Source: a virus
DNA: 34,436 nucleotides
Reading direction: 5' to 3' (one strand)
Virus record (IMG/VR): IMGVR_UViG_3300036859_000494
Coordinates: 1 to 34,436 of that record
Positions within the stretch are counted from its first letter, which is position 1. Each line of letters begins with the position of its first letter. The position numbers were made by a program, and so were the translations under genes. Below the pieces are notes generated by a model. The model was not told where the DNA came from. It saw nothing but the letters and a program-made list of their open reading frames with translations, and did not search any database. This document shows, piece by piece, positions 1 through 34,436 of this stretch.

Positions 1-83
1 CCCAAAAATGGCCCCGGGGGAAATTTCCGGTGAATGTTTTCCTCCAGAGGTCTTGATAAGTGGATGGAAAGGAGGTCCAAACC
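1..83. other. Leader before the first gene, possibly near a genome end
   Basis: These bases hold no gene. They contain a C/G-rich run followed by the palindrome GGAAATTTCC at 20-29, then the strong Shine-Dalgarno AGGAGGT at 70-76 that serves the GTG at 84. Packaging (cos or pac) sites usually lie beside the small-terminase gene, so this stretch could carry part of one. That is inferred from position alone; no second end is visible to test it. Confidence 0.25.
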
Positions 84-446
84 GTGGCATCCCGTAGGAA
101 GACTAGTGCGAATGAGAACCAAACCGCTCGCGTTCCTGCAAGAACTCCGCAGGAAAGAGAGAACCAACTCATCGAAGCCGCTGTTGACCTTGCTGAAATC
201 CAATTGAGAAGCGGTGAGGCATCTGCTCAAGTCATTACTCATTACTTGAAGCTCGGTTCATCTCGAGAAAGACTCGAACAAGAACGTTTGAAGCATGAAA
301 TTTCTTTGGCGGACGTCAAACGTCAGCATATGGAATCGGAGATGAGAACTGAAGCTCTTATTGCCGATGCTTTGCGAGCAATGCAAGCCTATAGTGGAAA
401 TCTCCCGGTGGATTCGGAGCCGGAGTACGATGACTACGAGAATTAG
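84..446 (+). CDS. Small terminase-like DNA-packaging protein
   Basis: A 120-residue, charged and mostly helical protein. Residues from about 20 to 95 resemble small proteins found upstream of HNH and large-terminase genes in many Gram-positive phages (motifs ENQLIEAAVDLAE, VITHYLKLGS and SRERLEQERLKHE, ending in an ALRAMQAYSG-like segment). The GTG at 84 is chosen over the in-frame GTG at 60 because AGGAGGT at 70-76 sits seven bases upstream of it. The next gene overlaps its end by 17 bases. Small terminases recognise the packaging site on phage DNA and recruit the large terminase, which here is encoded about 4 kb downstream. The family match is from memory and no DNA-binding motif is obvious, so it could also be a conserved protein of unknown function. 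Confidence 0.5.
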   Translation: MASRRKTSANENQTARVPARTPQERENQLIEAAVDLAEIQLRSGEASAQVITHYLKLGSSRERLEQERLKHEISLADVKRQHMESEMRTEALIADALRAMQAYSGNLPVDSEPEYDDYEN

Positions 447-858
447 ATCATATTCCGAATTGATTGAACTGGAGACCTTCGAAGATCGTTTCAATTATTT
501 GGCTTTACACGGACAAGTCGGTTGTGAGACATTCGGATTTGATCGATGGATCAATCAAAAATTCTACACTTCGAAAGAATGGCGTTCTCTTCGTCAGCAA
601 GCAATTATCCGAGACAATAGTTGCGATCTCGGTCTCGAGGGTCATGAGATCCACTCTCGATTGATCGTTCATCACATGAATCCCATTACTCAAAGAGACA
701 TTGAGTATGGAACTCGCGTAGCTCTGGATCTCGACAATCTGATCTGCACAACGCACGACACACACAACGCAATTCACTACGGGGACGCATCACTACTACC
801 AAAACCTTACGTCCCTCGGCAACCTGGCGATACACAACTCTGGACAAGGAGAGCATGA
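430..858 (+). CDS. HNH endonuclease
   Basis: A 142-residue protein with a recognisable HNH nuclease core. The segment WRSLRQQAIIRD is followed by CDLG, then IVHHMNPIT with His81 and His82, an asparagine in LDNLIC (Asn103), and HDTHNAIH with His109, His112 and His116. This gives the His-Asn-His order of the beta-beta-alpha metal fold. Only one Cys of the usual CxxC zinc pairs is visible near the start of the core, so structural zinc binding may be reduced. The ATG at 430 has GGAG seven bases upstream and overlaps the preceding gene. HNH proteins beside terminase genes are needed for packaging-terminase activity in several cos phages; a free-standing homing endonuclease is the alternative. Confidence 0.85.
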   Translation: MTTRIRSYSELIELETFEDRFNYLALHGQVGCETFGFDRWINQKFYTSKEWRSLRQQAIIRDNSCDLGLEGHEIHSRLIVHHMNPITQRDIEYGTRVALDLDNLICTTHDTHNAIHYGDASLLPKPYVPRQPGDTQLWTRRA

Positions 859-1016
859 TGGACGAGCAGCAGAGCAACATCGAGAACTTCGACGAGGAGG
901 ACGTGGCCGCGGCCCTCGAACGCGACACCGACGACGGTCCGGGCGACGAGGAGCCCGCCGAGACCGACTTCCAGAGTTACGCCACCGAAGGCGTGGAGAA
1001 GGAGAGCACTGAGTGA
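858..1016 (+). CDS. Small acidic protein of unknown function
   Basis: A 52-residue protein, very rich in Glu and Asp (about a third of residues), with no hydrophobic core, so probably disordered. The ATG at 858 is preferred to the adjacent ATG at 855 because AAGGAG at 846-851 is then six bases away. It overlaps the HNH stop by one base and the endolysin start by four, so it is translated as part of the same run. Its codons are far more GC-rich and C-ending than those of the two preceding genes and match the endolysin that follows, suggesting the two entered or evolved together. I do not recognise the family. Confidence 0.6.
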   Translation: MDEQQSNIENFDEEDVAAALERDTDDGPGDEEPAETDFQSYATEGVEKESTE

Positions 1017-1855
1017 GCGTCATCAATTACGATCAGCCTGTCAAGGACCTGATCGCAGGCCTGAACGCGACGGAACACGTCACGCACACGGCCTATCGCA
1101 AGGACATGGTGACGCTGCATCACAACGGTGGTCGGCTGTCGCATGAGGGTGTCCTGACCGTCTGGAAGACTCGACCGGCTTCGGCGCATTTCGACGTGGA
1201 CGCCGCCGGTGCTGTCGCACAGTACGTCAAGGCGAACGAGTACGCTTGGGCGTGCGGAAACACCTCTGGCAACCAGCGTTCGATCTCCATCGAGATGGCC
1301 AACTCGGCCACCGGAGGAAACTGGCCCGTCGGTGAAACCACCTGGCGATCCGCGGCGCGACTCGCCGGTTGGATCTTCGCTCGCATCATCGGTGCTCGGC
1401 CATCTCGCAGTAATCTCGTCGTCCATCACTACTGGAAGGCGACGACCTGCGCGGGTCCGTACATCGACAGCTACTTCAACGCGATCCTGGATCTCGCTGG
1501 TCAGCACTACGACGAGTTCGTCGGCGGCGGATCGCATCCCACGCCGCCTCCCCCCGCGGGGAAATCCCTCGATCAGCTCGTGACCGAGGTTCTTCGGGGT
1601 GACTGGGGCAATGGTCCGGATCGTCGCAACCGTCTCACCGCGGCTGGCTACAACTACGATCAGGTCCAGGCCGCCGTCAACGCTCGATTGGGTGGGGGTG
1701 CCCCCAGGCCGGAGCCCAGGAAGAGCATCGATGAATTGGCCCGCGAGGTAATCGCCGGCCATTGGGGCAATGGTGTCACTCGGCGTCAGCGACTCGAGGG
1801 TGCCGGCTACAATTACCAGCAGGTTCAGGCTCGAGTCAATCAGTTGCTTCGCTAA
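1013..1855 (+). CDS. Endolysin: N-acetylmuramoyl-L-alanine amidase with two Cpl-7 repeats
   Basis: The lysis enzyme, predicted to cut the bond between muramic acid and L-alanine in peptidoglycan. Residues from about 10 to 160 are an Amidase_2-type domain: VTLHHNGG (His36/His37) and VVHHYWKATTC (His138/His139 and Cys146) supply the expected zinc ligands. A proline-rich linker (PTPPPPAG) leads to two CW_7 (Cpl-7) wall-binding repeats at about 184-228 and 237-279, each with the pattern SxDxL, WGNG, R-R, L, AGYNY and VQ. There is no signal peptide, so export should depend on the holin at 22117, some 20 kb away. The GTG start follows AAGGAGAG and overlaps the previous stop. Codon use is markedly GC-rich compared with the flanking genes. 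Confidence 0.92.
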   Translation: MSVINYDQPVKDLIAGLNATEHVTHTAYRKDMVTLHHNGGRLSHEGVLTVWKTRPASAHFDVDAAGAVAQYVKANEYAWACGNTSGNQRSISIEMANSATGGNWPVGETTWRSAARLAGWIFARIIGARPSRSNLVVHHYWKATTCAGPYIDSYFNAILDLAGQHYDEFVGGGSHPTPPPPAGKSLDQLVTEVLRGDWGNGPDRRNRLTAAGYNYDQVQAAVNARLGGGAPRPEPRKSIDELAREVIAGHWGNGVTRRQRLEGAGYNYQQVQARVNQLLR

Positions 1856-1888
1856 TGTCAAAATGGTAGCCCTCAAGGGAGGTGAGCA

Positions 1889-2281
1889 ATGACCGACAGC
1901 ATTCTGGACAGCACGAAGAAGGCGTTGAATCTGGCGAGCGACTACACGGCGTTCGATCAGGACATCATCCTGCACATCAATTCGGTGTTCAGCACGTTGA
2001 ATCAGTTGGGTATCGGACCGGCTGCCGGTTTCATGATCTCAGACAAGGTTCCGGTGTGGGCCGACTTCCTTGAGGGCGACCTTCGTTTGAACAATGTCAA
2101 GACTTACATGTATCTCCGTGTTCGGCTGCTCTTCGATCCGCCAACATTGGGGTATGTGATCGACGCCATGAAAGATCAGATCAAAGAACTTGAATGGCGC
2201 ATCAACGTTCATCATGAAAGCATCGCTTGGGTGGATCCCACACCGGAGAACGAGGTTGTTCTGGATGGAGGCGGGCCTTAA
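1889..2281 (+). CDS. Head-tail connector-like protein (gp6/adaptor type)
   Basis: A 130-residue protein with the look of phage connector proteins that bind beneath the portal. It has an N-terminal helical region ([18 protein letters not shown]), a conserved centre ([16 protein letters not shown]) and a C-terminal helical run ([13 protein letters not shown], then [19 protein letters not shown]). The combination of a long amphipathic N-terminus and [11 protein letters not shown] is familiar from connector genes next to capsid genes in Gram-positive phages. Here the gene lies about 5.5 kb before the portal, between lysis and fibre genes, an unusual position. AGGGAGGTGAG precedes the ATG, and its stop overlaps the next start as TAATG. 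Confidence 0.65.
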
Positions 2282-2739
2282 TGAAAAGTTTCGTATTCCA
2301 ATTTCGTCGAGGATCCGCAGCTGAATGGGCGACCATTAATCCGGTTCTCCGAGCTGGTGAGATCGGTGTTGTTCTCGACACACAGAGATTCAAAATTGGG
2401 AATGGTATCACCTCATGGGTGGGACTTCCCTATTTCGACAATCATGACATCGTTCTCCAAATGATTGCGGATGCTGTGATCGAAGGAGTTCCAGGACCTC
2501 AGGGTCCAGCTGGTCCTCAAGGACCGCAGGGACCCCAAGGGGCTACGGGTGCTCAGGGTCCACAAGGCGCAACGGGAGCTACTGGCGCGCAAGGACCACA
2601 AGGCGCAACGGGAGCCACCGGCGCTCAGGGTCCGCAAGGTGTTCCGGGGACGAGCTATAGCGGTCCTACGATCACGGTGTCGAATACCGCTCCTTCATCA
2701 CCTACAGTCAATGACGTCTGGATCGATACCAGCACGTGA
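2281..2739 (+). CDS. Collagen-like tail or head fibre protein
   Basis: A 152-residue fibre subunit. Residues 9-52 match the short N-terminal module seen on many phage fibres ([30 protein letters not shown]). A collagen-like run of about eighteen uninterrupted Gly-X-Y triplets follows at about 67-121, which should form a triple helix and a trimeric rod. The C-terminal segment [19 protein letters not shown] is the joint that usually precedes an adhesin head. The gene ends there, and the next gene starts inside its stop codon (GTGA), so rod and adhesin may be made as two polypeptides. The same N-terminal module reappears in the gene at 12257. Confidence 0.8.
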
Positions 2740-3536
2740 GTTTGCGTGGCGCCGTGTTTGATGGATGCCATCTAACAATCACCGCTCCTTCTGCCGGAGC
2801 TATTGGTACAGGCGCTTACACCGTGGCAGCACTTTTCATGCCGAACGCATTCGGCTCTTCTGCAATGATCTGGCGAGGATATAAAAGCTCTAATTTCAGT
2901 TCAAGAGGATTGTATTGTGACGGTGATATGTGGCTGCCGTCACAACAAGCCGATACTAACATTCCTTCTTTTAGTAATCCGCCGCAATGGTATTGGTTTC
3001 TTATTACCAAAGCTGCGGGTACAGAAGCTCCTCGAGCACATTGGGCCATCTACGCCTCATCAGGATCTCTTTCGTGGAATCATCTTGATGCCCTGAGTAC
3101 ACAAACCGATGATACCGTGATCAATCGGATTTGTCTCGCAGATGAATTCGGTGATGAGTTCAAAGGGAACATCGCTTGCTTGACTGCCTTCACGCACGAG
3201 ATGACAGATGCTGAGATTGAAGGATTATTCCTGAGAAACTCATCTCCAATATTGGCAGCTACTCCTCAATTCTTTGTCCACTGGCCGGAAGCAGAGGGAT
3301 TGGGATCTCCTTTCCAGGATATTGCTGGCGGAGGAGTCGAGTCCATTCGCTCTGGAAGTTGGACGATGTCCGCAGATCCTCCGGGATTTGATTTCAGCCT
3401 AGGGAGAAGTGGGAAACCGAAAATCTGGAATGGTTCCGCATGGAATCAACATCAAGCATATGCTTGGAATGGATCCGCATGGATTTCCAGCAGTATGAAT
3501 GGAGCCGATGCAAGCGGATGGATCGCATCGAAATGA
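2736..3536 (+). CDS. Probable adhesin with a LamG/ConA-like domain
   Basis: A 266-residue beta-rich protein. Residues 1-170 have the spacing of a laminin-G/concanavalin-like jelly roll (AYTVAALFM, then [17 protein letters not shown] and [18 protein letters not shown]). The C-terminus carries two WNGSAW repeats (IWNGSAWNQ and AWNGSAWIS), which are common at fibre tips. The GTG start overlaps the collagen-like gene by four bases, so the two are translationally coupled. Its role is probably binding sugars on the host surface. A programmed frameshift joining it to the collagen-like rod cannot be excluded, but no slippery heptamer is obvious at the overlap. Confidence 0.65.
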
Positions 3537-3548
3537 GAGGAGGTGGGT

Positions 3549-3908
3549 GTGTCCGCAACGGATGAATTTCTGGCGCATTTCGGCGTCAAAGGGATGAAGT
3601 GGGGTGTTCGTCGTAGCAGATCAGCGAAAGAACCCCCATCCTCAGACTCGGCTACGGCAACTTCGATCAAGACTCGTGCCAAAAAGAGTAAGATCAAAGC
3701 ATTGTCGAATGCCGAACTCCAACAAGCAATCACTCGTATGAATCTCGAGCAGCAATTCAAGCGACTGAGTGTCAATGAGAAGCCCGCTGTTCAGCGATGG
3801 ATGGCCTCAACCCTCCTCGAGATCGGCAAACGCGAGGTACAAGTTGCTGCGGGCAAGAAACTTGCCGCCGCGGTTGCGAAGAAAGCCGCAACGGGAGGTG
3901 CCGCATGA
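3549..3908 (+). CDS. HFGVKGMKWG-motif structural protein
   Basis: A 119-residue basic protein. Its N-terminus carries FLAHFGVKGMKWGVRRS, a short motif widespread in phage portal, minor-head and scaffold-like proteins, whose function is not established. The remainder is an Ala/Lys-rich helical stretch (LSNAELQQAITRMNLEQQ, then AAGKKLAAAVAKKAAT) that could act as a scaffold or internal head protein. The GTG at 3549 is chosen over that at 3543 because AGGAGG at 3538-3543 needs the five-base gap. The stop overlaps the next start as ATGA. A role in head assembly is inferred from the motif and from the terminase and portal downstream. Confidence 0.6.
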   Translation: MSATDEFLAHFGVKGMKWGVRRSRSAKEPPSSDSATATSIKTRAKKSKIKALSNAELQQAITRMNLEQQFKRLSVNEKPAVQRWMASTLLEIGKREVQVAAGKKLAAAVAKKAATGGAA

Positions 3909-4387
3909 ACGATGGCGCGATGATCGCCTACATTCCTGTCGATGGATCATGGTGCAAGCAAGATTTTCCACATATGATTCTCGTCTATGCGGGACTGATC
4001 ACTGATCTGAACGAATCAGATTTCAATGCAATGGCCAAAGATGCTATTTCGGCCGCACGAATCACGGGAACTTTCAATCTCAACGTGACTGGTGTAGAAC
4101 AGTTGGGTGAAGGTATCGATCAAGTCGATGCTCTCATGTTGTATCCCACGCCACACCTTCTCCTCGCGAGGAACCTCGTTCAGAAATGGAATAAATCTGA
4201 ATTCACAGATTTTCTTCCTCATGCCACCATCGGCCCGGTAGGATCAGCAACTGCAATTGTTGCCCCAGCACCTCAATTCTCACAGAGTTATATGCGTCAA
4301 TCTCTCCCGACGAGATTATTCTTCAATCGCATCGCTGCATGTTGGGGCGACAAGAAATTGATCTTCAATATCGACGAGGTCTGGTAG
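3905..4387 (+). CDS. 2H phosphoesterase-like protein
   Basis: A 160-residue protein that reads like the 2H phosphoesterase (LigT/2'-5' RNA ligase) fold. It has two His motifs 83 residues apart, each followed by a hydrophobic strand: PHMILVYAG with His23 and PHATIGPVG with His106. The second is a standard HxT. The first is HMI rather than HxT/S, so one of the two catalytic hydroxyl residues appears to be missing and activity may be altered or lost. Known 2H enzymes act on cyclic phosphates of RNA or on cyclic nucleotides, including phage anti-CBASS nucleases. The gene overlaps its upstream neighbour by four bases and lies directly before the large terminase, so it is expressed with head genes. 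Confidence 0.55.
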   Translation: MNDGAMIAYIPVDGSWCKQDFPHMILVYAGLITDLNESDFNAMAKDAISAARITGTFNLNVTGVEQLGEGIDQVDALMLYPTPHLLLARNLVQKWNKSEFTDFLPHATIGPVGSATAIVAPAPQFSQSYMRQSLPTRLFFNRIAACWGDKKLIFNIDEVW

Positions 4388-4399
4388 AAAGGGATAACG

Positions 4400-6145
4400 A
4401 TGTCGTTGTCGAACACGGCGACGCCGCATTATTACGGATTATTCAGGGATGCCGTTCTTCGAGGCGAAATTCCTGTCAACCGTGAGATCTCGGCGGAGAT
4501 GAACCGGATCGACGCGCTCATCGCTAATCCAGCTTTCTGGTACGATTCGCAAGCCGTCGATGGTTTCATCCTTTACTGTGAGAACGAATTAACTTTGACC
4601 GATGGGACGGATCTTTATCTCCTCCCTACCTTCAAATTATGGGCCGAACAAATCTTTGGGTGGTATTACTACGTTGATCGATCGGTGTGGGAACCTCACG
4701 AAGACGGTTCTGGTGGTCATTATGTCACACGAACAATCAAGAAACGTCTGATCACGAAGCAATTCTTGATTGTTGCACGTGGCGCAGCCAAATCTATGTA
4801 CGCACAATGCTTCCAAGCATTCTTTCTCAATGTGGATACCACAACCACTCATCAAATCACGACCGCGCCCACGATGAAGCAAGCCGAAGAAGTCATGGCT
4901 CCTTTCCGGACGGCGATTACCCGCGCAAAAGGTCCGTTGTTCAAGTTTCTGACTCAAGGGTCAATGCAGAACACAACGGGCAACCGTATGCTTCGCCAGA
5001 AATTGGCCGCAACGAAGAAGGGAATCGAGAATTTCCTTACGGGTAGTCTTCTGGAAGTCCGTCCGATGTCCATTGCTAAGTTGCAGGGGCTTCGACCGAA
5101 AGTTTCCACCATCGACGAGTGGCTTTCCGGCGATATTCGTGAAGACGTGATCGGCGCAATTGAACAAGGCGCATCCAAACTTGAGGATTACCTCATCATT
5201 GCCATTAGTTCCGAAGGAACGGTACGCAATGGTTCAGGTGATACCATCAAACTCGAACTTCAAGAGATTTTGAAAGGCGAATACTCCGCTCCTCACGTAT
5301 CCATCTGGCATTACAAGCTTGATGAACTTGAAGAGGTTGGAGATCCTGATATGTGGGTGAAGGCTCAGCCGAACATCGGTCGAACCGTCACTTATGAGAC
5401 CTATCAATTGGATGTCGAACGTGCTGAGAAAGCTCCGGCTGCAAGAAATGACATCCTTGCGAAGAGATTCGGTATCCCTATGGAAGGATATACATACTTC
5501 TTCACCTATGAGGAAACAATTCCTCACTCGCGACGTGATTTCTGGGATCTTCCGTGTTCTTTGGGTGCGGATCTCTCTCAGGGAGACGACTTCTGTGCCT
5601 TCACTTTCCTTTTCCCGCTCTCGCGAGGAGAGTTTGGTGTCAAGACACGGAGTTACATTACGTCACTGACGTTAATGCGCCTGCCCGGTGCTCTTCGTCA
5701 CAAATATGAGACATTCAGGAGAGAAGGAAGCCTTCATGTGCTTGAGGGCACAGTCCTCGACATGATGGAAGTCTACGATGATCTTGATGCTCATATTTTG
5801 ACGATGCGATATGATGTTCGAACGTTCGGATATGACCCTTACAATGCTAGAGAGTTCGTTACTCGCTGGGAACAGGAGAATGGACCCTATGGTATTGAGA
5901 AGGTCATTCAAGGAGCTCGAACTGAATCAGTTCCTCTGGGAGAATTGAAGAAGCTCAGCGAAGAACGCATGATTATCTTCGACGAGGAACTCATGGCATT
6001 CACGATGGGGAATGCTATCACTCTAGAAGACACTAACGGCAATCGCAAGTTGCTGAAAAAGAGAACTGAAGAAAAGATCGATAACGTGGCGGCTATGATG
6101 GACGCCTACGTCGCATACAAACTCAACAAGGAGGCGTTCGAGTGA
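4400..6145 (+). CDS. terL: Terminase large subunit
   Basis: A 581-residue ATP-driven DNA packaging motor. The N-terminal ATPase carries the variant Walker A ARGAAKSM (Lys131, Ser132) and the Walker B pair in STIDEW (Asp239, Glu240). The C-terminal RNase H-like nuclease starts at LGADLSQGDD (Asp391), followed by further acidic positions in FGYDPYNA and in the last 60 residues, which should hold two metals. The length is usual for the Terminase_1 family. The ATG has AAAGGGA upstream. It docks on the portal encoded next and cuts concatemeric DNA. The packaging type (cos or pac) cannot be told from this gene by eye. Confidence 0.95.
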   Translation: MSLSNTATPHYYGLFRDAVLRGEIPVNREISAEMNRIDALIANPAFWYDSQAVDGFILYCENELTLTDGTDLYLLPTFKLWAEQIFGWYYYVDRSVWEPHEDGSGGHYVTRTIKKRLITKQFLIVARGAAKSMYAQCFQAFFLNVDTTTTHQITTAPTMKQAEEVMAPFRTAITRAKGPLFKFLTQGSMQNTTGNRMLRQKLAATKKGIENFLTGSLLEVRPMSIAKLQGLRPKVSTIDEWLSGDIREDVIGAIEQGASKLEDYLIIAISSEGTVRNGSGDTIKLELQEILKGEYSAPHVSIWHYKLDELEEVGDPDMWVKAQPNIGRTVTYETYQLDVERAEKAPAARNDILAKRFGIPMEGYTYFFTYEETIPHSRRDFWDLPCSLGADLSQGDDFCAFTFLFPLSRGEFGVKTRSYITSLTLMRLPGALRHKYETFRREGSLHVLEGTVLDMMEVYDDLDAHILTMRYDVRTFGYDPYNAREFVTRWEQENGPYGIEKVIQGARTESVPLGELKKLSEERMIIFDEELMAFTMGNAITLEDTNGNRKLLKKRTEEKIDNVAAMMDAYVAYKLNKEAFE

Positions 6146-6161
6146 CGGGAGGAGGTAAGGT

Positions 6162-7400
6162 ATGACCATCATGGGCCGGCTGAAGCACGCCTGGAATGTA
6201 TTCTTCAATGTGGACTCCCCAGAACCGTTCGAATCAGTGACTTCTTACGGCACTCGGCCGGACAGAACCCGTCTCAGGTTCACGAACGAGAAATCGATCG
6301 TATCCTCGATCTACACTCGTATCGCGATCGACGTCTCTGATCTGAAGATCAAACACGTCAAACTGGACGACAAGGATCGTTTCGAATCGGTCGTCAACAG
6401 TGGACTGAACGAATGTTTGAATCTTGAAGCCAATATCGATCAGGCAGCTCGAGCATTCCGTCAAGATCTGATCATGACGTTGTTTGACGAAGGCGTTGCT
6501 GCGCTCGTCCCCATAGATACGACGTCCAACCCCAGATTTACCAATAGCTGGGACATCAAAACCATGCGGGTGGGGAGGGTCGTTCGATGGTCGCCTGAGA
6601 GCATCAGGGTATCTGTTTACAATGAAGCAACAGGGATGCGCGAAGAAGTCGTAGTGTCGAAACGTTATGCTGCGATTATCGAGAATCCTTTGTATGCTGT
6701 CATGAATGAGCCAAACTCGACTCTGCAGCGATTGATTCGCAAGTTGAACCTTCTCGATGCAGTCGATGAACAATCAAGTTCAGGGAAATTGGATCTCATC
6801 ATTCAACTCCCTTACACTATCAAATCGGATCTTCGTCGTCAGCAGGCGGAGCAACGTCGGAAAGATATCGAAGTTCAACTCAAGGGTAGTCAGTACGGTA
6901 TTGCCTATACAGATGGAACTGAGAAGGTTATCCAACTGAATCGTCCCTCTGAGAACAATCTCTTGAAGCAGGTCGAGTTCCTCACTGAGCTTCTGTATAG
7001 CCAATTGGGGATCACCAAAGAAGTCATGGATGGAACTGCCACACAACCTGTCATGCTCAATTATTTCAATCGCACGATCAAGCCTCTGATGGATGCTGTT
7101 GTCGAGGCAATGATCCGCACATTCTTGACGAAGACTGCTCGTACGCAAGGGCAGAGTGTGATGTATTTCTACGATCCCTTCTCTCTCATTCCGGTGGATC
7201 AATTGGCTGAGATCGCTGATAAATTCACCCGAAATGAAATCCTTTCCTCCAATGAATTCCGCCAGATCGTGGGAAGACCGCCCGTCAAGGACAAGAAGGC
7301 CGATCAGCTACGCAACAGCAACATGCCAGAATCTGAACTCGGGCTGAATACACCTCCTCCGCCGAAGGTACCACCGGAACCGGAGTTGCAGCCGTCCTGA
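6162..7400 (+). CDS. Portal protein
   Basis: A 412-residue protein immediately after the large terminase and before the capsid gene, the usual portal position. Sequence features fit the SPP1/HK97-type portal: an N-terminal clip and wing region (LRFTNEKSIVSSIYTRIAID), the central PESIRVSVYN strand region, and a helical stem with RQQAEQRRKDIEVQLKGS followed by LLYSQLGITKEVMDG. A Pro-rich tail (TPPPPKVPPEPE) ends it. The ATG at 6162 follows GGAGGT by five bases. As a ring of twelve it forms the DNA channel and the tail attachment site. Confidence 0.9.
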   Translation: MTIMGRLKHAWNVFFNVDSPEPFESVTSYGTRPDRTRLRFTNEKSIVSSIYTRIAIDVSDLKIKHVKLDDKDRFESVVNSGLNECLNLEANIDQAARAFRQDLIMTLFDEGVAALVPIDTTSNPRFTNSWDIKTMRVGRVVRWSPESIRVSVYNEATGMREEVVVSKRYAAIIENPLYAVMNEPNSTLQRLIRKLNLLDAVDEQSSSGKLDLIIQLPYTIKSDLRRQQAEQRRKDIEVQLKGSQYGIAYTDGTEKVIQLNRPSENNLLKQVEFLTELLYSQLGITKEVMDGTATQPVMLNYFNRTIKPLMDAVVEAMIRTFLTKTARTQGQSVMYFYDPFSLIPVDQLAEIADKFTRNEILSSNEFRQIVGRPPVKDKKADQLRNSNMPESELGLNTPPPPKVPPEPELQPS

Positions 7401-7414
7401 GCGCCTAGACGCTC
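7399..7414 (+). other. Short hairpin between portal and capsid genes
   Basis: GAGCG and CGCTC form a five-base-pair stem around the loop CCTAGA directly after the portal stop. No U-tract follows, so it is not a convincing terminator. It could mark an mRNA processing or stability site that separates the strongly expressed capsid message from upstream genes. Confidence 0.25.
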
Positions 7415-7438
7415 GAATCAACCTGGAAGGAGACCGTA

Positions 7439-9433
7439 GTGGACCACGATTTCGGTGGTTTCGCGACGGCATTCGGCATCAAGTGCTCGGACGGGCGAAC
7501 GATCACGCCCGAAGCGTTCAAGCACATGGACAAGCAGCAGATCCCGCTCGTATGGCAGCACCAGCACAACACCCCGGACAATGTCTTGGGACATGCCACG
7601 CTGGAGCATCGCAAGACGGGGATGTACGCCTACTGCTACTTCAACGATACCGATGCTGCGAAGAGTGCCAGAGCACTCGTGGAGCACAAGGATGTCAATG
7701 CCCTCTCGATCTATGCCACGCAGCTGGTCGAGAAGAACAAGACAGTCCTGCATGGGGAACTGGGCGAGGTCAGTCTCGTTCTCAAAGGCGCCAACAGGGG
7801 CGCCAAGATCGACTATGTTCGTGTCGCTCATGGTTCGGGCGACGAAATGGAGATCGAAACTCTCGATGACGAGGCAATCATTCATTCGGGATTCGAGATC
7901 GAGCTCGTCGTGGAACATGCCGATACGGAAACGTATCAGGATGTTTTCAACACTCTGAACGACAAGCAGAAGGCTCTGTTCGAGGTCATGCTGTCGCAGG
8001 CTCTCGGTTCCGCCAAGCAGTCCGATGACAGCGAGGAGGACAAGGCCGAGGACGACAAGCAGGACGAGGAAACCGACGACAAGAAGACTGACGACGACAA
8101 GTCGGATGTCGAGCACAGCGACAAGGAAGGTACGATGACGCGCAACGTCTTCGAGAACAACAAGGACGCTTCGCCCGAGGACGGCGCGCGTACCGGCTCC
8201 ACGCTCACGCACGCCCAGATGTCCACCATCATCGACGACGCGAAGAAGCTGGGTTCCTTCAAGGAGTCGGTTCTCGCGCACGCGGGCGAGTACGGCATCA
8301 CCAACATCGAGGTCCTGTTTCCCGACGCCCAGGCCATCGACAACAAGCCCGAGTGGATCACGCGCAAGATGGCGTGGGTCGAGGGTGTTCTGAACGGTAC
8401 TCGGAAACTTCCCTTCTCCCGCATCAAGTCGCTCTCGGCGGATCTCACGTTCGAGACGGCGCGAGCCAAGGGTTACATCAAGGGCGATCTGAAGAAGGAG
8501 CAGTTCTTCGCTCTGTCGGCCCGGGAAACCACGCCGAAGACGATCTACAAGAAGCAGAAGCTCGACCGCGACGACATCATCGACATCACGGACTTCGACG
8601 TCGTCGCGTGGCTCTGGGTCGAGATGCGGTTCATGTTGCGTGAGGAGATCGCTCGAGCGATCCTCGTCGGCGACGGTCGCGAGGTCGACGACCCGGACAA
8701 GATCGACGAGACCAAGATCCGCCCGATCGCATTCGACGATCCCTTCTACACCGACGTCGTCAGTGTGCCGGCCAACGTGGATTCCATCGAGCTCGTCGAG
8801 GCGGTTCTGCGGGCCCGGGACAACTACAAGGGCACGGCACCGACTGCCTACATGACCAACGCCGTCATGGTCGACATGCTGCTCGCCAAGGACAGTCTCC
8901 GCCGGCGCTACTACAACACCAAGGCCGATCTGGCCTCGGCGCTGGGCGTCACCGAGATCGTCGAGGTTCCGATCATGGAGGGTGTCGAGCGTGACGGCGC
9001 CGAAGTCCTCATGATCATCGTCAATCTGTCGGACTACGCTGTCGGCTCCACCCGGGGTGGCGAGATCACCACGTTCGACGATTTCGACATCGACTACAAC
9101 CAGTACAAGTACCTGATCGAGGGTCGCATGTCCGGTGCTCTGACCCAGCACAAGCGGGCCCAGATCATCACGCGCGGCGCGGGCACGCTCGCGACCCCGA
9201 CGGTTCCGACCTTCGTGTCGGGCACTGGCGTCATCACCATTCCGACGGTCACGGGCGTCACCTACAAGACCCAGGAGACGGGTCCGCTGGGCGCCGCGGG
9301 TACCACCCTTTCGGCGGGTGCCCAGACCGCCCTGACCGCCGGTCAGTCGCAGTCGATCATGGCCGTCCCGAACACCGGCTACTACTTCCCGCACAACTTC
9401 GACGCCGACTGGGTCTTCACGCGTCCTGCGTAA
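7439..9433 (+). CDS. Fused prohead protease, scaffold and major capsid protein
   Basis: A 664-residue polyprotein. Residues 1 to about 150 are an HK97-type prohead protease: VWQHQHN supplies the catalytic His (41 or 43) and ALSIYA the Ser (Ser90). A helical region and a very acidic Asp/Lys-rich linker (about 196-231) resemble a scaffold or delta domain. Residues 233 to about 580 are an HK97-fold capsid subunit. Residues 586-664 are an extra beta domain shared with the major tail protein at 10062. The GTG at 7439 has AAGGAGA five bases upstream. An in-frame ATG at 8135 with its own AAGGAAGG lies exactly at the protease/capsid boundary, and codons become much more C-ending after it. The capsid protein is therefore probably also made alone. 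Confidence 0.88.
   Translation: MDHDFGGFATAFGIKCSDGRTITPEAFKHMDKQQIPLVWQHQHNTPDNVLGHATLEHRKTGMYAYCYFNDTDAAKSARALVEHKDVNALSIYATQLVEKNKTVLHGELGEVSLVLKGANRGAKIDYVRVAHGSGDEMEIETLDDEAIIHSGFEIELVVEHADTETYQDVFNTLNDKQKALFEVMLSQALGSAKQSDDSEEDKAEDDKQDEETDDKKTDDDKSDVEHSDKEGTMTRNVFENNKDASPEDGARTGSTLTHAQMSTIIDDAKKLGSFKESVLAHAGEYGITNIEVLFPDAQAIDNKPEWITRKMAWVEGVLNGTRKLPFSRIKSLSADLTFETARAKGYIKGDLKKEQFFALSARETTPKTIYKKQKLDRDDIIDITDFDVVAWLWVEMRFMLREEIARAILVGDGREVDDPDKIDETKIRPIAFDDPFYTDVVSVPANVDSIELVEAVLRARDNYKGTAPTAYMTNAVMVDMLLAKDSLRRRYYNTKADLASALGVTEIVEVPIMEGVERDGAEVLMIIVNLSDYAVGSTRGGEITTFDDFDIDYNQYKYLIEGRMSGALTQHKRAQIITRGAGTLATPTVPTFVSGTGVITIPTVTGVTYKTQETGPLGAAGTTLSAGAQTALTAGQSQSIMAVPNTGYYFPHNFDADWVFTRPA
8121..8137 (+). 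promoter_or_regulatory. Internal ribosome-binding site and ATG for the free capsid protein
   Basis: AAGGAAGG at 8123-8130 is followed four bases later by an in-frame ATG at 8135 inside the protease-capsid gene. Translation from here gives a 432-residue protein starting MTRNVFENN, the expected size of a mature capsid subunit. Internal starts that yield excess structural protein from a protease fusion are known in phage lambda (C/Nu3). Assignment here rests on the site, the domain boundary and the codon shift. Confidence 0.5.
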
Positions 9434-9443
9434 GGAGATCTGA

Positions 9444-9785
9444 ATGGCAAGGTTTTATGGGAAGGTCGGATTCGGAACGACACAGAATCAAGGAGTGGGT
9501 GTTCACACAGAAGTCATTACTTACCGGTATTACTACGGCGACGTCGTGCGGAACAACCGCTCCAGCGAGAACGATGACAAAGTCAACAGTGATTTGCGTC
9601 TCTCGCACTCCATCTCGATTGTGTCGGATTCACATGCGAACGAACATCTCTTTGCCATTCGGTACGTAGAGTGGACGGGGACTCGATGGGAAGTGACCGA
9701 TGTCGAGGTCCAGAGTCCCCGTCTCCTCTTGAGGTTGGGAGGTGTATACAATGGCCCCGAGGGCACAGCTGCAGTCGAAACTTGA
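9444..9785 (+). CDS. Head closure / head-tail joining protein
   Basis: A 113-residue beta-rich protein of a family common right after the capsid gene in Gram-positive siphoviruses. Recognisable segments are MARFYGKVGFG at the start, then EVITYRYYYGDVVRN, LSHSISIVSD, FAIRYVEWTG and PRLLLRLGGVYNGPE near the end. It should sit in the neck between portal ring and tail tube. AAGGAGATCTGA precedes the ATG. The next gene starts inside its last 35 bases. Confidence 0.75.
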   Translation: MARFYGKVGFGTTQNQGVGVHTEVITYRYYYGDVVRNNRSSENDDKVNSDLRLSHSISIVSDSHANEHLFAIRYVEWTGTRWEVTDVEVQSPRLLLRLGGVYNGPEGTAAVET

Positions 9786-10050
9786 GTTGATACTGCCGCA
9801 TGTATATTTCCAACCTCCATCCAACGTGGCAATGGAATTCCCTGCCATCGTCTACCAACGGGCGAGAGCAGAAACCGAATTTGCTGACAATATCCCCTAC
9901 GGGGTGACCAAACAATATCAGATAATAATGATCACCCGAAATCCTGATGAATCCGCGTTCGACGCAATTGTGGCGCTCCCGATGTGCGTGCACGAACGGA
10001 ACTACATCGCGGACAATCTGAACCATGACGTGTTCAACATCTACTTCTGA
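9751..10050 (+). CDS. Tail terminator-like neck protein
   Basis: A 99-residue protein with the conserved pattern of small neck or tail-terminator proteins: VYFQPPSNVAMEFPAIVYQ, FADNIPYGVTKQYQIIMITR, LPMCVHERNY and ADNLNHDVFNIYF. Such proteins cap the finished tail tube and join it to the head. The ATG at 9751 is preferred to the GTG at 9742 because GGAGGT at 9738-9743 is then seven bases upstream. It overlaps the head-closure gene by 35 bases and lies directly before the major tail protein. Confidence 0.7.
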   Translation: MAPRAQLQSKLELILPHVYFQPPSNVAMEFPAIVYQRARAETEFADNIPYGVTKQYQIIMITRNPDESAFDAIVALPMCVHERNYIADNLNHDVFNIYF

Positions 10051-10061
10051 AAGGAAAACGC

Positions 10062-10949
10062 ATGGCAGTCCTGACATGGGACCAGACTGGCGAGCGTATG
10101 TACGAAACCGGCGTCGATCACGGTGTCCTCTACCAGATCGATGAGACCGGCGAGTACGTCGATGGTGTGGCCTGGAACGGTCTCACGACCGTCACCGAGT
10201 CGCCATCGGGCGCGGAAGCCAATCCGCAGTATGCGGACAACATCAAGTACCTGAACCTCATCTCGACCGAACTCTTCGGGTGCACGATCGAGGCGTACTA
10301 CTACCCGCCGGAGTTCGAGCAGAACGACGGATCCGCTTCCCCAACCCCGGGTCTGAGTGTCGGCCAGCAGCCCCGCAAGCCGTTCGGTTTCTGCTACCGG
10401 ACGCTGAAGGGCAACGACACGGAGGGCAACGCTCACGGCTTCAAGCTCCACCTGGTGTGGGGCGCTCTCGCCGCCCCTTCGGAGAAGGCCTACGCGACGG
10501 TGAGTGACTCGCCCGAGGCGATCACGTTCTCCTGGGAGGTCACTACCACTCCACTCGCCGTCGGTACCGTCCTGGGCACTCCGTACGCGCCCACGGCCAG
10601 CATGACCATCGACAGCACGAAGGTCGATCCGGCCAAGTTGGCCATTCTGGAGTCCTATCTGTATGGGACGGTGTCCGAGGCTCCTTCGATGCCATCTCCG
10701 GCGGACGTGATCACGATCCTGGCCTCGGCGCTGACTCTGGCCACGCCGACGGCACCCACCTACAGCTCGTCGACCGATCTCATCACCATCCCGACGATCA
10801 CTGGTGTCGAGTACTACATCGACGGCAACCTCGTTCCGCCGGGTGACTTCGGACCGATCACGGCGAACAAGCTGGTTCGTGCTCGGCCGGCTTCGGGCTA
10901 CAAGTTCCCGACGCCCGTCCAGGACGAGTGGCTCATCACCTTCGCCTAG
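10062..10949 (+). CDS. Major tail protein with an added C-terminal beta domain
   Basis: A 295-residue tail tube subunit. Residues 1 to about 225 form the tube domain (TWDQTGERMYETGVDHGVLY, EFEQNDGS, RKPFGFCYRT, SPEAITFSWEV). Residues 228-295 are a separate beta domain (TPTAPTYSS, ITIPTITGVEY, RPASGYKFPT, EWLITF) that clearly matches the end of the capsid protein, and so probably decorates the outside of the tube. Codons are strongly C-ending, like the capsid gene and unlike the neighbours, as expected for a very abundant protein. A shorter paralogue lies at 11508. Confidence 0.85.
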   Translation: MAVLTWDQTGERMYETGVDHGVLYQIDETGEYVDGVAWNGLTTVTESPSGAEANPQYADNIKYLNLISTELFGCTIEAYYYPPEFEQNDGSASPTPGLSVGQQPRKPFGFCYRTLKGNDTEGNAHGFKLHLVWGALAAPSEKAYATVSDSPEAITFSWEVTTTPLAVGTVLGTPYAPTASMTIDSTKVDPAKLAILESYLYGTVSEAPSMPSPADVITILASALTLATPTAPTYSSSTDLITIPTITGVEYYIDGNLVPPGDFGPITANKLVRARPASGYKFPTPVQDEWLITFA

Positions 10950-10967
10950 TATGAATGGAGACAAGGA

Positions 10968-11498
10968 ATGCTCGAGATTGACGTCGCATTGGAGGAATCG
11001 TACGACGAGAAGAGAGAGAAATTCGTCGCCACGAAGACTTTCAGAGTGAAGCTCGAGCATTCCTTGGTCTCGGCGTCAAAATGGGAGTCATCCTGGAAGA
11101 TACCCTTCCTCAGTAAGAAAGACAAAACGCCCCAACAAACACTTTCGTACATCAACTTCATGATTCTCAATGAGGAATTGCCTCCGGGGGTTTTCCAGAA
11201 ACTCGTTGAGAACCACATGAGTACAATTGAAGATTACATTGCTGATGAAATGACAGCCACTAAACTATACACGGATCCCAACGGTCCTCAATCTCGAGAA
11301 ACCATTACGACAGAGTTGATTTATTACTGGATGATTTCAATGCATGTCCCTGTCGAATTCCAACACTGGCATTTGAATCGTTTGATCACATTGATCCGAA
11401 CGATCAACTTGAAGAATACACCGAAACGGAAGATGACAACCGCCGAAAGAAGAGCATTGAACAGAAGTCGTCTCGCCAAACACAACACAAGAGGATAG
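10968..11498 (+). CDS. Tail assembly chaperone-like protein
   Basis: A 176-residue protein between two major-tail-like genes. It belongs to a family known from Gram-positive siphoviruses by the segments LEHSLVSASKWESSWKIPFL, ETITTELIYYWMISMHVPVE and WHLNRLITLIRTI, with a basic tail (KRKMTTAERRALNRSRL). Tail chaperones coat the tape measure during tube assembly. No frameshift site of the usual gpG/gpGT type is apparent at its end. AAGGA precedes the ATG. A second protein of a different chaperone-like family lies far downstream at 25492. Confidence 0.65.
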   Translation: MLEIDVALEESYDEKREKFVATKTFRVKLEHSLVSASKWESSWKIPFLSKKDKTPQQTLSYINFMILNEELPPGVFQKLVENHMSTIEDYIADEMTATKLYTDPNGPQSRETITTELIYYWMISMHVPVEFQHWHLNRLITLIRTINLKNTPKRKMTTAERRALNRSRLAKHNTRG

Positions 11499-11507
11499 GG
11501 AGGTGTG

Positions 11508-12257
11508 ATGACGAGAATTAGCTGGTCTCAAAATGGAGAACGCTATTTTGAGGCTGGAATCGATCGCGGTGTGCTCTACATTGACGATGATCCAGGGATT
11601 CCTTGGGTTGGTTTAGTGAATTTCAACAAACAACAGTCGGGTGGAGAATCCACACCTCGATATCTCGATGGAATCAAGATCAGCAATAGAGCATCTCCCG
11701 AGAATTTTGAAGGAACATTGGATGCCTATGCGTATCCCCCTCAATTTGAACAATGCGATGGCACATCGCGTTTTCAGCATGGTCTGAGAATCACGCAGCA
11801 GCGTCGAAAGCCTTTCGGCATGGTTTTCCGCACCAAGATCGGTAATGAAATTGCTGGTCTGGAGAAAGCGTACAAACTTCATATTCTTTACAATTTGAAA
11901 GCGGAACCCTCAACTCGCGGATATCGAACATTGGTCGATCAAAATGAGCCTATGACACTCAGTTGGAAAATCACGTCTCGACCGGAAAGAATCTCGGGAT
12001 TTCGACCTGCAGCTTATTTCATCATCGATTCGAGAGACATTCCTGCGGAGTTGCTCACGCAATTGGAGGATCTCTTCTATGGTACGGAAACCACAGAAGC
12101 AACTCTTCCTACGGCAGGAGAGCTCATGTTCTTGTTCGATTCCTATTTGGACATGATCTATGATGCAGGGACACCTTTCACTGCCGTATTCGCTACTTAC
12201 GATGCTGGTACACCGTCAACACCCGTTGACGCAACGATAGATGGAGGTGCGCTGTAA
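11508..12257 (+). CDS. Second major-tail-protein paralogue
   Basis: A 249-residue paralogue of the protein at 10062 with the same landmarks in order: WSQNGERYFEAGIDRGVLY, PPQFEQCDGT, QQRRKPFGMVFRT, YKLHILYNLKAEPS and PMTLSWKITSRPE. It lacks the capsid-like beta domain and instead ends in an irregular repeat with YDAGTP twice and DGG near the end. Its codon use is ordinary, so it is probably made in smaller amounts, perhaps as a tail-tube variant, a tube end, or a tail decoration. ATG 11508 has AGGGAGGT only three bases upstream; GTG 11505 is the alternative. Confidence 0.7.
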   Translation: MTRISWSQNGERYFEAGIDRGVLYIDDDPGIPWVGLVNFNKQQSGGESTPRYLDGIKISNRASPENFEGTLDAYAYPPQFEQCDGTSRFQHGLRITQQRRKPFGMVFRTKIGNEIAGLEKAYKLHILYNLKAEPSTRGYRTLVDQNEPMTLSWKITSRPERISGFRPAAYFIIDSRDIPAELLTQLEDLFYGTETTEATLPTAGELMFLFDSYLDMIYDAGTPFTAVFATYDAGTPSTPVDATIDGGAL

Positions 12258-13258
12258 TGGCAGAAGGCACACGAATGCAGCAACGGCGTGCCACCGAGGC
12301 TGTGTGGGCAACGTCAGGCTATGTTCTGGCGGATGGTGAACTCGGCGTCACAACCGACACGGGGATCATCAAGATCGGTGATGGAGTGAATGCTTGGTCT
12401 GATCTGGATCCGGCATTCGGCTCAAGCTATCTTCCTATTCTGGGAACAGCTGCGAATTCAAGTCTGTTGGGTGGAATCAGCTCGAGTGGTTTCTGGCAGA
12501 CTGCCGATGCCACTACGGCTGCCACTGCCAGTAAACTCGCTCTGAGGACTGGTACGGGGACCGTCAAGGGTGCTGTAGCGGCCGCCAGTGACGACTTGGT
12601 CGCAAAATCGCAACTTGACACCACGAATGCGAATGTCACAACAAACACCACCGATATCGATAATTTGAAAATCCATTCAGCGGCGAATAGAACTGCTCTT
12701 CTGGCCATTTCCACGGGAAGTCTTCCTTATGGCTACCTTGTCAAGCAGACTGACAAGGGATACATCTGGATGTGGGATGGAGCAGGATGGCGATACAAGG
12801 GCAACCCCACCGGTGATAACCCGTACATCGAATTATCTCGCGGCACTCTATCATGGGGTAACCTCGCGACAGCAGTGTGGGGATTCAGTCTTTTGGCAAC
12901 AAATGACACGGATCTTTTCACATGGAGTGCGGGGACATCATCTTCTGTTGGTGGATATGTTTCTGTAACAGAAGCTGGTCGATATCACATGATGGGTCTT
13001 TCTCAAACGACATACAACCCCAGTGCGTATTACACCAATGTTCAAATGGAATACCCCAGTATTCCCAATACCTATAAACTGTTCAACGCCAATGGACTCA
13101 TGGGGGCTGGAACCCCGTCAGGATTCATGGATTTCACTGTTCATGATTTCGGTGCACTTCCAGCCAGTCAGCATATTCGATTGCAAGTTTACATCAATAT
13201 CGCTGGATCAGAACTTCGTGGCGCACTTCTGCATGTGGAAAGACTTCCTTCTATCTGA
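12257..13258 (+). CDS. Fibre or minor tail protein with a jelly-roll-like tip
   Basis: A 333-residue protein. Residues 8-54 repeat the fibre N-terminal module of the gene at 2281 (QRRATEAVW, ADGELGVTTDT, IIKIGDGVNAWSDL). A Thr/Ala/Asn-rich, probably coiled region follows (about 85-135, TTNANVTTNTTDIDNLKIH). The C-terminal 140 residues are beta-rich and end in HIRLQVYINIAGSELRGALL, like the C1q/TNF-type trimeric tips of phage fibres. The start overlaps the upstream stop as TAATG and has GGAGGT eight bases before it. Whether it sits on the head or the tail is not clear. Confidence 0.6.
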   Translation: MAEGTRMQQRRATEAVWATSGYVLADGELGVTTDTGIIKIGDGVNAWSDLDPAFGSSYLPILGTAANSSLLGGISSSGFWQTADATTAATASKLALRTGTGTVKGAVAAASDDLVAKSQLDTTNANVTTNTTDIDNLKIHSAANRTALLAISTGSLPYGYLVKQTDKGYIWMWDGAGWRYKGNPTGDNPYIELSRGTLSWGNLATAVWGFSLLATNDTDLFTWSAGTSSSVGGYVSVTEAGRYHMMGLSQTTYNPSAYYTNVQMEYPSIPNTYKLFNANGLMGAGTPSGFMDFTVHDFGALPASQHIRLQVYINIAGSELRGALLHVERLPSI

Positions 13259-13270
13259 TAGGAGGAATTC

Positions 13271-13648
13271 ATGATATCACGCTCCAGTAAAGGATCGTTT
13301 TCGGAGACTGAGGCCTTTCTTCGACGACTCACCGATTTGAAAATTGATCGTGTTATCGAAGCGCAAGCCAAAAAGGGCGCTCATGCTCTCTCGGCAGCGA
13401 CTCCGAGTGAATCAGGAAGAGCAGCACTTTCCTGGGATTACGAAATCACAAAAACAGGAAAATCTGTCAATATTTTCTGGACAAATGATGATGTGGAGAA
13501 TGGCTTTCCTGTTGCTGTCATGATTCAATATGGTCATGGCACAGGAACTGGTGGTTGGGTTCAAGGTATCGATTATATCAACCCAGCCATGCGTCCGATA
13601 TTTGACCAGATCGCAGAGACTGTATGGAAGGCGGTGACCTCTGCATGA
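13271..13648 (+). CDS. Tail completion protein (HK97 gp10-like)
   Basis: A 125-residue protein with the familiar motifs of the HK97 gp10-like family: SKGSFSETEAFLRRL at the start, HALSAATPSESGRAALSWDY, NIFWTNDDVENGFPVAVMIQ, YGHGTGTGGWVQG and DYINPAMRPIFDQIAETVW. Such proteins complete the neck or the tail end before head joining. AGGAGGAATTC precedes the ATG. Its stop overlaps the start of the tape measure as ATGA. The position just before the tape measure is uncommon, because gp10-like genes usually precede the major tail protein. Confidence 0.8.
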   Translation: MISRSSKGSFSETEAFLRRLTDLKIDRVIEAQAKKGAHALSAATPSESGRAALSWDYEITKTGKSVNIFWTNDDVENGFPVAVMIQYGHGTGTGGWVQGIDYINPAMRPIFDQIAETVWKAVTSA

Positions 13649-16600
13649 GTAATGTTGAAGAGCGCATTGTTCGCATGAAGTTTGACAACGCGACTTTCGC
13701 CAACGGCGTCAGCTCAACCATGTCACAGCTTCAGGCTCTGGACAAGGCACTTCAGCTCGATGGTGCTTCTCAAGGTATCCAGCAAGCAAATGATGCTGTT
13801 GGTCGTTTCAATACCGGCGGTGCTCAGGAGCAAGTTTCATCGCTGGCGCAGCGATTCAGCGCTCTCGAGATCGCTGCCGTCACAGCTTTGGCAAATATCG
13901 TCAATAAAGCAGTCAATGCGGGTCTTAGTCTAGCGAAGTCTCTGTCAGTCGAACCCATCATTGCAGGATTCAAGGAATATGAGACAAATCTCGGCTCTAT
14001 TCAGACCGTTCTGTCCAATACTGGTCTGAAAGGTGCTGAAGGTCTTGCGAAAGTCAATGATGCTCTGGGTAAACTGAATACTTATTCAGACCAAACGATC
14101 TACAATTTCTCCGAAATGGCTCGGAATATCGGAACCTTCACCGCTGCTGGTGTGACACTCGATGTGGCTACCAACGCCATCAAGGGTATTGCCAATCTGG
14201 CTGCAGTTTCGGGATCCAACGCCGAGCAAGCTTCAACAGCAATGTATCAACTCTCACAAGCCATATCCGCGGGTAAAGTCAGTCTGGAAGACTGGAATTC
14301 GGTTGTCAATGCGGGTTTGGGTGGCAAAGTATTCCAAGATGCCTTGGTCGAGACAGCTCGAGCACAAGGTATTGCTGTTGATAGCATGATCAAGAAGAAT
14401 GGCTCGTTCCGAATGAGTCTGCAAGAAGGATGGCTTACCAGCAAGGTTCTCACGGAGACACTCAGTAAGTTCACGGGTGATCTGACTGCAGACCAATTGA
14501 AGTCCATGGGATACACCCAAGCTCAAATCAAGGGCATTCTTGAGATGGGCAAGACGGCCGTTGACGCCGCCACCAAAGTCAAGTCCATGAGTCAATTGCT
14601 GGATACTCTACGGGAAGCCGTGGGATCCGGTTGGTCGAAGACGTGGCAGATTGTCTTTGGCGATTTCGATGAGGCCAAAGAGCTCTTTACGGGCGTTAAC
14701 AATGTCCTGGGTGGAATGATCAGCGCTTCGGCGGATGCTCGGAATAACCTTCTTCAGGGATGGAAGGATCTGGGTGGTCGTCAAGCTCTGATTGATGGGA
14801 TCGCTAACGCGTTCAAGGCGCTCATGGCGATCTTGAAGCCCATCAAGGATGCTTTCCGGGAGATCTTCCCGGCAACAACCGCCAAGCAACTCTACGACAT
14901 GACAGTCGCTTTCCGAGACTTCATGGCGAAGCTCAAAATAGGAGAGGAAACCGCAAATAACCTCCGGAGGACATTTGCCGGATTGTTTGCGATCTTGGGA
15001 ATCGGCTGGGAATTGATCAAGGCCGGTGTCAAATTCATCTTTGACCTGATCGGAAGTCTCACCGCGGGCTCCGGTGGAGTTCTTAAATTCACTGGCACTA
15101 TCGGTGATTTCTTGTACGAACTCCATCAAACTATTCGAGATGGTGAAGCGTTCGGTAAAGTTTTCGATTTCATCGGGAAAGTCCTTTCTTACCCGATCAA
15201 TATCATCAAAACTCTGATTGGTTTGCTCGGTAAGCTATTCTCTGGCGTTGGGGGCGACGCAGAATCAGCCAAAGAATCCATCGGGGGTCTGGTTGACTCG
15301 ATGAGTCCTCTCGAGCGCCTCGGAAAACTCATCGCATCAACCTGGCAGAAAATTCACGATATCTTCTCCACCGTTGCGCAAAATGTGAAGAACGTCGCCA
15401 AGGAATTTGTCGATTGGGCAAAAGGCATCGGTGCAGCCATTGCTGGAGTTTTCCAGGGCGGTTTGAATTTCGACGCCATTCTGGGCGCTATCAATACTGG
15501 TTTGTTTGCAGGATTGATTGTCCTTTTCAAGAAATTCGTTTCGAAGTTTGGGGACTTCAAACTCGACGGCGGACTTCTCGATGGTGTCAAGGACGCTATC
15601 GATGGTTTGACCGGATCTCTCAAGGGAATGCAGAACGCTCTGAATGCTGCCGCTCTTCTCGGAATCGCCCTGGCCATCGGTGTTCTGACTCTGTCGTTCA
15701 TCGGCCTCGCGGATATCGACGCGGGCGGCTTAACAAGAGCATCTGCAGCGATCGCGGTCATGTTCACTCAACTGAGCCTTGCTTTCGTGGCTTTCAACAA
15801 AATTAGCTCCGGAGGATCTGCCGTCAAAGTAGGCATAATGTCCGCCGGCCTCATACTTCTTGCCCTCGCTGTGCGCGTCTTGGCAAGCTCTGTTGAAAAG
15901 CTCGGCAGCATGGATCTCGAGACTCTACATAAAGGCTTGATTGCGGTAGCCATTCTTCTCGGAACATTGGTTGCTGCCAGCAATCGCCTCAATACTGTCG
16001 CACCAGGAATGATCAGGACAGCTGCTGGTCTGGTGATCTTGGCTGCAGCGATCCGTCTCCTTGTCGAATCGGTACAAGAGCTCGGCGGAATGGATTGGGA
16101 GAGCCTCGCTAAAGGACTTGTGGGAGTTGGCGCAATTCTAGCCGCTCTGGCACTCTTCACCAAATTTGCCGAGGCAGATAAAGGCGGGATTTCTCAAGGA
16201 GCCGGAATTGTTCTGCTTGCCGTGGGTCTCAAGATTCTCGCCAGTGCGATAGGGGATTTCACTAAATTCAACTGGGAGCAATTGGCTCGAGGAATGGCCG
16301 GCGTTGCGGTCGGACTTGGATTGATCACTGCAGCGATCAATCTCCTTCCGAACGGCGCGACATTCAAAGCCGCAGGAATTCTGATCGTCGCGACTTCTCT
16401 ACAATTGATTGCCGACGGTGTGAAGGAAATGTCCGATCTCAAATGGAGTGAAATCGCTCGGGGAATCACTGTGTTGGCAGGAGCTCTTCTGTCGATCGCA
16501 GTAGCACTGAAGATCATCCCCAAGGGTTCTGTTCTGAATGCTGCTGCAATTCTGATTGTTGCTGCTGCCTTGCATATTCTCAACGATGCGCTGGCTGAAA

Positions 16601-18069
16601 TGGCTGCTTTCTCGAAGAATGAAATCATCAAATCTCTGACATTGCTGGCAGGATCCCTGATCCTGATTGCTGGTGCTGTTCGAGTCATGCAAGGAGCTCT
16701 CTCTGGAGCTGCAGCCATTTTGGTGGTTGCTGCTGCACTGAGGCTCTTGCTTCCTGTTCTGACTACTCTAGGACAAATGAGTTGGGAAGAAATCATCAAG
16801 GGGCTCGTCGGCCTTGCCGGCGTGTTTGTCATTATCGGTGTCGCTGGCCTCGTCCTGGCTCCGCTGGTCCCCGTTCTCTTTGCTCTTGCTGCAGCTATAG
16901 GCCTTCTTGCCTTGGCGGTTCTGGCAGCAGGCGTTGGCGTGTTGGCTTTTGCTGTAGGCTTGTCCATTCTTGCGGCAGCGGGAACAGGGGCAGTCGCGGC
17001 AATTGTCGGTATTGTGGCAGGTCTTGTGGGCTTGATCCCCTATGTTCTGGAGCAGATCGCTCTGGGCCTTGTCGCATTCGCCAAAGTGATCGCGGTTTCT
17101 GGACCGGCAATTCTTGATGCTATCAAGACACTGATGAATGCTTTCCTTGATGCCATTATTTCGGTGATCCCCAAGATCATCGATACCATTGTGACAATGT
17201 TGGTTCAGCTGCTGGAGAAATTGGCCGAAGCAACTCCGAAATTCGTCGATTCTGGTTTGAAGATCATCATATCTATACTGAGAGGTATTGCCGACAATAT
17301 CGGGAAAGTTGTCGATCAGGGTGCTCGCATCGTGATTGCTTTCCTCGAGGGAATCGGACGAAATTCGGGTAAAATCATCGAAGCCGCAGTGAATATGATC
17401 TTCGATTTCATTCATGGTGTCGCGGACGCAATCCGTGGTGCTGGCGAGAAACTTGTCAATGCGGGTTGGGATATTGCGACGGCGATCATCGAGGGTATCA
17501 TTCGAGGACTGGGTGCTCTCGTGAAGAAGGTTGTCGACGCGGCTATCAACATCGCCAAGAAGATGTGGGATGGGATCGTCGACTTCTTCGATATCTTCTC
17601 CCCGTCAAAGAAGATGAAGTGGGTCGGAAAAATGTTGATGTTGGGCCTTTCTGGAGGTCTGGACAAATATGGTGATCTCGCTGTGAAATCCACTGTGGGT
17701 GTGGGCGAGAATATGATCGATTCCATGGGGAAGACACTGAGCGGATTGAGCTCTGTTCTGGGCAAGGATCTCATCGACTTCAACCCCACGATTTCTCCCG
17801 TATTGGATTTGTCTCAGGTTCGAGGGGAGGCTGCATCACTAGCTGACATTCTTGCGGCACCCTCTTTCGATATCGCTGCTGCTGCCAGGAATGCTCAGAG
17901 CGCCAATGCGGCGTTCGAAGACAATCGGGACGCTGGAGAAACGGACGGAACGACCGGCTCGGGCGATACTTTCAATTTCACTCAGAACAACACTTCCCCG
18001 AAGGCTTTGTCTGAGGCTGAGATCTACCGCCAAACCAAGAACCTGATCTCGAGGACGAAAGGAGACTGA
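13645..18069 (+). CDS. Tape measure protein
   Basis: A 1474-residue tail-length ruler. Residues from about 100 to 240 match the tape-measure N-terminal domain (YETNLGSIQTVLSNTG, YNFSEMARNIGTFTAAGV, SAGKVSLEDWNSVVNAGLGG). The middle is dominated by five to seven repeats of about 56-66 residues between roughly 720 and 1080. Each runs AAGILIVA-ALxxLxDAL, then a W-S/E-EIxKG turn, then a second hydrophobic stretch, making it very membrane-like. The C-terminal third contains amphipathic helices and DGIVDFFDIFSPSKKM, a motif common near tape-measure ends. The ATG overlaps the upstream stop (ATGA). At about 1.5 angstrom per residue a tail near 220 nm would be expected. Confidence 0.93.
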   Translation: MSNVEERIVRMKFDNATFANGVSSTMSQLQALDKALQLDGASQGIQQANDAVGRFNTGGAQEQVSSLAQRFSALEIAAVTALANIVNKAVNAGLSLAKSLSVEPIIAGFKEYETNLGSIQTVLSNTGLKGAEGLAKVNDALGKLNTYSDQTIYNFSEMARNIGTFTAAGVTLDVATNAIKGIANLAAVSGSNAEQASTAMYQLSQAISAGKVSLEDWNSVVNAGLGGKVFQDALVETARAQGIAVDSMIKKNGSFRMSLQEGWLTSKVLTETLSKFTGDLTADQLKSMGYTQAQIKGILEMGKTAVDAATKVKSMSQLLDTLREAVGSGWSKTWQIVFGDFDEAKELFTGVNNVLGGMISASADARNNLLQGWKDLGGRQALIDGIANAFKALMAILKPIKDAFREIFPATTAKQLYDMTVAFRDFMAKLKIGEETANNLRRTFAGLFAILGIGWELIKAGVKFIFDLIGSLTAGSGGVLKFTGTIGDFLYELHQTIRDGEAFGKVFDFIGKVLSYPINIIKTLIGLLGKLFSGVGGDAESAKESIGGLVDSMSPLERLGKLIASTWQKIHDIFSTVAQNVKNVAKEFVDWAKGIGAAIAGVFQGGLNFDAILGAINTGLFAGLIVLFKKFVSKFGDFKLDGGLLDGVKDAIDGLTGSLKGMQNALNAAALLGIALAIGVLTLSFIGLADIDAGGLTRASAAIAVMFTQLSLAFVAFNKISSGGSAVKVGIMSAGLILLALAVRVLASSVEKLGSMDLETLHKGLIAVAILLGTLVAASNRLNTVAPGMIRTAAGLVILAAAIRLLVESVQELGGMDWESLAKGLVGVGAILAALALFTKFAEADKGGISQGAGIVLLAVGLKILASAIGDFTKFNWEQLARGMAGVAVGLGLITAAINLLPNGATFKAAGILIVATSLQLIADGVKEMSDLKWSEIARGITVLAGALLSIAVALKIIPKGSVLNAAAILIVAAALHILNDALAEMAAFSKNEIIKSLTLLAGSLILIAGAVRVMQGALSGAAAILVVAAALRLLLPVLTTLGQMSWEEIIKGLVGLAGVFVIIGVAGLVLAPLVPVLFALAAAIGLLALAVLAAGVGVLAFAVGLSILAAAGTGAVAAIVGIVAGLVGLIPYVLEQIALGLVAFAKVIAVSGPAILDAIKTLMNAFLDAIISVIPKIIDTIVTMLVQLLEKLAEATPKFVDSGLKIIISILRGIADNIGKVVDQGARIVIAFLEGIGRNSGKIIEAAVNMIFDFIHGVADAIRGAGEKLVNAGWDIATAIIEGIIRGLGALVKKVVDAAINIAKKMWDGIVDFFDIFSPSKKMKWVGKMLMLGLSGGLDKYGDLAVKSTVGVGENMIDSMGKTLSGLSSVLGKDLIDFNPTISPVLDLSQVRGEAASLADILAAPSFDIAAAARNAQSANAAFEDNRDAGETDGTTGSGDTFNFTQNNTSPKALSEAEIYRQTKNLISRTKGD

Positions 18070-18071
18070 TC

Positions 18072-18893
18072 ATGTTCACCAAAGTTGAAGTCACCAATCG
18101 TCGCGGGAACATTCTCACGTTGGCAGTACTTGAAGATGATAATCCCTATCAAATCGCTGCTATTGAAGGCCTTGAACCTGTTCAGGCCACATTGACAGCG
18201 TCAAGCTATGCTGGTCTCGATGGTGAAATTTTCCAATTCGCCAAGCGTGGTGCCAGGAATATCAGAATGAAATTGGATCTTGATCCGGATTTCGATGAGC
18301 AGACTTACACGACTCTCCGGCAAGGTCTTTATCCGTTCTTCGCCCCCAAATCAGAAATCACGCTGCGCTTCTACAGCGACACTGGCTTGTATCTGGATAT
18401 TGTTGGAGTGGTGGAGGATTTCAATTCACCTCTATTCGATCAAGATCCTTCTGTGGATATCTCCATCATGTGTTATCAGCCTGACTTCACAGATCCCAGG
18501 ATTGTGGAAGTTGCGGGAAATACCACGAGTGGTACGACTCCAACAACCTTGAATTACCCTGGGACTGTCGAGACGGGAACTGTAGTGACATTGAATCTGA
18601 ATCGCGCATTGAGCGAATTCACGATCTACAATGTGGACGAGGGTGGAAATATCCAACAACTCGACTTCACGGGTGACCTCCTTGACGATGACGTCCTTGT
18701 CATCAGTTCACTGAAGGGAAATAAAGGTATCACACTCACTCGAGCTGGTGTGTCAAGTTCATTCCTTTATGGTCGATCTGCTCAATCGTCATGGATCGAG
18801 TTGAGCGAAGGTGTAAACAATTTCCGAATTTATGCTCCGGGGGATCCTATCCCCTATGTTCTCGAATACGTCGTGAGGTATGGTGGTCTCTAG
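18072..18893 (+). CDS. Distal tail protein (Dit)
   Basis: A 273-residue baseplate protein in the standard place after the tape measure. The N-terminal segment (TNRRGNILTLAVLEDDNPYQIAAIEGLEP) and the strand pattern GEIFQFAKRGARNIRMKLDL match the siphovirus Dit ring domain, and the C-terminal half (about 160-273) is a second beta domain. It should form the ring joining tail tube and hub. AAAGGAG overlaps the tape-measure stop just upstream. Its stop overlaps the next GTG start. Confidence 0.8.
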   Translation: MFTKVEVTNRRGNILTLAVLEDDNPYQIAAIEGLEPVQATLTASSYAGLDGEIFQFAKRGARNIRMKLDLDPDFDEQTYTTLRQGLYPFFAPKSEITLRFYSDTGLYLDIVGVVEDFNSPLFDQDPSVDISIMCYQPDFTDPRIVEVAGNTTSGTTPTTLNYPGTVETGTVVTLNLNRALSEFTIYNVDEGGNIQQLDFTGDLLDDDVLVISSLKGNKGITLTRAGVSSSFLYGRSAQSSWIELSEGVNNFRIYAPGDPIPYVLEYVVRYGGL

Positions 18894-20107
18894 TGGACAT
18901 TTATATCCTCGACGCTTTGCTCCGACCCATCGATGTTGTGGGCGAATATATTTCGTTCCTATGGACGGAAAGATGGGATTCTTTGGGCGATTTCGAATTG
19001 ATCACTTTGGGGAAACCGAGCAATCGACGTCGATTTGTCGCTGACACGAAAATCGTGATCTCGCAATCAAAGCGTGTGATGATCATCGAATCAGTCGAAG
19101 ATACCGAGGATGTGGAGAAAGGTTCTCTTCTCAAAATCAAAGGTCGTTGTTTGAATCTTATGTTGGAAAAGCGTGTTTTGGTGCATCTTGATGTTTTTGA
19201 GCCGGGCCGCATTCTTCCAACATGGCATACCATCGGATGGACTCCGCTCGAACTCTTGACGTATTATTTCTTTCAGATCTGTCATGACAATGAGATTTCT
19301 GAGGGAGATAACATTCCTTTCCTGGAGACTACGGGATCGCTCTATCCAACAGAGAATATCATTCCCCCCTGGGATGTGGATTTCGAATGGTTTACACCCC
19401 CGATGAATCTCTATGAGGCTCTTCGGAAGATCTGCACTGCCTACGACATCGGATTCCGTTTCTACAAGGATCCTAACGCAGCCAAACTGTATTTCGAAGG
19501 CGTGATGGGTTGCGACCGTACTTCTCGACAATCTGATTTCATGCCAGTCATATTCTCACAGGATATGGCCAATTTGATCGATACAACGAATCTCATCGAC
19601 AACTCGAAATATTTCAACGCTGTACAAGTCGTCTATTTCTACAAAGACGAGTTCGATAATGATACAACACTGAATGCTTTTGTAGAAGCGCCGGAACTAG
19701 CCTTCTCTGAAGGCGGTTTCGATCAGAAAACGAAATTCCTGTCGATTACACAACTCCCAGAAGATATGACTCTCGCGGAAGTTCCGGCATATTTGGTGAA
19801 ATTGGGGGAAGAAGAACTCGGTCGGTCCAAACCCGTGAATGTGTATGATGGCGAGGTCGCCAAAAATAGCATTTATGTGTACGAACGGGACTACAATCTG
19901 GGCGACATTGTCGAGGTTCGTGGCAACGATGGTGGTGTCGCCTACATGCGTGTCGTCGAGCAGATCTTCAAGTCTGATAGTGCGGGTGACGCTGCATATC
20001 CATCACTTATTACCAATTCCTTTGTGTCCCCCGGAACTTGGGCCTCCTGGAAATACGATGTGGAATGGTCCGCTATGGGTTCTGACGAGTACTGGTCCAA
20101 CCAGTAG
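18893..20107 (+). CDS. Baseplate hub / Gp37-like tail protein
   Basis: A 404-residue protein resembling the siphovirus ReqiPepy6 Gp37-like family of Tal-type hub proteins. It starts DIYILDALLRPIDVVGEY, then FLWTERWDSLGDFEL, and later has IESVEDTEDVEKGSLLKIKG, MNLYEALRKICTAYDIGFRF and the late YERDYNLGDIVEVRG. The GTG at 18893 is chosen because it overlaps the Dit stop (TAGTG) and gives the family N-terminus; the ribosome-binding site is weak, consistent with coupling. No peptidase or lytic domain follows, so penetration activity must come from elsewhere. Confidence 0.78.
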   Translation: MDIYILDALLRPIDVVGEYISFLWTERWDSLGDFELITLGKPSNRRRFVADTKIVISQSKRVMIIESVEDTEDVEKGSLLKIKGRCLNLMLEKRVLVHLDVFEPGRILPTWHTIGWTPLELLTYYFFQICHDNEISEGDNIPFLETTGSLYPTENIIPPWDVDFEWFTPPMNLYEALRKICTAYDIGFRFYKDPNAAKLYFEGVMGCDRTSRQSDFMPVIFSQDMANLIDTTNLIDNSKYFNAVQVVYFYKDEFDNDTTLNAFVEAPELAFSEGGFDQKTKFLSITQLPEDMTLAEVPAYLVKLGEEELGRSKPVNVYDGEVAKNSIYVYERDYNLGDIVEVRGNDGGVAYMRVVEQIFKSDSAGDAAYPSLITNSFVSPGTWASWKYDVEWSAMGSDEYWSNQ

Positions 20108-20122
20108 AGAGAGGAGGTTATC

Positions 20123-20362
20123 GTGGCTATTGGAGATGCCGCGGTTGCCGCAGGCTTTCCCCTGGTGCCAGATTCAGGGGAAGAAGGCAAGGTCAAATGG
20201 GGAGCTCGAGAGATCAACAGGTCGCGCGATTTCATCGCTTTCCTGAAAGGACTTGTTCCTGGCTCAAAAGATGCTTTTCGAACGTCCGCGGGGATTTCGT
20301 CAGGAACGGCGGATCCCACGGGCGGTATGGACGGTGATATTTACTTCAAGATTCTGCCATAG
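20123..20362 (+). CDS. Short minor tail protein
   Basis: A 79-residue protein from a GTG preceded by GAGAGGAGGT. The C-terminal part SSGTADPTGGMDGDIYFKI is a short loop-strand motif often found where fibre proteins join their receptor-binding parts. Lying between the hub and the FN3 fibre, it may be an adaptor of the tail tip. I do not recognise a family with a defined function. Confidence 0.5.
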   Translation: MAIGDAAVAAGFPLVPDSGEEGKVKWGAREINRSRDFIAFLKGLVPGSKDAFRTSAGISSGTADPTGGMDGDIYFKILP

Positions 20363-20369
20363 GTGATTT

Positions 20370-21356
20370 ATGGCTGACTACACACTGGGGATCGGTGGAT
20401 CGTCCACGATGATGATCCGCGATCTCGGCGGATGGGTTGAATTCTGGTTCAAAACCGGCCCTCAAACATGGAACAATGATCAATGGTGGTCCTGGGGCGC
20501 TAATGGCACGAGTTCTCGTCAGAAATTCCGTCTCCTCAAAGGTGGTAACTGGCAGCTTTTCGGCTCCATCTACGTGGGATATAGTCAGACAATTCGCTTT
20601 ACGATCGAAGGAGCTGGATTAGGGTGGGCAACCACCGATTTCTTCCAATTCATCCAGCGAGCTACGGTGCCAGGCGCACCCATCATGCAACAAGTGACAC
20701 CAATATCATCATCGACCTTCCACGTGGTTTTTGTAGGGACGCATGACGGTGGTTCTGCTGTCCTTGAGTGGCAAATCGGTTACGGACTCTCCGGGAGTGG
20801 CCCTTCTTCGTTGGTGGGATCTGGTGGTGTATCGGATATCGGGGGATTCTCTCCCGGTCAGCGAGTATATTTCTGGGCTCGAGGTCGCAACGCCATCGGG
20901 TGGAGTGATTGGTCAAACCGACTCGATGGGATGACCTGGTCTGTTCCTCCGCCCCCTAGCGGCCCTACCATCTTGGAGAAATCGCAAGTCTCTGTTCGCT
21001 TTCAATATCTTTACGGTAACAATGCTGGTAATGCTCCGATCCTGGAGCGACAGATTGGATATGGTTTGAGCTCCAGTGCCCCGACCGACTTCGTCACCGA
21101 CGCAGGTGATATATCGGGTGTTCTTCTCGAGGATCTCGATCCAGGAGGGACGTATTACTTCTGGGCACGTGCGCGCAATTCAGTAGGTTGGGGATCATGG
21201 TCGACACGAACACGTATCGACCTGATAGCAGGAGCATTGGTACTCGTAGGGTCTGAATGGAAACGCGCTGTACCCTACGTCAGAGTTGGTGGCGTATGGA
21301 AGGTGGCGGAACCATGGTTGAGGACAGCGGGGACATGGCGGAGTACGGCTCTGTGA
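20370..21356 (+). CDS. Minor tail protein with two fibronectin type III domains
   Basis: A 328-residue tail-tip protein. The first 105 residues are a Trp-rich beta region (GGWVEFWFKTGPQTW, QWWSWGANG). Two FN3-like repeats follow at about 107-190 and 195-285, each ending in the same strand pattern: YFWARGRNAIGWSDWS and YFWARARNSVGWGSWS. The C-terminus has three short W repeats (SEWKRAVPYVRVGGVWK, then AGTWRS). FN3 and Ig-like domains on phage tails usually aid weak surface binding. The ATG follows AGGTGATTT. Confidence 0.78.
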   Translation: MADYTLGIGGSSTMMIRDLGGWVEFWFKTGPQTWNNDQWWSWGANGTSSRQKFRLLKGGNWQLFGSIYVGYSQTIRFTIEGAGLGWATTDFFQFIQRATVPGAPIMQQVTPISSSTFHVVFVGTHDGGSAVLEWQIGYGLSGSGPSSLVGSGGVSDIGGFSPGQRVYFWARGRNAIGWSDWSNRLDGMTWSVPPPPSGPTILEKSQVSVRFQYLYGNNAGNAPILERQIGYGLSSSAPTDFVTDAGDISGVLLEDLDPGGTYYFWARARNSVGWGSWSTRTRIDLIAGALVLVGSEWKRAVPYVRVGGVWKVAEPWLRTAGTWRSTAL

Positions 21357-21787
21357 GGCCGCGTCTCTGGGGGCTTCGACCATGGAAACGGCATAGTTTA
21401 ATCCTCATGGTGGGCGGTTTCTTGTACGCCCTGATTGGGTTTCTCTTCTTTCAACTACCGCCCAACCCCGGCAGGGAGAGTTCTCTCAAAGTCGTTCTCC
21501 AAGTCGCTCCACTCGAATTTTGGGGTTCCGTGTTCATGTTCTCGGGACTCCTTTCCATGATTTCGTCCCGATGGCCTCCTTTCTCGGAGAAATGGGGATA
21601 CATGGTCCTCACAGGAATGTCATCGGGATGGGCGTCAACATACCTACTGGGAGTCATTTTCTTCGACTCCCCGAGTGGTAATTGGTTCCAAGCTTTGGTA
21701 TGGAGTGTCCTTGCTTTCATGTGGTGGGCCATCTCGGGTCTGTCGAATCCTGATCACTCGGGGGTGAGACCGGATGAAAGGATCTGA
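21353..21787 (+). CDS. Four-helix membrane protein, possibly holin-associated
   Basis: A 144-residue integral membrane protein with four clear hydrophobic segments (SLILMVGGFLYALIGFLFF, LEFWGSVFMFSGLLSMI, YMVLTGMSSGWASTYLLGVI and FQALVWSVLAFMWWAIS). The GTG at 21353 overlaps the fibre stop as GTGA and gives a basic N-terminus (RPRLWGLRPWKRH) fit for the cytoplasmic side. ATG 21335 is the alternative. It opens the three-gene block ending with the holin, so a lysis role such as a second holin or antiholin is possible, but that is inferred only from position. Confidence 0.55.
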   Translation: MRPRLWGLRPWKRHSLILMVGGFLYALIGFLFFQLPPNPGRESSLKVVLQVAPLEFWGSVFMFSGLLSMISSRWPPFSEKWGYMVLTGMSSGWASTYLLGVIFFDSPSGNWFQALVWSVLAFMWWAISGLSNPDHSGVRPDERI

Positions 21788-22124
21788 TTGGGCCGTTGTC
21801 ATTGTCGGTTTGGTCAGTCTGATCTCTGCGATCCTGGCAGGCCGATCGGCACGTAAGGCCGCTCAGTACGATAGCGATGCCTCCATCATGAACTCTAAAA
21901 CTCTTGCTGAGACGGAGGCCTACAACCGAGCACGCAAGATGGATATCGAAACAATTAATCGGCAAGATCAAGAGATTGATGATATCCGCGAGCAAAATTA
22001 TCAACTTCGCAAGCAGGTGAGAAAACTCCAAGAAGATAACGATCGAATACATGAGGAAAACAGAATCCTCAAACAGAGAGTTGCCCGTTTGGAAAAACAT
22101 CAAAAGGAGAACAGTGATGGATGA
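21774..22124 (+). CDS. Membrane-anchored coiled-coil protein
   Basis: A 116-residue protein with one N-terminal transmembrane helix (WAVVIVGLVSLISAILAG), followed by about 80 residues of charged heptad repeat (EIDDIREQNYQLRKQVRKL, IHEENRILKQRVARLEKH). This is the layout of an anchored coiled-coil rod, like spanin or divisome-binding proteins, though no partner outer-membrane gene would be needed in a monoderm host. It overlaps the genes on both sides (14 and 8 bases), so it belongs to the lysis block. The function is unknown. Confidence 0.55.
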   Translation: MKGSDWAVVIVGLVSLISAILAGRSARKAAQYDSDASIMNSKTLAETEAYNRARKMDIETINRQDQEIDDIREQNYQLRKQVRKLQEDNDRIHEENRILKQRVARLEKHQKENSDG

Positions 22125-22479
22125 CACCGGTTTCACCTTTCCGCCGAAGGCATACGATTTCCTGAAATATGTGGCTCTGGTGGTTCTCCCGGCCGCAGCA
22201 ACGCTGATCCTGGGTATCGGCCTGGCGATTCATTGGACCGCTGCCGCACCCACGGCGACGATCATCACCCTGATCGACACGTTCCTCGGGAATCTGATCG
22301 GCAAGAGTTCCAGCAATTTCAAAGCCCAGAACAACGACGTATTCGGCGAGTTGGTCGTGAAGCAGGATCCTGACGGTGTCCCGACTGGAATGCGGATCGT
22401 CGGTTACAAGGAGAACCCCATCCTGGAGGAGGGCAAGCAGGTCTCCCTGCATGTCCGTAGGGAGCAGGAGCTGCAGTAA
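22117..22479 (+). CDS. Holin (r1t-type)
   Basis: A 120-residue protein matching the phage r1t holin family: an N-terminal PPKAYDFLKYVALVVLPAAA segment and first helix, IHWTAAAPTATIITLIDTFL as the second helix, then GNLIGKSSSNF and a hydrophilic C-terminal strand region (ELVVKQDPDG). Two membrane helices with both ends inside is usual for the family. The ATG at 22117 follows AAAGGAGA. It should open the membrane at lysis time to release the amidase encoded at 1013. Confidence 0.8.
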   Translation: MDDTGFTFPPKAYDFLKYVALVVLPAAATLILGIGLAIHWTAAAPTATIITLIDTFLGNLIGKSSSNFKAQNNDVFGELVVKQDPDGVPTGMRIVGYKENPILEEGKQVSLHVRREQELQ

Positions 22480-22510
22480 TCGCAACAATTACATGGCTAG
22501 TAATGAGACC
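22480..22510 (+). promoter_or_regulatory. Promoter-like repeat P1
   Basis: The first of four copies of a conserved element: TCGCAACAATTACA, two to four variable bases around GG, then TAGTAATGAGACC. The -10 hexamer (AGTAAT, 22499-22504) is the weakest of the four. No -35 hexamer of the TTGACA type is seen; the conserved CGCAA-TTACA block takes its place. It lies 17 bases before the start codon of the gene at 22527. Confidence 0.6.
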
Positions 22511-22529
22511 ACTGAAAGGACTAGCCATG
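22492..22529 (+). promoter_or_regulatory. Inverted repeat that can hide the start codon at 22527
   Basis: CATGGCTAG at 22492-22500 is a perfect nine-base complement of CTAGCCATG at 22521-22529. The second arm contains the start codon and the 20-base loop contains the Shine-Dalgarno AAAGGA. The first arm overlaps the P1 promoter and lies upstream of its predicted start of transcription (about 22510), so only read-through RNA could form this hairpin. Confidence 0.55.
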
Positions 22530-22940
22530 TTCAAAAGACAAGAAGACGCAGTTCAGAAAGCCCTCGACACGCGCATCCTGAGCGCCCTCGAATTGCTGGA
22601 TTCTGTGGGCACGAACGACGAGATCGATATTGAACTCGACAAGAACATCAAGCAGCTCTTCGGGTTGATGGATAACCTGACCGCGTATGATGAAGAATAC
22701 GAAAAAATGGTGAACGCCGTTGTCAAGCTGCTCCAAATTCGGAAGAACAACACCGAGGAGCACGCCAAGATGACCGCGTCAATCGCCAAGCTCACCGAGC
22801 TGCGGAAGAAGGACACCATCAGTTTGGAGACCTGGGTGACTGTCGGGACACATCTCGCGGGAATGCTCATGATCCTCAATCACGAGCGCGCTCACGTGAT
22901 CGCGACGAAGACTTTTGGACTTCTCCGAAAGATCCTGTGA
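22527..22940 (+). CDS. Unknown phage protein in cassette 1
   Basis: A 137-residue protein. The first 105 residues are helical and charged (ELDKNIKQLFGLMDNLTAY, VVKLLQIRKNNTEEHAKM), probably a coiled coil. A short hydrophobic stretch (WVTVGTHLAGMLMILNHE) and the conserved end HERAHVIATKTFGLLRKI follow, an ending I associate with small phage proteins of unknown function. The ATG at 22527 has AAAGGA upstream and is preferred to the ATG at 22503, which would lie inside the promoter. It has its own promoter and a strong terminator, so it is a stand-alone unit. Confidence 0.65.
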   Translation: MFKRQEDAVQKALDTRILSALELLDSVGTNDEIDIELDKNIKQLFGLMDNLTAYDEEYEKMVNAVVKLLQIRKNNTEEHAKMTASIAKLTELRKKDTISLETWVTVGTHLAGMLMILNHERAHVIATKTFGLLRKIL

Positions 22941-22966
22941 ACAAGCCAACCGCAAGAAACTCGAAG

Positions 22967-23010
22967 CCATATGGCGCGCCTAACTCCCCCAGGCGTGTCA
23001 TATGGTTTTT
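22967..23010 (+). terminator. Strong Rho-independent terminator after cassette 1
   Basis: A fourteen-base-pair stem (CCATATGGCGCGCC at 22967-22980 with GGCGTGTCATATGG at 22992-23005, including two G-U pairs) around the loop TAACTCCCCCA, followed by five Ts. It lies 27 bases after the stop of the gene at 22527 and just before promoter P2, so it insulates the two units. Confidence 0.85.
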
Positions 23011-23043
23011 CGGGCGATTTACATGGATTTTTGTTTTTCCGAT

Positions 23044-23074
23044 TCGCAAGATTTACAAGGCCTATAATGAGACC
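23044..23074 (+). promoter_or_regulatory. Promoter-like repeat P2
   Basis: The second copy: TCGCAAGATTTACA, AGGCC, then TATAATGAGACC with a perfect -10 hexamer at 23063-23068. It lies 22 bases before the start codon of the 53-residue protein at 23096. A partial extra copy of the upstream box (GATTTACATGG) lies about 30 bases further upstream. Confidence 0.7.
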
Positions 23075-23095
23075 CTACCAGTTTTAAGGAGCATC

Positions 23096-23257
23096 ATGGA
23101 CAAGAAGCAGATCGCTGCTGCCGCCATTGGATCGTTCGTCGGAACGGCCGCCTTCACCACTGTCATCACGACGGTGACGATCGTGGCCAAGAAGATCGAG
23201 CGCGCCAAGCGGATCAAGCGCGAGAACGCCGAGACCAAGAAGACCACCAAGAGCTGA
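23096..23257 (+). CDS. Small membrane protein in cassette 2
   Basis: A 53-residue protein with one membrane helix (AAAAIGSFVGTAAFTTVITT, continuing to about residue 31), then a very basic tail (KKIERAKRIKRENAETKK) that should stay in the cytoplasm. The ATG at 23096 follows TAAGGAG by five bases and lies 22 bases after the promoter element. The GTG at 22937 would read through the terminator and promoter, so it is rejected. The unit ends with a hairpin at 23271. I do not recognise a family; a small membrane effector such as a superinfection or defence modulator is possible but unsupported. Confidence 0.7.
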   Translation: MDKKQIAAAAIGSFVGTAAFTTVITTVTIVAKKIERAKRIKRENAETKKTTKS

Positions 23258-23270
23258 ATCTCAAGCCGAC

Positions 23271-23296
23271 AACCCCCACAAGGGGTTTAGGCTTTC
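23271..23296 (+). terminator. Terminator hairpin after cassette 2
   Basis: AACCCC (23271-23276) pairs with GGGGTT (23282-23287) around CACAA, followed by TAGGCTTTC. The T-run is broken, so termination may be partial, letting the three genes that follow be read. The hairpin plus the tail TTTAGG-TTTC recurs after cassettes 3 and 4. Confidence 0.6.
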
Positions 23297-23310
23297 GAAA
23301 GGAGGTTGCA

Positions 23311-23391
23311 ATGGATCGACGTCACTTAGTTATCGAGCTTTTCGAAATCGCTCTCATTGCACTCATCATTGTGTTGATTTTGACACACTAA
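23311..23391 (+). CDS. 26-residue single-helix membrane microprotein
   Basis: A 26-residue protein, MDRRHLVIELFEIALIALI followed by IVLILTH. One membrane helix covers almost the whole chain, with a charged N-terminus. AAAGGAGGT six bases before the ATG is among the strongest ribosome-binding sites in the window, which supports it as a real gene despite its size. It follows the cassette 2 terminator by about 15 bases, so it is probably read by leak-through. The function is unknown. Confidence 0.55.
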   Translation: MDRRHLVIELFEIALIALIIVLILTH

Positions 23392-23407
23392 GCAAAAAGG
23401 GGGAATA

Positions 23408-23509
23408 ATGCAAACCATCAAGGCAATTATCGTCCTTCTCGTTTTGGTGATTATCGCCGTAGCGTTCTGGTCGAAGATCATCGAATTTATCGTGTCGATA
23501 TCTCAATGA
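23408..23509 (+). CDS. 33-residue single-helix membrane microprotein
   Basis: A 33-residue protein starting MQTIKAIIVLLVLVIIAVAF and ending in a short polar stretch (WSKIIEFIVSISQ). It is one membrane helix with little outside it. AAAGGGGG precedes the ATG by five bases. It lies between the 26-residue microprotein and the gene at 23520, with gaps of 16 and 10 bases, so the three form a mini-operon. The family and function are unknown. Confidence 0.55.
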   Translation: MQTIKAIIVLLVLVIIAVAFWSKIIEFIVSISQ

Positions 23510-23519
23510 AAGGATCATG

Positions 23520-23702
23520 ATGGCATATTTGGATGCCGTTGTCCGAAACGAAGACAATCATGTTGTGTTCAATGGATTCCCCGACTCAACGAGAGAATTC
23601 ATCCAGATCATGATCGACACCGAAGTTGATCTCTCGCAGTTTCACGCCATCGACGGGGAGACATTGAGCTTTTGGAATCTCGCAGATTACATGGCTCGAT
23701 AA
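23520..23702 (+). CDS. Small unknown protein
   Basis: A 60-residue soluble, acidic protein (MAYLDAVVRNEDNHVVFNGF, DTEVDLSQFHAIDGETLSFW). It has a strand-strand-helix look: DNHVVFNGF, then STREFIQIMIDTEVDL, with ADYMAR at the end. The second of two tandem ATGs (23520) is chosen because GAAAGGA is then five bases away. Its last codons contain CATGGCTC, the upstream arm of the inverted repeat that reaches the next gene's start codon. I do not recognise it. Confidence 0.6.
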   Translation: MAYLDAVVRNEDNHVVFNGFPDSTREFIQIMIDTEVDLSQFHAIDGETLSFWNLADYMAR

Positions 23703-23755
23703 CTCGCAAGAATTACAGGGGTTATAATGAGACCCTACGAAAGGAATGAGCCATG
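23690..23755 (+). promoter_or_regulatory. Inverted repeat that can hide the start codon at 23753
   Basis: CATGGCTC at 23690-23697, inside the end of the gene at 23520, is a perfect complement of GAGCCATG at 23748-23755, which contains the start codon of the next gene. Promoter P3 lies between the arms, so RNA started there lacks the first arm. This is the same arrangement as at 22492-22529, with a 50-base loop. Confidence 0.5.
23704..23734 (+). promoter_or_regulatory. Promoter-like repeat P3
   Basis: The third copy: TCGCAAGAATTACA, GGGGT, then TATAATGAGACC (-10 at 23723-23728). It is identical to P4 over the whole element and on to CTACGAAAGGA, which includes the ribosome-binding site. It lies 18 bases before the start codon of the gene at 23753. 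Confidence 0.75.
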
Positions 23756-23974
23756 TTGGGCAATCGCCACATGCAGGTGAAATTCGTCAAGGATGGCAAT
23801 GCCACTTCCGAAAATGTCGACGTTAAAACCGTGAACCCCCAGCAGATCGCCGAGATCGCAACGGACTACACGATCAAGACGATCGGCGCCATCGGTGTGG
23901 TCATCGCCGCCAACCGAGTACTGAAGACCATCTGTGATGTCGTTGTCATTACCGCTCAAGCCAAAATCACATAA
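23753..23974 (+). CDS. Small membrane protein in cassette 3
   Basis: A 73-residue protein. The N-terminal third is polar (VKFVKDGNATSENVDVKTVN), followed by PQQIAEIATDYTIKTIGAIG and a hydrophobic C-terminal half with one or two membrane stretches (TIGAIGVVIAANRVL, TICDVVVITAQAK). Its start codon can be covered by the inverted repeat described at 23690. It is flanked by P3 and a hairpin terminator, making a complete unit. I recall similar small proteins in other actinobacterial phages, without a known role. Confidence 0.7.
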   Translation: MLGNRHMQVKFVKDGNATSENVDVKTVNPQQIAEIATDYTIKTIGAIGVVIAANRVLKTICDVVVITAQAKIT

Positions 23975-23980
23975 ACCAAC

Positions 23981-24004
23981 AACCCCGCAAGGGGTTTAGG
24001 TTTT
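23981..24004 (+). terminator. Terminator hairpin after cassette 3
   Basis: AACCCC (23981-23986) pairs with GGGGTT (23991-23996) around GCAA, a stable GNRA-type tetraloop, followed by TAGGTTTTC. It starts seven bases after the stop of the gene at 23753. Confidence 0.65.
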
Positions 24005-24037
24005 CGTAGGGCCACCAACACAAGAAAAGGAAAAGAC

Positions 24038-24505
24038 ATGACCAAGAAGAGCGTTCTGTACACCCTCCTCGCCGTGCTCGTTGTTGCGGGAATCATCGGT
24101 CTGGCGTGGGCATTCACGTCGTCGTCCCAGAGCTCCGCGAGGATCGAGCCGCCCGTGCCCATCGCCGTCCCGATCGCTTCGACGCCGGCGATCAAACTCC
24201 CGCTGCAGGACCTCAGTGGGAATTGGGAGGCCGACAGCGGAAACGGCGCCACCATGACCGCCACGATCACGAATGGCGAGATCCGGATCACCCTGAACAA
24301 CGAGGGCGCGAAGATGCTGTACTGGGTCGGGACGTTCGACCCGAAGGCGGGTGCCGGCGACACTGTGACGTCCGCCAAGATCGACATCAACAAGGCCGTC
24401 CTGTCGCGCGCGGGCAGCAAGGAGTTCATCATCGGCAAGGACGCGATCTCGTTCGATCTCTCCGTGGCCGGCAAAACCACGAAGGTGGTGTTGTCCCGTG
24501 CCTGA
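24038..24505 (+). CDS. Exported or membrane-anchored beta-rich protein
   Basis: A 155-residue protein with an N-terminal signal or anchor (KKSVLYTLLAVLVVAGIIG, continuing to LAWAF), then a low-complexity Ser/Pro linker (residues 27-50) and a beta domain from about 55 (LSGNWEADSGNGATMTATI, EIRITLNNEGAKMLYWVGTF, KEFIIGKDAISFDLSVAGK). The WEA-to-YWVGTF layout recalls small lipocalin-like barrels. No lipobox cysteine follows the helix, so it is probably anchored or cleaved rather than a lipoprotein. It lies at the cell surface side, a fit for superinfection exclusion, but there is no direct evidence. AAAAGGAAAAG precedes the ATG. Confidence 0.7.
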   Translation: MTKKSVLYTLLAVLVVAGIIGLAWAFTSSSQSSARIEPPVPIAVPIASTPAIKLPLQDLSGNWEADSGNGATMTATITNGEIRITLNNEGAKMLYWVGTFDPKAGAGDTVTSAKIDINKAVLSRAGSKEFIIGKDAISFDLSVAGKTTKVVLSRA

Positions 24506-24737
24506 GCTCGATCCCTGGATGTGGTTTGTCATCATCCTCTTCGGGATACTGTGCGTGACCGTGATCGTTCTCGGATTTCTGGGAAGGCGTCGTGATCTCG
24601 CGAAGATGAAGTCGGAAATGCCGGAACTCCCCCCTGTTCCGGGATCCACCGAATGGACAACTGAATTGCTGAAGCAGCGAGACGATCGAATCATGGAGGT
24701 GATCAATGGCGATCAAGACGGTATTCAGCGCAGCTGA
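24498..24737 (+). CDS. Small single-helix membrane protein
   Basis: A 79-residue protein with an N-terminal membrane helix (WMWFVIILFGILCVTVIVLG), then a basic patch (RRRDLAKMK) and a polar, Pro-containing C-terminus (PELPPVPGSTEW, LLKQRDDRIMEVI). The GTG start overlaps the upstream stop by eight bases, and its end overlaps the next gene by 32. Tight coupling with the flanking membrane-protein genes suggests that the three work together at the membrane. The family is not recognised. Confidence 0.65.
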   Translation: MPELDPWMWFVIILFGILCVTVIVLGFLGRRRDLAKMKSEMPELPPVPGSTEWTTELLKQRDDRIMEVINGDQDGIQRS

Positions 24738-25482
24738 GAAATTTGTCGTCGACAACTCCCCCGGGATCCTGACGGGTCTCGGGGTAGCGGGTGCGGTGAC
24801 GACCGTGATCCTGACGGGGCGTGCGGCATGGCAGGCTGGTATGGACGCCAGCACGCAGTACCACGAGGCGCTGCGAGAAGGCGAGCCACTTCCGGAGCAT
24901 TTGCTGGAGACCGGTCATCTCGTCAAAACCTATTGGCGAGGATTCATCCCCGCGGGGATCTCCGGCGTGACCACCATCACCTGCATCATCGCCGCCAATC
25001 ACATCGGTGCGCGCAGGACGGCAGCCATCGCCGCGGCCTTCAGACTCTCGGAGAAGTTGACCGAGGAATACAAGGATCGCGTCGTGAAAGCACTCGGATC
25101 CCAGAAAGAAGAGAAGATGCGCTCCGAACTCACGAAAGAGCGCATGGAGAAAGCAGGGATTCCGGACAACATCATCATCGTGGGATCCGAGGTGTTGTTC
25201 TACGACGAACTGTCGGGACGGTTCTTCAAGAACGACATGGAGACCATTCGCAAAGCCGTCAATGATATCAATCATCAGGTCAACAATTTCTTCTCGGCAT
25301 CCCTGACCGATTTCTATGAAGCGATTGGGTTATCACCCACATCGTTCTCGGATGAAGTCGGATGGAATACGGACGAACTGCTCGACATCAAATTCTCGGC
25401 AACACTGCTCGATGGGAGTCGTCCGGCCATCGGTATCACGATCAACACATCACCAGTTCGCGGTTACGACCGCGTACAGTAG
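24706..25482 (+). CDS. DUF6353-like phage membrane protein
   Basis: A 258-residue protein with an N-terminal membrane part, NSPGILTGLGVAGAVTTVIL as the first helix and IPAGISGVTTITCIIAANHI as the second. A helical, charged stretch follows (LSEKLTEEYKDRVVKALG), then a soluble C-terminal domain (FFSASLTDFYEAIGLSP, VGWNTDELLDIKFSATL). This order matches phage proteins grouped as DUF6353, with no known function. A longer relative lies at 27145. GGAGGTGAT precedes the ATG, which overlaps the gene before it. Both helices together with the cytoplasmic domain suggest a membrane-bound phage factor. Confidence 0.7.
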   Translation: MAIKTVFSAAEKFVVDNSPGILTGLGVAGAVTTVILTGRAAWQAGMDASTQYHEALREGEPLPEHLLETGHLVKTYWRGFIPAGISGVTTITCIIAANHIGARRTAAIAAAFRLSEKLTEEYKDRVVKALGSQKEEKMRSELTKERMEKAGIPDNIIIVGSEVLFYDELSGRFFKNDMETIRKAVNDINHQVNNFFSASLTDFYEAIGLSPTSFSDEVGWNTDELLDIKFSATLLDGSRPAIGITINTSPVRGYDRVQ

Positions 25483-25491
25483 GGAGATCTC

Positions 25492-26034
25492 TTGTTCAAG
25501 AAGACCATCGGATTCAAGGATTTCAACGGCGACAACCAGTCGCAGGACTTCTACTTCCATATGTCGAAGGCTGAGCTTCTCGCGATGGCCGCGGACAACA
25601 GCGCGATGGCGAATCGGATCCAGAGGATCATCGACAGCAAGGATGGTCGAGCGATCCTGCAGGAATTCCGTGAGCTCATCGAGATGTCGGTCGGTGTTCG
25701 CTCGGAGGATGGGTCGCGCTTCATCAAGAACACCGCGGCCAAGAGTGCTCTGATGGACTCGCCGGCATACGACGAACTCCTGATGGAGCTCGCGACCAAC
25801 GCGGAAGCGGCCGCGGAATTCGTCCGGCAACTGGTTCCCGAGCAGATGCAGGAGGAGATGCGCAAGCAGATGGAGAAGGCGAAGGGACCGGAGAAGGATG
25901 TGGATCCCTTCGCACAACCCGCGGCCGATGACCCTCGGCCGATCTGGCTGAAGGAGGAACGCAACCCAACGGAGCAGGAGCTGATGGGGATGTCCAAGGA
26001 GGAACTCCAGCTCGCTTTCCGACTCCGCAAGTGA
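25492..26034 (+). CDS. Tail-assembly-chaperone-like protein outside the tail operon
   Basis: A 180-residue protein of the family that begins FKKTIGFKDFNGDNQSQDFY, then FHMSKAELLAMAADN, and carries RSEDGSRFIKNTAAKSALMD, SPAYDELLMELATNAEAAAE and FVRQLVPEQ. In many Gram-positive siphoviruses it lies between the major tail protein and the tape measure and is annotated as a gpG-like tail chaperone. Here it lies 7.4 kb after the tape measure, within the membrane-protein island. The start is TTG (GGGAG seven bases upstream), which suggests low-level translation. A long C-terminal acidic tail (residues 125-180) is not typical of the family. Confidence 0.6.
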   Translation: MFKKTIGFKDFNGDNQSQDFYFHMSKAELLAMAADNSAMANRIQRIIDSKDGRAILQEFRELIEMSVGVRSEDGSRFIKNTAAKSALMDSPAYDELLMELATNAEAAAEFVRQLVPEQMQEEMRKQMEKAKGPEKDVDPFAQPAADDPRPIWLKEERNPTEQELMGMSKEELQLAFRLRK

Positions 26035-26044
26035 GGAATGGGGG

Positions 26045-26104
26045 GATTCGCGAGGCAGCCGCAACCCGCTGCGGATGGTCTCCTGTCTATTCCAGACGCG
26101 AATC
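26045..26104 (+). other. Possible structured RNA element or cruciform
   Basis: The perfect eight-base inverted repeat GATTCGCG (26045-26052) and CGCGAATC (26097-26104) encloses two possible inner hairpins: CCGCA/TGCGG (or, exclusively, GCAGC/GCTGC) and GTCT/AGAC. The 155-base space between the genes at 25492 and 26191 contains no reading frame of note, only this and promoter P4. It has no U-tract, so a simple terminator is unlikely. It is not a tRNA. Confidence 0.35.
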
Positions 26105-26139
26105 TTAAACGGCAGCTGATGACCAACATGTGCCCCCAC

Positions 26140-26170
26140 TCGCAAGAATTACAGGGGTTATAATGAGACC
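26140..26170 (+). promoter_or_regulatory. Promoter-like repeat P4
   Basis: The fourth copy: TCGCAAGAATTACA, GGGGT and TATAATGAGACC (-10 at 26159-26164), identical to P3. It lies 20 bases before the ATG at 26191. No inverted repeat covering that start codon was found, unlike P1 and P3. Confidence 0.75.
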
Positions 26171-26190
26171 CTACGAAAGGACATATATCG

Positions 26191-26451
26191 ATGAAGAAGA
26201 TTGAGATCCTGAAGAAGGCCGTAACGACGGTCGTGGGGATCGGAACTGCGAAGATCGTTCGCGAGATCATCAAGAGCAACGTCAACACCGACACGACATT
26301 CCAACGAGTGAGCGTGACGGCTGCCAGCGCTGCTATTGGTGGTGCTGTGAGCGATATAACCAAACAGTACACCGATCGCCAGATCGACGAGATCGTCGCC
26401 TTCATTCAGAACATCAGGAATGGCACGAATAAATCTACCAACGAGGATTGA
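26191..26451 (+). CDS. Small membrane-associated protein in cassette 4
   Basis: An 86-residue protein with two moderately hydrophobic stretches (AVTTVVGIGTAKIVREII and VSVTAASAAIGGAVSDI) separated by a polar loop, then an amphipathic helix (TDRQIDEIVAFIQNIRNG). The Gly/Ala/Thr-rich pattern suggests a helical hairpin that could insert into a membrane. AAAGGACA is upstream. It has its own promoter and hairpin terminator. I recall comparable small proteins in actinobacterial phages, without a known function. Confidence 0.65.
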   Translation: MKKIEILKKAVTTVVGIGTAKIVREIIKSNVNTDTTFQRVSVTAASAAIGGAVSDITKQYTDRQIDEIVAFIQNIRNGTNKSTNED

Positions 26452-26457
26452 AACCGA

Positions 26458-26483
26458 CACCCCTACACGGGGTTTAGGTTTTC
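26458..26483 (+). terminator. Terminator hairpin after cassette 4
   Basis: ACCCC (26459-26463) pairs with GGGGT (26469-26473) around TACAC, followed by TTAGGTTTTC. The downstream tail is almost the same as after cassettes 2 and 3. Confidence 0.6.
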
Positions 26484-26497
26484 CCGAGAGAGGAACC

Positions 26498-27136
26498 ATG
26501 ACCGAGTTTCCGAGCAATTCCAGGATGCCTCGAACGGAGAAGCCCATTCCGGAGCGGGTTGTTGAGTCGGTGGTGTCCGGTGAGGTCGCTTCGAGGAAGA
26601 AGCCGCTCGGTCGGCGTCTCAGAGAAGTCTTCATCGGGGGCGACACCAAGAGTGTGATCAGTTATGTTCTTGCTGATGTCTTGATGCCTCAAGCCAAAGA
26701 GATGTTTGTCGAAGCCGTGAGCTCCGGTTTTGAGAGATTGGTCTATGGCGACAATCGTCCAGGCCGCCGGTACGGCTCCCGACCCACCACAACTACTCCA
26801 GGTCCCACCAACTACACGCGCTACGGTGTCCGCGGCAACAACCCCATCGGTCGTCAGGGGCACGAGGACCGTCGACCTACAGCCACTGTCAGAACACATG
26901 AGCTCGATGACATTCTGCTCGCCACTCGAGTTGAGGCAGAAACGGTTATCGACCGCATGTACGACCTCTTGCGTGACTACGAATCCGTGACGGTGGCGGA
27001 TCTTCGTAGTCTCATCGGATGGTCATCCAGCTACACCGATCAGAAATGGGGATGGACCGATCTCCATGGCGCCGAAGTGCGTCGAGTTCGTGATGGTTAC
27101 ATCCTCATTCTCCCCAAGACCATTTCTCTGGATTAA
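26498..27136 (+). CDS. Conserved phage protein of unknown function
   Basis: A 212-residue protein with a layout I recognise from many Gram-positive phages: MTEFPSNSRMPRTEKP at the start, VVSGEVASRKKPLGRRLREV, then KSVISYVLADVLMPQAKEMF. A disordered Gly/Pro/Thr/Arg linker follows (about 88-130). The C-terminal domain is DILLATRVEAETVIDRMYDL, SVTVADLRSLIGWSSSYT and KWGWTDLHGAEVRRVRDGYI. The two folded parts on either side of a flexible linker suggest an adaptor. GAGAGGA precedes the ATG. It lies directly after the cassette 4 hairpin. Confidence 0.7.
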   Translation: MTEFPSNSRMPRTEKPIPERVVESVVSGEVASRKKPLGRRLREVFIGGDTKSVISYVLADVLMPQAKEMFVEAVSSGFERLVYGDNRPGRRYGSRPTTTTPGPTNYTRYGVRGNNPIGRQGHEDRRPTATVRTHELDDILLATRVEAETVIDRMYDLLRDYESVTVADLRSLIGWSSSYTDQKWGWTDLHGAEVRRVRDGYILILPKTISLD

Positions 27137-27144
27137 GGACAATC

Positions 27145-28044
27145 ATGACACTGATTCCCCCAACGGTCGCGAGCAAACTCGCCCGTCCGCTCCTGCATCT
27201 GCGGAAGCAATCTCCCCAAGTGATGTTCGCCGGTGGTGTTCTCGCCGCGGTGGGCTCAACCGTCCTGGCCTGCCGTGCCACCCTGAAACTCAGCGACGTC
27301 CTGTCTGAGACGGAGGAGCTCAAGGACAAAGCCGCCGCGATGGTCGGTGAGCGCGCCGATTACACCGAGAAGGAGTACAACCACGATCTGTTCGTCCTGA
27401 AGATCAAGACCGTCCTGAACATCACGAAGCTCTACGCGCCGTCGGCCGGCCTGATGGCGTTGTCATTGTCGCTCCTCACGGGATCCCATATCACCCTGAA
27501 TCGTCGGAACGCGAGTCTCACGGCAGCCTACGCGACGGTGGATCAGGCCTTCGAGAAGTACCGTCAGCGTGTCGTGGCGCAGCTGGGTATCGATGCGGAC
27601 CGAGACTTCCGGTACGGTACCGAGGTCGTCAGCGAGACCGTGGAAGGCGAGGACGGCAAGAAGAAGACGGTCAAGCACACGCGGGTCGACTCCAGCGAGG
27701 GCCCGTCGATGTACGCACGCTTCTTCGACGAGATGTGCAACGACTGGAAGAGGAATCCGGAATACAACCGCGCATTCCTACACTGCCAGCAGAACTTCGC
27801 GAACGAGAAGCTGAAGATCAATGGGCATATCTTCCTCAACGAGGTTTACGACGCGCTCGGGATCCCGAGGTCCAAGGAGGGCGCGATCGTCGGATGGGTG
27901 CTGGATGGCAACGGCGATGGCTTCGTCGACTTCGGTATCTTCGACGACTTGACCAATCCGCGTGTCCGGGACTTCGTCAACGGCCGGGAGTACTCGATCC
28001 TGTTGGACTTCAACGTCGACGGCGTCATCTACGACAAGATTTGA
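27145..28044 (+). CDS. Second DUF6353-like phage membrane protein
   Basis: A 299-residue relative of the protein at 24706. Two membrane stretches (SPQVMFAGGVLAAVGSTVLA and LYAPSAGLMALSLSLLTGSH) are followed by the conserved SLTAAYATVDQAFEKYRQRV, a middle with MYARFFDEMCNDWKRNPEYN, and the C-terminal domain FLNEVYDALGIPRSKEGAIV, VGWVLDGNGDGFVDFGIFDD, RDFVNGREYSILLDFNVDGV. The C-terminal FLNEVYDALG-VGWV-LLDFNVDG set is the most conserved part and corresponds to DFYEAIGLSP-VGWN-DIKF in the shorter protein. The function is unknown. AAGGACA precedes the ATG. Codon use is strongly C-ending, suggesting a well-expressed protein. Confidence 0.7.
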   Translation: MTLIPPTVASKLARPLLHLRKQSPQVMFAGGVLAAVGSTVLACRATLKLSDVLSETEELKDKAAAMVGERADYTEKEYNHDLFVLKIKTVLNITKLYAPSAGLMALSLSLLTGSHITLNRRNASLTAAYATVDQAFEKYRQRVVAQLGIDADRDFRYGTEVVSETVEGEDGKKKTVKHTRVDSSEGPSMYARFFDEMCNDWKRNPEYNRAFLHCQQNFANEKLKINGHIFLNEVYDALGIPRSKEGAIVGWVLDGNGDGFVDFGIFDDLTNPRVRDFVNGREYSILLDFNVDGVIYDKI

Positions 28045-28054
28045 GGGGGTCAGG

Positions 28055-28744
28055 ATGTCCAACCCCCGTTTGACTGCGATTGCTGTCGGCGCGGGCAGCC
28101 TCGTGGTCGGAATTGGTCTGGGCTACAAAATCGCTGAGAAGCGGTTATCTGCACAGTTCGAGCTCCGTCTCGAGAAGGAAACCGCAGGAATGCGGGAGTT
28201 CTACCAAAACACCAAGAAGCCCTATGCCACTCCACAAGAGGCGGCTGCGGCACTGATCGACGATGATGTGGATACCGGACAGGAAGCCACTGCGACTGTG
28301 GTGGGTGATAAAATCGCCTACCACAAGATCGTCAAGAAAGAATACGCACCCCAGGAGGCTTTGGTGGACCTTCCTGACCAGACGGATCGAATTCCGGAAC
28401 TCGAGCATCACAACGTCTTCATTGAAGAGCCGATCATCATCTCGCAGGAGGAGTTCATGCAGAACGACTCCGGATACGAGCAGAGCACACTCTCGTTCTA
28501 CCGAGGCGACCATGTCCTGACAGACGAGCGGGAGAACGTGATCGAGGATCTGAACGAGGTGGTCGGCGCGGAGAACATGACGAGGTTCGGTCAGAACTCG
28601 AGTGATCCGAACGTCCTGCACATCCGCAATGGTCGCCTCCAGATGGACTTCGAAGTGTGTCTGAGTGAGGGCTCCTACAGTCAGGAAGTCTTGGGGATCG
28701 ACGAGGTTCCCCAGGAACTCCCGAGCGGCCGTAAGAGAACATGA
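28055..28744 (+). CDS. Membrane-anchored conserved phage protein
   Basis: A 229-residue protein with one N-terminal membrane helix (AIAVGAGSLVVGIGLGYKIA), a charged helix after it, a variable acidic middle, and a conserved C-terminal domain: EEFMQNDSGYEQSTLSFYRG, DHVLTDERENVIEDLNEVVG, NVLHIRNGRLQMDFEVCLSE. The C-terminal domain is familiar from phages of several Gram-positive hosts and is not functionally assigned. GAGGGGGTCAGG precedes the ATG. Its stop overlaps the next gene (ATGA), linking the membrane island to the replication module. Confidence 0.65.
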   Translation: MSNPRLTAIAVGAGSLVVGIGLGYKIAEKRLSAQFELRLEKETAGMREFYQNTKKPYATPQEAAAALIDDDVDTGQEATATVVGDKIAYHKIVKKEYAPQEALVDLPDQTDRIPELEHHNVFIEEPIIISQEEFMQNDSGYEQSTLSFYRGDHVLTDERENVIEDLNEVVGAENMTRFGQNSSDPNVLHIRNGRLQMDFEVCLSEGSYSQEVLGIDEVPQELPSGRKRT

Positions 28745-29271
28745 TGTCCTCCGGAAATCTTGACGATCGCTACTTCCGATGGCTCTATGGGTTGGTGGCG
28801 GACGTCAAGATCCGGAAAGGTCCCCATACTCATTGGAACTTACTGCATCAACTCTTCGAGATCGAATTCGCGTGGTTCGTTCCGAATGACGACAACAGAG
28901 CGGAAGATGGTCGAGAGCTCCGTGTAGAATGGGCATCTTCCGAAGAGGCCCAGGTGGATTCTCACTGGGCGTCTCGAGGCTGTTCGTTTCTCGAGATGCT
29001 GATCGGATTGTCGAGGCGACTTGAGTTCCAAACAGAGCAAGATGTGGTGTTTTGGTTTTGGCATCTCATCGGAAATATGGGGCTTCTGGGATACAATGAT
29101 CGAGCCATATTTGCTGAGGAGGAGGTGCAGGATCGTGTGTTCGTAGTGATCTGGCGGAATTACGATCGCTATGGCAACGGCGGTTTGTTTCCTCTTCGGT
29201 ACACTCAAACAGATCAGCGCAAAGTAGAGATCTGGCGCCAGATGAATGAGTACTTGCTACAAGATGGGTGA
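28741..29271 (+). CDS. Conserved phage protein of unknown function
   Basis: A 176-residue soluble protein of a common phage family. Recognised segments are DRYFRWLYGLVADVKIRKG, WNLLHQLFEIEFAWFVPNDD, NRAEDGRELRVEWASS, SFLEMLIGLSRRLEF, VVFWFWHLIGNMGLLGYND and YGNGGLFPLRY, ending in a Lys/Arg/Trp stretch that includes VEIWRQMNEYL. It has many conserved aromatics, and no catalytic motif that I can name. It overlaps the gene before it (ATGA) and lies nine bases before the replication polyprotein, so it may take part in DNA replication. Confidence 0.65.
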   Translation: MMSSGNLDDRYFRWLYGLVADVKIRKGPHTHWNLLHQLFEIEFAWFVPNDDNRAEDGRELRVEWASSEEAQVDSHWASRGCSFLEMLIGLSRRLEFQTEQDVVFWFWHLIGNMGLLGYNDRAIFAEEEVQDRVFVVIWRNYDRYGNGGLFPLRYTQTDQRKVEIWRQMNEYLLQDG

Positions 29272-29280
29272 GGAGGTTGT

Positions 29281-32200
29281 GTGGATTTCTACAAGATTCA
29301 GGTTGACCAGAAGAAAAACGGCGACACTGTCGTCTCACCCAATTTTGTGGTCGGGAAATCGAAAGATCTGATGGTGCGGGGGCGTTCGTTTTACGCCATC
29401 TGGGACGAAGAAGCAGGATTGTGGTCGACGGACGAGTATGATGTCGCTAGAATCGTTGATCAAGACCTGCAGAATTACGCCAGTCAGAATGCGTCCGACG
29501 CCACCGTCCTCACCATGCGGAACTTTCGCAGCAAATCATGGATCGACTATCGTTCATTGATCGCTAACATCCCCGACAACGCTCGACAGCTAGATCAAAA
29601 TCTGACCTTCGCCGATCAGGAGGTCAAGCGGTCCGATTACGTGAGTCGGCGTCTTCCCTATTCGCTGGGGTCGGGAGATTACTCCTCGTGGGACGAGCTT
29701 GTCGGGACGCTGTATTCAGTGGAGGAACGGAGGAAGATCGAATGGGCGATTGGATCGATAGTTTCGGGGGATTCGAAGAAGATCCAGAAATTCTTCGTGT
29801 TCTATGGGAAGCCAGGGAGTGGCAAAGGCACGATTATCTCGATTATTCAGAAGTTGTTCGAGGGCTACGTCGCGACCTTCGAGGCGAAATCTCTCGGTTC
29901 TACGAACAACTCCTTCGCGACGGAAGCGTTCAAAAGCAATCCGCTAGTGGCGATCCAACACGATGGAGATTTGTCGAGGATCGACGACAACACACTGCTC
30001 AATTCGATCGTGTCGCACGAAGACTTGCGCATGAACGAGAAATACAAACCGAGTTACACCGGACGCGTGAACGCAATGTTATTCATCGGCTCGAACAAGC
30101 CGGTGAAGATCTCCGACGCGAAATCAGGCATCATCCGGCGCTTGATCGATATCCATCCGACAGGTGTCATGATTCCCCACAATCTCTACAACACCCTGAT
30201 GAGTCGAGTGGACTTCGAGCTCGGAGCGATCGCCCAACACTGCCTCGACGTCTACCGAACCTTTGGTAAGAACTACTACAACGACTACCGCCCTACCGAA
30301 ATGATGTTCCAGACCGACATCATCTTCAATTTTGTCGAGGCTTCGTATGATGTGTTCAAATTCCAAGATGGAGTGACACTCAAACAAGCCTACGACATGT
30401 ACAAAGAATACTGTAGCACAACCGGCATCGACAAAGCACTCCCGCAATACAAATTCCGAGAAGAACTGAAGAGTTACTTCACTGCGTATCATGAGCGCAT
30501 TGAGGTTAACGGCGAAAACAAGAGAAATTACTTCGCCGGATTCAATGCTTCTCATTTCAAGAAACTGACCGTCGAGGAAGAAGAGATCTTCTCGTTAGTT
30601 ATTGATGACAAAATATCATTGCTTGATGAAGAACTGGCTGAGCAGCCTGCGCAACTGTCCAGCCCTGATGGAATTCCTTCGATGTCATGGTCGAACGTGA
30701 CGACGAAACTGAAGGACATTGACACACACGAGGAGCATTATGTCCTCGTCCCCCCGAATCACATTGTGATTGATTTCGATTTGAAAGGAGAGAATGGTGG
30801 GAAGGCACTCGCTCGTAATCTCCAAGCGGCGTCGCTTTGGCCAGCGACGTATGCGGAGTTGTCTAAATCTGGTCAAGGTGTTCATCTCCATTACGTGTAT
30901 GATGGGGATGTCACACAGCTGTCTCGCCTCTTCTCCGAAGGCATCGAAGTCAAGGTATTCACTGGCAAGGCTTCGCTCCGTCGGCGGCTCACCAAGTGCA
31001 ATACCGTCCCTGTGGCCACGATCAACAGTGGCCTTCCGCTCAAGGAGAAATCCAACGTGCTTCACGCCGATACGATCCGCAGTGAGAGGGGTCTGCGCGA
31101 TCTTATCGCGCGTAATTTCCGGAAAGAAATCCACCCCGGAACCAAGCCCTCCATCGACTTCATCGCCAAGATCCTCGACGACGCCTACACTTCCGGACTC
31201 CAGTTCGACATCACCGATCTACGACCGAAGATCATTGCCTTTGCAAATAACTCAACCAATCAGGCACTGGCCTGTCTCAAGGTCGTACAACGAATGCGCT
31301 TCTCGAGTGAGGAGGTACCTGGATCCCAACCAGTTCCCGCCTCGATCGTTGTGGACGACCAACCCCTGGTTTTCTTCGACTGCGAAGTTTTCCCCAACCT
31401 GTTCGTGATCTGCTGGAAGTACCGAGAATCCGACACGATCGTCAAGATGATCAACCCTTCTCCCGCCGACGTGGAGGTCTTGATCAAACTGAAACTCGTC
31501 GGCTTCAACAACCGGCGATTCGACAACCACATGCTCTATGGATGCTATCTCGGTTACAACAACCAGCAGTTGTACGAATTGGCGCAGCGTCTCATCAACG
31601 GGAAATCAGGGGCGGCGTTTGCCGCGGCCTATGGATTGTCCTACACGGACATCTATGATTTCTCCAGCATCAAGCAGTCGTTGAAGAAATTCGAGATCCA
31701 ACTGGGGATCCCTCACATGGAACTCGACATTCCCTGGGATCAACCAGTCCCCAAGGAGTTGTGGGACAAGGTTGTCGAATACTGCTGCAATGATGTGGCC
31801 GCCACGGAAGCAGTTTTCGAAGATCGTGAGCAGGACTTCGTCGCTCGGCAGATTCTTGCGGAACTGAGTGGACTCACCGTGAACGACTCCACAGCAAGGC
31901 ACACTGCCCAAATCATCTTCGAGGGTGACAAGAATCCCCAAGCTCAATTCATCTACACGAATCTCACGAATGAATTCCCCGGGTACGTGTTCGACGCCGG
32001 CAAGTCCACCTTCATGGGGGAAGAGGTGGGCGAGGGTGGGTACGTGTATGCCGAACCCGGGATGTACGAGAATGTTGCCCTGTTGGATGTCGCATCGATG
32101 CACCCCACGTCATTGATCCATCTGAACATGTTCGGCGACCGCTACACCCAAAACTTCAAGGGTCTGATGGATGCTCGCCTCGCGATCAAGCATCAGGACT

Positions 32201-33012
32201 ACAAGACTGCTCGAGAAATGCTGGGCGGAAAACTGCAGCCTTATCTCAAAGATGAGAGCACGGCGAAAGCACTTTCGTATGCATTGAAGATCGTCATCAA
32301 TATTGTCTATGGTCTGACCAGTGCGACGTTTGACAGTCCCTTCCGAGACAAACGCAACAAGGACAACATCGCCGCCAAGCGCGGTGCATTGTTCATGATC
32401 CAACTGAAGCGTTATGTCCAGGATCTCGGATACAAAGTCGTCCATATCAAGACCGACTCGATCAAGATCGCCAATGCCGATGATGAGATCGTGGATCTGA
32501 TCTTCGAGTACGGCGAGAAATACGGGTACACTTTCGAGCACGAAGAGACCTACAATAAATTCTGTCTCGTCAACGATGCGGTCTATATCGCGAAATCCGA
32601 ACACGGAGATAACATCGAATGGAAAGCGGTCGGGACACAGTTCAAAGTACCCTACGTCTACAAGACTCTGTTCTCCGGTGACGTCATCCTGCGCCAAGAT
32701 CTTGCGGAGACCAAACAAGTCTCCAAGGGTCACATGGTGCTCATCTTCCCGACAGGCCCACATTTCGTCGGACGGACAGGTCGTTTCGTCCCGGTCACCG
32801 AGGCTTCGGGAGTGGGTGGGCGACTTGTGCGGAAGATGGACGACAAGGAATACGCAGTAGCGGGTACTAAAGGCTACCTGTGGATCGAATCGGACATGGC
32901 GAATCGCATGGGGATGGAGCTCGACATCGATCATTCCTACTTCGAGAAATTGGTCGAGGACGCCAAGGCCACCATCGAGAAATTCGGATCCTTCGAGGAG
33001 TTTGTGTCATGA
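29281..33012 (+). CDS. Fused SF3 helicase, primase-like domain and family B DNA polymerase
   Basis: A 1243-residue replication protein. Residues about 150-340 are an SF3/D5-type helicase: Walker A GKPGSGKGT at 176-184, an acidic Walker B in AIQHDGD (228-230) and motif C in LFIGSNKPVK. Residues about 480-600 look like an archaeo-eukaryotic primase core: VIDFDLKG (Asp498, Asp500), SGQGVHLH (His535, His537) and GIEVKVFTG (Glu556). From about 695 a family B polymerase follows, with exonuclease motifs FDCEVF (Asp700, Glu702), GFNNRRFDN (Asp748) and YCCNDV (Tyr834, Asp838), then polymerase motifs DVASMHP (Asp936), KIVINIVYG (1003-1011) and KTDS (Asp1059). Motif C has Lys in place of the usual first Asp. 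The GTG start has AGGAGGT three bases upstream. Confidence 0.85.
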   Translation: MDFYKIQVDQKKNGDTVVSPNFVVGKSKDLMVRGRSFYAIWDEEAGLWSTDEYDVARIVDQDLQNYASQNASDATVLTMRNFRSKSWIDYRSLIANIPDNARQLDQNLTFADQEVKRSDYVSRRLPYSLGSGDYSSWDELVGTLYSVEERRKIEWAIGSIVSGDSKKIQKFFVFYGKPGSGKGTIISIIQKLFEGYVATFEAKSLGSTNNSFATEAFKSNPLVAIQHDGDLSRIDDNTLLNSIVSHEDLRMNEKYKPSYTGRVNAMLFIGSNKPVKISDAKSGIIRRLIDIHPTGVMIPHNLYNTLMSRVDFELGAIAQHCLDVYRTFGKNYYNDYRPTEMMFQTDIIFNFVEASYDVFKFQDGVTLKQAYDMYKEYCSTTGIDKALPQYKFREELKSYFTAYHERIEVNGENKRNYFAGFNASHFKKLTVEEEEIFSLVIDDKISLLDEELAEQPAQLSSPDGIPSMSWSNVTTKLKDIDTHEEHYVLVPPNHIVIDFDLKGENGGKALARNLQAASLWPATYAELSKSGQGVHLHYVYDGDVTQLSRLFSEGIEVKVFTGKASLRRRLTKCNTVPVATINSGLPLKEKSNVLHADTIRSERGLRDLIARNFRKEIHPGTKPSIDFIAKILDDAYTSGLQFDITDLRPKIIAFANNSTNQALACLKVVQRMRFSSEEVPGSQPVPASIVVDDQPLVFFDCEVFPNLFVICWKYRESDTIVKMINPSPADVEVLIKLKLVGFNNRRFDNHMLYGCYLGYNNQQLYELAQRLINGKSGAAFAAAYGLSYTDIYDFSSIKQSLKKFEIQLGIPHMELDIPWDQPVPKELWDKVVEYCCNDVAATEAVFEDREQDFVARQILAELSGLTVNDSTARHTAQIIFEGDKNPQAQFIYTNLTNEFPGYVFDAGKSTFMGEEVGEGGYVYAEPGMYENVALLDVASMHPTSLIHLNMFGDRYTQNFKGLMDARLAIKHQDYKTAREMLGGKLQPYLKDESTAKALSYALKIVINIVYGLTSATFDSPFRDKRNKDNIAAKRGALFMIQLKRYVQDLGYKVVHIKTDSIKIANADDEIVDLIFEYGEKYGYTFEHEETYNKFCLVNDAVYIAKSEHGDNIEWKAVGTQFKVPYVYKTLFSGDVILRQDLAETKQVSKGHMVLIFPTGPHFVGRTGRFVPVTEASGVGGRLVRKMDDKEYAVAGTKGYLWIESDMANRMGMELDIDHSYFEKLVEDAKATIEKFGSFEEFVS

Positions 33013-33191
33013 AATTCCTGTCGACAACGCTGGACGTCGTCTGCCGTTGCATCGCGTTCGTGATGCCCCGGCGCTTGAAATATTGGGTGACCATTCAGTC
33101 GATCGGGACGGCCTGTCGAATGCAAGCGGATATCATGGCGACACCTGTCCGAACTGTCGTCGAAAACCTGGAAAAGAACAGGATGTTCTGA
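33009..33191 (+). CDS. Small conserved phage protein
   Basis: A 60-residue basic protein overlapping the polymerase stop (ATGA). It contains a hydrophobic N-terminal stretch (FLSTTLDVVCRCIAFVMP), then RRLKYWVTIQSIGTAC and VRTVVENLEK. The P-RRL-YW-IR segment is familiar from small proteins in other phages without a known role. The start at 33009 is chosen because upstream codons belong to the polymerase frame. Translation coupling with the polymerase suggests a replication accessory role. Confidence 0.55.
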   Translation: MKFLSTTLDVVCRCIAFVMPRRLKYWVTIQSIGTACRMQADIMATPVRTVVENLEKNRMF

Positions 33192-33203
33192 GAGGAGAAA
33201 TAC

Positions 33204-33431
33204 ATGAAGCAGGTACGGTTGTTCGCCGGTGAGGGCGACAACAAGGTCGAGATCGGAGTCGCCGAGACCGATCCCATCGAGAACGGTGACATCATGGTGA
33301 ACCTCACCATCACCGACCCGAAGGTCGCCGAGCTCCTGGGCGGCACGAGCCTGAAGGGCGTGATCCCACGACCGATGCCCTCGTGGGTGGAGGAGCCGGT
33401 GACGCCCGTCGAGGAGGAGCCGCATGAGTAA
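33204..33431 (+). CDS. Small unknown protein
   Basis: A 75-residue acidic protein (MKQVRLFAGEGDNKVEIGV, MVNLTITDPKVAELLGG, then a Pro/Glu-rich tail). GAGAGGAG precedes the ATG. It looks like a small beta protein with a disordered tail. It overlaps the next gene by eight bases. I do not recognise it; the replication context is the only hint. Confidence 0.55.
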   Translation: MKQVRLFAGEGDNKVEIGVAETDPIENGDIMVNLTITDPKVAELLGGTSLKGVIPRPMPSWVEEPVTPVEEEPHE

Positions 33432-33684
33432 CAACGACCTGGCGAGAATCGCCGATGCCCTGAAGGGAATCGAACATCACCTGAAGGACGCCGTTCGCAT
33501 CTGGGAGACCATCAACGAGAACCTCGCTCACACCGGTCGGACACTCCACGGATGGCTCGAGGTCGCATCTCCCGACAACGAAGATGAAGTGCAGCTGATG
33601 GTCGGTGGTCATCAGATCCCGGTCCGGATCACCAGGAGCGTGGATCCGGGCGAGGTTCGCATCATTCCTCGAGATGACACCTGA
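33424..33684 (+). CDS. Small unknown protein
   Basis: An 86-residue protein with an N-terminal helix (DLARIADALKGIEHHLKDA, then RIWETINENLAHTGRTLHGW) and a C-terminal beta stretch (EVQLMVGGHQIPVRITRSV). GGAGGAG lies upstream. Its stop overlaps the next start as TGATG, placing it in the same transcript as the probable single-strand DNA-binding protein. The family is not recognised. Confidence 0.55.
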   Translation: MSNNDLARIADALKGIEHHLKDAVRIWETINENLAHTGRTLHGWLEVASPDNEDEVQLMVGGHQIPVRITRSVDPGEVRIIPRDDT

Positions 33685-34214
33685 TGGCAAAGAACGATCG
33701 CAACCGGACACTCGAGGACATCACCATCGCGTTCCGGAACTTCGCCGGCAAGGAGGACATGTACAATCGCGCCGGCGATCGGAACTTCGCCATCATCCTC
33801 GATCCTCAGGATGCGGAATCTCTGATCCGAGACGGTTGGAATGTCAAGCACCTGAAAGCGAGGGATGAGGGCGAGGAACCTCAACCTTACATCCAGGTCG
33901 CCGTCTCGTACAAGAATCGCCCACCCAAGATCTGCATGGTCACCAGCAAGGGCATGACCTACCTCACCGAACAAGAGGTCGAGATGCTGGACTGGGTGGA
34001 CATCGAAACGGCCGATGCCACTCTCAATCCGTACGAATGGGTCGTGAACGGTAAGGCCGGCGTGAAGGCCTATCTGCAGACTCTGTTCGTCAAGATCGAA
34101 GAGGACTATCTGCAGCTCAAGTGGACGGCCATTGTCGAGGACTCGAAACGTGGCCAGCTCGCGCTCGAGGGAAATGAACCATTGGTTGTCGAAGGTGAAT
34201 ACGAGGTGAACTGA
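33684..34214 (+). CDS. Probable single-stranded DNA-binding protein
   Basis: A 176-residue protein of a phage family found beside replication genes: RTLEDITIAFRNFAGKEDMY, NRAGDRNFAIILDPQDAESL, GWNVKHLKARDEGEEPQPYI, VAVSYKNRPPKICMVTSKGM, VEMLDWVDIETADATLNPYE, AGVKAYLQTLFVKIEED, then LQLKWTAIVEDSKRG. The mix of strands with aromatic and basic positions and a variable end fits an OB-like binding protein. Its place after the polymerase and in the same transcript supports this. It is not a bacterial-type SSB, and the DNA-binding role is an inference. Confidence 0.55.
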   Translation: MAKNDRNRTLEDITIAFRNFAGKEDMYNRAGDRNFAIILDPQDAESLIRDGWNVKHLKARDEGEEPQPYIQVAVSYKNRPPKICMVTSKGMTYLTEQEVEMLDWVDIETADATLNPYEWVVNGKAGVKAYLQTLFVKIEEDYLQLKWTAIVEDSKRGQLALEGNEPLVVEGEYEVN

Positions 34215-34435
34215 TGTCCAGCGAAGGACGAATGCTCACGGCCTACAATGCCGACTACATCGCGGAATGGTGTGGTGGCAAGGTCGTTCAGCAACACGAT
34301 GCTCTCGATCATGGTGTTATCACCGAGGGCGTGAATGTCCCAACCCCCGTGGGTGTCAAGCGTGCTCAGAGGGGTGACATGGTGATCCGTCAGCACGATG
34401 GATCATTCGTGATCGAAAAAGGGGAACAGAAATAA
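34214..34435 (+). CDS. Small conserved phage protein
   Basis: A 73-residue protein starting MSSEGRMLTAYNADYIAEWC, then GGKVVQQHDALDH, EGVNVPTPVGVKRAQRGDM and VIRQHDGSFVIEKGE. This is the familiar short phage form in which a GD-Y/MVI strand near the end is followed by a G-F strand, of unknown function. The stop ends one base before the window edge, so the gene is complete. Its start overlaps the upstream stop as TGATG. Confidence 0.6.
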   Translation: MSSEGRMLTAYNADYIAEWCGGKVVQQHDALDHGVITEGVNVPTPVGVKRAQRGDMVIRQHDGSFVIEKGEQK

Positions 34436-34436
34436 T

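Follow-up and report, generated by a model that had tools for sequence, protein, structure and literature searches.

The protease-capsid fusion gene of this virus is probably two genes nested in one reading frame. Our window comprises 34,436 nucleotides (IMG/VR record IMGVR_UViG_3300036859_000494, positions 1 to 34,436), and within it a single open reading frame joins a prohead protease to an HK97-fold capsid domain, with an in-frame internal start codon that is kept in every intact member of its family examined. From the comparison of these sequences we put at roughly 0.83 the probability that the short product initiated at this codon is the major capsid protein, and that the full-length product is a minor, protease-carrying subunit.

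The fusion frame (7439..9433, + strand, 664 aa) opens with GTG, closes with TAA and is unbroken between them. It belongs to PHROG_3270, a family of protease-capsid fusions whose profile it matches at full length (E 2.2e-212, protein residues 2-612 against profile positions 4-601 of 603). Residues 1-127 (7439..7819, +) form a prohead protease domain of the S78/HK97 type, modeled mostly at pLDDT >85; Pfam Peptidase_S78 (PF04586) covers residues 7-127 at 34.5 bits, above the curated cut-off of 21, and the NCBIfam equivalog TIGR01543 scores 36 on the fusion protein, below its own cut-off of 59. H41, S90 and E110, which we take to be the catalytic residues, occupy invariant columns of our alignment (A1). 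Between protease and linker lies a conserved helical segment (residues 166-190; 7934..8008, +), apparent in the A1 consensus and as helices 166-170 and 175-190 of the model, and it is followed by a variable acidic linker (residues 190-232; 8006..8134, +) that is predicted to be disordered and carries indels in relatives. The AlphaFold2 model of the fusion, built from a 59-sequence alignment, is of moderate confidence overall (mean pLDDT 74.7, pTM 0.49), with pLDDT <50 across residues 190-253, a stretch that includes residue 233. Residues ~296-583 (8324..9187, +) are predicted to form an HK97-fold capsid core, with VIA-align Z scores of 13-16 to many HK97-fold capsids. Model residues ~296-581 align with HK97 gp5 (1ohg) at Z 14.7 and rmsd 4.0 over 227 residues, and many other HK97-fold chains matched, which places the C-terminal half among the HK97-fold major capsid proteins. 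A sequence search of solved structures returned no credible relative, its six matches being at chance level (E 0.09 or worse). The first-pass annotation had described a fusion of protease, scaffold and capsid; the protease and capsid domains are borne out here, the scaffold as a third domain less so.

The fusion gene has a portal gene on one side and a small conserved gene on the other; the gene for the major tail protein (10062..10949, +; PHROG_2645) is slightly further on. Past the HK97 fold, the fusion protein continues into a C-terminal beta domain (9191..9430, +) in common with the major tail protein: the second match of the fusion protein in the window, at 10659-10940, is the C-terminal part of that protein, at 41% identity. 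A second, downstream reading frame matching the fusion protein occurs in 12 of 80 relatives. PHROG_2645 is matched by two genes of the window, the one at 10062-10949 and another at 11505-12257, the latter without the GC3-rich codon use of the former (0.42 vs 0.82). Farther along, the genes at 24706-25482 and 27145-28044 both match Pfam DUF6353, a family of unknown function, and the second of them has a capsid-like GC3 of 0.83, which suggests high expression.

The internal start is an ATG at 8135..8137 (+), residue 233 of the fusion. As the first-pass annotation had read from the sequence, it is in frame and preceded by a Shine-Dalgarno-like element, AAGGAAGG (8123..8130, +), whose AAGGA ends 7 nt, and whose last G lies 4 nt, before the ATG. 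The full-length start has a ribosome-binding-site-like sequence as well, GGAAGGAG (7425..7432, +). A gene beginning at the internal ATG (8135..9433, +) would encode a major capsid protein of 432 aa. This ATG had been thought to mark the end of the linker and the start of the capsid domain. The linker does precede it, but the codon still lies within the predicted disordered stretch, ~60 residues N-terminal of the HK97 core, so that the short product would retain a conserved N-terminal extension. Codon use after 8135 does resemble that of the major tail gene, as had been noticed: GC3 is 0.75 before the codon and 0.88 after it, compared with 0.82 in the major tail, 0.56 in the portal and 0.50 in the TerL gene. 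Within the window, however, GC3 drops over residues ~100-180 and has reached a high value by the acidic linker, and a change-point fit to this one sequence ends at the limit of its range (-60) and does not place the break at 8135. Because AGGA, GAGG or GGAG lies upstream of 4 of the 23 in-frame start codons in the window, and because the codon break is not located there, the window alone is suggestive only, and it is the relatives that decide.

We compared two sets of relatives. Set 1 comprises 99 ORFs: that of the window, those of 80 viral contigs (the best 80 of at least 600 matches in a viral scan, with the match within an open frame in 80 of 80) and those of 18 phage records, from named or fecal phages. 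The fusion has matches in 260 of 50,697 phage records, and in 240 of these the match covers 80% or more of the query; 20 of the 260 were examined, of which 18 were fused and 2 unfused. Set 2, mostly gut phages and AT-richer than set 1, was found with Faecalibacterium and Lactococcus phage proteins (the best 80 of at least 600 matches, plus 22 from another scan) and holds 101 loci, 100 of them intact fusions, with one fragment (L217) excluded. Some contigs are duplicates, and L199 is 98% identical to CHPC971; dereplication left 84 of the 99 ORFs in set 1 and 79 of the 100 in set 2. Anchors were placed by hand in P092, Teacup and L088 of set 1, and L219 of set 2, which lacks the anchor pattern, was positioned by alignment.

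Is the start codon itself conserved? In the set-1 alignment the variable acidic linker is followed by a conserved N-[V]-F-[DE] motif, and the six codons preceding this motif contain exactly one start codon in 99 of 99 ORFs (89 ATG, 8 GTG, 2 TTG; Daddyjeff, FP_oengus, P092 and CHPC971 are among the GTG and TTG phages). A start codon stands at the homologous place in all 100 intact fusions of set 2 (75 with ATG only, 22 with GTG only, 1 with TTG, 1 with ATG and GTG, 1 with two ATG), and L119 and L219 are the two loci with a pair of start codons within the six codons. The start is kept in phages of Arthrobacter, Streptomyces, Gordonia, Rhodococcus, Microbacterium, Curtobacterium, Lactococcus and Faecalibacterium. 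Where the residue is not Met, the codon is nonetheless one that can serve as a start: in dereplicated set 2, Val at this position is GTG in 15 of 15 cases, against a GTG share of 92/649 (~14%) among the other Val codons of the same ORFs (log10 product of shares -13.5), and in dereplicated set 1 the non-Met residue is encoded by GTG or TTG in 9 of 9 (ORF-wide codon shares of 0.14 to 0.29, with one at 0.82; product about 3e-6). Since Val and Leu are always GTG and TTG here, it is the codon that is conserved and not the residue. The relatives have a common ancestry, so these counts are not independent events; despite that ancestry, the silent base varies at other conserved Glu columns.

This distinction bears on the possibility that the fusion is the only product, with the mature capsid protein released by proteolytic cleavage in the linker, as happens in other heads processed by a protease, and the Met and the Glu-Gly before it serving as a cleavage or binding motif. 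HK97-like phages usually cleave their capsid proteins, and the invariance of H41, S90 and E110 in the protease domain agrees with it, but a protein motif gives no reason for Val and Leu to be spelled only as GTG and TTG. Cleavage alone would also leave unexplained the upstream purines, which are constant while the amino acids vary, as well as the codon-usage step and the minimum of structure at the codon (see below), and would need protease and capsid to be produced in equal numbers. We consider it unlikely.

The purine motif upstream of the putative start is conserved as nucleotides while the encoded peptides differ (QEG, KEG, EED, GGN, EGD). In set 1 it is mostly Gln- or Lys-Glu-Gly; set 2 spells it as GAG GAG GAT (Glu-Glu-Asp), GGA GGA AAC (Gly-Gly-Asn) or GAA GGA GAC (Glu-Gly-Asp). 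AGGA, GGAG or GAGG lies at -20..-4 in 78 of 79 set-2 sites, compared with 304 of 1859 other in-frame starts, and the mean anti-SD energy in set 1 is -7.1 kcal/mol, compared with -2.3 at 2159 other in-frame starts. Glu-Gly occurs at the motif in 63 of the 84 dereplicated set-1 ORFs, with GAA as the Glu codon in 63 of 63, whereas Glu-Gly pairs elsewhere in these ORFs use GAA in 79 of 232 cases (Fisher 1e-24); similarly, the Glu column of the motif is 90% GAA, as opposed to 6-59% in 24 other conserved Glu columns. The corresponding Glu codon effects in set 2 are weak (p 0.04 and 0.016).

Against simple expectation, anti-SD pairing is stronger in synonymous shuffles of the set-1 motif than in the motif as it stands (-8.2 vs -7.1 kcal/mol), since GGAGG is among the spellings open to these peptides. 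The real motifs have an aligned spacing of 4-8 nt in 60/84 cases, compared with about 47% of shuffles, and a spacing of 11 in 15/84, compared with 38%; their energy advantage over shuffles at a spacing of 3-8 nt is non-significant (p 0.085). Given the stronger shuffles and this non-significant gain, the motif is not maximized for strength, and we read it, from its sequence, as a moderate, well-spaced site; to see tuning in this, or a way of avoiding pauses in elongation, would be a guess. The strongest SD spelling, GAG GGN, is avoided in 63 of 63, which could fit a different role for the element, such as pausing the ribosome between the domains to aid folding, and SD-like sequences within genes can slow ribosomes, although this is debated. 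Such a pause, however, needs neither a start codon a short way (a few codons) downstream nor lowered mRNA structure there, and we regard it as extremely unlikely. The mRNA structure is in fact weakest at the start: mean folding energy in 50-base stretches is -7.3 kcal/mol at this point, compared with about -10 to -14 kcal/mol on both flanks within 240 bases.

Codon usage changes at the same place. When the 84 ORFs are pooled, with amino-acid content normalized, the switch in usage falls at +2 codons relative to the start (bootstrap 95% 0 to +5), and at -12 to +3 when codons -9 to -1 are left out. In set 1, 83 of 84 ORFs have a higher GC3 downstream of the start than upstream, and 81 of 84 a higher C/(C+T); in set 2, G/(G+A) is about 0.34-0.45 in the bins that precede the motif and about 0.44-0.61 beyond the start. 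The break that had been claimed at 8135 is thus borne out by the pooled family, which puts it at the start, but not by the window alone. A likely cause of the step is codon selection for high expression. The two halves differ in codon usage, and this could also mean that genes with different histories were recently fused or recombined, the ATG being an unused relic of the former capsid start. But relatives with identities of roughly 45-78%, from two composition classes, have both the step and the start, and an unused relic would not persist in 99/99 and 100/100 ORFs, nor would it vary only among ATG, GTG and TTG. We therefore find a recent fusion with a relic start very unlikely.

How might two nested genes work? 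Ribosomes starting from GTG 7439, behind GGAAGGAG, would make a small amount of the protease-linker-capsid protein, and those entering at AAGGAAGG and ATG 8135 would make the bulk of the HK97-fold capsid protein, with its N-terminal extension of ~60 residues. Because the capsid domain is common to both products, the long one could join the shell, where as a minor subunit it would bring the protease into the procapsid, and the protease would there cut its own chain and its neighbors (self-targeting). The arrangement likely arose from adjacent protease and capsid genes whose intervening stop codon was lost, after which the ribosome site and start codon of the capsid gene would have been retained by selection. 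That an internal start yields the extra capsid, as the first-pass annotation had proposed, is strongly supported by the comparison, in which the codon, the purines, the codon-usage step and the mRNA structure all point to initiation at this site.

The proposed arrangement resembles known head genes. In HK97, the gp4 protease and gp5 (delta domain and capsid) come from separate genes, and gp5 is cut in the procapsid; an S78-type protease is likewise followed here by an HK97-fold capsid, but in a single reading frame and with a shorter segment ahead of the core (about 60 residues rather than about 100). In lambda C/Nu3, the protease gene contains an internal in-frame ribosome site, from which a shorter head protein with a common C-terminus is made. 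Mu I/Z and the Mu-like phage PaMx73 also have a protease gene with an internal in-frame ribosome site and a shorter head protein with a common C-terminus, according to PMC4378225. The conserved internal start and ribosome-binding-like sequence within the protease gene suggest that the window holds a nested in-frame head gene of this general kind. Lambda C/Nu3 and Mu I/Z, however, yield as their short product a scaffold that lacks the capsid fold, whereas here the short product is predicted to have the HK97 fold; the nested gene would work like the lambda C/Nu3 type but is outside the protease-scaffold type.

The actinophage capsid-protease fusions (clusters AM, AU and others; PHROG_3270) belong to the same family as the window's fusion, with the same gene order and alignment at full length. 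They are described and annotated as one product, and the portion of PMC5513430 available to us mentions no internal start. The fusion had been called uncommon in the first-pass annotation, which agrees with Klyczek et al. (2017, PMC5513430), who call it unusual in clusters AM and AU and compare it with HK97 and lambda fusions; by the same token, it had already been described. Some members are lengthened: in the Teacup fusion (L099, 1489-3648) the helices that join protease to capsid look, by eye, as if they were repeated about three times, and the Qui fusion is longer still, at 810 aa.

A second protease-capsid fusion family, PHROG_2263, is distinct in sequence and found in small-genome phages (RRH1, Taj14, Pondwater and relatives); 7 of 10 ORFs were assigned to it by best profile, the others being near-identical relatives. 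A junction ATG with a purine motif was seen by eye in 8 of the 10, a small and redundant sample in which 4 of 10 are of one group. The RRH1 junction reads GGAAGGA, nine bases, ATG; for Whytu and EricDab, no junction ATG with a purine motif is among the candidates listed. We treat the PHROG_2263 internal starts as a lead. Two streptococcal phages, Javan26 and IPP5, encode protease and capsid in separate genes side by side, which speaks for the nested-gene reading; only the capsid half is matched in them, at 23-25% identity. Their capsid genes have an ATG after CAG AAA GGT (Javan26, L083, 2791-4053, residue 95; IPP5, L084, 2674-3927, residue 94), at the end of an N-terminal coiled-coil part, possibly an internal start for a capsid protein without that part.

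The protease-capsid fusion and nested protease-scaffold starts are already known; a nested capsid start within the fusion appears to be new, as we did not find it in the literature. No report of it turned up in the open-licence literature, a body that leaves most subscription papers outside, so that an earlier report is possible, and none appears in the portions available of PMC5513430, PMC13313380, PMC6606914, PMC9671004, PMC9753647, PMC12750149, PMC4378225 and PMC10635136. The open-licence literature also yielded no proteomics of Lactococcus phage 1706. Annotation is affected in turn: a nested CDS for the capsid is annotated in 0 of the 17 annotated fusion loci examined.

If the internal start is used, the main product would have its N-terminus some 230-400 residues further downstream than annotated. 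We think there is a good chance that phage protease-capsid fusions generally, in at least two families (PHROG_3270 and PHROG_2263), are two-product nested genes that have kept the ribosome site of a once-separate capsid gene. If this general reading is true, the annotated fusion would be a minor, self-targeting protease subunit, and the true major capsid protein would be unannotated in hundreds of records. Nested starts would also suggest how one protease-capsid gene can supply capsid in large excess over protease, and how genes may fuse by a simple route without losing their separate dosage.

Follow-up and report, generated by a model that had tools for sequence, protein, structure and literature searches.

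A predicted HelPrimPolB replicase joining helicase, primase and family B polymerase domains in a tailed-phage fragment

The window analyzed here is the whole of virus record IMGVR_UViG_3300036859_000494, a stretch of 34,436 bases, and it carries at 29281-33012 on the + strand an open reading frame of 1243 aa, which runs in a single frame without internal stop from a GTG start, with AGGAGG four bases 5' of that start. A search of the 34,436-base record for a second near-identical copy of this gene found none. Terminase, portal, head protease, major tail and tape measure genes lie upstream, and because of these genes we regard the window as a fragment of a tailed phage. The encoded protein aligns end to end with GP55 of Lactococcus phage 1706 (YP_001828703; 38% identity, 57% similar, 1317 columns, E=0), which has been purified and shown to be a helicase, RNA primase, DNA polymerase and 3'-5' exonuclease (Zhang et al., 2025, PMC12205980). 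The features of the locus are listed below, with conservation given among 185 full-length family members.

28741..29271, + strand: conserved gene directly upstream of the replicase gene (PHROG match, phrog_4678)
29281..33012, + strand: predicted HelPrimPolB replicase, 1243 aa (phrog_4210, 'DNA polymerase', E=0 over residues 1-1242; GP55 homology)
29281..30555, + strand: SF3/D5-type helicase module with N-terminal collar region, residues ~1-425 (DUF5906, fold matches)
29806..29832, + strand: Walker A GKPGSGKGT, residues 176-184; K182 (GP55 K189) invariant
29962..29970, + strand: Walker B acids D228 and D230, conserved
30607..31044, + strand: AEP/PriS-like primase core, residues ~443-588 (AlphaFold model, fold search)
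30772..30780, + strand: AEP motif I, D498-x-D500; D500 is GP55 D509; both invariant (185/185)
30883..30891, + strand: AEP motif II, H535-x-H537; H535 in 185/185, H537 in 183/185
30946..30948, + strand: AEP motif III acid E556, invariant
31084..31290, + strand: four-helix domain corresponding to the GP55 aHD, residues ~602-670 (helices in model, alignment)
31378..31386, + strand: Exo I, D700-x-E702 (GP55 D712/E714), invariant
31507..31524, + strand: Exo II, residues 743-748; D748 invariant
31780..31794, + strand: Exo III, Y834-x3-D838, invariant
32086..32088, + strand: PolB motif A Asp936 (GP55 D949), invariant
32287..32313, + strand: PolB motif B, K1003-x3-N1007-x2-Y1010-G1011; K/R, N (184), Y and G conserved
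32449..32460, + strand: PolB motif C KTDS, residues 1057-1060, with a non-canonical first residue; in all 185 and in GP55
33684..34214, + strand: phage ssDNA-binding/annealing protein (PF24083 E=5e-61, phrog_4787)

Within the replicase the domains are ordered as an SF3/D5-type helicase (~1-425), an AEP domain (~443-588), a helical domain (~602-670) and a PolB domain with exonuclease (~690-1243). This is the order of helicase, primase-like domain and PolB that the earlier note had proposed, and it is backed by the sequence throughout and by structure models for the helicase and primase parts. The Walker A motif and D498, D500, H535, H537 and E556 all lie at the positions given in that note, and the exonuclease and polymerase motifs of family B which it had reported are likewise present (D700/E702, D748, Y834/D838, D936, K1003/N1007/YG and KTDS). 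The motifs are far beyond chance, as judged from the full-length PHROG match and from the catalytic residues that are invariant in the 185 full-length proteins (K182, D498, D500, H535, E556, D700, E702, D748, D838, D936 and D1059). Furthermore, all of the catalytic residues mutated in GP55 are kept, with K189, D509, D712, E714 and D949 corresponding to K182, D500, D700, E702 and D936, respectively.

Profile searches of the N-terminal module gave DUF5906 (E=2e-12) and a weak Pox_D5 match. The model of residues 1-440 (pLDDT 91.5) was closest in fold comparison to the SaPI5 primase-helicase 7ola (Z 22.0, rmsd 4.4, 370 aligned), with vaccinia/mpox D5/E5 at Z ~19, and these matches span nearly the whole model, including the collar region. 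The features of an N-terminal SF3 helicase are conserved, namely K182, D228, the sensor Asn N272 and the Arg finger R286/R287. The position of D228 holds D or E in 185/185 full-length members, and that of D230 holds D in 178/185 and N or K in the other 7. In GP55, the K189A mutation abolished unwinding (PMC12205980).

The primase-like middle domain was the weakest assignment of the earlier note, which had named a primase-like fold in residues 480-600 as the feature to look for. An AlphaFold model of residues 430-695, built from an alignment of 71 relatives, has a mean pLDDT of 91.9 and contains this fold; in a Foldseek search the PrimPols of phage NrS-1 and plasmid pRN1 took all of the top ten PDB places (E 1e-4 to 2e-3), with the next-ranked match at E 0.4. 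Comparison by VIA-align 2 aligned model residues 14-159 (replicase residues 443-588) and gave Z 10.0 against NrS-1 PrimPol 6a9w (rmsd 3.5, 140 aligned) and Z of about 7 against pRN1 PrimPol. Rows of lower Z included the cyanophage S-2L PrimPol, a CRISPR-associated Prim-Pol, the LigD polymerase and archaeal and eukaryotic PriS; because HP0184, whose annotation is unrelated, scores 6.8, these lower rows are not decisive alone. Taken together with the invariant D498, D500, H535 and E556, these results bear out the assignment, and the central AEP (PrimPol) domain carries motifs I-III as in the HelPrimPolB/GP55 family. A Pfam Prim-Pol match to the window protein falls below the cut-off, sub-threshold matches of this kind recur across 47 of 72 family members, and a profile search of this region against PDB sequences matched no AEP structure; it was fold comparison that revealed the domain, in keeping with a divergent AEP. 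Matches of the same region to CRISPR Csf1, lactococcin immunity and N-myristoyltransferase (E 0.1-0.8) were discarded as chance.

Between the AEP and PolB domains lie the four helices that correspond to the GP55 aHD, where Y655 and F667 are required for priming (PMC12205980). F654 aligns with F667 and is conserved, and F642 (window 31204-31206) aligns with Y655; Phe is found at this position here and in 10 other members (11/185). The change from Tyr to Phe is a mild one. It is unlikely, though conceivable, that F642, with the other departures from GP55, changes how priming proceeds, for example in start site or nucleotide preference, and marks a clade of soil phages with a distinct priming mode. 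A fold search with the helical domain returned only helical bundles with Z under 6, which is background for helical folds, and these were dropped as an indication of its fold identity.

The C-terminal part has the Exo I-III and A-C motifs of a PolB, as read from sequence motifs, and DNA polymerase II matches (PDB, NCBIfam) fall around motifs A to B. Only Lys1057 is at odds with a textbook family B enzyme, as it replaces the Asp that stands first in motif C of most such enzymes. The presence of KTDS in the loci recovered by pattern scan and from bacterial assemblies is partly by construction, as the KTDS pattern was one of two search patterns used; the IMG/VR relatives (up to 82% identity) were located with other patterns, and all of these carry KTDS too. 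KTDS as a sign of a broken polymerase was considered and rejected, for GP55 carries the motif and polymerizes efficiently; GP55 is made polymerase-dead by D949A (PMC12205980).

The best explanation of these data is that the gene almost certainly encodes a tailed-phage replicase of the HelPrimPolB group which, by homology to GP55, would combine unwinding, priming and proofreading synthesis. The AEP domain could instead be a catalytically dead relic, such that the fusion would be only a helicase-polymerase and the host would prime, a reading that the sub-threshold Prim-Pol match and the failure of sequence profiles to find an AEP structure would fit. We consider it very improbable, given that D498, D500, H535 and E556 are unchanged throughout the 185 members, that the predicted fold is AEP, and that the GP55 counterpart is an active RNA primase which is killed by D509A (PMC12205980).

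It is barely credible, in addition, that the PolB domain starts DNA synthesis alone while the AEP domain serves another step. This would liken it to the primer-independent PolBs (piPolBs), whose trait of a motif C without the first Asp is present here as KTDS in all members; piPolBs are active despite this absence (Kazlauskas et al., 2020, PMC7544198). However, GP55 carries KTDS and still depends on a working primase domain for de novo DNA synthesis, as mutants lacking one make no such DNA, isolated GP55 PolB requires primers (PMC12205980), and the HelPrimPolB group was placed in the main PolB assemblage (EpsilonN-like clade), outside the protein-primed/piPolB cluster (PMC7544198). KTDS thus marks neither a dead nor a primer-independent polymerase, because GP55 polymerizes efficiently with this motif and needs its AEP domain for de novo synthesis. 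From full-length homology to GP55, the window protein likely belongs to the same EpsilonN-like clade.

For the HelPrimPolB replicase, then, we infer the same four activities as in GP55. The SF3/D5-type helicase module would unwind the duplex and would also power strand displacement and oligomerization; the AEP domain, together with the helical domain that follows it, would prime the exposed strand with short RNAs; the PolB domain would extend these primers with proofreading; and the neighboring ssDNA-binding protein would coat the single strands. The protein would also replicate its own phage genome.

Of the 10 relatives checked, 9 have the gene for the ssDNA-binding protein downstream of the replicase, 8 have the phrog_4678 gene in its position directly upstream, and most maintain the order DUF6353 - phrog_4695 - phrog_4678 - replicase. 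The earlier note had supposed that, were all three parts active, the single-strand binding protein and small partners would be all that was left to encode. This supposition is not supported: the window, a 34.4 kb fragment, ends shortly past the ssDNA-binding protein gene and is therefore no evidence for the absence of further genes, and a second gene annotated as a helicase lies downstream both in the complete phage 1706 genome and in the near-complete RosaAsantewaa stretch. Two DUF6353/phrog_2152 paralogues at 24706-25482 and 27145-28044 have diverged (22.5% identity, E 6e-7), and both, reported as within 3 kb 5' of the replicase, recur in most relatives with their order kept. Separately, a 664-aa gene at 7439-9433 is matched from end to end by phrog_3270 ('head maturation protease') and, more weakly, in its second half by phrog_7080 (major head protein, residues 343-569), and from these matches it looks like a protease-major capsid fusion.

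The replicase is matched by 354 phage records, and in 252 of these the match spans 80% or more of the protein; identity reaches 61% in the best phage records, and the majority bear the annotation 'DNA primase/polymerase'. The pattern scan of IMG/VR gave at least 567 confirmed related stretches, and the family is also found in bacterial assemblies, mostly of Clostridia, in prophage-like loci. The 165-aa product of Streptomyces phage Rainydai gene 53 (L051 1971-2468) bears the same annotation misleadingly; it is a stand-alone, shortened version of the helicase core, with 27% identity to residues 136-337 of the window protein, in which Walker A is kept but internal parts are lost, and it lies upstream of the full-length replicase, gene 57. 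The rarity that the earlier note implied for the helicase-primase-PolB order is not supported; at least 252 phage records carry the protein, the group already has a name, and the replicase is a further member of a widespread, already described family whose architecture is not new. That one polypeptide can unwind, prime, copy and proofread is striking biologically and useful for DNA amplification, a point which GP55 has already made; the window sequence contributes a GC-richer, more compact HelPrimPolB relative, and the survey found the family, with essentially invariant catalytic residues, in prophage-like bacterial loci as well as in hundreds of phage contigs.

The earlier note had suspected that related phage fusions were already in databases, and rightly so: the HelPrimPolB group had been named for its domain order, with its motif C noted as atypical (Kazlauskas et al., 2020, PMC7544198), and the homologue GP55 has been characterized biochemically. 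GP55 is a dimer in solution, unwinds in a UTP/dTTP-dependent manner, makes RNA-only primers with a preferential GTP start at CCAAC, and copies ssM13 (single-stranded DNA) de novo (Zhang et al., 2025, PMC12205980). The window protein resembles GP55 in its domains and their order, the mutated catalytic residues, the KTDS motif C and the downstream SSB gene; it differs in being 74 aa shorter and 38% identical, with F642 for Y655 and a more compact C-terminal region. With the HelPrimPolB group as a whole it shares an SF3 helicase and PrimPol N-terminal to PolB and the atypical motif C, and no tested feature differs. Gordonia phage Artorias gp62, Rhodococcus phages ReqiPoco6/ReqiPepy6 gp072 and Streptomyces phage RosaAsantewaa gp39 are 57-61% identical over the whole length, have the same neighbor genes as the window and differ by sequence divergence only; the name under which the actinobacteriophage proteins were deposited, 'DNA primase/polymerase', leaves out the helicase. 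The NrS-1 and pRN1 PrimPols and the SaPI5 and poxvirus D5 primase-helicases have the AEP and SF3/D5 helicase folds in common with the replicase, but in these proteins the AEP domain precedes the helicase and PolB is absent, whereas in the window replicase the helicase leads, and another helical domain stands in place of the PrimPol helix-bundle domain.
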